From: Eggerthellaceae bacterium
GTDB lineage: Bacteria; Actinomycetota; Coriobacteriia; Coriobacteriales; Eggerthellaceae
DNA: 41,597 bases
Assembly: GCA_017432445.1 (NCBI GenBank)
Contig: JAFRJC010000093.1
Location: forward strand, 1-41,597
Reading direction: 5' to 3'
The position numbers and the translations under genes were made by a program. This document shows, piece after piece, positions 1 through 41,597 of this stretch (within the stretch, counting starts at the first letter, position 1; each line of letters opens with the position of its first letter). The notes beneath the pieces were generated by a model, which was given only the letters and a program-made list of their open reading frames with translations, ran no database searches and was not told the origin of the DNA.

Positions 1-50
1 CGTTCGTCAGAACGGCTCTTGAAGAGGCGGTGGAGGCAAGGGGGTTTGCG

Positions 51-124
51 CGGCGGCGCGGAGCGCCGCGAAAACGAGTGATAACCGTTTTCAGCGCAAA
101 GGCCCCGGAGCTTTAGCTGCGGGG
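51..124. repeat. Hairpin-rich intergenic element related to the 126-bp repeats
   Basis: Three neighbouring hairpins lie downstream of tmRNA. The first is a GC-rich stem CGGCGC/GCGCCG at about 51-70. The second is AAAACGagtgataacCGTTTT-like at 71-91. The third is CCCCG-GAGCTTTAGCTG-CGGGG at 103-124. The order 'A-tract palindrome, AGCG...GGCC spacer, stem with an AGCTTTAGCT tip' matches the first two hairpins of each 126-bp unit at 26349-26726, although the sequence has diverged. I read it as an old member of the same repeat family. It may help end tmRNA transcription. The first 17 bases of the window also form a small stem (CGTTC-gtca-GAACG) like the one overlapping the rpmA stop codon. Confidence 0.5.
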
Positions 125-152
125 CATTCTCCGCGCCGGAACCACGAATGAC

Positions 153-175
153 GAGGGCCGCGTACTGCGGCCCTC
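153..175 (-). terminator. Probable tmRNA terminator hairpin
   Basis: A perfect 9-bp stem GAGGGCCGC / GCGGCCCTC with a 5-base loop lies 9 bases beyond the tmRNA 3' CCA end in the direction of transcription. No clear U-tract follows (GTCATTCG), so it may act as a weak intrinsic terminator or as a 3' processing and stability hairpin. Confidence 0.6.
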
Positions 176-183
176 GGAATGAG

Positions 184-547
184 TGGTGGAGGCGCGGAGA
201 ATCGAACTCCGGTCCATACTGGATCCCTGGTCAGGCTCTACAAGCTTATTCGCTGTTCTGCTTTAAGGCCAGCTGGGCACAGCGACGCGCGTTGCCGTCC
301 CGAGCCGGTTCGATCTTAGCGCGCGCCATACCGACTACGTGCGCGCGAGCATTTCCCTAAGATGACATCGCACCCAGGGCGGGAAAGCACCTGGGATTGA
401 CGCGCCGACTTATGTTATGCGGCGAGGGCGTACTGCCCAGAAAGATTAGTTTTGCCAATTAATTTGACAGTACCCCTGTTTAACGTGGAAAGGAGACCAC
501 GACCTGCTCCTCACCTCAGACCCACCATGTCGAAACCAGTCGCCCCC
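184..547 (-). ncRNA. ssrA: Transfer-messenger RNA (tmRNA)
   Basis: This RNA rescues stalled ribosomes together with SmpB and tags the unfinished peptide for proteolysis. The 5' end begins GGGGGCGACTGGTTTCGACA at 547. The 3' end has a T-arm with GTTCGATTC and the acceptor strand CGCCTCC followed by ACCA at 184-187. GGGGGCG pairs with CGCCTCC with one G-U, which fixes both ends and gives 364 nt. The CCA is genome-encoded. The tag frame is at 456-415 on this strand: it starts with a GGC (Gly) resume codon and reads GKTNLSGQYALAA before TAA. The tag ends in the usual ALAA degron and its GKTN start resembles the Bacillus-type tag. smpB lies about 850 bp upstream on the same strand and rnr further up, so the trans-translation partners are clustered. 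A promoter candidate lies at 671-700. Confidence 0.96.
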
Positions 548-670
548 GTTTAATGAGTCTCTGCTCGGATGCTGATTCGATCGGCTTCCGTCATCTTGAG
601 CATCAAACTCGCGGTGCAGCGCGGCTCCACCTTGTCAATGTACTTGCGAAACAAGCGTTTCGCGCGAACT

Positions 671-700
671 GTAGTATATACGCCGTCTTAAGAAAACGCC
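671..700 (-). promoter_or_regulatory. Candidate sigma70-type promoter for ssrA
   Basis: On the minus strand TTGGCG (695-700) and TATACT (671-676) are separated by 18 bp. This is the best promoter-like pair between the 204-aa gene and tmRNA. It would give a leader of about 115 nt, containing a perfect 7-bp hairpin (GCGAAAC-aagc-GTTTCGC, 646-663), to be removed by 5' processing. Reading through from smpB is also possible. Confidence 0.4.
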
Positions 701-717
701 AATCGGACACCGGACCG

Positions 718-1332
718 TTACGGGAGCCTGCGACGCACCTTCTTGGGCACGAGGAAGCCGAACGAATCCATGATGTCATCGTAGGCGGCTTTAAGCTCCT
801 TTGCAGTTTCGGCGCCCTCTTTCGCAATGGCGTTCAGATCGGCTGTGGTCTCGGCAACACCCTCGCGCGTGATGCCCAGATCTACGTCGTCGGTCTTCTC
901 CTTGAGCTTCTTGCCGCCAGATTCGACCGCCTCGGTCGCCTTGTCGACGCCTTCTTCGGCTTTCGTGCGCACCTTGTCGACGCCCACTTCCGCAGTGCTG
1001 CGCACCTTCTCGAGGCCAGCTTCGGCCTTCTTGCGCGCCTTGTTACCCGAATGCCCCGCAATAGCGGCGACCTTCTCCAGATAGCTCATGTCTTCGGCTT
1101 TACGTGGCTCCGTCTTGACAGGAGCAGGCTTTTGCGCCGGCTCTTTAGCTGGTTCGACTATTTCCTCGACGAACTCGTAATCATCGGCCTCATAGCCCTC
1201 GTAGAAGTACTCGACTTCCTGGCCATCCTCCTCCAAGGCGAATCCGATTTCGTTGTCGTCCTCGTCCATGATGTAGTACAAGATGTCGTCTTCAGAATAC
1301 TCCAGCTCGACGGTCTCGAATTCCTCGGCCAT
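718..1332 (-). CDS. Acidic protein with LEA-like 11-residue repeats
   Basis: Predicted 204 aa, unknown function. The ATG at 1332 is preferred over a GTG at 1350 because GGAG sits 7 bases before it. Residues 1-60 are strongly acidic, with a DEDDNEIGF...EEDGQEVEYF pattern faintly like small DUF1292 proteins (weak resemblance only). Residues 61-80 are a Pro/Lys/Glu-rich linker. Residues 105-148 hold four back-to-back 11-mers: AGLEKVRSTAE, VGVDKVRTKAE, EGVDKATEAVE and SGGKKLKEKTD. This period is typical of group-3 LEA-type amphipathic helices. The C terminus is basic (KKVRRRLP). There is no signal peptide or membrane segment. It lies between smpB and ssrA on the same strand, so it may be co-transcribed with smpB. 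Its presence in this conserved block is the only functional hint; a stress-related, helix-forming role is conjecture. Confidence 0.8.
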   Translation of the reverse strand: MAEEFETVELEYSEDDILYYIMDEDDNEIGFALEEDGQEVEYFYEGYEADDYEFVEEIVEPAKEPAQKPAPVKTEPRKAEDMSYLEKVAAIAGHSGNKARKKAEAGLEKVRSTAEVGVDKVRTKAEEGVDKATEAVESGGKKLKEKTDDVDLGITREGVAETTADLNAIAKEGAETAKELKAAYDDIMDSFGFLVPKKVRRRLP

Positions 1333-1394
1333 GCTCTCGCTCCATTCCACTGCTCACTCGTAAGCGTTATAGGGGATGACCCCGATAACGCCTT

Positions 1395-1877
1395 TTACTT
1401 ATAACGGTCCTTCATAGCGCGATCGATCTCGCGCTGTGCATCGCGCTTGGCAATTGACTGGCGCTTGTCATAGGTCTTCTTGCCCCGCGCAAGGGCAAGC
1501 TCCACCTTGACGAGCGAATTCTCCTTGAAATACATGGAGACGGGCACGAGCGTCAAGCCCTTTTCGCGCGTCTTCTGTTCCAGCATGCGGATCTCGCGGC
1601 GGTGCAGCAGCAGCTTGCGCTTTCGATCGGGATCGACGTTGGCGATGTTGCCGTTGCTGTACGGCGCGATATGCACGTTATGCAGCCACACCTCACCTCC
1701 GCGGATGAGCGCGAAGCAGTCGGTGAGTTGGCAGTTGTTCTCGCGCAGCGAACGCACCTCGGTACCCGAGAGTTCGATGCCCGCCTCGAACGTTTCCAAA
1801 ATCTCGTACTCGTGGTAGGCACGGCGATTCTTGGCAATGGGCTTGCGCTCACGCTTCTTGCTGTAGAACTCGGCCAT
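1395..1877 (-). CDS. smpB: SsrA-binding protein SmpB
   Basis: SmpB binds the tRNA-like domain of tmRNA and places it in the empty A site of stalled ribosomes. The 160-aa protein has the usual length and family motifs: KNRRAYHEYEILETFEAGI near the N terminus, LSGTEVRSLRE around 40, GEVWLHNVHIAPYSNGN in the OB core, and the basic tail with GKKTYDKRQ...DRAMKDRYK that reaches into the mRNA channel. I chose the ATG at 1877 because AAGGAG lies 8 bases upstream; TTG (1883) and GTG (1880) are alternatives only 1-2 codons longer. Its ATG shares one base with the TGA of the upstream 92-aa gene (TGATG), so the two are probably translationally coupled. Confidence 0.97.
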   Translation of the reverse strand: MAEFYSKKRERKPIAKNRRAYHEYEILETFEAGIELSGTEVRSLRENNCQLTDCFALIRGGEVWLHNVHIAPYSNGNIANVDPDRKRKLLLHRREIRMLEQKTREKGLTLVPVSMYFKENSLVKVELALARGKKTYDKRQSIAKRDAQREIDRAMKDRYK

Positions 1878-2155
1878 CACCAATACTCCTTCGTGCGCCT
1901 GCGACGACGCTTCTTCTCGGGTCGAAAATCCAGAGTCAGCTGACCATCGAGCGGTTCATTGGCAGCTGTCTTTCGCTCCACCCTATCGATGCTCCAAGAA
2001 GCCGCGTCCTTGCCGAACGTTTCCAGCATCTTCATGCGCGCATCACGCAAATTGTCCTTCGAGTTCGCCCGCGCATCGCTTTCGAACTCGAACACGCCCG
2101 ACCCGCGCACATCAGCTGCAGCCGGCGATTGATAATATGCAAGATACGTAGCCAC
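1877..2155 (-). CDS. Small basic protein coupled to smpB, unknown
   Basis: A 92-aa protein I do not recognise. It starts at GTG 2155 with AAAGGG about 10 bases upstream, and its TGA overlaps the smpB ATG by one base. The N-terminal half reads MATYLAYYQSPAAADVRGSG...; the middle has the charged helix-like stretch SKDNLRDARMKMLETFGKD; the end is very basic (KKRRRRRTKEYW), which suggests nucleic-acid or ribosome contact. There is no signal peptide or membrane segment. The coding potential is supported mainly by the exact overlap with smpB and a plausible ribosome-binding site. It is the first gene after the 159-nt palindrome at 2210-2368. Confidence 0.7.
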   Translation of the reverse strand: MATYLAYYQSPAAADVRGSGVFEFESDARANSKDNLRDARMKMLETFGKDAASWSIDRVERKTAANEPLDGQLTLDFRPEKKRRRRRTKEYW

Positions 2156-2209
2156 TCAAGAGACCCTTTCGAAAAACTCATCACATGATAGCAGACTCCC
2201 AACGCACAG

Positions 2210-2368
2210 GTCGCTCGGGAGCCTCGACGCTACGTCGTGGGTTGCGAGGAGGAAAGGCGCAGCGGTAGCGAGGACTGTCTGAGCCGCCGAAGGCGGCGAG
2301 TTCCGCAGCTGCTACGCCTTGACGATGAGCGGTTAACCCGCGTCGGAACGAAGAGGCTCCCAAGCGAC
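2210..2368. repeat. 159-nt imperfect palindrome with central hairpin
   Basis: The outer arms GTCGCT-C-GGGAGCCTC (2210-2225) and GAGGCTCCC-A-AGCGAC (2353-2368) pair almost perfectly. Pairing continues inward with mismatches: GACGCTACGTCGTGGGTT on one side against AACCCGCGTCGGAACGAA on the other, and GGCGCAGCGGTAGC against GCAGCTGCTACGCC. The centre is a stem GCCGCC-GAA-GGCGGC. The element fills most of the gap between the M23-like gene and the 92-aa gene. It could be a REP/MITE-type dispersed repeat, or a structured RNA or attenuator in the transcript. No transposase or target-site duplication was recognised. Confidence 0.65.
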
Positions 2369-2398
2369 TCAACGGTTCGAGAAACCATGCGTGTCAGG

Positions 2399-3268
2399 TT
2401 ATTCCTCCACCTTGATCGCTCCGTCAAGCCTTTCTTTTCGATATCCCTTCGCGTTGACATCGTTCGCCTGCACGTGCGTATGGTTACCCCCCACCCCTTC
2501 GGGCGTGAAGAAGGAGAGCTGCACATCGATCAGATCCTTTTGGATATCGCGCACATGGCTAATCTCGGTTACTCCCGCCTCGACGCGATCTCCAGCGCTT
2601 ACGAGCGGATCCTGCGTATGTATGAGCACGCAATCCATGTTCGGTGCCCCATCGGGCTGAATATGTATCCGGATATCGGGGACTTCGTCGTATAGCATGT
2701 AGTCCTTGACCAGCACGACCGTCCCTGTCACCGGCGAGCGCACGATGGTGCCTGCAGGGGCGCCAACGTCGATGGAGGTGTCCATTGGCGTCGTGTCGGT
2801 GGTGCGCCAGATGTGCAGGGCTTCCGCATCGAGCCATTCCCCCTCTTCCTGGTCATGGTTGATGCGCGTGTTGCGCTTCTCCAGAGCCTTCTCGGGATTG
2901 GCTTCGGGAAGCTCGGTCGTGAACACGAGCGCGTAATCGTATGAAGCCTGGTGGAACAGCACGCCCGTCAGATCCGCTGGCGCGATTGGGCTCCTGAACT
3001 CAACATCGCCGATACGGGCAATGAGGGGCGTGCGATGCTGCCGCAGCCATTCTTCATGTTCGGCAGCCTCTTCCTCGTCGGTGGGAAGCATATCGTCGGA
3101 GTCGGCAAAGACACCGTCCCCGTTGCCAAACTCGAACTCCACTGCCTGCAAGCCGAGTCGCTCCAAGACAGGTTGGGCAAAATCCGGCTTGATTACGACA
3201 ACCGCCGTAATGGCAGCGACCAACGCCAGCGCTATGAGCGCCAGCCACATCAGAACCTGTTTGACCAT
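2399..3268 (-). CDS. Membrane-anchored M23/LytM-like protein
   Basis: A 289-aa protein with one N-terminal membrane segment (about residues 5-26), an acidic extracytoplasmic stretch (about 58-75), and a C-terminal domain that follows the LytM/M23 peptidase fold. Residues 166-185 read IDVGAPAGTIVRSPVTGTVV, 216-232 read IHTQDPLVSAGDRVEAG, and GNHTHVQ at 261-267 is the HxH zinc motif. In active M23 enzymes the first motif is HxxxD; here it is D163-x3-D167, so one zinc His appears to be Asp, while H217, H263 and H265 are kept. It may be a degenerate, regulatory LytM protein. The ATG at 3268 shares one base with the rnr TGA. It lies downstream of ftsEX and a CtpA-like gene, a context where LytM proteins act as FtsEX partners in other bacteria; that link is inference. 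Confidence 0.75.
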   Translation of the reverse strand: MVKQVLMWLALIALALVAAITAVVVIKPDFAQPVLERLGLQAVEFEFGNGDGVFADSDDMLPTDEEEAAEHEEWLRQHRTPLIARIGDVEFRSPIAPADLTGVLFHQASYDYALVFTTELPEANPEKALEKRNTRINHDQEEGEWLDAEALHIWRTTDTTPMDTSIDVGAPAGTIVRSPVTGTVVLVKDYMLYDEVPDIRIHIQPDGAPNMDCVLIHTQDPLVSAGDRVEAGVTEISHVRDIQKDLIDVQLSFFTPEGVGGNHTHVQANDVNAKGYRKERLDGAIKVEE

Positions 3269-5289
3269 CACTTCACCAACCTGAATCTGAGGGTGCGCGT
3301 ACGCCTGTCGGCCTCGACCAGACGGAGCGCGACGCGCTTGCCCAGGCGGTACTGCTTGCCCGTATCGGATCCGGTCAACGTGTAACGCACGCTGTCAAGC
3401 GCGAAGTACTCATGTCCCAGATCCTCGATGGCAACCACGCCTTCCGCCGTATTGTCCAGGCGAACGAGCAGGCCATACGGGGCAACTCCGCTGATCATCC
3501 CCGAGAACGTCTGCCCTATGCAGGTCTCCATGAGCTCGACGATCTTTACCTCTTGGGAATCCCGCGCCGCGCGTTCTGCAATCCGCTCCATTTCGGACGA
3601 ATGCTCGGCGATCCAAGGGAGGTTCGACACTTCCTGGTCGAACTTCTGCGGCCGTCCGAAAAGCGCTGCTTTGAGCATGCGATGCACTACAAGGTCGGGA
3701 TAACGCCTGATAGGCGATGTGAAATGAGCGTAAGCATCGCTGGCGAGCGCGTAATGCCCGCTCAAGGCGGGTTCGTAGAGCGCCCGTTTCATCGAGCGGA
3801 GGACCAGCGAGGTCACGAGCGCATCCTCACCGCGTCCCGCACACAGCTCCAAAACATGTGAGATCTCGTGCGGATTGCCCGCCACGAAAGCCGCTTTGTT
3901 CACATCAGAAAACCAGCGGAACTCTTGCAGCACGGGCACGAGCGCCGCGAGGCTATCTCGGGATGGCTTGTCATGTGTGCGGTACACGCAGGGAAAGCCC
4001 GTGTCGCGGAGGAAACGGGCGACGGCCTCGTTGGCTGCAATCATGGCCTCCTCGATGAGCTGGGTCGCTTCGGTGCGCCTCCTCAGCTCAATGGAAAGCG
4101 GCATGCCCTGCCCGTCCAACTTCACGCGGGCCTCCACGGTGTCGAAATCTATCCCGCCCGCCAGCGCTCGCAGGTGCATGCGGCTCTTCGCCAGCTGGGA
4201 AAGCTTGCACAGGCGCTCTGCGAGCTGCTCTTCGAGGCCCTCCGCGCCCTTCAAGGTGACAAGTTTCCCGACGCGTGCAGCGTCCATGCAATCCTGCGCC
4301 TGGTCGTAAGTCAGCCGAGCGCACGAGCGGATAACCGCTGGATAGATATCCGCATCGATTACCTGCCCTTTCGCATCCAGCACCAAATCGACCGTCATGC
4401 TCCTCCGGTCTTCGCCGGGTTTCAGAGAGCACAGCTCGTTAGAGAGGGCTTCGGGCAGCATGGGCACAACGCGGTCGACCAGATATACGCTGCAGGCGCG
4501 CTTCCGCGCGTCCAAATCAACTGAGCTACCCCAGGGAACATAATGGGAGACGTCTGCGATATGCACTCCCAGACGCCAACGTGCGCAATCCACACGCCCC
4601 TCGTCCAATGGCTCCAACGACACCGCGTCGTCGAAATCACGAGCGTCGGAAGGGTCGATGGTGAAGACGAAGCGGTCACGCAGATCGCGGTAATTGCCTG
4701 CCAGGGCCTTTTCGATCTCGAGTTGGGCTGCCGAGGCCTCGTCGAGGCACCCCTGCGAAAACGGGCCTTCCAGCTTGTAGCGCGCGACTATCAGATCGAT
4801 GGGCACCCGCTCGTCATCCGCATCGCCCAGCACCTCCACAATCCGACCTGTTGCGGCCTCCTTGTGGCTGGGATAGGTTTCCATTGCGACGCGGACAATG
4901 GACCCGTCGGGTATGTTCCCGTTTTCGCTGAGCATGGTGAATATGTCGTAGGGAATACGCGGGTCCTCTGGCACGACCACGCCGAAGGGCTCGGCCACTT
5001 CGTAACGGCCGACGATTTCGGCATGGGCGTGTTCCACAACCCGTTTCACACGCGCCTCGCGCCTGCGCGTCGACGAAGCTGCCTGAGCCAGTGCCTTGCG
5101 GGAGCGCTCCTGACGCGCAGGCGACACTTCCACGAGATCGCCGTCGAAGGCACCGTTCATCTTGTCTGCCGGTATGAAGTACTCGCCTTCGGCTGTTCTC
5201 ACGAAACCGAACCCGCCGCGGGCGACCGACAAAACACCGCGTGGATACGTATGCGCCGTCGCGCGTGTGTTCGAGCGCTTCCTCGGCAT
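3268..5289 (-). CDS. rnr: Ribonuclease R (RNB family 3'-5' exoribonuclease)
   Basis: RNase R degrades structured and non-stop mRNA from the 3' end and works with tmRNA/SmpB during trans-translation. The protein is 673 aa, shorter than the E. coli enzyme (about 813), largely because the N-terminal helix-turn-helix extension is absent. Order: cold-shock OB domain at about 16-60 (GVLSVARGGFGFVR), a second OB region to about 165, the RNB domain with the catalytic Asp cluster TIDPSDARDFDDAV at 210-223, and a C-terminal S1 domain (TFSGMISGVAPYGLLVRLD) ending RTLRFRLVK. It starts 5 nt after the upstream S41 gene and overlaps the downstream M23-like gene by one base, so it sits inside an operon. No convincing ribosome-binding site is seen before its ATG. 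Confidence 0.95.
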   Translation of the reverse strand: MPRKRSNTRATAHTYPRGVLSVARGGFGFVRTAEGEYFIPADKMNGAFDGDLVEVSPARQERSRKALAQAASSTRRREARVKRVVEHAHAEIVGRYEVAEPFGVVVPEDPRIPYDIFTMLSENGNIPDGSIVRVAMETYPSHKEAATGRIVEVLGDADDERVPIDLIVARYKLEGPFSQGCLDEASAAQLEIEKALAGNYRDLRDRFVFTIDPSDARDFDDAVSLEPLDEGRVDCARWRLGVHIADVSHYVPWGSSVDLDARKRACSVYLVDRVVPMLPEALSNELCSLKPGEDRRSMTVDLVLDAKGQVIDADIYPAVIRSCARLTYDQAQDCMDAARVGKLVTLKGAEGLEEQLAERLCKLSQLAKSRMHLRALAGGIDFDTVEARVKLDGQGMPLSIELRRRTEATQLIEEAMIAANEAVARFLRDTGFPCVYRTHDKPSRDSLAALVPVLQEFRWFSDVNKAAFVAGNPHEISHVLELCAGRGEDALVTSLVLRSMKRALYEPALSGHYALASDAYAHFTSPIRRYPDLVVHRMLKAALFGRPQKFDQEVSNLPWIAEHSSEMERIAERAARDSQEVKIVELMETCIGQTFSGMISGVAPYGLLVRLDNTAEGVVAIEDLGHEYFALDSVRYTLTGSDTGKQYRLGKRVALRLVEADRRTRTLRFRLVK

Positions 5290-5294
5290 GGCGC

Positions 5295-6587
5295 TTAGTC
5301 ACCGGAGGCCAACGATGCGGCAAGCTCTATCGCATAGCTCTTCTGCTTGTCCTTATCGGCGTCCAAAGGCTTGGTGGGAGTGACTCCGACCTGGTCGATA
5401 GCATGTCCTTCGGGAGTAAGGTAATAAGCGGCCGTGTAACGGAGGGCGCCGCCGAACGATAGCTGCGAGACAACCTGGACAGACCCCTTGCCGAGCGTGG
5501 TAGAGCCGACGAGCGCCGAAGCCCTCTGGCTTTCCTTGAGGGCTGCCGCAATCACCTCGGCACCGGCTGCAGTGTTCTGGTTGATCAGCACGACAAGCGG
5601 TGCATCGGTCACGGGCTGACCCGATGCGTTCTTCGCGGAAATGCCGTTGTTCGTCTGCACCTCCACGACCGTGCCGCTCTTCATGAAGAGGCTTGCCACG
5701 TCTACCGCCTGGGACAGGTAACCGCCGGGATTGTCGCGCAGGTCCAAGACATAACTTGTCGCACCGCTATCGGCAAGGTCCTCGACCGCTTTCTTCGTGA
5801 GCGCCGCCGCGTTCTCGGTCAATTGGCGAATCTTGATGTAGCCGACCTTGCTGTCCTTGTCATATTTTTTGGTGATGTTCGCCTCGTCGTACTCCTGGCA
5901 CATGAGCGTGGTGGTGAACTCCTCGCCACCTTCTGCCAGGGGCTTCTCGGGGCGACGCCACGTGATGACGACCTCTGAACCAGCAGCTTGCGCAAGTTTC
6001 GCCGTAACCTCGGCGCGAGACCACGTCTGTGAGCTGTCCACGTCCACCGACACCACGAAGTCGCCCGCCTGAACGCCCTTTTCCTGCGCATCAGAGCCTT
6101 CGAAAACATCGACTGCGTACGCCTGGCCGTCATGCTCCGAGAACAACACGCCTATGCCGGCATACCCTTCGTCTTGTTGCGTGAGCAATTCGGTGTAGCG
6201 TTCGTTGGAGTAGTAGCGCATGAACGGGTCGTTCGAGGCCTCTGCGATGGCCGTCAACACGGCGTCGGTTGCCGGATCGAGCTCGTAGGTATCCAGGCTG
6301 TCTTCGGCAATCAGCTTATCGACCTCTTTGACACGCGCCGAAAGCGAATGGAAAACATCTTCAGATGTCGCATTATTGTCCGATGTGGCAGTTTGGGTGA
6401 TGCCGGTGATGGAAGACGGAAGGCCCAGCGAAGCCAGGAAGTGCGTGTGCCCGCGAAGCGCAAACCCCAGGCAGAATGCAATTATCAGGGCGATTATCGC
6501 CGTGAAAATCCTGATGAAACGAAAATTGCGCGCACGCATCTTCCGCGTGCGCGCAACAGCTCGGTTGTTGTTACCCTGGCTTGCCAT
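5295..6587 (-). CDS. S41 CtpA-like protein, catalytic Ser replaced
   Basis: A 430-aa carboxyl-terminal-processing-protease homologue on the outer side of the membrane. It has a basic N terminus and a membrane segment at about 24-44, a PDZ domain at about 140-215 (GYAGIGVLFS...), and the S41 core (YIKIRQL at 250; LDLRDNPGGYLSQAVDVA at 281-298). In active CtpA/D1P proteins the nucleophile lies three residues before a conserved Glu (S-A-S-E). Here the segment is NQNTAAGAEV (336-345), putting Ala341 at that position; E344 and the general-base Lys in LGKG (K367) remain. The enzyme may therefore be a pseudoprotease, unless Thr339 or another residue substitutes. It lies 21 nt after ftsX and 5 nt before rnr, the usual ftsE-ftsX-ctpA order. 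Confidence 0.9.
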   Translation of the reverse strand: MASQGNNNRAVARTRKMRARNFRFIRIFTAIIALIIAFCLGFALRGHTHFLASLGLPSSITGITQTATSDNNATSEDVFHSLSARVKEVDKLIAEDSLDTYELDPATDAVLTAIAEASNDPFMRYYSNERYTELLTQQDEGYAGIGVLFSEHDGQAYAVDVFEGSDAQEKGVQAGDFVVSVDVDSSQTWSRAEVTAKLAQAAGSEVVITWRRPEKPLAEGGEEFTTTLMCQEYDEANITKKYDKDSKVGYIKIRQLTENAAALTKKAVEDLADSGATSYVLDLRDNPGGYLSQAVDVASLFMKSGTVVEVQTNNGISAKNASGQPVTDAPLVVLINQNTAAGAEVIAAALKESQRASALVGSTTLGKGSVQVVSQLSFGGALRYTAAYYLTPEGHAIDQVGVTPTKPLDADKDKQKSYAIELAASLASGD

Positions 6588-6608
6588 GGGCGAAGGGAAC
6601 CCCTCTTG

Positions 6609-7514
6609 CTACACCTTGAGGTAGCGGCGCATGGCGAAGGCCGAACCGATGAGGCCGATGATCAAGCCAGCCACCAGCAAAGCCAGATAAATTGCCAGGA
6701 AGACGTTCATCTCGACCTGAATCGGCAGGAACGCGAGCGAAGCCTGCAGCTTGGGCAACGCGATGCGGCGGATCAGCTCGATGCAGCCAATGGCCAGCGC
6801 TGCGCCGATGATGGCATGCAGGGCGCCTTCCATCAGGAAGGGGCCACGTATGAAGCCGTTGGAGGCACCCACCAGGCGCATGATGGCGATTTCCTTGCGG
6901 CGGGCCATGATGGCCAGGCGAATGGTGTTGTTGATGAACACCAAGGCGATGAACACCAGCAAAGCGATGAGCACCAGACCACCGTAACGCAGGTAGTTGG
7001 TCACCTGGAACAGGCGCTCGACGGTGCGCTGACCGTACTTGAGGGAATCGGCGGGATTCTCCTCGTCGGCCACCTTGGCGAACAGATCGCTCGTCTGGAT
7101 CTTGCCGGCGACTTCCTCGACCTTCTGCGGATCGGAGAGCTCGACGTTGATGGAAGCGGGAAGCGGATTTCCGCCCAGCTCGTCAACGATGTCGGCATTG
7201 GAGGACATCGCCTTGAACTCCTCGAGGGCCTCGTCCTTGGTCGTGAACGACACCGACGACACGCCGTCGAGACCGGCAATGTAAGCCTGAACTGCGTCGA
7301 GATCGGCTTGGCTGGCGCTATCGGCCACGTAAGCGGTGATGGACACCTCGTTTTCCACCGACTTGACGATGTTGTCGACGACGGTCGCGCCGACGAGGAA
7401 CAAGCCGATGATGAACAACGACAGGAAAATCGTGATGATGGAGCCCAACGTGGTGGACAAGTTGCGGGCAAAACCCTGGATAGATTGCTTGAAGAAATAC
7501 AGGATGCTAGACAT
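6609..7514 (-). CDS. ftsX: Cell-division ABC transporter-like protein FtsX
   Basis: The membrane partner of FtsE; FtsEX links divisome assembly to activation of cell-wall hydrolases. The protein is 301 aa with a cytoplasmic N terminus, TM1 at about 25-46, a large extracellular loop (about 47-180) typical of FtsX, then three C-terminal membrane segments with [26 protein letters not shown] between them, the FtsX/MacB-type coupling loop. The ATG at 7514 overlaps the end of ftsE by 8 nt. The longer in-frame start at 7559 would lie wholly inside ftsE and is less likely. Confidence 0.95.
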
Positions 7515-8295
7515 CGGAACCGTACACCCCCCTCTGCTGGTCGCGGGTAAGGTGTCCACGCTCCAGCGCGATCACGCGACGACGCATGTTGTCGACCATC
7601 TCGCGGTCGTGCGTAGCCACGAGCACCGTGGTGCCCGTACGGTTGATGCGCTCGAGCAGGTCCATGATGCCGCGCGAGGTTTGCGGGTCAAGGTTGCCGG
7701 TCGGCTCGTCGCACACGAGCAGCGGCGGGCGGTTGACGATAGCGCGTGCGATGGAGACGCGCTGCGCCTCGCCACCCGAAAGCTGGTCGGGCAACTTGTC
7801 GAGCTTGTCCTGCAAGCCGACGAGCCTGAGCACCTCGGGCACCTGCGTGCGCACGATGGAGCGGCTCTTTCCGATAACCTCAAGCGCGAAGGCGACGTTC
7901 TCGAAGACCGTCTTGTTCGGCAGCAGCTTGAAGTCCTGGAACACGCAGCCGATGTTGCGGCGCAGGTAAGGCACGCGCCAGTTGCGCATGCTTCCCAGGT
8001 CCTCGTTGGCGATGGTGATCGTACCCGAAGTGGGACGCAGCTCGCGGATAATCAGGCGCACCAGCGTTGACTTGCCGGAACCCGAATGCCCTACGAGGAA
8101 CACGAACTCGCCCGGGTAAATCTGAAGAGAAACGTTGTCGAGTGCGGGACGATTCGGCTGTGCGGGATACACCTTCGAAACCCGGTCAAACGAGATAACC
8201 GGTGCTCCCTGCTGAGGAATGTCTTCGGCTTGCAACACGGGCAAGGCCATCGACAAATCAGCGGAACGCGCCCCCTGGTTGGTGGCTTCTGTCAC
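7507..8295 (-). CDS. ftsE: Cell-division ATP-binding protein FtsE
   Basis: The ABC ATPase that drives FtsX. It is 262 aa with Walker [10 protein letters not shown] at 69-77, the FtsE-type Q-loop segment [20 protein letters not shown], the signature LSGGEAQR, Walker [13 protein letters not shown] and the switch His in VLVATHD. About 32 residues precede the usual FtsE start ([11 protein letters not shown]), a non-conserved extension. The GTG at 8295 has GGAG 7 bases upstream; an internal ATG at residue 16 is an alternative. A 43-nt gap separates it from transketolase, so the two may share a transcript. Confidence 0.95.
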
Positions 8296-8338
8296 AGAAT
8301 GCTCCGTTCGAATAGTCGTTTACTATGACTGTTCGATT

Positions 8339-10222
8339 CTAGCACTCCTGCTTACGTGCGATAACCCTCTTCACAGCTTCGACAATCGCCGCCGAATCGG
8401 TACCGAAGAACGCAGCGAGCTCCTTGTAGGAACCTGATTTCCCGAAGACGTCCTTCACTCCGACGAACTCGATGGGAGTCGGGACGGTCCTGGACAGCGT
8501 CTCTGCCACCGCGGAACCCAATCCGCCCAGAATGCTGTGCTCTTCTGCCGTGACTACCGCACCGGTCTTGCGAGCCGACTCTGCAATGGTCTTGACGTCG
8601 AGGGGCTTGACGCAGAAGGCGTCGATGACCTCGATCGAGATTCCTTCTGCAGCGAGCGCATCCGCTGCCTCCAGGGCCTCTTTGACCTCGAGGCCGCAGG
8701 CGACGACGGTTGCATCGCAGCCTTCCCGCAGGATGTAGGAACGACCCAGCTCGAACTGCATGTCATCTGCGTAAACGCATGGAACGGCCTCGCGGCCCAT
8801 GCGCACGTAAACGGGACCGGGGGTGGTTGCGGCGATCCTGACCGCAGCAGCCGCAGCAGCATAATCCGCCGGCACGAGCACGCGCATGTTGGGCAGGGTG
8901 CGCATCAGGGAGATGTCCTCGATCATCTGGTGGCTTCCGCCATCCGCGCCAACCGAGATACCGGCATGCGTCGGCGCAATCTTCACGTCGAGGTTTGCAT
9001 AGCACACCGAGTTGCGAATCTGGTCGTAAGCGCGACCAGTTCCGAAAACCGCAAACGAGGCGGTGAAGGCGACATTGCCCGCAAGCGACAGACCGGCGGC
9101 GACATCAACCATGTTCTGTTCGGCAATGCCGACGTTGAAAAGACGTGCGGCGTTTTCGGGCTTGGCATCTCCGAATTTCTTCGTGGTAGTGGAGCTGGAC
9201 AAGTCGGCGTCGACCGCGACGATGGGTATGCCCTCGTCTGCAAGTTTGGCCAGGGTTTCCCCGTAGCCGGCACGAGTGGCCTTCTTCTCCGCAGCTTGCT
9301 CGGGAGTGGCAAACTTGACCTCTGCGGGGCCGTCCGAAACTATATGCATGGAGTTGCGGCAGAACTGGAACGGGTCGAGCGGTGGGAGATCGCAGCTGAC
9401 AGGACCATCGTAGCCGAGATCCGCCAAGGCTGTCGTGAGCTCGTCGCCCTTGGGAGCCTTGCCGTGCCATGAGACGTTGTTCTCCATGAACGACACGCCC
9501 TTGCCCTTGACGGTGTGGGCGATGACGGCATGGGGCTTTCCGCTCCTGTCGGCCTTCGCGGAACCAAGAACGTCGAGGACGGCTTGCATGTCATGGCCAT
9601 CGACATCGCAGACTTCCCAGCCGAATGCCGCGAACTTTTGGGCAAGATCGCCCGGATCGCAGACTTCTTCCGTATTGCCGTCGATTTGCAGGCAATTGCG
9701 ATCGACGATGGCAACCAGATTGTCGAGCTTGTTGTGGGCGGCAAACATCGCCGCCTCCCAAACCTGCCCCTCTTGGCATTCGCCATCTCCGAGAAGGGCG
9801 AACACGCCGTGATCGTCGCCATTAAGCCTCAAACCCGCTGCGAGGCCACATGCAACGGACAGACCCTGACCAAGCGAGCCCGTTGACATCTCGACGCCGG
9901 GAACGATCATGCAGTCGGGATGACCCTGGAGCCGCGACCCCAGCTTTCGCAATGTCAGGAGCTCTTCCTTGGGGAAATAGCCCGCCTCGGCGAGCGCTGC
10001 ATAAAGCGCAGGGGCGGCATGGCCCTTCGCCAAGATGAAGCGGTCCCGCGGGCCATGAGGGTCTTCTGGATTGTGTTCGAGAATACCGCCGAAATACAGG
10101 GCGGTCATGATATCGGCGCTGGACAACGACCCGCCGGGATGCCCGCTGCCCGCTTCGCCAACCATCCGGATGATGTCGATTCGCAAGTCGTTTGCGAGCT
10201 CGTTGAGCCGATCGATGTCCAT
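8339..10222 (-). CDS. tkt: Transketolase
   Basis: A thiamine-diphosphate enzyme of the non-oxidative pentose phosphate pathway that moves two-carbon ketol units between sugar phosphates. It is 627 aa, a little shorter than the usual 650-700, like a fusion of the two half-size archaeal-type subunits. Visible motifs: GEAGSGHPGGSLSSADI near the N terminus, ILAKGHAAPALYAAL, the ThDP motif GDGECQEGQVWEAA...NLVAIVDRN, and in the second half LFNVGIAEQNMVDVAAGL with the catalytic Glu, then PTHAGISVGADGGSHQMIED. The ATG at 10222 (MDIDRL) has GAGAAAGG about 7 bases upstream; a start at 10258 would add 12 unlikely residues. It sits between prfB and ftsE, a metabolic gene among translation and division genes. 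Confidence 0.95.
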   Translation of the reverse strand: MDIDRLNELANDLRIDIIRMVGEAGSGHPGGSLSSADIMTALYFGGILEHNPEDPHGPRDRFILAKGHAAPALYAALAEAGYFPKEELLTLRKLGSRLQGHPDCMIVPGVEMSTGSLGQGLSVACGLAAGLRLNGDDHGVFALLGDGECQEGQVWEAAMFAAHNKLDNLVAIVDRNCLQIDGNTEEVCDPGDLAQKFAAFGWEVCDVDGHDMQAVLDVLGSAKADRSGKPHAVIAHTVKGKGVSFMENNVSWHGKAPKGDELTTALADLGYDGPVSCDLPPLDPFQFCRNSMHIVSDGPAEVKFATPEQAAEKKATRAGYGETLAKLADEGIPIVAVDADLSSSTTTKKFGDAKPENAARLFNVGIAEQNMVDVAAGLSLAGNVAFTASFAVFGTGRAYDQIRNSVCYANLDVKIAPTHAGISVGADGGSHQMIEDISLMRTLPNMRVLVPADYAAAAAAVRIAATTPGPVYVRMGREAVPCVYADDMQFELGRSYILREGCDATVVACGLEVKEALEAADALAAEGISIEVIDAFCVKPLDVKTIAESARKTGAVVTAEEHSILGGLGSAVAETLSRTVPTPIEFVGVKDVFGKSGSYKELAAFFGTDSAAIVEAVKRVIARKQEC

Positions 10223-10332
10223 AGCGTGCCTTTCTCTCGGACATGCGTAATTGTACAACGCGCAGTGACGGAGATGTGCACCATTCGCCGATACACGCTA
10301 TCGAAACATACTTAAATCGGACTATCGAAAAC

Positions 10333-10362
10333 GAGACAGAAAGGTGCTCTACATCCTGTCTC
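10333..10362 (-). terminator. Probable prfB terminator
   Basis: On the minus strand GAGACAG and CTGTCTC form a 7-bp stem with a 16-base loop, followed by GTTTTCG. It lies 11 bases beyond the prfB stop codon in the direction of transcription. It is modest in strength but well placed. Confidence 0.5.
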
Positions 10363-10372
10363 ATCTATCGGT

Positions 10373-11464
10373 TTATTGAGCGGCATTCCACTTGTGGTAG
10401 CCCACGACGAACTCGTCGATGTCGCCACCCAAGACGGCGTCTACGTTGCCGGTCTCGATGCCGCTGCGCAGGTCCTTGACCATCTGATAGGGATAGAGAA
10501 CGTAATTCCGGATCTGGCTGCCGAACGTGTTCTCCATGCGCTCGCCACGCAGTTCCTCGAGCTCCGCAGCCCGCTTGGCCTCCTCCAATTCGTAGAGCTT
10601 GGCCTTGAGCACACGAAACGCGGCATCCTTGTTCATGAGCTGAGATTTCTCGTTTTGGCAGGTAACAACGATGCCAGTGGGAATGTGAGTGAGGCGCACG
10701 GCGGAATCGGTCGTATTCACGCACTGACCGCCCGGGCCGCTGGAGCGATATACGTCGACGCGCACGTCGTTGGGATCGAGGTTGACTTCGATATCGTCGG
10801 GAAGCACGGGCAGAAGCTCGACGGATGCGAACGTCGTGTGCCGGCGAGCCTTGACGTCAGTCGGGGAAATGCGCACGAGCCGGTGCACGCCGACTTCGGA
10901 GCGCATCATGCCGTACGCATTGCGACCCTCGATCTGGATGGTTGCACGGTCGATGCCGATAATCTCCGCATACGTGATATCCAGAACGCGGACCTTCCAG
11001 CCCTTCCGCTCGGCATACCTCGTGTACATCTTGAAGAGCATATCGGCCCAGTCACAGGCTTCGTTTCCACCCTGACCTGGATTGACGGTAAGTATCGCAT
11101 CACCCTCGTCGAACTGACCCGAAAACCACGACGAAAGTTCCAGCGCATCGAGCATGGGCTCGAGCTTGGATGCGGCATCCTCTGCTTCTTGGGCAAACGA
11201 CTCGTCCTCGCTCGCGAGCTCGTAAGCCGTCTGGACGTCTTCGAACAAGGCGGCTGCCTCGTCGTATTCGCGAATCGTCTCGCGCAAGTTGCCCGCGCGT
11301 TTCGAAACGGCTTGCGCATGCGCAGTATCGTCCCAAAAGCCTGGTTTCGCCGTCTCCTTATCGAGGTTGGCAAGCTCTCCGATCTTTTCGTCGACATGCA
11401 AGTAGGCACGTGCATCCTGCACGCGCTGACGAAGCTGATCGATTGTCTTAGCGTCTACTTCCAT
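10373..11464 (-). CDS. prfB: Peptide chain release factor 2
   Basis: RF2 releases the finished peptide at UGA and UAA codons. The 363-aa protein has the RF2 architecture: N-terminal helical domain with PGFWDD at 41-46, the codon-recognition domain, and the GGQ motif in SSGPGGQCVNTTDSAVR (GGQ at 245-247). RF2 proteins normally carry SPF as the codon-reading tripeptide; here the segment is LVRISPTDVKARRHTTF with S200-P201-T202, so the third residue is Thr, as in the PxT of RF1. Unlike E. coli, the frame is continuous at the usual +1 frameshift site (ARAYLHVDEK, residues 18-27, no UGA), so frameshift autoregulation is absent. It lies downstream of secA, a common order. AAGG is 8 bases before the ATG. 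Confidence 0.96.
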   Translation of the reverse strand: MEVDAKTIDQLRQRVQDARAYLHVDEKIGELANLDKETAKPGFWDDTAHAQAVSKRAGNLRETIREYDEAAALFEDVQTAYELASEDESFAQEAEDAASKLEPMLDALELSSWFSGQFDEGDAILTVNPGQGGNEACDWADMLFKMYTRYAERKGWKVRVLDITYAEIIGIDRATIQIEGRNAYGMMRSEVGVHRLVRISPTDVKARRHTTFASVELLPVLPDDIEVNLDPNDVRVDVYRSSGPGGQCVNTTDSAVRLTHIPTGIVVTCQNEKSQLMNKDAAFRVLKAKLYELEEAKRAAELEELRGERMENTFGSQIRNYVLYPYQMVKDLRSGIETGNVDAVLGGDIDEFVVGYHKWNAAQ

Positions 11465-11667
11465 TCAAAGAGCCTTGTTTCGGCATCGTCTTCCATCATT
11501 ACCTTGCAACTTCACAGTATACAAAGCAGTCGACAGCCAGGTACCCCAAACTGGCGAGAGAGCCTCTGCCATCGCGTACTTCGATACGCAGGAAAAGCCC
11601 GAACGCCAAGCTTGAGCACCTGGGCGTCACGCGGCGCCATGCAGCCCAGCGGCCGCCATGCCAACGA
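11465..11667. other. secA-prfB intergenic region
   Basis: A 203-bp gap with no credible gene. On the minus strand TATACT occurs at about 11517-11522, a possible prfB -10 element, but I see no good -35 at the right distance. Several small GC-rich inverted repeats lie next to the secA stop (about 11620-11660) and could form a terminator, without a U-tract. The sequence CTCTTTGA immediately before the prfB ATG resembles an RF2 frameshift site but lies outside the gene. Confidence 0.4.
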
Positions 11668-14547
<2,880 letters not shown>

Positions 14548-14671
14548 GTTACGTATCGTCCTTCTTCTGGAATCGTTTCAATCAAACTTCTAAACAGTAC
14601 CATATAGCAGCCTTTATATGGTTGCCCGATGCGATGCTGCAGAGAAACTGAACATCGCTGTAGCCCATCTG

Positions 14672-17260
14672 TTACAGGGAGTCCAGCAAGCTCTCGTAAA
14701 GCGCCGTCGTCTCAGGAGAAGGGTCCATACCCAGGTGGTCGGCGAGCGCCCGTCGACATCTGTGGTAGGTCATCATGGCTGACGTGCGCTGAGAGTTTGC
14801 GATTTGCGCCTGCATGAGCGCCACGTATGCGTCCTCGCGCGTCTCGTCGTGGCCAACCGCCGCGCGGGCAAACCATATGGCCAGCTGGTTGTTTCCCCCA
14901 TCTATGACGCTTTGCGTTGCCGACACGAGCGCGTCGACCAACCTGGAGCGACAGTCGTTGCGTATCTGCTCGACGATGTCGCCTCCATTTTCGGAGGGAA
15001 GGAGCTCGTTGGAGAAATCCCTATCGATTTCGGCGTACAGAGCTGTCCAACCCTTGAAATCCGGGCGTCCGAACAGCAGCTCACGGCATATCTCGTTTAG
15101 GCGTACGACGTCGCAATGCACGTAGCGAGAATCCAAGCTGCATCCGAACTGATGGCGGACGAGATACGGGCAGGTCCCATCCGAAAGCGTCAGGGCGTGG
15201 CGCAGTTTCGACCAGATGGCGTACAGGTTCCGGCGGGCGAGACCCTCATCGGCATCGGGCCAAAGCGTCTTCGCGATGAAGGCGCGTGACATATCGCGGC
15301 CCAAATGCACCGAGAGCAGCAAGAGCAGCAACCTGACATGCTTGCGCCTGAACGCCGGGTCTTCGATCACCTCACCGCCAATTGATATCTCGAATCGCCC
15401 GAACATCTTCAAATTCATTATTGGCACGTTGTGCACAGCTTTCGCACCCTCGACCCCTCCTGCATGTGGAAAAGCGGAGCTTCTGCTGGATTTGAAGCCG
15501 ACGACAGCATGGGATCGCTCCCTTTCATCCCCAAACCGAGCCCTCTGCACCAACAGAGCTATTTCCCAGCGCCTCAGCAACAACTGGGAAGCAGTCGTGA
15601 GCGGACCGGAAGCCAAGGGCATGCCCTTGATGTGGGCACGCTCCATGGCGAGCCCCGCTGAAGCTGCAAAGTAATCGACGCTCCCCTCATCAGAGCCATC
15701 AATCGTTTCCCGCACGTAATCCTGCGCCAGGTTGGCTGCGCAGAGCAAACCGGAGCTCGGCTGGCCACCCTGACTGGTATATCCCTGAGCAACCACCCCA
15801 AAGAGCCACGAGGCAGTCAGGCAGAGCACATGTGCAGGCGCCTTTCTCTCGAGGAGATAATCCCACCAACGTGCCAACTTGAGGGCTCCCTCGCTCAGCA
15901 GTCGCCATGACAGGGCGAGCTGGACCCACGGCGACTCCTCTTCGAGCGGATGCTCTTCGAGGAACAGCGTTTCCCGCAAAATCTCGGCATCGGCCCTCTC
16001 GCGAAGCAGCTCATTGCCATTGCGGGCTAATATCAGAAGGCAGCAGATGCGCGGCCCGATGCCAACCGAATCGTCGAATGCCAGACGTTTGGCATGACGC
16101 ACAGAGCCGTCGACGTCGCCCAACATGACCCTGCAAATCGCTTCGAAAGCAAGGCAAGTCGTCCGATCGTCCGATGCCCCGTCTTTTGGAGCCATGCGCA
16201 CGACCTCGGCCAACGCCAATCCCTCGAGAAAACAACCGCCGGCCACTAAAGGCTTGACACGATCGGCCAGCCAGCGTGCCCGCTTGCTGCGAGGACACAA
16301 GACGCGAACCAAATCACACGCCCGTCCCTGTTCGTTTTCGGAATCGCAGAGAACGTCCGCCCATGCGCCCACGAGCTGTTCGCGGAAGTCGAAATGCGAA
16401 GCAGAAACCATATCGCCCAAGGCACCCTTGATTCCAACTGCCAAATCATCTACCGAAATAAGAGGGGCCTCGAAACGTCCGGCATCTGGATCGAAGCCCA
16501 GATGCGGGTAGTCGTCGGACAGGCCTTCCAGCATCTCCCAATCGAGATGGCCGATGGCCTCGAGGCTATCGATCTGCCCTTTCTGCATCGCAAGCATGCC
16601 GCCCACGGCAAGCAGAAGGTCTCCGGGCATCTGCTCTCCCAGGCCGGCTTTCACGAAATCCGACGCCGCGTTTCGCTCCTGACCCCAAACCAACATGGGC
16701 ACGCGACCTGAATCGGGCACGTTGCTCGCAGGCGCCTTCACGCGTTCTTCTGCATTTCGGGCCGAATCGAGCTCCTCATCGTCAAGCAAGAGCTCAGAGG
16801 CGGTTATGCGCGTTCGATCGCGCTGGTAGCTGCCGAGCGTATCGTTTCGCGGAGTGCACGAGACTACTACCTCGCACTGCGCTGCGAGCAGCTCGTCTAT
16901 CTGTTCCGAAAAGGAGCTTGCGCGCTGCGAATCGAGTAATGGCACGTCGTCGAATACGACCAAGCGAGCGGCCTTATCAGCCGCCAGGCAATCTCGCGCA
17001 ATCGTCCCTTCGTCAAGATCCCTGATGAAACAAGGACTATGCCCGTTAATCCAGAACACGTGGGCCCATGCGAACATGGTTTCGGCATAGTCCACCAAAA
17101 GGCTCGTCTTGCCGTAGCCCGTCGGAGCGACCACGAAGCGCGCAATGGAGCGCTCGTTGAGCAAGCGAGCGATAAGGCGAGGGCGCTGAAACCCCGCAAA
17201 ACCTGCAAACTGGCTGGGACGGCGACCCGAACAAGCCGCCTTCTGAATGAAACCTGACAT
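14672..17260 (-). CDS. STAND ATPase-BTAD transcriptional regulator (MalT/AfsR-like)
   Basis: An 862-aa signal-responsive regulator. The N terminus carries a P-loop, VAPTGYGKTSLL, at about 44-55, with FVVAPTGYGKT and later VVFDDVPLL as Walker A and B, typical of MalT/STAND ATPases. A long helical TPR-like middle (about 300-610) follows. The C-terminal 230 residues form an OmpR-type winged helix (NLKMFGRFEISIGG... RRKHVRLLLLLLSVH... FIAKTLWPDAD, with NLYAIWSKLRHAL) followed by a BTAD domain ending AMMTYHRCRRALADHLGMDPSPETTALYESLL, the usual SARP/BTAD tail. Its ligand and targets cannot be told. The ATG at 17260 has GAGAAAGG 9 bases upstream and a good promoter is present (17308-17336); a start at 17299 is less likely. 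Confidence 0.88.
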   Translation of the reverse strand: MSGFIQKAACSGRRPSQFAGFAGFQRPRLIARLLNERSIARFVVAPTGYGKTSLLVDYAETMFAWAHVFWINGHSPCFIRDLDEGTIARDCLAADKAARLVVFDDVPLLDSQRASSFSEQIDELLAAQCEVVVSCTPRNDTLGSYQRDRTRITASELLLDDEELDSARNAEERVKAPASNVPDSGRVPMLVWGQERNAASDFVKAGLGEQMPGDLLLAVGGMLAMQKGQIDSLEAIGHLDWEMLEGLSDDYPHLGFDPDAGRFEAPLISVDDLAVGIKGALGDMVSASHFDFREQLVGAWADVLCDSENEQGRACDLVRVLCPRSKRARWLADRVKPLVAGGCFLEGLALAEVVRMAPKDGASDDRTTCLAFEAICRVMLGDVDGSVRHAKRLAFDDSVGIGPRICCLLILARNGNELLRERADAEILRETLFLEEHPLEEESPWVQLALSWRLLSEGALKLARWWDYLLERKAPAHVLCLTASWLFGVVAQGYTSQGGQPSSGLLCAANLAQDYVRETIDGSDEGSVDYFAASAGLAMERAHIKGMPLASGPLTTASQLLLRRWEIALLVQRARFGDERERSHAVVGFKSSRSSAFPHAGGVEGAKAVHNVPIMNLKMFGRFEISIGGEVIEDPAFRRKHVRLLLLLLSVHLGRDMSRAFIAKTLWPDADEGLARRNLYAIWSKLRHALTLSDGTCPYLVRHQFGCSLDSRYVHCDVVRLNEICRELLFGRPDFKGWTALYAEIDRDFSNELLPSENGGDIVEQIRNDCRSRLVDALVSATQSVIDGGNNQLAIWFARAAVGHDETREDAYVALMQAQIANSQRTSAMMTYHRCRRALADHLGMDPSPETTALYESLLDSL

Positions 17261-17307
17261 AGAGCACAACCTTTCTCGAGGTCGTTCCGCTCTGGTCAAG
17301 CGTCGTT

Positions 17308-17336
17308 ATTCTAATGAAAACATCATCGAATGACAA
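17308..17336 (-). promoter_or_regulatory. Sigma70-type promoter of the STAND-BTAD regulator
   Basis: On the minus strand TTGTCA (17331-17336) and TAGAAT (17308-17313) are exactly 17 bp apart, a near-consensus promoter. Transcription would begin near 17300, about 40 nt before the ATG at 17260. This supports the shorter start and an independent transcription unit after the rsfS terminator. Confidence 0.7.
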
Positions 17337-17390
17337 GCATCTTGCCCGAAACAATCAATCAGCCCAGGGGTTTTTAATTAGAAGTAACAA

Positions 17391-17412
17391 AGGCGGCCGG
17401 ATGCGGCCGCCT
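17391..17412 (-). terminator. rsfS terminator
   Basis: A perfect 9-bp GC-rich stem AGGCGGCCG / CGGCCGCCT with a 4-base loop lies 11 nt after the rsfS stop. On the minus strand it is followed by TTGTTACTTC, a loosely T-rich tail. It closes the obgE-side gene group before the next promoter. Confidence 0.75.
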
Positions 17413-17423
17413 CGTCATTCGCA

Positions 17424-17900
17424 TTATTCCGCTACGCGGTTGTCCGCAAGCTGGCCAGCATCACGCTCGCCTAGTATGGCCGCTATGCGGTCGGAGTAGA
17501 CCGCGTCGGTGATGCCCGCCTCAGCTGCCAAATCCATGATCGGAGCATCGTTCCACAGGGCCTCGAGGCGGTAGTACTCGCGCGTTTCGGGCTGGAACAC
17601 GTGAATGACGACGCTACCGTAATCGAGCAGCTCCCACGAACCGTCGCGCGTCTCCTCGCGGTGCAGCGGCTTGATATCCGCCTGCAGCCTCTCCGCTTCC
17701 TCGATAGCCTCGATGATGGCACCCACCTGGCGGCTGTTCGCCGCCGTCACGATGACGAAGTAATCGGTCACGCTGATAATCTCGCCCACATTCTGGACGA
17801 CGATATCGGTTGCCTTCTTCTCATCGGCGGCACGCGCAGCGATGATGGCGTAATCTTTGGGGGTGAGCTCAGATGTCTTCGGGGTAGCTTGCTCGGTCAT
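17424..17900 (-). CDS. rsfS: Ribosomal silencing factor RsfS
   Basis: RsfS (YbeB/DUF143) binds ribosomal protein L14 and blocks 30S-50S joining when nutrients fall. The 158-aa protein has the family core: DEKKATDIVVQNV, ISVTDYFVIVTAANSRQVGAI, and GSWELLDYGSVVIHVFQPETREYYRLEALW. A C-terminal extension of about 30 residues (ITDAVYSDRIAAILGERDAG...) follows the usual end. It comes 54 nt after the nadD-yqeK gene, the standard nadD-yqeK-rsfS order. Confidence 0.95.
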   Translation of the reverse strand: MTEQATPKTSELTPKDYAIIAARAADEKKATDIVVQNVGEIISVTDYFVIVTAANSRQVGAIIEAIEEAERLQADIKPLHREETRDGSWELLDYGSVVIHVFQPETREYYRLEALWNDAPIMDLAAEAGITDAVYSDRIAAILGERDAGQLADNRVAE

Positions 17901-17954
17901 GAACGGTTCTTTCCTCTCCGAATGAGTCGCTGGGATTGGCCCGATGACTCATCC

Positions 17955-19259
17955 CTACTTCTTCTTGTTGCCTTGGCGGCGCAGGACGTTGGCGTTCCAA
18001 ATGCGCATCGTATCAGGATGAAGGGTCTTTCTGCGCTCGAACAGCAGAAAAGTCCAATATTCATACGTTTGGTAGTACAGCTCCTCCAGGCTCACGGTGC
18101 CTACCGCGGCTCGCAGTTCGTCGATGCGACCGAACTGGCGACCCGGCTCGATGGCATCGGCAATGTAGAGCACCATATCAAGCTCGGACATATCCTCAGC
18201 CGCAGTCGTATGTCGGTCGATTGCCTGGAGAACGTCGCCGGGAATCTGCGGGAACTCGCGGCCCAACGCCCGTGCGGCAGTGTAGCCGTGCAGCACACGT
18301 GGCATGTACTCGACAACCCAGGGATCCACTTCGTCAACCATGTCGAGCTCGACAACGCGAGCCCGAGCCTGGTCGTCGTCCATTCCCTTGTCCCAATCGT
18401 GGAGAAGGCCCGCAAGACGCGCCTTCTTCACATCGACCCCGTACGTTTTGGCCAGATCTACGCAGGCCTCTGACACGCCCAGGGAGTGCGCATAGCGCTT
18501 GGCACCCACGCGCTGCTCGAGCTCGGCTTTGCGAGCCTTGAAGAACGCCTTCGAAAGCACATCGGACGCATCGCATTCCGTTTCTACGCAAACGGGGGGA
18601 ACATGGATGCGGTCGGTATCGTAGAGCCCGTGCTCGAAGATGTAGGAGCGCACGCACTCGGGAATCAGGTAACGGCACTGTCCCCCTGCCGCAAGCTCGG
18701 CGCGAAGCTCTCTCGAAGCCACTTTCAGAGGCGAAACTCGCACGATATGCAGGTCGAACGGCGCCGCCGCCATAATGGCCTCGCGCAACTCGTCCTCGTC
18801 CGCCGAACCCGGACGCCCCGCGGCGACGGCCAAGCTGGCAAGTTTTGCAATTTCGGCAGCTTCGCGCCATTTCCCCACCGTGATAGCGGAATCCGAACCT
18901 ACGATGAAGAAGAAGCGGACATTTGGAGGGAAATGATCCCTGAGCTCGCGCAGGGTATCGACCGTGAACGTGTCGCCATCGCGCTCGACCTCGATGGGGC
19001 TCACGTCGAAGTGCGGGTTGTCCTGAACGGCCCGACGGCACATCTCCAAGCGTATGCGGGCATCCGTCACCTTCTGGTCTTTTTTGAATACCGGGTTACC
19101 CGCTGGAATGAACAACACGGCATCCAGTTCAAGTGCAAGCCTCATTTCTTCCGCAACGCGCAAATGCCCCACATGGATGGGATCGAACGTGCCGCCCATA
19201 AGACCCAGTCGCACGTCTGCCCCATCGCTTCCCAAGGCCTTAAATCGCTCGCCTATCAT
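17955..19259 (-). CDS. nadD: NadD-YqeK fusion: nicotinate-nucleotide adenylyltransferase / HD hydrolase
   Basis: A 434-aa fusion of two proteins that are usually neighbouring genes. Residues about 16-215 are NadD, which adenylates nicotinate mononucleotide in NAD synthesis: GGTFDPIHVGH at 22-32 and FIVGSDSA at 118-125, with the C-terminal (S/T)xxR-like motif VASRELR at 180-186. Residues about 240-420 are a YqeK-type HD domain: KRYAHSLGV (H258), LLHDWDKG (H287, D288), HGYTAA (H324), IDRHTTA (H350) and ADAIEPGR (D368), all expected metal or catalytic positions of this family of Ap4A hydrolases. The linker is short. ATG at 19259 has AGGAG 6 bases upstream. Between proB and rsfS, as in many Gram-positive genomes. 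Confidence 0.93.
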   Translation of the reverse strand: MIGERFKALGSDGADVRLGLMGGTFDPIHVGHLRVAEEMRLALELDAVLFIPAGNPVFKKDQKVTDARIRLEMCRRAVQDNPHFDVSPIEVERDGDTFTVDTLRELRDHFPPNVRFFFIVGSDSAITVGKWREAAEIAKLASLAVAAGRPGSADEDELREAIMAAAPFDLHIVRVSPLKVASRELRAELAAGGQCRYLIPECVRSYIFEHGLYDTDRIHVPPVCVETECDASDVLSKAFFKARKAELEQRVGAKRYAHSLGVSEACVDLAKTYGVDVKKARLAGLLHDWDKGMDDDQARARVVELDMVDEVDPWVVEYMPRVLHGYTAARALGREFPQIPGDVLQAIDRHTTAAEDMSELDMVLYIADAIEPGRQFGRIDELRAAVGTVSLEELYYQTYEYWTFLLFERRKTLHPDTMRIWNANVLRRQGNKKK

Positions 19260-19338
19260 CAGCTTCTCCTAAAAACATCTCCATGCAAAACCACCGATGG
19301 CAGAGCATGGGCCGGATGGAACAGGTCTCTGATGGCGA

Positions 19339-20454
19339 CTAGTCGAATATCACCAGCTCGTCGCGGTGAACGAGAGGCTTGTCAGCCATTTCAGCCAGGA
19401 GGCGATTTGCCAGAAGCTGCTGTCGTGTGCGGCCCATGGCAAGCTCCGCTTCGTCACGGCTCGCTGCCACGCGTCCCCGAGCGAACAGGTAGCCGTTCTT
19501 GTCCCTGATATCGACGATATCGCCGACCTCGAACTTCCCGGACACGCTGGCAACGCCCACAACCAAAAGGGAGCTACCGCGTTCGCGAAGCGCCTGTTTC
19601 GCCCCGTCGTCAACCGTGATGGATCCGCGCACCGTATCGCCCAGCGCGATCCACAGCTTGCGCGGCGTGATCTCGTGCGCCGCGTGCGTCGAGGGGAACA
19701 AGGTGCCGACTTCGCGCCCGGCTGCAGCGTCAACCACGACGTTCTCGCGGCGACCCGAGCAGATGATGAGCGGTATGCCCGCAACTCCCAGGATGCGCGC
19801 CGCCCGGAGCTTGGTGATCATGCCGCCTGATCCGATAATCGTGCCCGCATCGCCCGCGCTGGAGATGACCTCCTGGTCGATGACGTCCACTCGGCGGATG
19901 AGCTTCGCGTCCGGATCCTTCGTGGGATTCGAGTCATACAAGCCCTCGACGTCGGAGAGGATGATGTTCAAATCTGCTCTTATCAGGCACGACACGAGCG
20001 CTCCGAGCGTGTCGTTGTCACCGAAACGAATCTGCTCGACCGATACGGTGTCGTTCTCGTTGACGATGGGCACCACGCCGAGATCAAGCAAGCGCTCGAG
20101 CGTATCGCGCGCGTGCAGGTAGGCGGTGCGGTCGGCTGTGTCGCGGCGTGTAATCAACACGAGAGAAGACGTGATGCCGCACTTCTCGAAGGCATTGCCC
20201 CAGGCAGAGACGAACAAACCCTGGCCCACCGACGCAGCTGCCTGCAAGGTGGGCATGTCGTTGGGGCGCTTGCCGCTCATACCGAGCCGCTCGAGCCCAC
20301 AGGCGATGGCGCCCGAAGACACCACGACGACCTGCCATCCCTCTTCTCTCACCTGGGCAACCTGTTGGGCGAAAGCTTCGAGATAGGATTGGTCAATGCG
20401 CCCATCGCCCGTCGTCAGCGTCGACGAGCCAATCTTTATCACCAAACGCTTCAT
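19339..20454 (-). CDS. proB: Glutamate 5-kinase
   Basis: ProB phosphorylates glutamate, the first step of proline synthesis, and is normally feedback-inhibited by proline. The 371-aa protein has the amino-acid-kinase domain (VIKIGSSTL at 4-12, VVVVSSGAIACGL, VPIVNENDTVSV, FGDNDTLGALVS, GTIIGSGGMITKLRAA) followed by a C-terminal PUA domain (about 275-360, KLWIALGDTVRGSITVDDGA), the full-length bacterial form. GAGGAG lies 8 bases before the ATG. proA, often adjacent, is not in the window. Confidence 0.96.
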   Translation of the reverse strand: MKRLVIKIGSSTLTTGDGRIDQSYLEAFAQQVAQVREEGWQVVVVSSGAIACGLERLGMSGKRPNDMPTLQAAASVGQGLFVSAWGNAFEKCGITSSLVLITRRDTADRTAYLHARDTLERLLDLGVVPIVNENDTVSVEQIRFGDNDTLGALVSCLIRADLNIILSDVEGLYDSNPTKDPDAKLIRRVDVIDQEVISSAGDAGTIIGSGGMITKLRAARILGVAGIPLIICSGRRENVVVDAAAGREVGTLFPSTHAAHEITPRKLWIALGDTVRGSITVDDGAKQALRERGSSLLVVGVASVSGKFEVGDIVDIRDKNGYLFARGRVAASRDEAELAMGRTRQQLLANRLLAEMADKPLVHRDELVIFD

Positions 20455-20510
20455 ATATAAAACTCCTCGTCAACGCGCCCTCGCAGACGCGAATATCGTC
20501 ACGCGCCCAG

Positions 20511-23500
20511 CTACGCCTGAATCAGGCTCTCAAGCGTCTTGTACAAATCCTCAGGCTCCACCGGCTTGCTCAAATGCGCGTTCAGGCCGGCCTGCAAGCT
20601 GCGCTGCACGTCCTCGTCGAAGGCGTTGGCAGTCAATGCGATTATGGGTATGCTTGACGCATCAGGTCGGCCAGAGGCTCGAATCGCCATGGTCGCCTCC
20701 AGGCCGTCCATTTCGGGCATGCGCATGTCCATGAGAACCGCATCGTAGTAGCCAGCAGGATGCGACTCGTACATCTGGACAGCGATCAGGCCATTCTCGG
20801 CGTGTTCGACCTCCATCTCGCGCATCTCCAGGACCATGACCATGATCTCGGCGTTCACGGGCACGTCCTCGGCAAGCAGGATGCGCCTGCCCACGAGGTC
20901 GGCCTTGGCACAACTCGGCCCAATGATGCCCTTCGCCCTGAGAGCCGAGCGGAACTCGTCGAGCACGCTCGACGCGAACAGGGGCTTGGCCAGGAAGCTG
21001 TCCACACCTGCACCCAGCGCTTCTTCGAGCACGTCATCCCATTTGTAAGCCGTCAAGATGATGATGGCCGATTCGTTGCCAATGATGGAGCGGATTTGAC
21101 GGGTCGTCTCGACGCCGTCCATCTCGGGCATCTTCCAGTCGACCAGGATTAGGTTGTAGGGGTTGCGCCGCGCATGCCGCAGGCGAACCATCTCGATGGC
21201 CTCCGCACCCGAAAGGGCCTTATCGGAGGAGATGCCCACGTTTTCCAGCACCAGTCGGGCATGCTCGCAGGCCACCGGGTCGTCGTCAACGATGAGCACG
21301 CACATTTCAGAGGGCTCGAGTTCGCCCTCGCCATCGTCGGCGTTGCGCTCGGAATCCAGCAGGGTCACGGTCACAGTGAAGGTGGTACCCACGCCCTTCT
21401 GGCTCTCGACCTTGATCTTGCCGTTCATCATCTCCACGATGTTCTTCGTGATGGCCATGCCCAGACCCGAGCTGCCGTACTTGCTCGTGGTCGTGCCATC
21501 CTCCTGGCTAAAGGCGTCGAAGAGATGGGGCAGGTACTCCTCGCTCATGCCGATACCGGTATCCTGCATGACGAACTTGAGCGTCGATTTGCCATTGTAT
21601 TGGGCAACGCGCTCGACCGTGAAGTCGACGCTGCCGCCCTCGGGCGTGAACTTCACCGCATTACCCAAGATGTTTATGATGACCTGGCGTAACTTCATAT
21701 TGTCGCCGATGTAGTAATCGTCGACATGCCCGTTAATCTTGCACTCGTACTGCAGGCCCTTCTCGGTGCATTGCCCGCTGAAGATGGTGTTGACCTGCTC
21801 GATCAGCTTTGGCAAGGAGAATTCCTCGTTCTTGAGCGTCATCCTACCCGATTCGATGCGCGACATGTCCAGGATATCGTTGATGATGGTGAGCAGATGC
21901 TGGGCCGACGAACCGATCTTCTCCAGATAATCCCGGGTCTGAGGCGAAATGTCCGGATCGCTCAGGGCAATGCTGTCCAAGCCGATGATGGCATTCATGG
22001 GCGTGCGGATCTCGTGGCTCATGCTCGACAGGAAGGTGGTCTTCGCCTTGCTAGCCTCCTCTGAAGCCGTAAGGGCATCGCTGAGCGCCTGGCTCTTGGC
22101 CATGGACTCGCGCATCTCCTGATCGATGTCGCTAAACCCGACGCCCACCGCATGCACGATGTGGTCGTCGCGGTCTTCGGCATGGCGCACGCCGGCCATG
22201 CGCAGCATCTCATAAGATTCCTTGCCATTTCGCTCCACCAGGTAACGGTAGACGATGATGAGCTGATCTTCCAGGCCAGCGCGGATATTCTCGGGATCGA
22301 TGAACTCCAGGAAGCCCTCGCGATAGGATTCGGCCACATACCGTTCGGCATATGCGGAGAAGGTCTCGTGGAACGGGAAATGGCGCCCCTCTTCACTGAA
22401 TTCCTCGGCCAGGGGATCCGAGCGATAGCATATGCCCGTATCGTCGTCCAGACTCACGTACTGCACGCTGCGGTAGTCGGAAGCCAAGGCTGTAATCATC
22501 CTGTCCTGCTGAACGCGGCGCCGCTCCTCCTCGAGCAGCTTTTCCTGCAAGCTCAGCTTTTCCTCCAGCTCCTCGCGCTTTGCACGGTTAGCCGCTTCCG
22601 AAATCTCATTTTCCAGGGCGAGGCGCGCTGATCGTCTGGTCTGCCAGATGATGATACCGAACAGGGCCATGAGCACGAGGGCGGTCAGAATCGATTGGGC
22701 TATGCTGCGGTAAATGGTGCCCTGGGTAATCGAGCCTATTTGCTTGCTGATGACGCTCTCGCGGATGAGATAGGTCAAGAACCAGTCGGTCCCCTGGATG
22801 GGCACGTAGCTCAGAACCTCGCTCGTGCCACCGTAGTTGAATGAAATGACGCCTTTTCTCCCCTGGGTGAAATCCTCGACGACTCCTTCGAGAGAATCGC
22901 CTTCCATGAACACCGCATTGGACAAAGCATCGAAAAGATTGCCCTCAGCAGCCGAACCAGCGAGCACCGTGTTACTGAGGGGTGTACCGTTGCTGGTGTA
23001 GATGTTGCAATACGTTGCCTCGGAGTTCTGCGTAGATATGGAGGCGCCCTTCAGCATTACATCCATGTCGATCTGCATGAAACAGGCAACGAGCTCATGC
23101 CCGTTAAAGGGCAGATTGTCCATGGGAACGGCGATGATGACCTTCTTATCCTCGCTCTCCACATCCTTGACCGAAACTTCGGGACCAGTAATAGTAGCGT
23201 AGTCGAACGCATACTGCTCGATACCCGTTTCCGTCCCCGTAGCGGTATAGATGAGGCCGGTCTCATCTACGAAGGCAAATCGCTCCAGATCGAGCAACTG
23301 TCTCATCTTCATCTGGAATGCCTGTAGATGCTCGATATCGCTCAGGTCTTCCTCGGTCAGGGTGCTGATGGCTATGTTCATCTTCTCGATGTTGTCGTTC
23401 AGGTCGTCCTCAACGACCTGCTCGCGTCGGCCAGCCAGCTCATCGAGGTACAGCAAGCTGACGGAGCGAACCGCCTCTTCGGTGTCCCTGCTTGCACTGC

Positions 23501-23594
23501 GTCCCATCCAAATAGTGCCAAGGACCAGTATCACGATGACGATAATGCTACCGATTATGGCTATCGGAACGATACTGTTCTTTTCCCGATTCAT
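20511..23594 (-). CDS. Hybrid sensor histidine kinase with two receiver domains
   Basis: A 1027-aa membrane sensor. Order: TM1 at about 7-30, an extracellular sensing domain of about 270 residues with a Cache-like layout, TM2 at about 301-318, a coiled coil (about 325-365), a PAS-like segment (about 370-490), HisKA with SSMSHEIRTPMNAIIG (H527), HATPase with N645 and a DTGIGM/GLGMA G-box, then two receivers. Receiver 1 (VLIVDDDP ... LILVDWKMPEMDG) has D819 and receiver 2 (ILLAEDVP ... AVLMDMRMPEMDG) has D956; both keep the acidic pair and the Lys (AKP, SKP). No output DNA-binding domain, so it signals to another protein. ATG at 23594 has GGAGG 10 bases upstream; a GTG at 23678 would add 28 residues. 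Not a usual member of the obg-proB neighbourhood. Confidence 0.92.
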   Translation of the reverse strand: MNREKNSIVPIAIIGSIIVIVILVLGTIWMGRSASRDTEEAVRSVSLLYLDELAGRREQVVEDDLNDNIEKMNIAISTLTEEDLSDIEHLQAFQMKMRQLLDLERFAFVDETGLIYTATGTETGIEQYAFDYATITGPEVSVKDVESEDKKVIIAVPMDNLPFNGHELVACFMQIDMDVMLKGASISTQNSEATYCNIYTSNGTPLSNTVLAGSAAEGNLFDALSNAVFMEGDSLEGVVEDFTQGRKGVISFNYGGTSEVLSYVPIQGTDWFLTYLIRESVISKQIGSITQGTIYRSIAQSILTALVLMALFGIIIWQTRRSARLALENEISEAANRAKREELEEKLSLQEKLLEEERRRVQQDRMITALASDYRSVQYVSLDDDTGICYRSDPLAEEFSEEGRHFPFHETFSAYAERYVAESYREGFLEFIDPENIRAGLEDQLIIVYRYLVERNGKESYEMLRMAGVRHAEDRDDHIVHAVGVGFSDIDQEMRESMAKSQALSDALTASEEASKAKTTFLSSMSHEIRTPMNAIIGLDSIALSDPDISPQTRDYLEKIGSSAQHLLTIINDILDMSRIESGRMTLKNEEFSLPKLIEQVNTIFSGQCTEKGLQYECKINGHVDDYYIGDNMKLRQVIINILGNAVKFTPEGGSVDFTVERVAQYNGKSTLKFVMQDTGIGMSEEYLPHLFDAFSQEDGTTTSKYGSSGLGMAITKNIVEMMNGKIKVESQKGVGTTFTVTVTLLDSERNADDGEGELEPSEMCVLIVDDDPVACEHARLVLENVGISSDKALSGAEAIEMVRLRHARRNPYNLILVDWKMPEMDGVETTRQIRSIIGNESAIIILTAYKWDDVLEEALGAGVDSFLAKPLFASSVLDEFRSALRAKGIIGPSCAKADLVGRRILLAEDVPVNAEIMVMVLEMREMEVEHAENGLIAVQMYESHPAGYYDAVLMDMRMPEMDGLEATMAIRASGRPDASSIPIIALTANAFDEDVQRSLQAGLNAHLSKPVEPEDLYKTLESLIQA

Positions 23595-23927
23595 CTGCAC
23601 CGAGCCTCCATTGCCATCGCCCGTAAACCCAGGCCGCCGCCCGAATCCGGGCGTATACTTCGACGCGTTTCCGCCCACCCCGTAGAATGATCGGGGCTAG
23701 GACAGAATTCTATTGCATTTTACCAGTTGGTGCTGAGAACCTCTACAACAAGGCTTATTTCACCCTGGTGCCGAACCTGCAGATACCGTCATCCAGAGCT
23801 GCGCGATTATCCTGAGCGCATACGAAGAATCCCCGCAAAGCGAATGCCCAAATGGGCTGCATCGCGGGGATCCCTCGCTGTGTTCGAAGTGAAAGACACG
23901 CCAAACGTGGATAGCCTACACCGATTC
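23595..23927. other. Intergenic region between obgE and the hybrid kinase
   Basis: A 333-bp gap without a gene I can support. It holds the obgE terminator (23829-23871), and further on TAAAAT and TAGAAT boxes on the minus strand at about 23710-23725 that could be kinase -10 elements. No matching -35 at 16-18 bp is convincing. Part of the left side (23595-23678) is an open continuation of the kinase frame that would be used only if translation starts at the upstream GTG. Confidence 0.5.
23829..23871 (-). terminator. obgE terminator hairpin
   Basis: An 8-bp outer stem ATCCCCGC / GCGGGGAT encloses an inner stem GCCC-aaat-GGGC. On the minus strand the hairpin is followed by TCTTCGTATG, weakly T-rich. 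It lies about 57 nt beyond the obgE stop. Confidence 0.65.
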
Positions 23928-25367
<1,440 letters not shown>

Positions 25368-25369
25368 TC

Positions 25370-25398
25370 ATGATAGCCGCAGGTCGCGCAAAAGTCAG
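25370..25398 (-). promoter_or_regulatory. Sigma70-type promoter of obgE
   Basis: On the minus strand CTGACT (25393-25398) and TATCAT (25370-25375) are 17 bp apart. The pair sits between the strong rpmA terminator and the obgE ATG, predicting a leader of about 40 nt and expression separate from the ribosomal protein genes. Confidence 0.65.
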
Positions 25399-25431
25399 CG
25401 AGCGGTCACGAGGTGCGTCATATAGACGCAA

Positions 25432-25472
25432 AAAACCCGCCGACGCGTACTTTCGTACGCGAGGCGGGTTTT
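25432..25472. terminator. Strong terminator between rpmA and obgE
   Basis: AAAACCCGCC and GGCGGGTTTT form the outer stem and CGCGTAC/GTACGCG continues it, with a TTTC loop. On the minus strand the stem is followed by a run of T (GGGTTTTTT), so it is a strong intrinsic terminator for rplU-rpmA. The A-tract on the other side would allow it to act in both directions. Confidence 0.88.
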
Positions 25473-25538
25473 GAACGGCTAGATGACGCGCATCGTGGCC
25501 GCGCAGCGGCGACACGATAGCCGTTCGCCAGAACGGCT
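25473..25538. repeat. Nested inverted repeats at the 3' end of rpmA
   Basis: AGCCGTTC-gcca-GAACGGCT is a perfect 8-bp hairpin at 25519-25538 whose arm overlaps the rpmA stop codon. The same AGCCGTTC at 25519-25526 can instead pair with GAACGGCT at 25473-25480, enclosing a stem around CCGC/GCGG. The two foldings exclude each other. The mRNA 3' end would thus carry alternative structures before the main terminator. Confidence 0.55.
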
Positions 25539-25794
25539 ATTCCTCGACCAATGGACGAACGTGGATGCGACGCTTCACGCCCTTGGTGAAGACCAGGTGG
25601 CCATCGCACTTCGCGAACAGGGTATCGTCCTTGCCGCGGCCGACGTTCTCGCCAGGATGGAACTTGGTACCGCGCTGACGCACGATGATGTTGCCTGCTT
25701 TCACGTACTCGCCTGCGAACTTCTTCACGCCAAGTCGCTGTGCGTGAGAATCGCGGCCGTTACGGGAAGAACCAAGACCTTTCTTATGTGCCAT
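25537..25794 (-). CDS. rpmA: 50S ribosomal protein L27
   Basis: L27 sits near the peptidyl-transferase centre and its N-terminal tail contacts the tRNA acceptor ends. The 85-aa sequence begins [20 protein letters not shown], so the functional tail follows directly after Met, without the extension that Firmicutes cleave with the Prp protease; no prp gene lies between rplU and rpmA. The core [20 protein letters not shown] and [16 protein letters not shown] is standard. AAGGAGG lies 7 bases before the ATG and rplU ends 12 nt upstream. Confidence 0.98.
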
Positions 25795-25806
25795 TTGAGT
25801 CCCTCC

Positions 25807-26178
25807 TTATTCCTCGGAAGCGGCTTCCTCGGCCTTTTCGGCCACGGGAGCTGCCTTCTTTTCCCATTTCGCATCGCCGACGGCAGTGATGCGGACCTTG
25901 GTGAGCTGCTGGCGATGGCCCTTCAGCTTCTTGTAGCTCTTGCGCTTCTTGAACTTGAACACGAGCTGCTTCTTGCCCTTGTACTGTTCCAGAACCTCAG
26001 CGGTGACCTTCGTGGCAGCAGCCTTCTCGGGATCGGCCTCAATCACATCCCCATCAGCGAAGAAGATGACCGGCAGCTCGACTTCCTCGCCCACCTCGGC
26101 GGGGAGCTTTTCGATGCTGACGACGGTGCCCGGCTCGACCTTATACTGCTTGCCACCCGTTTTGACAATTGCGTACAT
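25807..26178 (-). CDS. rplU: 50S ribosomal protein L21
   Basis: L21 is a 23S rRNA-binding protein of the large subunit. The mature-type start MYAIVKTGGKQYKVEPG at 26178 has AAGGAG 7 bases upstream. The 123-aa protein contains LVFKFKKRKSYKKLKGHRQQLTKVRI, the family signature, followed by an acidic Ala/Glu-rich tail (about 105-123) longer than in E. coli. The frame is open for another 35 codons upstream, but these lie in the 5' leader and start after the promoter, so they are excluded. Confidence 0.98.
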   Translation of the reverse strand: MYAIVKTGGKQYKVEPGTVVSIEKLPAEVGEEVELPVIFFADGDVIEADPEKAAATKVTAEVLEQYKGKKQLVFKFKKRKSYKKLKGHRQQLTKVRITAVGDAKWEKKAAPVAEKAEEAASEE

Positions 26179-26289
26179 AAACGTTCTCCTTGCTTCATCA
26201 GAACATTTCCAACACGACGGCACGTAAGGGTGTGGACGTACCATCTGTGCCGCGCACACGACGATTTCTCGCTTTTGGCGCAAGAAAGT

Positions 26290-26318
26290 ACTTTACCAGC
26301 GCAAAGGCAGCAAGTCAA
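26290..26318 (-). promoter_or_regulatory. Promoter of rplU-rpmA
   Basis: On the minus strand TTGACT (26313-26318) and TAAAGT (26290-26295) are 17 bp apart, close to consensus, as expected for a ribosomal protein operon. Transcription would start near 26283, giving a leader of about 105 nt that could hold autoregulatory structure; I could not match it to a known L21 leader. Confidence 0.75.
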
Positions 26319-26348
26319 CGCGAAAATATGGGGGTTTCGTGGGGGCTG

Positions 26349-26726
26349 AGCGCCCGAAAAACGGCACAGTGTGCCGTTTTTAGCGAAGCCGGGCAAGCTT
26401 CAGCTTGCCCCCGTGCACACTTCCAGAACTATTTCCCGAATGCGCGAAGCGCAGTCGGGAACAAGACCCCGTATAGCGCCCGAAAAACGGCACAGTGTGT
26501 CGTTTTTAGCGAGGCCGGGCAAGCTTTAGCTTGCCCCCGCGCACACTTCCAGAACCATTCCCCGAATGCGCGAAGCGCAGTCGGGGACAAAGCCCCATGT
26601 AGCGCCCGAAAAACGGCACAGTGTGCCGTTTTTAGCGAGGCCGGGCAAGCTTTAGCTTGCCCCCGCGCACACTTCCAGAACTATTCCCCGAATGCGCGAA
26701 GCGCAGTCGGGGACAAGACCCCATAA
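26349..26726. repeat. Array of three 126-bp hairpin-rich tandem repeats
   Basis: Three head-to-tail units of exactly 126 bp start at 26349, 26475 and 26601 and are about 90-95% identical. Each unit carries three hairpins. H1 is the palindrome AAAAACGGCACA-g-TGTGCCGTTTTT (26357-26381 in unit 1), a bidirectional terminator-like stem. H2 is GGGCAAGCT-tc-AGCTTGCCC (26391-26410). H3 is TTCCCGA-a-TGCGC-gaa-GCGCA-g-TCGGGAA (26433-26461). In H3, unit 1 has T-A where units 2 and 3 have C-G (positions 26434/26460 and equivalents), a compensatory change. The array begins one base after the polA stop and ends 30 bp before the rplU promoter -35, so it separates the two transcription units. Confidence 0.9.
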
Positions 26727-26727
26727 C

Positions 26728-29406
26728 CTAATGTGCTTCTGCCCAGGTGGCGCCGTACGACACGTCCGCGATGAGAGGAACCTTCAATTCGGCGGCAGAC
26801 TCCATGACATCCTTGACCATAGCGCTGAGACGCTCGACTTCGGCAATTGGCACCGAGAAGTCCAGCTCGTCGTGGACCTGCAGCAAGAGCTTCGACTCGA
26901 ATCCCTCGTCCAGCAACCGGCGGGCGACCTCGTTCATGGCCAGCTTGATAATGTCGGCCGCGCTACCCTGCATGGGATGGTTCATGGCCGTGCGCTCCCC
27001 GAATCCACGCTGGACGGCGTTGCGCGCCGCAAGTTCGGGGATATAGCGACGCCTGCCGAACATGGTCTCGGCATAACCGCGTTCCTTAGCTTGCTTGACC
27101 GCATCGTCGAGGTAAGCGCGCACACCTGGATAGGCTTCGAAGTAACGGTCGATCATCTCCTTGGCTTCCGCCATCGAGATCTCGAGGCTCTGCGCCAAGC
27201 CAAACGCCTGCTGACCATACACGATGCCGAAGTTCACAGCCTTGGCACGACTCCTCATCTGGGGCGAGACCTCTTCGACGGGCACGCCGAAAACACGCGC
27301 GGCTGTGCTCGCGTGGAAGTCTGCACCCGAGTTGAACGCTGCAACCAGATGCTCATCGCCCGAAAGATGAGCCAGAAGCCTCAGTTCGATTTGCGAGTAG
27401 TCGGCCGACAAGAACACGTCGTCCTCGCCGATTGCACCAAAGCAGGCGCGGATCTTGCGCCCAAAGTCGGTGCGCACGGGAATGTTCTGCAGATTGGGAT
27501 CGGAGGAGGACAACCTGCCGGTCGCGGTCACCGTCTCGTTGAACGACGTGTGCACGCGCCCATCGTCGTACTTGCGCGCAATGAGCGGAAGCGCGTCTAT
27601 GTAGGTGGACTTGATCTTCGCGAACTCGCGATAATGCAGCACTGTTGCAGGCAGATCGTGTATTTCGGAGAGCTTCTTGAGCACCTGGGCATCGGTGGAA
27701 TAACCCCTCTGGGTCTTTTTACCGTGCGGAAGTCCGAGCACCTCGAACAGGATATGCCCCAGTTGCTTGGGGGAATCGACGTTGAACTCCTCGCCCGCCA
27801 GCTCGTAGATGCGCTCTTTCAGCGCGTCGATTTCCTGTTGCGTGCTCGCCCCCAAATCGGCAAGCGCCTGGGCATCGATCGGCACCCCGTTACGCTCCAT
27901 GACCGCGAGTACGCCCACAAGCGGCAGATCGATCGTGCGATAGACGCCGGCTTCGTCATCTTCGGAGAGCTTCTCCTCCAAGACGCCAGCCAACGCCAGG
28001 ACAACCTGTGCCTGTATCGCCGCACCCTCTTTCTCGTCCTTCGCCTCCGGCATTTCGATATCCAGGTAGTCGGAACACAGGGTTGCAAGCGGATACTTGC
28101 CCGCCGATGAGTTCAGCACATAAGCCGCCAGCGCCACGTCGAAACCGTTTACGGCCAGGACATCAGCCTCTTCGACGAGGGCGCTTTGCGCTGAGTCGCG
28201 CGGGAAGACCTCGTGGACAACCGCCTTGACATCATGCGCTGCGAACGCGCCCTCTTTCACTATGCGAGCGAGCAAATCGAGAGCCCCGTCGCCCTCGACG
28301 ATGCCAACGCGCACTGCGACGCCGGTTTCGTCTGCCGCGTCCTCAGGCTCGTCTGCCTCAACAGCCGCGGCAAGCACGACGTCGCACCCGAACAGCGATT
28401 CCTGAGCGGGCTTGGACACAGCCACAGCTATGCGCTTGCCTTGCTCGAGGGCCTCTTGCACGAGCGCTTCGGCGTCTTCGCCTTCGCACGGTTGCTGAAG
28501 TTCCATCCGAGGCTTCGTAGTGACGCCGGATTCCTGCCCGGCTAGACGCAAGAGCTTCTCGAGATGCGCGCTGAAGCGGATTGCGCCGAACGCTTCGGTT
28601 ACCGCCTGCACGTCGAAGGCGGGCCATGCCACTTCGTCTACATCCAATTCGAAGTCAAGGTCGGTCACGATGGTTGCGATCTTGCGCGAGAGGAAGGCCA
28701 GTTCGCGGTTATCGCGGATGTTCTCAAGCTGCTTTCCCTTGAGCTTGTCGAGATTCTCGTACACACCCTCCATCGAGCCGAACTGAGTCAGCAGCTTCTG
28801 CGCCGACTTAGGCCCGATCCCCGGCACGCCAGGGATGTTGTCAGAGGTGTCGCCCATAAAACCCAGGTAATCGGGAAATTGCTCTGGAGCGATGCCATAT
28901 TTTTCCTGAACGGTCTCAGGATCGTAGATGACGACGTCCGTTATGCCCTTCTTGGTGGTGACGACATGCGTGAGATCGGTGACGAGCTGGTTGACGTCCT
29001 TGTCGCCTGATACAAGTAGAGTCTTGTAGCCGCGCGCCTCGTCGCGCGAGGCAACCGTACCCAGGATGTCGTCGCCTTCCCATCCCTGCACCTTGACGAC
29101 CGGGATGTTCATGGATTCCAGCAGGCTTTCGATTACGGGAAACTGCACGCGCAGCTCGTCGTCCATCGGAGGGCGTTGGGCTTTGTACTGCTCCATCGCC
29201 TCCATGCGAAACTTCGGCTTGCCCGCGTCGAACGCGCATACTATGCCATCGGGCGATGCCACCTCTATGAACTTGAACAGCATGGACATAAAGCCGAACA
29301 CGGCGTTGGTGGGTGTTCCATCAGGCGCGTTCATGGTGGGAGGCACCGCATGGTAGGCTCGGTGCATCAGCGAGTTTCCATCTATGACGGCTATTGTCTT
29401 AGGCAT
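26728..29406 (-). CDS. polA: DNA polymerase I
   Basis: PolA fills gaps and removes RNA primers in replication and repair. The 892-aa protein has an N-terminal 5' nuclease (about 1-290: AVIDGNSLMHRAYHAV, GWEGDDILGTVA, LVSGDKDVNQLV, GDTSDNIPGVPGIGPKSAQKLL), a middle domain (about 300-470) and the polymerase domain: motif A LSADYSQIELRLLAHLSGD, motif B RSKAVNFGIVYGQ-like (RAKAVNFGIVYGQQAFGL) and motif C LLQVHDELDFSVP. The middle domain lacks the DxE pair of the 3'-5' exonuclease (the strand reads IAVAVSKPAQESLFG), so proofreading is probably absent, as in several Gram-positive PolA proteins. AAAGGG is 6 bases before the ATG. A candidate promoter lies at 29499-29528. Confidence 0.97.
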   Translation of the reverse strand: MPKTIAVIDGNSLMHRAYHAVPPTMNAPDGTPTNAVFGFMSMLFKFIEVASPDGIVCAFDAGKPKFRMEAMEQYKAQRPPMDDELRVQFPVIESLLESMNIPVVKVQGWEGDDILGTVASRDEARGYKTLLVSGDKDVNQLVTDLTHVVTTKKGITDVVIYDPETVQEKYGIAPEQFPDYLGFMGDTSDNIPGVPGIGPKSAQKLLTQFGSMEGVYENLDKLKGKQLENIRDNRELAFLSRKIATIVTDLDFELDVDEVAWPAFDVQAVTEAFGAIRFSAHLEKLLRLAGQESGVTTKPRMELQQPCEGEDAEALVQEALEQGKRIAVAVSKPAQESLFGCDVVLAAAVEADEPEDAADETGVAVRVGIVEGDGALDLLARIVKEGAFAAHDVKAVVHEVFPRDSAQSALVEEADVLAVNGFDVALAAYVLNSSAGKYPLATLCSDYLDIEMPEAKDEKEGAAIQAQVVLALAGVLEEKLSEDDEAGVYRTIDLPLVGVLAVMERNGVPIDAQALADLGASTQQEIDALKERIYELAGEEFNVDSPKQLGHILFEVLGLPHGKKTQRGYSTDAQVLKKLSEIHDLPATVLHYREFAKIKSTYIDALPLIARKYDDGRVHTSFNETVTATGRLSSSDPNLQNIPVRTDFGRKIRACFGAIGEDDVFLSADYSQIELRLLAHLSGDEHLVAAFNSGADFHASTAARVFGVPVEEVSPQMRSRAKAVNFGIVYGQQAFGLAQSLEISMAEAKEMIDRYFEAYPGVRAYLDDAVKQAKERGYAETMFGRRRYIPELAARNAVQRGFGERTAMNHPMQGSAADIIKLAMNEVARRLLDEGFESKLLLQVHDELDFSVPIAEVERLSAMVKDVMESAAELKVPLIADVSYGATWAEAH

Positions 29407-29498
29407 GAATTACCCTTTCGCCCGAACTGTCTTCTTGGCTAGTATGCCAGAATTGCCAGCCGCGAAACCCACCGCTTGCCTGTTTTTCCGATTCAACA

Positions 29499-29528
29499 AC
29501 GTTATTGTCGCGAAAACGGGACTGTCAA
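29499..29528 (-). promoter_or_regulatory. Candidate polA promoter
   Basis: On the minus strand a perfect TTGACA (29523-29528) is followed 18 bp later by TAACGT (29499-29504). The -35 is consensus and the -10 is poor. The placement, about 90 nt before the polA ATG, is reasonable. Confidence 0.45.
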
Positions 29529-29680
29529 CCCACTTCTGACATGGTCGTGAGGGGTTGGCAGAGCACGCGGTTCTGTCAGGAGAAACCTGAATATAACAAG
29601 CCCGCCTTCCTGTCAGATCGCCCGGGAGCGGGTCAGGAATCCCCCATGAGGCGCGATTCCGTGCATCGACGGGTGGCGGC

Positions 29681-29869
29681 ATGGACGAAATGCGGCCTTG
29701 TGGACGATTCCTCGGAGTCTATCGAGACTTGTCCCAAGTCGAGTGAAGCTGTGATCAGGCGTTTCCCTCGCTTGTCATATTGGCTACCAGTTTGAAATCA
29801 TCCACAACCCGAGATTTTGGACATCAGGCGACGGATGAACGAAATCCGGCCTCATGGATGATTCTCTGG
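29681..29869. repeat. Pair of diverged direct repeats
   Basis: Copies at 29681-29715 and 29835-29869 share the frame ATG-ACGAAAT-CGGCCT-TGGA-GATTC in the same orientation, with 8 differences in 35 bases and about 119 bp between them. They do not look like coding sequence and no terminal inverted repeat was recognised. Confidence 0.5.
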
Positions 29870-29894
29870 TCAATCATCTTGGGATGATTGACCA
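29867..29894. terminator. 12-bp perfect inverted repeat after the GlnR-like gene
   Basis: TGGTCAATCATC and GATGATTGACCA pair perfectly around a TTGG loop, 28 bp beyond the stop codon of the regulator. There is no T-tract on the minus strand, so it may be a mild terminator, an mRNA 3' stabilising stem, or an operator-like site. Confidence 0.5.
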
Positions 29895-29921
29895 TTCCGA
29901 AAACTTTAGAACGGAGCATCC

Positions 29922-30593
29922 TTATTCGGTCGACCACAGGTAGCCGACACCGCGCACGGTTTCGAGATGCTGTGCGAGCTCGGGACCTAGCTTGGCGCGA
30001 ATACGGCGCACGTGCACGTCGACGGTGCGCGAGCCCCCGTAGTAATCGAAACCCCACACGTGCTGGAGCAGTGCATCGCGCGAGAAGGTATGACCCGCAT
30101 GCCGCACCAAAAACGAGAGCAGCGCATACTCCAAGTAGGTGAAATCGACGGGCTCGCCGCCAACTGTGACTTGGTACGTCGCCAGATTGATAGCCATGTC
30201 GTCGACCGAGACGAGGTCGGCATGGGCGCTCGTCCCCTCCGCTCCTAGCAACCGCCGCACGCGCGTGCAGCACTCATCGTGCCCGGCGCCATGGACGACG
30301 AAATCGGAAGCGCCTGACACCGGCAGCGCTATGGACCCCGCGTTCTCGGCGTCAACGATCACGAGCAAGGGGCAAATCCTGTCCTCCGCCATGGCGACGA
30401 TGTCGGCTAGGCTCGGCAGGGCAGAACCCCGCGCCTCGAAGATGATGAGGTCATAGCCGGCCGACGACGCGAGCAACTTGGGGATCTGGACCGTCGACCC
30501 GGCGGCAATCTCCACCTCGAACCCCGAGAGCACCTGCTGGAACTTGTAGGCGTTATCCAGGCTATCGGCTATGAACACGACTCGCTTCTTCAT
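29922..30593 (-). CDS. GlnR-like OmpR-family regulator, degenerate receiver
   Basis: A 223-aa protein with an N-terminal receiver-like domain and a C-terminal OmpR winged helix (about 125-223: VDFTYLEYALLSFLVRHAG, FSRDALLQHVWGFDYYGGSRTVDVHVRRIRAKLG split in the usual way). The receiver has lost its chemistry: only one acidic residue remains where the DD pair should be (FIAD, D10), the phosphoacceptor position is Glu (YDLIIFEARG, E53), and the conserved Lys is His (SDFVVHGAG). This resembles actinobacterial GlnR, an orphan regulator that works without phosphorylation. Its ATG at 30593 shares one base with the glnA TGA, so it is translated with glutamine synthetase. A role in nitrogen control is likely but inferred. 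A longer start at 30656 would lie within glnA. Confidence 0.85.
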   Translation of the reverse strand: MKKRVVFIADSLDNAYKFQQVLSGFEVEIAAGSTVQIPKLLASSAGYDLIIFEARGSALPSLADIVAMAEDRICPLLVIVDAENAGSIALPVSGASDFVVHGAGHDECCTRVRRLLGAEGTSAHADLVSVDDMAINLATYQVTVGGEPVDFTYLEYALLSFLVRHAGHTFSRDALLQHVWGFDYYGGSRTVDVHVRRIRAKLGPELAQHLETVRGVGYLWSTE

Positions 30594-31930
30594 CAGAGCA
30601 CCGCCAGATACCGATCGAGCTCCCACTGGCTGACGTGGCGGAGATAGCTCATCCATTCGTCACGTTTCGTCTCGACGAGGTAGGAGTGGATATGGTCTCC
30701 CAACGTCTTCCTCATGAGCTCCGACTTCTCGAAGTGGTCAACTGCCTCGCCCAGGTTGATTGGCAGCGGACCGGCCACGCCACAGCTGTCGACTGCATAA
30801 CCCGGGGTGTTTGACGCCTTGTCCTCCAGCGGCGCCGGGGGGACAAGGCCCTCCTCGATGCCAGCCAAGCCAGCCGCAAGCATGGCAGCGAAGGCAAGGT
30901 ACGGATTGGCGCTGGGATCGGGACTGCGCAGCTCAACGCGGCAGGCATCAGGCCTGTGCGGACGGTATCCGGGCACGCGCAACAGGGCAGAACGATTCGT
31001 TCGAGCCCAGTTCAGGCACGCGGGAACGTTCCCCTGGCCGATGAGTCGCTTGTAGGAGTTCACATGCTGATTCGTGATCAGGCAGAACTCGGGTGCATAC
31101 TTCAGGATGCCGGCGATATAGCTTTTCGCCAAGTCTGAAAGGTTGTAGCCGAGCGGGTCGTTCTCATCGAAGAACAGGTTATTACCTTCGAAATCCACGA
31201 GGCTCTGATGCACGTGCATGCCGCTGCCCGGTGCATCCGGCAGGGGCTTCGGCATAAACGATGCGTATACGCCATGCTCGATTGCAATCTCTTTGACGAC
31301 CAACTTGTACGTCATGACGGCATCGGCCATGGAGAGGGCGTCGGTGTAGCGAAGGTCGATCTCGTGCTGCGACGGACCGTTCTCGTGGTGGGAGTATTCG
31401 ATGGGAATGCCCATCTTCTCAAGCGCCAAAACCGTGTCGCGACGCAGATCGGAAGCATAATCCAAGCTCGTGAGGTCAAAATAGCCGCCCTTGTCCAGAA
31501 CTTCTGGAGCATCAATGGACTTGAAGTAGTAGTACTCGAGTTCCGGCCCGACGTTGAACACATAGCCCATGTCGGCCGCCTTGCCTACCATGCGTCGCAG
31601 CACGTTGCGCGGGTCTCCCTCGAACGCTACCCCGTCGGGAGTGCGGATATCGCAGATCATGCGAGCAACGGCATTGGAAGACGGACGCCACGGTAGCACC
31701 TGGAAGGTCTCGGGATCGGGAAACGCCAGCATATCCGACTCTTCAGCCGGGCTGAAACCAGCCACGCAACTGCCGTCGAAGCCCATGCCCTCGCAATACG
31801 CATCTTCGACCTCGGACGGCGAGACGGCGAAGGACTTCATGGCGCCGAGAACGTCGGTAAACCACAGCCGCACGAAATGAACGTCGCGGCTCTTGATGGT
31901 CTTCAATACGAAATCGAGTTCGGGATTCAT
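30593..31930 (-). CDS. glnA: Glutamine synthetase, type I
   Basis: GlnA joins ammonium to glutamate using ATP. The 445-aa protein has the GSI signatures: GMGFDGSCVAGF at 48-59, NVGPELEYYYF, the ATP/glutamate region SFMPKPLPDAPGSGMHVHQSL (quoted in part; GSGMHVHQS is the core), NSYKRLIGQGNVPACLNWARTN-type loop, RVELRSPDPSANPYLAFAAML. The Tyr-containing adenylylation loop (NLYDLPPEE in GSI-beta) is absent; the segment reads NTPGYAVDSCGVAGPLP, so it belongs to the non-adenylylated GSI-alpha kind. GAAGGG lies 9 bases before the ATG. Control is likely transcriptional or by feedback, with the coupled GlnR-like gene as the obvious candidate. Confidence 0.96.
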   Translation of the reverse strand: MNPELDFVLKTIKSRDVHFVRLWFTDVLGAMKSFAVSPSEVEDAYCEGMGFDGSCVAGFSPAEESDMLAFPDPETFQVLPWRPSSNAVARMICDIRTPDGVAFEGDPRNVLRRMVGKAADMGYVFNVGPELEYYYFKSIDAPEVLDKGGYFDLTSLDYASDLRRDTVLALEKMGIPIEYSHHENGPSQHEIDLRYTDALSMADAVMTYKLVVKEIAIEHGVYASFMPKPLPDAPGSGMHVHQSLVDFEGNNLFFDENDPLGYNLSDLAKSYIAGILKYAPEFCLITNQHVNSYKRLIGQGNVPACLNWARTNRSALLRVPGYRPHRPDACRVELRSPDPSANPYLAFAAMLAAGLAGIEEGLVPPAPLEDKASNTPGYAVDSCGVAGPLPINLGEAVDHFEKSELMRKTLGDHIHSYLVETKRDEWMSYLRHVSQWELDRYLAVL

Positions 31931-32027
31931 CGTCTAAGCCCTTCTAACGGTTTGCAGGTGCGCAATACGAAAACCATAGTACTTTACCACGCGTAGCAGC
32001 CCGAATCAGAATCCTGAGCAAGAATCC

Positions 32028-34394
32028 TTATTTCCCCTCGCGTTTGGCATGTGCGACAACGAACGACTTCAAGGTGTCGAGGGTCATGGCGGGCCCGGTG
32101 TTCACGACGTTGTACAAGCCGCCCTTTACGACCTCCGTCATGTAAGGAAGAACGCTTACCTCGGGCATATCGATGCCCTTGAGCTTCGCGTACAGCTCCT
32201 TGGAGCCAGGCGATATGTTTGGTTCGCTGAACACGAGGTCGTCGTCCATGCGCTCGAACACGGATGCGACGCGCTCGCGGACATCGTCTTCCAACTCGAG
32301 GTCGTGGTATTCCAATACGAGCCCTATGTACGTGAATCCCCTGCGTACGTGCGCGCGGCGGATGTTCTCGTCATCAACGCCCAGACGCTCGTATATATCG
32401 GCCATGTCATGCCAGCGGTCAAGCGAGACCTGCCAGTTGTTGCGGGCGGTGTTGGCTGTCTTCTCGGGCGTTTCCTCCCGATAGTTGTAGAACGGCTCGT
32501 CCAGGTACACGATCGATTCGGCTTGGCACAGTGTCTCGACGAGGAAGGGGTTGTCGGCCCATCCCGCACCGGGAATCTCGCGCATCCGGATACCGCATCG
32601 CACGAGGAACTCGCGGCGATACAGCGCCGACCAAATGGAAGGATGATGGATGATCAGGTGCGTCACGCCAGGGTCGGTGAGCGCGAACGGCTGCGATGCA
32701 GGCTTGATGCGCCCGCGATAGCTGCAGTTCACGCGCCGTTGCTGGTCAGTATCGGGCATCCATATGCGCCAATAAGGCGTTTTGACGATATCCACGTCCT
32801 GGTCAAACGATGAGGCGAAATTTGTCATGGCCTCGAACATCTCGGGCGCGATCCAGTCATCTGGCTCGACGATGGCGATCCATGTTCCCTGCGCTTCGTC
32901 GAAACCGCGATTGCAAGCCGAACCGTACCCGCCGTTGGGCTTGTCGATCACGCGTATGCGGCTGTCGCGGTCGGCATGTTCGTGCAGGATGGCGGGCGAG
33001 CCGTCGGTTGAGCCGTCGTTGACGCAGATGATCTCTATGTTACCCAGCGTCTGCGATTGGATGCTGCTGAGCGCTTGGTCGAGATATTTCTCGACGTTGT
33101 ACACGGGAACGACGACCGATACCAGGGGCGAACCGGGCTCATCGGCAGCTTCGGGAATCTCTTGGCCTTCGCCCGACTGCACATCCTGCAAATTGGCAGG
33201 CTCTTCTTCCGATGGCGCCTCCCCTTCGTCTGCAATATCCCATTCCTCTTTCGCCGTGAGCGAAAGCGCCTCTTCGGACTCGGGCTCCTCTGTCGCGCCT
33301 CCCGACTTCAAGAGCATATGGCGCTGCGCCAGAAGTCTTGACGCAGCGCGCTCGGCGGCGGTCACGGCCAGATCCGCCACACCATATTCGGCAATACGCC
33401 AGGAAAGCAGCGCCTTCGAGAGCTCCCGCTCCGAGATAACGAGCTCCCCCTCGTCATTGGCGGCGAGCACTATGCGGATCAGGCGTGCCGTAGGCTCGTT
33501 GACATCGAGCGACGTGAGCTCGGTGTTCGTGAAGTTCGCACGCCACATCTGCTTCACGAGCGCCGTCAGGGGCTCACGAAGCTCGGGGGGCTGGCGCAAG
33601 ATCGTATAGAGCTGGCCGCGCACGAACCAGCTCATCAACTGCGAGCCATATGGCTCGAGCAGCCCATAGCGCTTCCACACCGCAAAGACGCCTATGGCCA
33701 TGTCCAAATCACACATGCACAGATGGCCCACGTCGTCCTTGTAATCGGCCATGACCGATCCTTCGTGGGGAAGACGGTAACGGTAGAGCTTTTCGGAGAT
33801 GAGTTTCACGGCCCCAAGACGAGGATACAGCGAGAACAGGAACAGGGCATCTTCGCCCACGCGCAGCGATTCATCGAACATGACGCCGCTTTCGGCAAGC
33901 GCCTCGCGGCGGATAGCTAACCTCAGATACGGATTCGACATCTCCTTGAAAAGGAGGTCGGGCTTGAAGGAGGGGTAGGCGGCATCTCGTACGGCGGTAT
34001 GCTCGCGCACGAACCGATCGGCCAAGCCCGCCGGGAAATACGACCAGCCGAACACGACGGCATCGAACTCGAAGTTTTCCAGAGCATGGTTCAGGCGCTC
34101 GAGGGCAAACGGCTCGAGCTGGTCGTCCGCATCCAAGAAGCAGAGGTAATCTCCCTGGGCTAGGCGGATTCCGTCGTTTCGGGCGCTTGAGGGACCGCCA
34201 TTGGCCTTGTCCACCAACCGGATGCGCTTATCTGAAAACGCACGCTGCTGCAAAATGTCCCAGGAAGCGTCAGAGGAGCCGTCGTTCACGCAGATGACTT
34301 CGTAATCACCACATGTTTGGACGCGGACGGAATCGAGGCATTCCTCTAAGTACGGCTCGGCGTTGTACACCGGAACGATAATCGAGAACCGCAT
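32028..34394 (-). CDS. Tandem GT2-GT2 glycosyltransferase
   Basis: A 788-aa cytoplasmic enzyme with two family-2 (GT-A) domains. Domain 1 (about 1-330) starts MRFSIIVPVYNAEPYLEECL and has VICVNDGSSD and the metal-binding YLCFLDADDQ. A linker at about 365-425 is acidic and rich in Glu, Ala and Pro. Domain 2 (about 428-788) starts VSVVVPVYNVEKYLDQAL with IICVNDGSTDGS and WIAIVEPDDW (EPDD in place of DADD). Domain 2 ends in a long helical tail. Such bimodular enzymes build alternating or branched polysaccharides; acceptor and donors are unknown here. AGGAGG lies 4 bases before the ATG, 8 nt after the phosphoglycosyl transferase gene. Last gene of the glycan cluster. Confidence 0.88.
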   Translation of the reverse strand: MRFSIIVPVYNAEPYLEECLDSVRVQTCGDYEVICVNDGSSDASWDILQQRAFSDKRIRLVDKANGGPSSARNDGIRLAQGDYLCFLDADDQLEPFALERLNHALENFEFDAVVFGWSYFPAGLADRFVREHTAVRDAAYPSFKPDLLFKEMSNPYLRLAIRREALAESGVMFDESLRVGEDALFLFSLYPRLGAVKLISEKLYRYRLPHEGSVMADYKDDVGHLCMCDLDMAIGVFAVWKRYGLLEPYGSQLMSWFVRGQLYTILRQPPELREPLTALVKQMWRANFTNTELTSLDVNEPTARLIRIVLAANDEGELVISERELSKALLSWRIAEYGVADLAVTAAERAASRLLAQRHMLLKSGGATEEPESEEALSLTAKEEWDIADEGEAPSEEEPANLQDVQSGEGQEIPEAADEPGSPLVSVVVPVYNVEKYLDQALSSIQSQTLGNIEIICVNDGSTDGSPAILHEHADRDSRIRVIDKPNGGYGSACNRGFDEAQGTWIAIVEPDDWIAPEMFEAMTNFASSFDQDVDIVKTPYWRIWMPDTDQQRRVNCSYRGRIKPASQPFALTDPGVTHLIIHHPSIWSALYRREFLVRCGIRMREIPGAGWADNPFLVETLCQAESIVYLDEPFYNYREETPEKTANTARNNWQVSLDRWHDMADIYERLGVDDENIRRAHVRRGFTYIGLVLEYHDLELEDDVRERVASVFERMDDDLVFSEPNISPGSKELYAKLKGIDMPEVSVLPYMTEVVKGGLYNVVNTGPAMTLDTLKSFVVAHAKREGK

Positions 34395-34402
34395 GAAGCC
34401 TC

Positions 34403-35140
34403 CTATCGATTACAGCCTTCCGACAAACCATCCGCGCAAGCCTCGCCATCCACATAGACGCCCTCCTGGCCGAAAACCGTCGAGAAGGTCTTCGCGAACA
34501 CTTTCGCATCCATGCCCAAGCTCACGCGATCAACGTAATACACATCCAAGGCCAAGCGCTCGTGCCAAGGAAGGGAATTGCGCCCGTACACTGCAGCATA
34601 CCCAGTGATACCGGGCCTGACGGAAAGCTTGCGCACCTCGTCGCCTTCGTATAACTCGGCCTCACGCGCGAGGTCAGGACGTGGTCCCACTACGCTCATA
34701 TCACCTTTGAGCACGTTGAGGAACTGGGGCAACTCGTCGAGGCTCGTCTTGCGCATGAACGCGCCGACGCGCGTCATGCGCGGATCGTCTGCGCCGTTAT
34801 AGGTGGAACCATCCTCCATGACCAAATCGGGTGCGTCCTCCTTCATGGAGCGCAACTTGAACATCGTGAACTCGCCGCCACCCCTGCCGACACGCGGCGC
34901 ATTGTAGAACACGGGGCCCCCGTCTTCGGCTTTGATAGCCGCACCGCAAACGGCAGTGGCCACCCCGACGACGGGAAGGGCCACGAGGCTTATGGCAATG
35001 TCGCATGCACGCTTTCCAAATCGCTCGTAAAACGTTCCCTCAGTGGGGTTTTTCACCTGATCGGCTACAGCGCCGACGATTGAGACGGTAGCTACCGCGC
35101 AAGAGAGCGCACCGACAAACGTTGGCCTGCGCGCGCTCAT
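34403..35140 (-). CDS. Undecaprenyl-phosphate phosphoglycosyl transferase (PglC/WcaJ-like)
   Basis: A bacterial sugar transferase that attaches a phospho-sugar to undecaprenyl phosphate and so starts glycan assembly. The 245-aa protein has an N-terminal hydrophobic segment (about 8-26), the membrane re-entrant segment after [19 protein letters not shown], the motif [18 protein letters not shown], the catalytic Asp-Glu pair in [19 protein letters not shown], and VGPRPDL and [10 protein letters not shown]. It is the small, single-domain type that in Pgl systems uses UDP-diacetamido-bacillosamine. The ATG at 35140 overlaps the aminotransferase TGA by four bases (ATGA); a start 11 codons earlier lies inside that gene. 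Confidence 0.92.
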
Positions 35141-36363
35141 CTTAGGCCCTCGGATTCCATCTGTTGTTTGCACCCCACGAACGCGTCGATGACGAAGCGC
35201 AGGTCATCGTCGGTCAATAGCGTATGCAGAGGCAGCGTGATCTCGTTGTCGAACTGCGCAAGCGCATTCGGGAAGTCAGCGATGTCGAAACCCAGGTCCT
35301 TGTATGCCGTGAGCAGCGGCAAGGGCTTGTAGTGAACGTTGGTAGATACTCCTGCCTCGGCAAGCCGTGCAATCAGCTCGTCGCGGAAGGCGCGGCTACG
35401 TCCGTCCAGGCGCACGAGCATCAGATGGCAGCTCGAGCAGAAGCCCCCCGTCGAGGCATCGCCATCGAAGTGCTTGAGCAGAGTCACATTCGCGTCGGCC
35501 AAGCCCTCCTCGTACGCTTCCACCAACTGGTGCCTGCGCGCCAGCAAGCCGGGATAACGGCGCAGCTGGGCTAAGCCGAGCGCTGCCTGTACGTCAGTCA
35601 TGTTGCATTTCCATCCGGGGAATGCGATATCGTATTCCCAGGCGCCTGCGCGATCCTTGGCCAGGGCATCCTTCGTCTGGCCGTGCAGTGACATCAGCAT
35701 GACCCGCTTGTATGCTTGATCGTCGTCAAACGCGTCCGAATGCCAGGTCAAGGCTCCGCCTTCGGCCGTCGTAAAATTTTTCACCGCATGGAACGAAAAC
35801 GCGGTGAGCTCGGCGGCCTGGCCTGCATTGATTCCATGCCTGCACGCACCGAGCGAATGAGCCGCATCTGCGACGACGGGAACGCGTGAAAAATGCGCCT
35901 GCACATCGTTTGCAGGTTGCCATAAGCCAGATGCAGCATCCAACGCCTTGCCCAGGCTGTCATAGTCGACCATACGTCCAGCGATGTCGACGGGAATGAC
36001 CGCCTTGGTCTTTTCAGTCACAAGAGCAGCGAGTCGCTCGTAATCCATTTCGAACGAACCAGGAGCGACATCGCACAACACCGGAGTCGCCCCAACGTGG
36101 CAAATCGACGAAGCAGAAGCGGTATAGGTGTAGGCACTGGTGATGACTTCGTCGCCAGGCCCTATGCCAAGCAGGCGCAGAGCGCATTCCAAAGCCGCCG
36201 TAGCCGAACCCAGGCAAGCCACCTTGCCCGTCCCCACGAACTGCGCAAGATCACGCTCGAGTTGCTTGGTTTTGGGGCCAGTGGTAATCCAGCCGCTCTT
36301 AAGCGCGTCCACGACCTCGTCAATCTCGTCCTGCGTGATGTCGGGCGGTGAGAATGGAATCAC
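35137..36363 (-). CDS. DegT/DnrJ/EryC1-family aminotransferase
   Basis: A PLP-dependent sugar aminotransferase. The 408-aa protein starts MIPFSPPDITQDEIDEVVDA and shows the family pattern: GSWITTGPKTKQLE-like SGWITTGPKTKQLE, LGSATAALECALR, GDEVITSAYTYTASA, VVADAAHSLGA and the PLP Lys in FSFHAVKNFTTAEGGAL. With the neighbouring PglF-like dehydratase it would convert the 4-keto-6-deoxy sugar to a 4-amino sugar, as PglE does. A PglD-type acetyltransferase is not in the window. It starts at GTG 36363 with GAGGAG 6 bases upstream; TACAAT at 36396-36401 may be a -10 box of an internal promoter. Confidence 0.92.
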   Translation of the reverse strand: MIPFSPPDITQDEIDEVVDALKSGWITTGPKTKQLERDLAQFVGTGKVACLGSATAALECALRLLGIGPGDEVITSAYTYTASASSICHVGATPVLCDVAPGSFEMDYERLAALVTEKTKAVIPVDIAGRMVDYDSLGKALDAASGLWQPANDVQAHFSRVPVVADAAHSLGACRHGINAGQAAELTAFSFHAVKNFTTAEGGALTWHSDAFDDDQAYKRVMLMSLHGQTKDALAKDRAGAWEYDIAFPGWKCNMTDVQAALGLAQLRRYPGLLARRHQLVEAYEEGLADANVTLLKHFDGDASTGGFCSSCHLMLVRLDGRSRAFRDELIARLAEAGVSTNVHYKPLPLLTAYKDLGFDIADFPNALAQFDNEITLPLHTLLTDDDLRFVIDAFVGCKQQMESEGLR

Positions 36364-36465
36364 GTGAGCTCCTCGTCTTCAGCTTTAACCCTTCTATTGT
36401 ACACGCGCGAACGCCGCGAGCGTCACCCCGCCATCGAAATTCGTCCTAGGGGCATTTCTCGGTAT

Positions 36466-37767
36466 CTACAGCACGAGGGAACGCACGAGGTCTACAATCA
36501 CCTGGTACGAATGCGCCTGGTCGAAGCGCTCTTCGGCGACGGCACGAGCGCGGGAGCCCATCTGAGAGCGCATCTCGGGGTCGGCCGCCAACTTCAGGAT
36601 GGCATCCGCCAACACTTGCGCGTCTTCGGCAACCACGTTGACGCCAATGCCCCACTCGTCTACCTTGCCGCGCATCTCGGGGCTTGATCCGGTGTTGATC
36701 ATGGGAGCGCCCGCTGCGCAGTAGTCGCCGATCTTTGTGACGATGCTCTGGGCCGCAGACTTCACGAGGGAGTTCACGGTCATGTCGGAAGCGCACAGGT
36801 AGGCAGCCATGGCTTCATAGGGCTGGTATCCCATGAAATCGACCGGCGCCGATTCCTCGGCGGCCAAAGCCTCGAGTTTCTGGCGGTCGGGTCCATCTCC
36901 TAAAAGCTTCAGGCGAATGCGACTGTCTTTGAGGCTGGCTATCTTGACAGCCTTCACGAGCGTCGCGATATCGTAACTCGCTCCGAGCATGCCCGCGTAG
37001 ATGACCCAAATTTCTCCATCGGGCTTTTCGACCTCGCCCGCACGGGCGGCGGCGCCCTCATCGAAAACGGCGAGGTTGTTGCCCACGTACACCGTGCGTT
37101 TCTCGTATGGCTCTGTGCGGTCGAGCCCAGGCCGGTCAGCGTATTCGTCCGATGTGCCCACCGCAGCGCTGATGAGGCGATAGGTACGTCGTGCGTCGAG
37201 CGCAAACGGGGCAAAGGCCACATCGCTCACGACGGGCACGTCCACAGCCATGCGCATGGCTTCTGGCCACAGGTCGTTGACATCGCACACGTACGGGACG
37301 CCCTGGCTGCGGGCAACCTCGGCGCATGCGCGCGCCATGTCGTTGGGCGGGATCTCCGAGTAGATGAGATCGTAGGCATGCAAATCGTCGGCAAAGCGGC
37401 TCTTGAAGAAACCCCTCAAGTTCCGTGCGAGGATGCGGTGGCTGTTGATGCGCCTCACGTCGAGGTTCTTGCGGTAGCCAGGCTCGTACACGAAGTGAAC
37501 GCGATAGGGCAAGTTCTGATAGCACGCACGGGTCGTATCACGCTGCGCCTTATCCCAGTGCTGGAACGTCGACGTGATCAAATCCACTTCAAATCCAGCC
37601 TCGACCAGCTTTTCCGCAATGGCCCTGAAGCGCGTGTACCCACGCGTCTCGTCCCCAAGCTTCACGCCCTGCGTCACAATGGCGATGCGTTTACTGCGGC
37701 TGACCCGCTCAGGTGCTGCAGCAATGCTATCGGGATATGTGAAGTAACCTTCCATGGCACACACCAT
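36466..37767 (-). CDS. GT4-family glycosyltransferase
   Basis: A 433-aa retaining glycosyltransferase of the GT-B fold, similar in layout to WbuB-like enzymes. The N-terminal Rossmann half contains RIAIVTQGVKLGDETRGYTRFRAIAE and YDLIYSEIPPNDMARACAEVA; the C-terminal half has IWVIYAGMLGASYDIATLVKA, RIRLKLLGDGPDRQKLEALA and a degenerate nucleotide-binding EX7E region around SIVTKIGDYCAAGAPMINTG. The start is uncertain: ATG 37767, GTG 37764 or ATG 37755 all follow a weak AGAAAG. Part of the glycan cluster, between glf and the aminotransferase gene. Confidence 0.87.
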   Translation of the reverse strand: MVCAMEGYFTYPDSIAAAPERVSRSKRIAIVTQGVKLGDETRGYTRFRAIAEKLVEAGFEVDLITSTFQHWDKAQRDTTRACYQNLPYRVHFVYEPGYRKNLDVRRINSHRILARNLRGFFKSRFADDLHAYDLIYSEIPPNDMARACAEVARSQGVPYVCDVNDLWPEAMRMAVDVPVVSDVAFAPFALDARRTYRLISAAVGTSDEYADRPGLDRTEPYEKRTVYVGNNLAVFDEGAAARAGEVEKPDGEIWVIYAGMLGASYDIATLVKAVKIASLKDSRIRLKLLGDGPDRQKLEALAAEESAPVDFMGYQPYEAMAAYLCASDMTVNSLVKSAAQSIVTKIGDYCAAGAPMINTGSSPEMRGKVDEWGIGVNVVAEDAQVLADAILKLAADPEMRSQMGSRARAVAEERFDQAHSYQVIVDLVRSLVL

Positions 37768-37824
37768 TCTTTCTACGATGGCGCAAATACCTTTGAGGGT
37801 TTTGCTTCGCTTCGCTTGTCAGCT

Positions 37825-38937
37825 TTACAGCACGACTCCCAGTTCGGCTTCGACGAGATCGAAAGCGGCGGCGATGGCCTTGTCCATGTCGTAGTATTTG
37901 TAACCGCCCAGACGCCCCGCGAATACGACGTGGCCTTCCTGATCGGCCAGTTCGCGATACTGCTGGTACAGACGCGTGTTGCGCTCGTCGTTGATGGGAT
38001 AGTACGGCTCGTCACCCGGTTGCCAATCGGCCGGGTACTCGCGCGTGATGACGGTCTTGTGCTGCGTGCCGAACTCGAAGTGCTTATGCTCGATGATGCG
38101 CGTCCAAGGCACTTCGCGCTCGTTGTAGTTCACGACCGCGACGCCTTGATGGTTCTCCTCGTCGAGGATCTCGGTTTCGAATCGCAAGGAGCGATACTCG
38201 AGCTTGCCCAGCTTGAAATCGTAGAAATCATCGACCGGCCCGCAGTAGATCACGCGCTCGGCGATATCGGGCTGCTCTGCGATAAGGTCACGGTATTCCA
38301 CGCCCAGACGCACCTCGACGCCTTCGAGCATGCGCTCGACCATAGCGGTGTAACCACCGATGGGGATTCCCTGGTAACGATCGTTGAAATAGTTGTTATC
38401 GTACGTGAATCGGCATGGCAGGCGCTTGATGATGGAGGCTGGAAGATCTTTGCAATCACGCCCCCACTGTTTCTCGGTATAGCCCTTCACGAGCTTTTCG
38501 AAGATGTCGCGCCCCACGAGCGAAAGCGCCTGCTCTTCGAGATTACGCGGCTCTTCAATGCCCTCGGCGGCAATCTGCTCGTCGATCTTGGCCTTTGCCT
38601 CGGCCGGCGTCACCACGCCCCACATCTTCGAGAACGTGTTCATGTTGAACGGCAGGTTGTATGTCTCGCCCTTGTAGTAGGCCACAGGGCTGTTCACGTA
38701 GTTGTTGAACTCCGCGAATCGGTTGACATAAGCCCACACGTTGCGCATCGAGGTATGGAAGATGTGCGCACCGTACTTGTGAACCTGGATTCCCTCGACC
38801 TCCTCGGTGTACACGTTGCCGGCAACATGATCGCGGCGATCGATGACCAGGCAGCTCTTGCCCACCTCACGCGCTTCGTGGGCGAACACCGCCCCCGTAA
38901 GCCCTGCGCCAACGACCAGGTAATCGTACTGAGCCAT
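37825..38937 (-). CDS. glf: UDP-galactopyranose mutase
   Basis: A flavoenzyme that converts UDP-galactopyranose to UDP-galactofuranose. The 370-aa protein starts with the FAD-binding Rossmann motif YLVVGAGLTGAVFAHEA, followed by VIDRRDHVAGNVYTE, VHKYGAHIFHTS, KQWGRDCKDLPASIIKRLP (with conserved Arg residues), YFNDRYQGIPIGGYT and the C-terminal FAGRLGGYKYYDMDKAIAAA that holds FAD. AAGGAGG lies 5 bases before the ATG. A galactofuranose-containing glycan is predicted. About 60 bp separate it from the upstream dehydratase gene. Confidence 0.96.
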   Translation of the reverse strand: MAQYDYLVVGAGLTGAVFAHEAREVGKSCLVIDRRDHVAGNVYTEEVEGIQVHKYGAHIFHTSMRNVWAYVNRFAEFNNYVNSPVAYYKGETYNLPFNMNTFSKMWGVVTPAEAKAKIDEQIAAEGIEEPRNLEEQALSLVGRDIFEKLVKGYTEKQWGRDCKDLPASIIKRLPCRFTYDNNYFNDRYQGIPIGGYTAMVERMLEGVEVRLGVEYRDLIAEQPDIAERVIYCGPVDDFYDFKLGKLEYRSLRFETEILDEENHQGVAVVNYNEREVPWTRIIEHKHFEFGTQHKTVITREYPADWQPGDEPYYPINDERNTRLYQQYRELADQEGHVVFAGRLGGYKYYDMDKAIAAAFDLVEAELGVVL

Positions 38938-38997
38938 ATCTTCCTCCTTGGTCTCAGGATGCGGGAAAGGTTTCGTCTTTCCCTTTATCTAACTCCG

Positions 38998-40845
38998 TCA
39001 CACCTCGTTCTTGGTCACCGTATAGGTGGGAACAGCCTTTGCGAGCACCTCAAGGGCGCTTTCGTCGTCCATTTCTATCGCTTCATGCAGACTCGCCAAC
39101 TTAGCCTCGACCTCCTCGAAGCCAACACTGCGGCCCGTGGAGATCATGATGCCCTTCAGCTTCGTCGAGATCGTGTTCTCCTCGTCCATCAGCAGCTCTT
39201 CGTACATCTTCTCACCGGGGCGAAGTCCCGTGAACTCGATCTGAATGTCCTCGCCGACACGAAGGCCAGACAGTGTTATCAGGCTGCGTGCGAGGTCGAG
39301 GATCTTGACCGGCTCTCCCATGTCAAGGATGAAGACCTCGCCACCCTGGGCCATGCCGCCCGCCTGGATGACAAGCCTCGAAGCCTCCGGAATGGTCATG
39401 AAGAAACGCTCGATATCGGGATGCGTGACGGTCACCGGACCGCCTTCGGCAATCTGCTTCTTGAATATGGGAATGACCGAGCCGTTAGAACCGAGCACGT
39501 TACCGAAACGCACGGCAGCGAACACCGTCTTGGACTCCTGCGCATAATGTTGGACGATCATCTCGCCCATGCGCTTGGTGGCACCCATCACTGACGTGGG
39601 ATTAACCGCTTTGTCGGTTGAAATGAAAATGAAGCGGTCGACTTCAAATTTATCGGCTAGCGTGACGGCATTGAGCGTCCCGAACACGTTGTTCTGTATC
39701 GCTTCGCGCGGACACATCTCCATCAGAGGCACGTGCTTGTGAGCAGCCGCATGGAAAACAACGTGCGGATGGTATTTCGCGAACACATCGCCCAGCCGAT
39801 CGATATCGCACACGCTACCAATCTCGACCTGTATGTCGATATCGTCGTATTCGCGCGTGAGCTCGCCCTTGAGCAGGTAGGCGTCGTTTTCGTACATGTC
39901 GAAGATCACGATTCGTTTCGGCGCAACCGCGCACATCTGGCGGCAAAGCTCCGAGCCGATCGATCCGCCACCTCCGGTAACGAGCACCGTCTTGCCCGAT
40001 ATGTAACCGCAGACAAGCCGCGTGTTCAACACGACCTCTTCGCGACCGAGCAAGTCTGCAACGTCCACTTCGCGCAGCGCGACATCGTTGACCTCGTCGA
40101 TGCGCAACTCTCGGATATTGGGAAGGGTGCGAAGCAGACAGTCGGTTTGCACGCAGAGGCTATAGATCTGCTTGCGCTGTTCTATCGAAGCGGAAGGTAT
40201 AGCGACGACGATTTGCTCCACGTCGTACCGATCGACAACCTCTAGGATGTCATCGCTCGTGCCAACCACGCGAATGCCATGAATGCGCATCCCTTGCTTT
40301 GAGGGGTTGTCATCCACCGCCGCCACTGGCATACCAGGCATGTTCGGATCCTTGTTAAGCATGCGACTGATGGCCATGGAGCCCGTCTCGCCTGCTCCGA
40401 CAACGAGCGTACGCGGACGCTTCATCGCTTGGCGCATTCCTCTGAGCTCGTGGCGCTTGCTCGTCTTGTATTTGAAGAAGAACCGCGTGCCTCCGACGAA
40501 GAAGACCATGAGGAACATCGACACGAAATAGATTCGAATCGGTATCCATTGTCCGAGAATCCAGAGCACGACAGCCGTGCCGAGCGTACCGAGCCCCACG
40601 GCGGTCACGATGCGAAGCACTTCGTCAACCGATGCATATTCCCATAAGTCGTTGTAAAGGTGGAAAAGCGCGTAGACGAACAAGTTGACGACGACGGCCA
40701 CGCCGAGCATGAAGTAGATTTCGTGCGTGGCGAACACTTCGCCAAGTAGATTTGTGAGCACCGACGCGAGGAAATACGCCATGAACGTCGCGACAGTATC
40801 GCAGAGCATCAGGATGATCGTCCGGCGCGTGAATTGTAGCTGCAT
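38998..40845 (-). CDS. Membrane UDP-GlcNAc 4,6-dehydratase (PglF/CapD/FlaA1-like)
   Basis: A polysaccharide biosynthesis enzyme that turns UDP-GlcNAc into a 4-keto-6-deoxy sugar. The 615-aa protein has about four N-terminal membrane segments (about 8-130), a first Rossmann domain (VVGAGETG at 148-155) and a C-terminal extended SDR domain (VTGGGGSIGSE at 289-299; FISTDKAVNPTSVMGATKRMGE), with Met in place of the usual SDR Tyr before the Lys, as in PglF/CapD proteins. It ends VRFGNVLGSNGSVIPIFKKQ and a regulatory tail. The ATG at 40845 has AGGA about 10 bases upstream; a start at 40914 would add 23 residues. First gene of the glycan cluster, right after the rRNA terminator region. Confidence 0.93.
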   Translation of the reverse strand: MQLQFTRRTIILMLCDTVATFMAYFLASVLTNLLGEVFATHEIYFMLGVAVVVNLFVYALFHLYNDLWEYASVDEVLRIVTAVGLGTLGTAVVLWILGQWIPIRIYFVSMFLMVFFVGGTRFFFKYKTSKRHELRGMRQAMKRPRTLVVGAGETGSMAISRMLNKDPNMPGMPVAAVDDNPSKQGMRIHGIRVVGTSDDILEVVDRYDVEQIVVAIPSASIEQRKQIYSLCVQTDCLLRTLPNIRELRIDEVNDVALREVDVADLLGREEVVLNTRLVCGYISGKTVLVTGGGGSIGSELCRQMCAVAPKRIVIFDMYENDAYLLKGELTREYDDIDIQVEIGSVCDIDRLGDVFAKYHPHVVFHAAAHKHVPLMEMCPREAIQNNVFGTLNAVTLADKFEVDRFIFISTDKAVNPTSVMGATKRMGEMIVQHYAQESKTVFAAVRFGNVLGSNGSVIPIFKKQIAEGGPVTVTHPDIERFFMTIPEASRLVIQAGGMAQGGEVFILDMGEPVKILDLARSLITLSGLRVGEDIQIEFTGLRPGEKMYEELLMDEENTISTKLKGIMISTGRSVGFEEVEAKLASLHEAIEMDDESALEVLAKAVPTYTVTKNEV

Positions 40846-41010
40846 GTAGTGCGTTCCTAGCCTCGTTTTCAAATGCACCTGCAATTTTACGCTATGAAGG
40901 ATGCCCTCGCGCAACTTCGACAGGCTCTACACGCCGACAAGAAAACAATCGCTTCTCTGACCATTTACCTCTGGACTGATTAATCGTACCAGTAGTAAGT
41001 GGTCAATAAA
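40846..41010. promoter_or_regulatory. Upstream region of the glycan cluster with a palindrome
   Basis: No gene. An imperfect palindrome spans 40958-41005: TGACCATTTAC-ct-CTGG, a 14-base centre, CCAG-ta-GTAAGTGGTCA. On the minus strand one arm contains TTGACC (41002-41007), a possible -35 with TTAATC 17 bp downstream, so the palindrome would cover a promoter. It is a candidate operator for the cluster, or part of a transcript hairpin after the rRNA operon. A second possible -10 (TAAAAT) lies closer to the gene. Confidence 0.45.
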
Positions 41011-41053
41011 CAGCAAGGCCCGTTTCACCTTCATGGTGAAACGGGCCTTGCTG
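41011..41053 (-). terminator. rRNA operon terminator
   Basis: A perfect 19-bp stem CAGCAAGGCCCGTTTCACC / GGTGAAACGGGCCTTGCTG with a 5-base loop, followed on the minus strand by TTTATTGACC. It is the strongest hairpin in the window and lies about 30 nt beyond 5S rRNA. Confidence 0.92.
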
Positions 41054-41082
41054 TCTTTGCGCGGATGCAAGAAGCGCCCCGC

Positions 41083-41200
41083 GCGAGTGCGGCGACCTGT
41101 CCAACCGCAGCCTTGCGCTGCAGTACTTTCGGCGAGGGCGGGCTTAACTTCCGAGTTCGGAACGGGATCGGGTGATCCCCGCCTCCATGGCCGCACTCGC
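41083..41200 (-). rRNA. rrf: 5S ribosomal RNA
   Basis: Minus-strand sequence runs from GAGTGCGGCCATGGAGGCGG through CGATCCCGTTCCGAACTCGG and GAAGTTAAGCCCGCC to the 3' strand CCGCACTC, the standard 5S core and helix I. Helix I is extended by further complementary bases on both sides (about 41074-41084 and 41199-41209, GCGCCCCGCGC pairs with GCGCGGGGCGC), probably a processing stem. Ends are approximate within a few bases. Confidence 0.95.
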
Positions 41201-41304
41201 GCGGGGCGCTCCCGCGTTCGTGCGAGGGCGCGCGGAGCGCGCTACCCTGGCGGCTGCACGGCGTCCCATCGGCGACCGCACATCGGCGCGTGCGCACCGG
41301 CGTG

Positions 41305-41597
41305 AGGAGAGGAAGAGCTCGGGCTATTAGTGGCGCTCGGCTGAACGCGTCGCCGCGCTTGCACCTGCGCCCTATCGACCTGGTGTTCTGCCAGGGCCCT
41401 TACCAGAGAGAGGGCTCATCTCGGAGGCGGCTTCCCGCTTAGATGCCTTCAGCGGTTATCCGCGCCGGACGCGGCTAGGCAGCCATGCCGTTGGTCGACA
41501 ACTGCTGCACCGGAGGTCCGTCCGCCCCGGTCCTCTCGTACTGGGGGCGGGTCTCCTCAACCCTCTTGCGCCTGCGGAGGATAGGGACCGAACTGTC
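41305..41597 (-). rRNA. rrl: 23S ribosomal RNA, 3' end (partial)
   Basis: Minus-strand sequence shows domain VI and the end of 23S: the sarcin-ricin loop stem CCAGTACGAGAGGACCGG, GTTGTCGACCAACGGCATGG-type stem, ATAACCGCTGAAGGCATCTA, AAGCGGGAAGCC, and the 3' end CACTAATAGCCCGAGCTCTT. The gene runs past the right edge of the window. The 3' end position is approximate. A spacer of about 105 bp separates it from 5S and has no tRNA gene. Confidence 0.95.

Follow-up and report, generated by a model that had tools for sequence, protein, structure and literature searches.

A probable pseudoprotease of C-terminal processing peptidase descent encoded beside ftsEX in Eggerthellaceae

Gene order and domain content at the locus

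The window, i.e. the whole stretch of 41,597 nucleotides analysed here (Eggerthellaceae bacterium, assembly GCA_017432445.1, contig JAFRJC010000093.1), carries a minus-strand run of genes in which a relative of the C-terminal processing peptidases (CTPs) of family S41 lies between ftsX and rnr. CTPs degrade or trim cell-wall enzymes and signalling proteins. The features on which the analysis draws are as follows:

7507..8295, minus strand: ftsE (TIGR02673, 287 bits, cut-off 264.85)
6609..7514, minus strand: ftsX, 21 bases upstream of the S41 gene (NF038347, 262.3 bits, cut-off 225)
5295..6587, minus strand: S41/CTP-like protein of 430 aa with the nucleophilic Ser replaced by Ala341 (reading frame, Pfam, NCBIfam, phmmer)
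6453..6572, minus strand: N-terminal helix, residues 6-45, a putative membrane anchor judging from its hydrophobic part (predicted structure and sequence)
5940..6158, minus strand: PDZ domain, residues 144-216 (Pfam)
5373..5849, minus strand: Peptidase_S41 domain, residues 247-405 (Pfam)
5571..5573, minus strand: codon ACT of Thr339, the column of a non-catalytic Ser/Thr in active-type CTPs (alignment)
5565..5567, minus strand: codon GCC of Ala341, the nucleophile column (alignment)
5487..5489, minus strand: codon of Lys367, the column of the CTP catalytic Lys (alignment)
5475..5477, minus strand: codon of Gln371, the column of the triad Gln proposed for CtpB (alignment)
3268..5289, minus strand: rnr (RNase R), 5 bases downstream of the S41 gene (TIGR02063, 639 bits, cut-off 597.85)

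The low end of the minus-strand run containing ftsE, ftsX, the S41 gene and rnr is formed by a tmRNA gene (window 184-547, minus strand; Rfam, 147.9 bits) and smpB (window 1395-1883, minus strand).

The first-pass annotation had placed the S41 gene directly behind ftsEX, and the gap of 21 bases to ftsX agrees with it. The same order recurs among relatives, where ftsX adjoins the S41 gene on the same strand in 123/123 Eggerthellaceae loci and in 25/27 loci from other families of the order, and rnr adjoins it in 116/123 and 24/27, respectively; the flanks used for these counts were short or ended at a contig edge in some loci. Median gaps at the S41 gene are about 23 bases to ftsX and about 10 to rnr. 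Since ftsX adjoins the gene in the sister families too, it is taken to be the same gene there, with Ser, Lys and Gln intact. Among 68 further loci (L045-L112), five have an ftsX match near the S41 gene, two from Coriobacteriia and three from outside the class (L049, L056, L087), so that the ftsEX neighbourhood is shared with a few distant CTPs of the CtpA/CtpB type as well. Gene order, and gene order alone, points to a partnership of the S41 protein with FtsEX. Counting against such a tie, rnr is equally close, and ftsX is found without the S41 gene in other genomes: when 25 genomes lacking an S41 match were searched for ftsX, rnr came immediately after ftsX in several (L233 and L234 among them), others had unrelated genes after ftsX, and some gave only weak permease matches.

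The S41 fold and the PDZ domain of CtpA/CtpB-type CTPs are both present in the window protein, as judged by Pfam, NCBIfam and the predicted fold. The Peptidase_S41 match is strong (E 2.4e-42), the PDZ_2 match lies just above its threshold (E 4.3e-06; 27.3 bits, cut-off 27) and the score against TIGR00225, the C-terminal processing peptidase model, barely exceeds the cut-off (221.8 bits, cut-off 218.6). The AlphaFold2 model, built from 42 sequences (mean pLDDT 88.1, pTM 0.65), matches solved CtpA and CtpB structures with Z of 28.7-30.3, the best being H. pylori CtpA (Z 30.3, 3.7 Å over 323 residues), and the active form of B. subtilis CtpB aligns with Z 29.1 (4.8 Å over 337 residues). Lower scores were obtained for structures of the vertebrate retinoid carrier IRBP/RBP3 (1j7x, 4lur and 7jti; Z 17.1-19.4, 17-19% identity) and for the crotonase-fold isomerase 6sla (Z 13.2 over 146 residues).

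At the active site, the segment NQNTAAGAEV, with Ala341 three residues before Glu344, is present as first reported, in a frame of 430 aa that lies on the minus strand (the first-pass annotation named no strand), and the proposal that Ala341 occupies the S41 nucleophile position is borne out by the phmmer alignment with P. aeruginosa CtpA, which is free of gaps over the active-site stretch and puts Ala341 in the column of Ser302, the residue that reads Ala in the deposited CtpA S302A mutant 7rqh. The catalytic Ser of CTPs is thus absent from the window protein, and the catalytic Lys and the conserved Gln are present as Lys367 (the Lys of LGKG, likewise noticed at first pass together with the PDZ domain) and Gln371. 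These two lie 4 residues apart, as do Lys327/Gln331 in CtpA (PMC8764530) and Lys334/Gln338 in CtpB (PMC3808539). An extra residue, 358, stands between columns 341 and 367 and is common to only 3/123 family members. The column of CtpB R168, the Arg that couples the PDZ domain with the protease, reads Ala199 in the window protein. Weighed as a possible second mark of inactivity, this column holds Arg or Lys in 61 of 67 L045-L112 loci and is mixed in 25 Ser-bearing relatives from the order (R 7, H 6, Q 6, K 3, S 2, other 1), of which 20 have an Arg one column later.

Conservation and history of the nucleophile column

Three sets of relatives were compared. The family set comprised 123 full-length genes from 127 matching Eggerthellaceae genomes, with four present only as fragments left out (G012, G014, G080, G085); the order set comprised 27 genes from 29 matching genomes of other families (G233 and G263 left out); and 67 of the 68 L045-L112 loci were used (L078 left out). 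As L045-L047 are loci of the class, two of them sharing sequence with L221 and L226 of the order set, the count outside the class is 64.

The nucleophilic Ser is found in 64/64 relatives outside the class and in 25/27 orthologues from other families of the order, whereas among the 123 Eggerthellaceae orthologues column 341 reads Ala in 85, Gly in 27 and Ser in 11, leaving 112/123 without Ser. The first-pass annotation had proposed seeing whether Ala is conserved in orthologues, which these counts affirm for Ala and, more broadly, for Ala/Gly. The surrounding residues have been held: Lys367 is kept in 122/123 (one Arg), Gln371 in 121/123, and Glu344, Gly366 and Asp282 in all 123, and 109 of the 112 orthologues without Ser341 retain both Lys and Gln. 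A smaller group of 12 family loci (L033-L044), which includes Enteroscipio rubneri, Adlercreutzia equolifaciens, Adlercreutzia muris and Slackia faecicanis, gives Ala 8, Gly 3 (S. faecicanis among them) and Ser 1. Ser-bearing orthologues of the family include those of G096-G098.

The codons at column 341 are mixed (Ala: GCC 27, GCG 24, GCT 21, GCA 13; Gly: GGT 15, GGC 9, GGA 3; Ser: ten TCN, one AGC), which argues for an old change and not for an assembly fault. A sequencing error behind Ala341 is excluded by the occurrence of Ala in 85/123 orthologues with four different codons, and a pseudogene is rejected by conservation and open frames among the orthologues.

Some departures from the common pattern were also noted. 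Two loci (L204, L205) have Ala in the nucleophile column together with Ala for Gln371, the Lys being kept, and one (L141) has Gly there together with Arg for Lys367.

Another family of the order provides a second case, in which the gene immediately following ftsX in L231 and L232 encodes an S41 relative that has Gly in column 341 and Asp or Ser in place of the Lys. No Pfam match to a PDZ domain was obtained for these two proteins, that of L232 being scanned from the first start codon in the available stretch. In a quick tree of 150 rows, built with columns 336-346 excluded, both stand apart from Eggerthellaceae on long branches, and the 123 Eggerthellaceae rows fall on one side of a branch with support 93. 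This suggests, from sequence comparison, that proteolysis may have been lost at least twice in the order, with the S41 core staying beside ftsX.

Within the family, the 11 Ser rows require 8 changes on the 150-row quick tree; well supported branches force 7 of these, and a mixture-model quick tree of 91 rows again gives 8 changes, 7 forced. In AU tests, both made on quick trees of 91 of the 150 rows, a single clade of Ser rows was rejected (p 1e-57, mixture model), as was a single clade of non-Ser rows (p 2.5e-91, LG+G4). Models that allow Ser to be regained fit better than those that forbid it, both with two rates each (lnL -61.7 vs -71.8) and with six rates against four (lnL -58.5 vs -64.6), and parsimony needs 17-19 changes with regain vs 32 without. 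Which residue stood at the root of the family depends on the model, the one-rate model favouring Ala and the two- and six-rate models favouring Ser.

One reading of this pattern is a protease toggled off and on over evolutionary time, in which Ala/Gly lineages are inactive and Ser lineages have regained a working enzyme. The scattered Ser rows, the better fit with regain, the one AGC codon beside ten TCN codons, and the Lys and Gln already in place are all in its favour. Nevertheless, the models split over the ancestral state (one Ala, two Ser), and Ser may simply be neutral at a column that changes at about the average rate, which makes this reading unlikely. Column 341 undergoes 17 changes on the family tree, vs a per-site median of 18.5; for Lys367 and Gln371 the count is 1 each, and for Glu344, Gly366 and Asp282 it is 0. 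The column therefore behaves as a site for a small residue rather than as a nucleophile, its former partners being held fast, and since the Ser rows are scattered, Ser has not been kept in the way that catalytic residues are. Still, the 11 Ser-bearing orthologues may be active, going by their sequences.

Interpretation as a pseudoprotease and rival explanations

Loss of peptidase activity is well supported by these comparisons: sister families have a gene with Ser, Lys and Gln at the same place beside ftsX, so that descent is from an active-type S41 peptidase, and a residue essential for catalysis has been lost in 112 of the 123 family members. The conservation of the gene and of its residues implies some function, the nature of which we infer. 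The reading preferred here, held with somewhat better than even confidence, is a pseudoprotease of CTP descent that would still bind peptides and switch conformation and would be tied to FtsEX. The retained catalytic Lys counts against it, as this is unusual for a dead enzyme and fits a changed mechanism too. So do the 11 Ser-bearing orthologues and Ala199 in place of the coupling Arg, a column that varies in Ser-bearing relatives of the order as well.

Laboratory mutants provide the closest comparison. Catalytic inactivity is reported for CtpA S302A and CtpB S309A (PMC8764530, PMC3808539, PMC11021448), which likewise have Ala in the nucleophile column with Lys and Gln intact; these were made in the laboratory, whereas the change in Eggerthellaceae is natural, old and family-wide. 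As reported for CtpB S309A, tail peptides are bound at 2-10 uM and peptide binding alone brings about the active conformation (PMC3808539), and CtpA S302A is described as binding the adaptor LbcA with an affinity close to that of the wild type (0.76 vs 0.92 uM) and as holding a co-purified peptide (PMC11021448). Since such Ser-to-Ala CTPs bind and switch, their natural counterpart can be expected, by analogy, to bind tails and change conformation but not to cut. In general, CtpA/CtpB CTPs (S41, TIGR00225) share with the window protein the domain layout, the fold, the PDZ domain and the active-site Lys and Gln, and differ in the nucleophile that 112/123 Eggerthellaceae proteins lack. One possible reason for the retention of Lys and Gln comes by analogy from CtpB, in which both are described as shifting along with the cap and core, the parts that set the resting form apart from the active one (PMC3808539). 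The weight of the triad Gln is itself disputed in print, Q338E having abolished CtpB activity (PMC3808539) and Q331A having had only a minor effect in CtpA, where a His is proposed instead (PMC11021448); conservation of Gln371 therefore need not imply catalysis.

In the proposed scheme, the ancestor would have been a conventional CTP linked to FtsEX, with the Ser, Lys and Gln still seen in the sister families. In Eggerthellaceae, the nucleophile would have become Ala or Gly in most species, with the fold, the PDZ domain, Lys, Gln and the glycines of the pre-active-site loop retained. The PDZ domain and groove would bind C-terminal tails of secreted or membrane proteins without cutting them, and the switch between resting and active forms known for CtpB would be retained and used at the membrane beside FtsX to hold or present cell-wall enzymes. 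The ftsEX location, in tandem with the control of cell-wall hydrolases ascribed to CTPs in the literature, suggests by analogy that the clients may be wall enzymes under FtsEX control. What the analysis itself shows is the predicted fold, the gene order and a conserved loss of the nucleophile; we infer the absence of all peptidase activity, the binding of peptides, the partnership with FtsEX and the cell-wall clients; the protein probably binds and signals rather than cuts. A more specific version can be offered only tentatively, namely that a membrane-anchored pseudo-CTP serves FtsEX by sensing protein tails and signalling to FtsX-controlled wall enzymes, which stay uncut, and that a single mutation separates it from a protease, a step back that it may have taken several times. 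The single-mutation distance would follow from Lys and Gln staying and from Ser recurring in scattered species.

A changed mechanism is the next alternative: the protein would still be a peptidase, with Thr339 (or Ser340 where present) as nucleophile and Lys367 as base. In agreement with it, each of the 112 orthologues that lack Ser341 has a Ser or a Thr at 339, Lys and Gln have been retained, and Thr, found at this position in 120/123 family members, takes the place of a Ser found in 57/64 relatives outside the class. The remaining 7 of these 64 active-type relatives have Thr, however, so that the hydroxyl at 339 is no novelty. Moreover, CtpA S302A and CtpB S309A retain the Ser of column 339, which precedes the nucleophile by two positions, yet are reported to be inactive (PMC8764530, PMC3808539, PMC11021448), which makes Thr339 an unlikely substitute; Ser340 occurs in only 23/112 orthologues without Ser341, and a helix is predicted to begin at 341, two residues past 339. 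Continued peptidase activity of this kind is accordingly judged quite improbable. The first-pass forecast of a pseudoprotease or a substrate-binding regulator thus stood with regard to the loss of the nucleophile (Ala/Gly in 112/123, a second S41 match in only 5/138 genomes) and fell short where it allowed for the use of Thr339, which is disfavoured by the equivalent Ser/Thr in active-type relatives and in the inactive mutants.

Very little probability is given to a decaying protease relic heading for loss. The match is absent in 183/297 order-level genomes and in 11/138 family genomes, rnr follows ftsX directly in several of those without it, and two family matches (G091, G093) contain an internal stop. 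Against these, the match is present in 127/138 family genomes with no internal stop in all but the two, among the matches listed; some of the 11 absences fall in incomplete genomes; and the Lys, Gln, Glu and Gly residues are near-invariant on a tree along which columns undergo about 31 changes each. Least credible of all is a different enzyme of the ClpP/crotonase fold, which would work through its oxyanion loop and Lys367 and need no nucleophilic serine, and for which Gly288 (123/123), Gly289 (122/123), Lys367 (122/123) and the alignment with the isomerase 6sla could be cited, but that match reflects a shared fold only, and the 14 sites newly conserved in the family, Asp160, Asn237 and Arg383 among them, include no evident new acid/base pair as judged from their list.

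Pseudoproteases as a kind, and S41-like binding proteins such as IRBP, are already known. IRBP/RBP3, described as a retinoid carrier, has an S41-like fold in common with the window protein and differs from it in ligand and in its distant sequence; it is not known to have a PDZ domain. EnvC, the E. coli amidase activator described as bound to FtsX, is likewise a regulator at FtsX, with a fold unrelated to that of the window protein, for which the partnership with FtsX is read from gene order. The LytM domain of EnvC is itself degenerate. The iRhoms, portrayed as inactive protease relatives that regulate through binding, differ in belonging to the Rhomboid family and to eukaryotic membranes. Among the matches listed from the open-access literature, a body to which subscription papers mostly do not belong, no paper was found that treats a CTP of Eggerthellaceae naturally devoid of its nucleophile, or a pseudo-CTP linked to FtsEX, which is weak evidence. 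The pseudoprotease reading would provide a natural separation of binding from cutting in more than 100 species, with active-type sister proteins for comparison, and it holds a warning for annotation, as the window protein scores above the threshold of a model named 'C-terminal processing peptidase'.

Other S41 and cell-wall proteins in the genomes

A PF03572 match was found in 125/138 Eggerthellaceae genomes and a second one in only 5/138, one of these below the family cut-off; the FtsX-linked protein is therefore the sole S41 protein found in most species. The search for a second S41 protein, advised in the first-pass annotation, did yield one in the window genome (L002 172-2154, 660 aa; 49.5 bits, the only other PF03572 match), with a lipoprotein-like start and a Ser motif of its own, NSFSCGN. 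No PDZ match in Pfam was obtained for it, so a second CTP was not found in this genome.

The window genome also has five NlpC/P60 and two M23 matches above their cut-offs. Apart from these, window positions 2399-3271 (minus strand) encode a protein of 290 aa that has a hydrophobic stretch near its N-terminus, resembles M23 weakly (21.1 bits, cut-off 28.7) and is matched in 22/138 Eggerthellaceae genomes. The motif of M23 is HxxxD; in this protein and its homologues, the first His of the motif is replaced by Asp in 19/20 loci and by Glu in 1/20. The protein was considered as a degenerate EnvC analogue and dropped, since only the first His is replaced and the later HxH-like motif is kept in 19/20 loci, the twentieth being truncated. 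In 4/20 of its loci, the window's own among them, rnr lies within the stretch examined.

Follow-up and report, generated by a model that had tools for sequence, protein, structure and literature searches.

Why would the interval between polA and rplU in a rumen bacterium of the family Eggerthellaceae be filled with three head-to-tail copies of a sequence made largely of hairpins? The interval lies in a contig of 41,597 nucleotides, which was analysed at its full length and which we call the window; the contig belongs to a MAG of 3.17 Mb (96% complete, 4.8% contamination), referred to below as the source MAG. Our answer, to which we assign a probability of roughly two in three, is that the array is made of one small mobile element, here named E, repeated three times in tandem; E would be a non-autonomous hairpin that spreads in trans.

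Tandem Repeats Finder places the array at 26349-26725 with a period of 126, 3.0 copies, 93% matches and no indels, in full agreement with a first-pass annotation of the bare sequence, which had described three 126-bp head-to-tail units. On the plus strand, unit 1 occupies 26349-26474 and is made of the E core (26349-26463) and a right arm, AAGACCCCGTAT (26463-26474); unit 2 occupies 26475-26600 and unit 3 occupies 26601-26725. Model R1, which was built from 20 copies of the element, scores them at 134.2, 133.9 and 138.7 bits, respectively. The spacer that holds the array is bounded by the polA stop codon (26728-26730, minus strand) at one edge and by an rplU promoter-like site (26318-26290, minus strand) at the other. 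The latter has a -35 sequence TTGACT and a -10 sequence TAAAGT and is conserved in congeners. Units 1 and 2 differ at 11 positions, units 1 and 3 at 7, and units 2 and 3 at 6; hence the assembly has not simply copied one unit three times.

The three hairpins per unit that had been noted from the letters are all present. In unit 1 (plus strand), H1 is a palindrome of 25 nt at 26357-26381, with 11 bp and an AGT loop; H2, of 20 nt, reads GGGCAAGC-TTCA-GCTTGCCC at 26391-26410; and H3, a bulged hairpin of 29 nt at 26433-26461, has 7 + 5 bp with a 1x1 bulge. Each is repeated at +126 and +252. The H1 copies of the array have A5/T5 ends, and the one in unit 2 contains a single G-T wobble. H3 bears a compensatory difference, spotted in the first reading and confirmed here, at unit positions 86/112, where unit 1 has T-A and the other two units have C-G. 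T-A is also the commonest state of this pair in the E family (18 of 20 copies). Three things escaped the first reading: a fourth helix, P1, on the left edge; an outer stem that encloses the insertion; and the copies dispersed elsewhere in the genome. P1 is formed in unit 1 by GGCT at 26344-26347 and AGCC at 26387-26390 (plus strand). The layout of E is P1, GAGCGCCCGG, hairpin H1, CAGCGAG, P1' and hairpin H2, with H3 optional in this genus, and its length is about 78-135 bp. The folding energy of a single unit is -54.9 kcal/mol (z = -5.8 against dinucleotide shuffles), and the opposite strand also folds stably (z = -3.8).

It had been suggested that the fold itself is maintained, and this is borne out by many copies, in which pairing is kept with double changes and the paired positions covary. 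Among 20 core copies, 97.4% of the cells in the three stems H1-H3 are paired and 12 pairs are changed on both sides, with a covariation of 0.220 versus at most 0.063 when partners are slid. A second test used 36 distinct heads from several families and included the stems, P1 (4 bp) and two GC pairs in the AGCG/AGCG internal loop. Here 98.2% of pair cells are paired, and double changes are seen at 13 of 17 pairs (118 double-changed cells), counts that are inflated by kinship among copies, although P1 and H1 do vary across families and viral contigs. Covariation in this set is 0.557 versus at most 0.105 with partners slid. Two pairs of P1 show all four Watson-Crick types, and pair 9/43 passes through a series from GC to GU to AU among the copies. 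In the alignment of the 36 copies, the GAGCGCCCGG and CAGCGAG strands are nearly invariant and the sequence of P1 is variable. The fold of E is conserved while its sequence changes. The covariation is equally compatible with RNA and with folded single-stranded DNA, and does not tell one from the other.

The first-pass annotation proposed looking for the 126-bp unit in the rest of the genome and in relatives, and the unit turned out to be dispersed, not confined to one locus. Of the two outcomes that the annotation named as counting against it, a unit restricted to this site and copies that do not covary, neither was observed. The source MAG has E at 11 sites, which are the array and ten other places; nine of these are full matches in a DNA search (78-86% identity), and the tenth (C174) was added by covariance models. 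Since three copies lie at contig ends, more may be lost in assembly gaps. Most dispersed copies are intergenic; they are non-tandem, with core lengths of about 114-117 nt. A DNA search of the genus gave matches in 8 of 15 genomes (source MAG included), one congener having 27, and model R1 found E in 24 of 138 Eggerthellaceae genomes. The named relatives that carry it are mostly rumen or gut MAGs of this family. When the 40-nt head, GAGCGCCCGG-hairpin-CAGCGAG, was sought by itself, 14 of 396 Coriobacteriia genomes had it, some of them from other families or from another order, and one genome had 24 matches; the reversed pattern, used as a control, has 0 matches in these 396. In an even phylum sample the head is otherwise rare (2 of 396 genomes, the source MAG among them). 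Eight viral contigs (IMG/VR) contain it. Named phages gave no match and no plasmid carried the whole array; the plasmids with the head alone were Rhodobacterales and Rhizobiales matches, and among five plasmid records compared, similarity extends beyond the hairpin itself in two Rhodobacter records only. Real, reproducible and structured as it is, the array is but a by-product of local origin; the hairpin family behind it is dispersed and of mobile type.

Two further features of the window may be mentioned here. At 40-130 (plus strand; fold z -4.6) there is a second, divergent copy of E-like type, whose 5' linker contains an additional hairpin; model R2 matches 55-103 with 26 bits and an E-value of 0.0017; it lies about 50 bp past the 3' end of tmRNA (184-547, minus strand). 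Tandem Repeats Finder also reports a 33-bp tandem repeat at 939-1043 (3.2 copies, 75% matches).

How did E come to lie upstream of rplU? In rplU-anchored loci taken from 12 congeners, E is absent upstream of rplU from all spacers read. At one locus (L182) the start-codon pattern was unmatched, and this locus was covered only by genus-wide searches, which put no E there. The promoter-upstream block CACGAAACCCCCATATTT...GTTGACTT is broadly conserved in the congeners. In six of the 12, polA was seen directly preceding rplU; the polA neighbour is itself rearranged in some congeners, and the 12 loci are not all strict empty sites. The outer left arm of the insertion, TATGGGGGTTTCG (26327-26339, plus strand), is within conserved sequence just upstream of the rplU promoter that reads CACGAAACCCCCATATTT on the minus strand. 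The outer right arm, CAAGACCCCATA (26714-26725, plus strand), repeats the left arm imperfectly in inverted form and adjoins the polA stop codon. The right arm of the unit, CAAGACCCC(A/G)TA, is likewise an imperfect inverted copy of the promoter-side TATGGGGGTTTCG. The idea that the outer stem is polA's own terminator was dropped, the left arm being conserved rplU promoter-upstream sequence in congeners.

The borders of the units suggest the order of events. P1 is intact in unit 1 only; in front of units 2 and 3 stands the end of the unit before, and the left strand is missing there, and model R2 gives 73.5 bits to unit 1 and 52 bits to each of the others. Since the left strand of P1 is found in unit 1 only, unit 1 holds the original left border, and since P1 is broken in the other two, the simplest account of the array is a single insertion with tandem duplication afterwards. 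Judging from the comparison of sites, which is one between species and not of a polymorphism within the source species, one E would have entered the polA-rplU promoter interval in this lineage. Tandem multiplication of the segment that runs from AGCG to the right arm would then have given three copies, as the broken P1 implies. At other places tandem arrays combine E with pieces of tRNA-Gly (3 x 126 bp) or with hisF sequence (177 bp), so arrays of E plus flank have formed several times.

Other copies carry traces of insertion in their surroundings. The left and right flanks of 58 copies were compared with each other, with flanks from other copies as the control. Direct repeats with a score of at least 20 are present at 12 of the 58 copies versus 0.17 expected; they are about 20-84 bp long, and none that strong is seen at the remaining copies. 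Inverted arms with a score of at least 14 are present at 16 of the 58 versus 0.68 expected, mainly in this genus, where E sits inside larger hairpins. An exact repeat of 84 bp lies on both sides of E at the apparent end of pyrG (a gene named by eye from its translation), and a 39-bp direct repeat surrounds a copy in the source MAG. At nine sites E has an intact tRNA gene next to it on one side and a partial duplicate of that tRNA on the other. Host sequence would often be left duplicated by the insertion, as direct repeats about 20-84 bp long, many of them at tRNA genes; alternatively, E would come to lie in the loop of a larger hairpin. Both patterns are statistical associations. Replication slippage or recombination could be another source of the long direct repeats, which, long and variable as they are, match no transposase known to us. 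E seems to be mobile within genomes, and its insertions frequently fall in tRNA genes, beside them or within other hairpins.

What are these larger hairpins? An unbiased inverted-repeat scan of 421 kb of the source MAG (loops of at least 12 nt) gave 13 long pairs, of which three are formed inside the array and one is the stem of 5S rRNA; there were none in a shuffled control of 260 kb. Two inner modules recur, G and H, with patterns that match 24 and 13 places in the source MAG, respectively. Module G, GCTGCGAGGAG..GGGAGCGAGGACTGTYTGAG-hairpin-GAGTTCCGCAGCTG..GCGACGAGCGGTTAGC (source MAG, L201:7896-8091, L203:7523-7675 and L210:1085-1252), lies within long locus-specific inverted arms, was seen in 11 of the 15 genomes searched in the genus and, as far as tested, belongs to no Rfam family. 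Module H, GCGATTCTGCAGRCACAAACTT..GGTTAGCCGAAGCCAAGC (source MAG, L211:1791-1891, L209:15203-15317 and L203:15462-15569), also lies within locus-specific arms and occurs in a second genus as well (L095). Outer arms scoring at least 16 surround 43 of 59 G and H copies of the genus versus 0 of 120 control positions. Of 903 copy pairs, only 22 share an 11-mer in their arms; the inner module is conserved, then, but the arms are for the most part specific to their locus. At one orthologous gene end the arms are near-perfect in congener G009, and the same arms in G008 have uncompensated changes. The sequences fit a situation in which the modules would sit in gene-end hairpins whose arms turn over fast.

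E itself occurs within G as well as within H, and relative to G it is seen in either orientation. A more general suggestion can be made, that E, G and H represent an undescribed class of mobile DNA, folded modules that would insert into hairpins (tRNA arms, gene-end hairpins and each other's loops) by a single-strand process leaving either long direct repeats or new locus-specific inverted arms. We offer this only tentatively and regard it as rather doubtful. Some related observations may be recorded. The polA-rplU spacer of G008, one of the six congeners with polA directly before rplU, contains a different hairpin element, and its close relative G009 is without it. This third module, GAGGTYAAGCCAAAGGAGGAGCGARATCCACTTTTC-hairpin-GAAAAGYTAGYTCGCGACGACGACG, is alone in the G008 spacer (L184), and in G007 (L119:1-340) it is directly followed by E, with one pair of arms enclosing both. 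In G013 (L303), the stop codon of the gene matched at 1501-1915 is directly followed by a perfect hairpin, which has arms of about 25 bp but lacks a conserved module; this module-free site is the site of module G in G008 and G009.

Could the array instead have a local task? The first-pass annotation considered that it might stop transcripts in both directions or insulate the ribosomal protein promoter. Its location between the polA stop and the rplU promoter would suit a functional bidirectional terminator or insulator, whose strength is increased by repetition, and so would the A5/T5 ends of H1, which provide a stem and then about five T on both strands, and the intergenic position of most dispersed copies. 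A local role is not borne out, however. A terminator scan had no match in the array, congeners are without E at polA-rplU, the unit is dispersed, and E also abuts partial copies of tRNA genes; a more distant E-like element even sits within an IS5 transposase gene. Moreover, the pairing is kept across copies and the T-tract is not: hardly any copies outside the window have T5 ends, family members mostly having GTTTTC, and some GTTTCC or GTTCTC with compensating partners. We consider a terminator or insulator unlikely. A secondary effect of the array on polA or rplU transcripts is possible, and it would probably be incidental. Still less can be said for the array encoding a 42-residue tandem-repeat peptide, even though 126 is 3 x 42 and a plus-strand frame of 178 codons (26190-26726) is open through the array. 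This ORF runs antisense to rplU from a start within the promoter region of that gene, the differences preserve base pairs, and the dispersed cores of about 114-117 nt are not tandem; we find such a peptide hardly credible. The frame, with its three 42-residue repeats, is a probable source of spurious repeat-protein annotation.

Two other readings take the fold itself as their starting point. E might be a folded RNA, such as an sRNA acting in cis or in trans or a ribozyme-like motif, that is selected for its function as RNA and has spread as a by-product. The GC-GU-AU series at 9/43 and the near-invariant GAGCGCCCGG and CAGCGAG strands do resemble an RNA internal loop, and the fold z of -5.8 also speaks for this reading. 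Yet there is no Rfam match, E is at different locations in different species, and folded DNA that a transposase recognises in a strand-specific manner would covary in the same way; the reverse strand, besides, also folds (z -3.8). An RNA function is improbable in our estimation. Alternatively, E might be an attC-like recombination site or another kind of integrase attachment site, which would account for the tRNA genes and the long direct repeats. Sequences from tRNA 3' parts or D-loops are indeed duplicated on both sides of some E copies, and folded single strands with variable stems are typical of attC sites, which are marked by R/L boxes (GTTRRRY) and go with an IntI integrase. But many copies of E have neither a direct repeat nor a tRNA, and no cassette gene was seen between repeats, and we see little chance that E is such a site.

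If E is a non-autonomous mobile element, as we prefer to think, what moves it? For REPs and TnpA-REP, recognition as a folded single strand is the leading model (PMC8266576). By analogy, E would spread in trans by means of an enzyme that recognises a folded single strand, as REP transposases do, and such recognition is the most plausible mechanism. Y1_Tnp (PF01797) is absent from the source MAG and from four other E-bearing genomes, and E was found at 0 of 20 Y1_Tnp loci of relatives; RAYT (PF01797) as a neighbour of E was rejected, with no association at the loci tested. Reverse transcriptase RVT_1 (PF00078) was also considered as a common factor and rejected, since most of the E-rich genomes in which it was sought do not have it. 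The search for a mobilising enzyme thus yielded none.

Few kinds of bacterial mobile DNA are as poorly explained as small hairpin repeats, among which GTAG REPs are the main group with a known enzyme. E has a sharply defined covarying fold, distantly related hosts and visible insertion footprints at tRNA genes, and it makes the mobilisation of REP-like repeats without RAYT testable by setting gene content against copy number. Its arrays also carry a warning about spurious repeated ORFs and broken assemblies, three copies lying at contig ends.

How does E compare with known systems? No named family had been recognised in the first reading, and database and literature searches agree. None of the 4227 Rfam families matched above gathering, and relaxed thresholds gave weak chance matches only; searches of open-licence papers by sequence string and by topic found no description of the E family. 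GTAG-tagged REPs, which go with RAYT/TnpA-REP, are short, dispersed, mostly intergenic palindromes with covarying stems (Di Nocera 2013 PMC3733652; PMC8266576). E is like them in being a dispersed palindrome with a covarying stem in many copies, present as singles and in clusters that are sometimes reiterated with flanking DNA. Unlike them, it has no conserved GTAG tetranucleotide by the hairpin (36 copies), is longer, with two or three hairpins and the closing helix P1, and is absent from the flanks of 20 Y1_Tnp genes, the source MAG having no Y1_Tnp. CGTC REPs, among them Neisseria dRS3 and alphaproteobacterial REPs, have a CGTC tag, a stem of 8-9 bp starting with A-T and a CCA tail (PMC3733652). 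They too are dispersed hairpins with no dedicated transposase known; the stem of E, however, is 11 bp, there are no CGTC/CCA ends, and GAGCGCCCGG and CAGCGAG are near-invariant. With BOX, ERIC, RUP and MITEs E shares a modular, dispersed, hairpin-forming, intergenic nature (PMC2229807, PMC3049150). It differs from MITEs in having no conserved terminal inverted repeats, the borders sharing only the short and sequence-variable P1, and no short target duplication of fixed length, with repeats of about 20-84 bp at 12 of 58 copies. In contrast to all four, the outer arms of its host hairpins differ from locus to locus. Tandemly repeated modules are also known in BOX. Intrinsic terminators have a G+C-rich stem and a conserved T-run, a combination that E does not show.

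A further likeness is found in Rhodobacterales, where an E-like element of Rhodobacter capsulatus pRCB133 and Rhodobacter sp. CZR27 scores 44-48 bits with model R2. It has GCGCCCGG, a hairpin with an AAAAC stem and CAGC, followed by a short GGGC/GCCC hairpin; it differs in its P1 region (GTGAAGGG / CAGCCCTGAA), and no long target duplication is seen. Common descent with E is plausible. An IS5 transposase gene that Celeribacter and Paracoccus have in one piece is split in Rhodobacter sp. CZR27 by this element, of about 58 bp, so such hairpins can insert as discrete units. On a plasmid of the same strain (L216:1-1897), a perfect inverted repeat of 660 bp flanks a BLUF-domain gene; the repeat is two IS5-like copies, each with two hairpin insertions. 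Orthologous presence and absence, as expected of mobile elements, is seen at the polA-rplU spacers of congeners and at the Rhodobacter IS5 gene, the two sites on which this comparison rests. Our verdict is that E is a new REP-like family of mobile hairpins, which stands outside the criteria tested for GTAG and CGTC REPs, MITEs and Rfam families.
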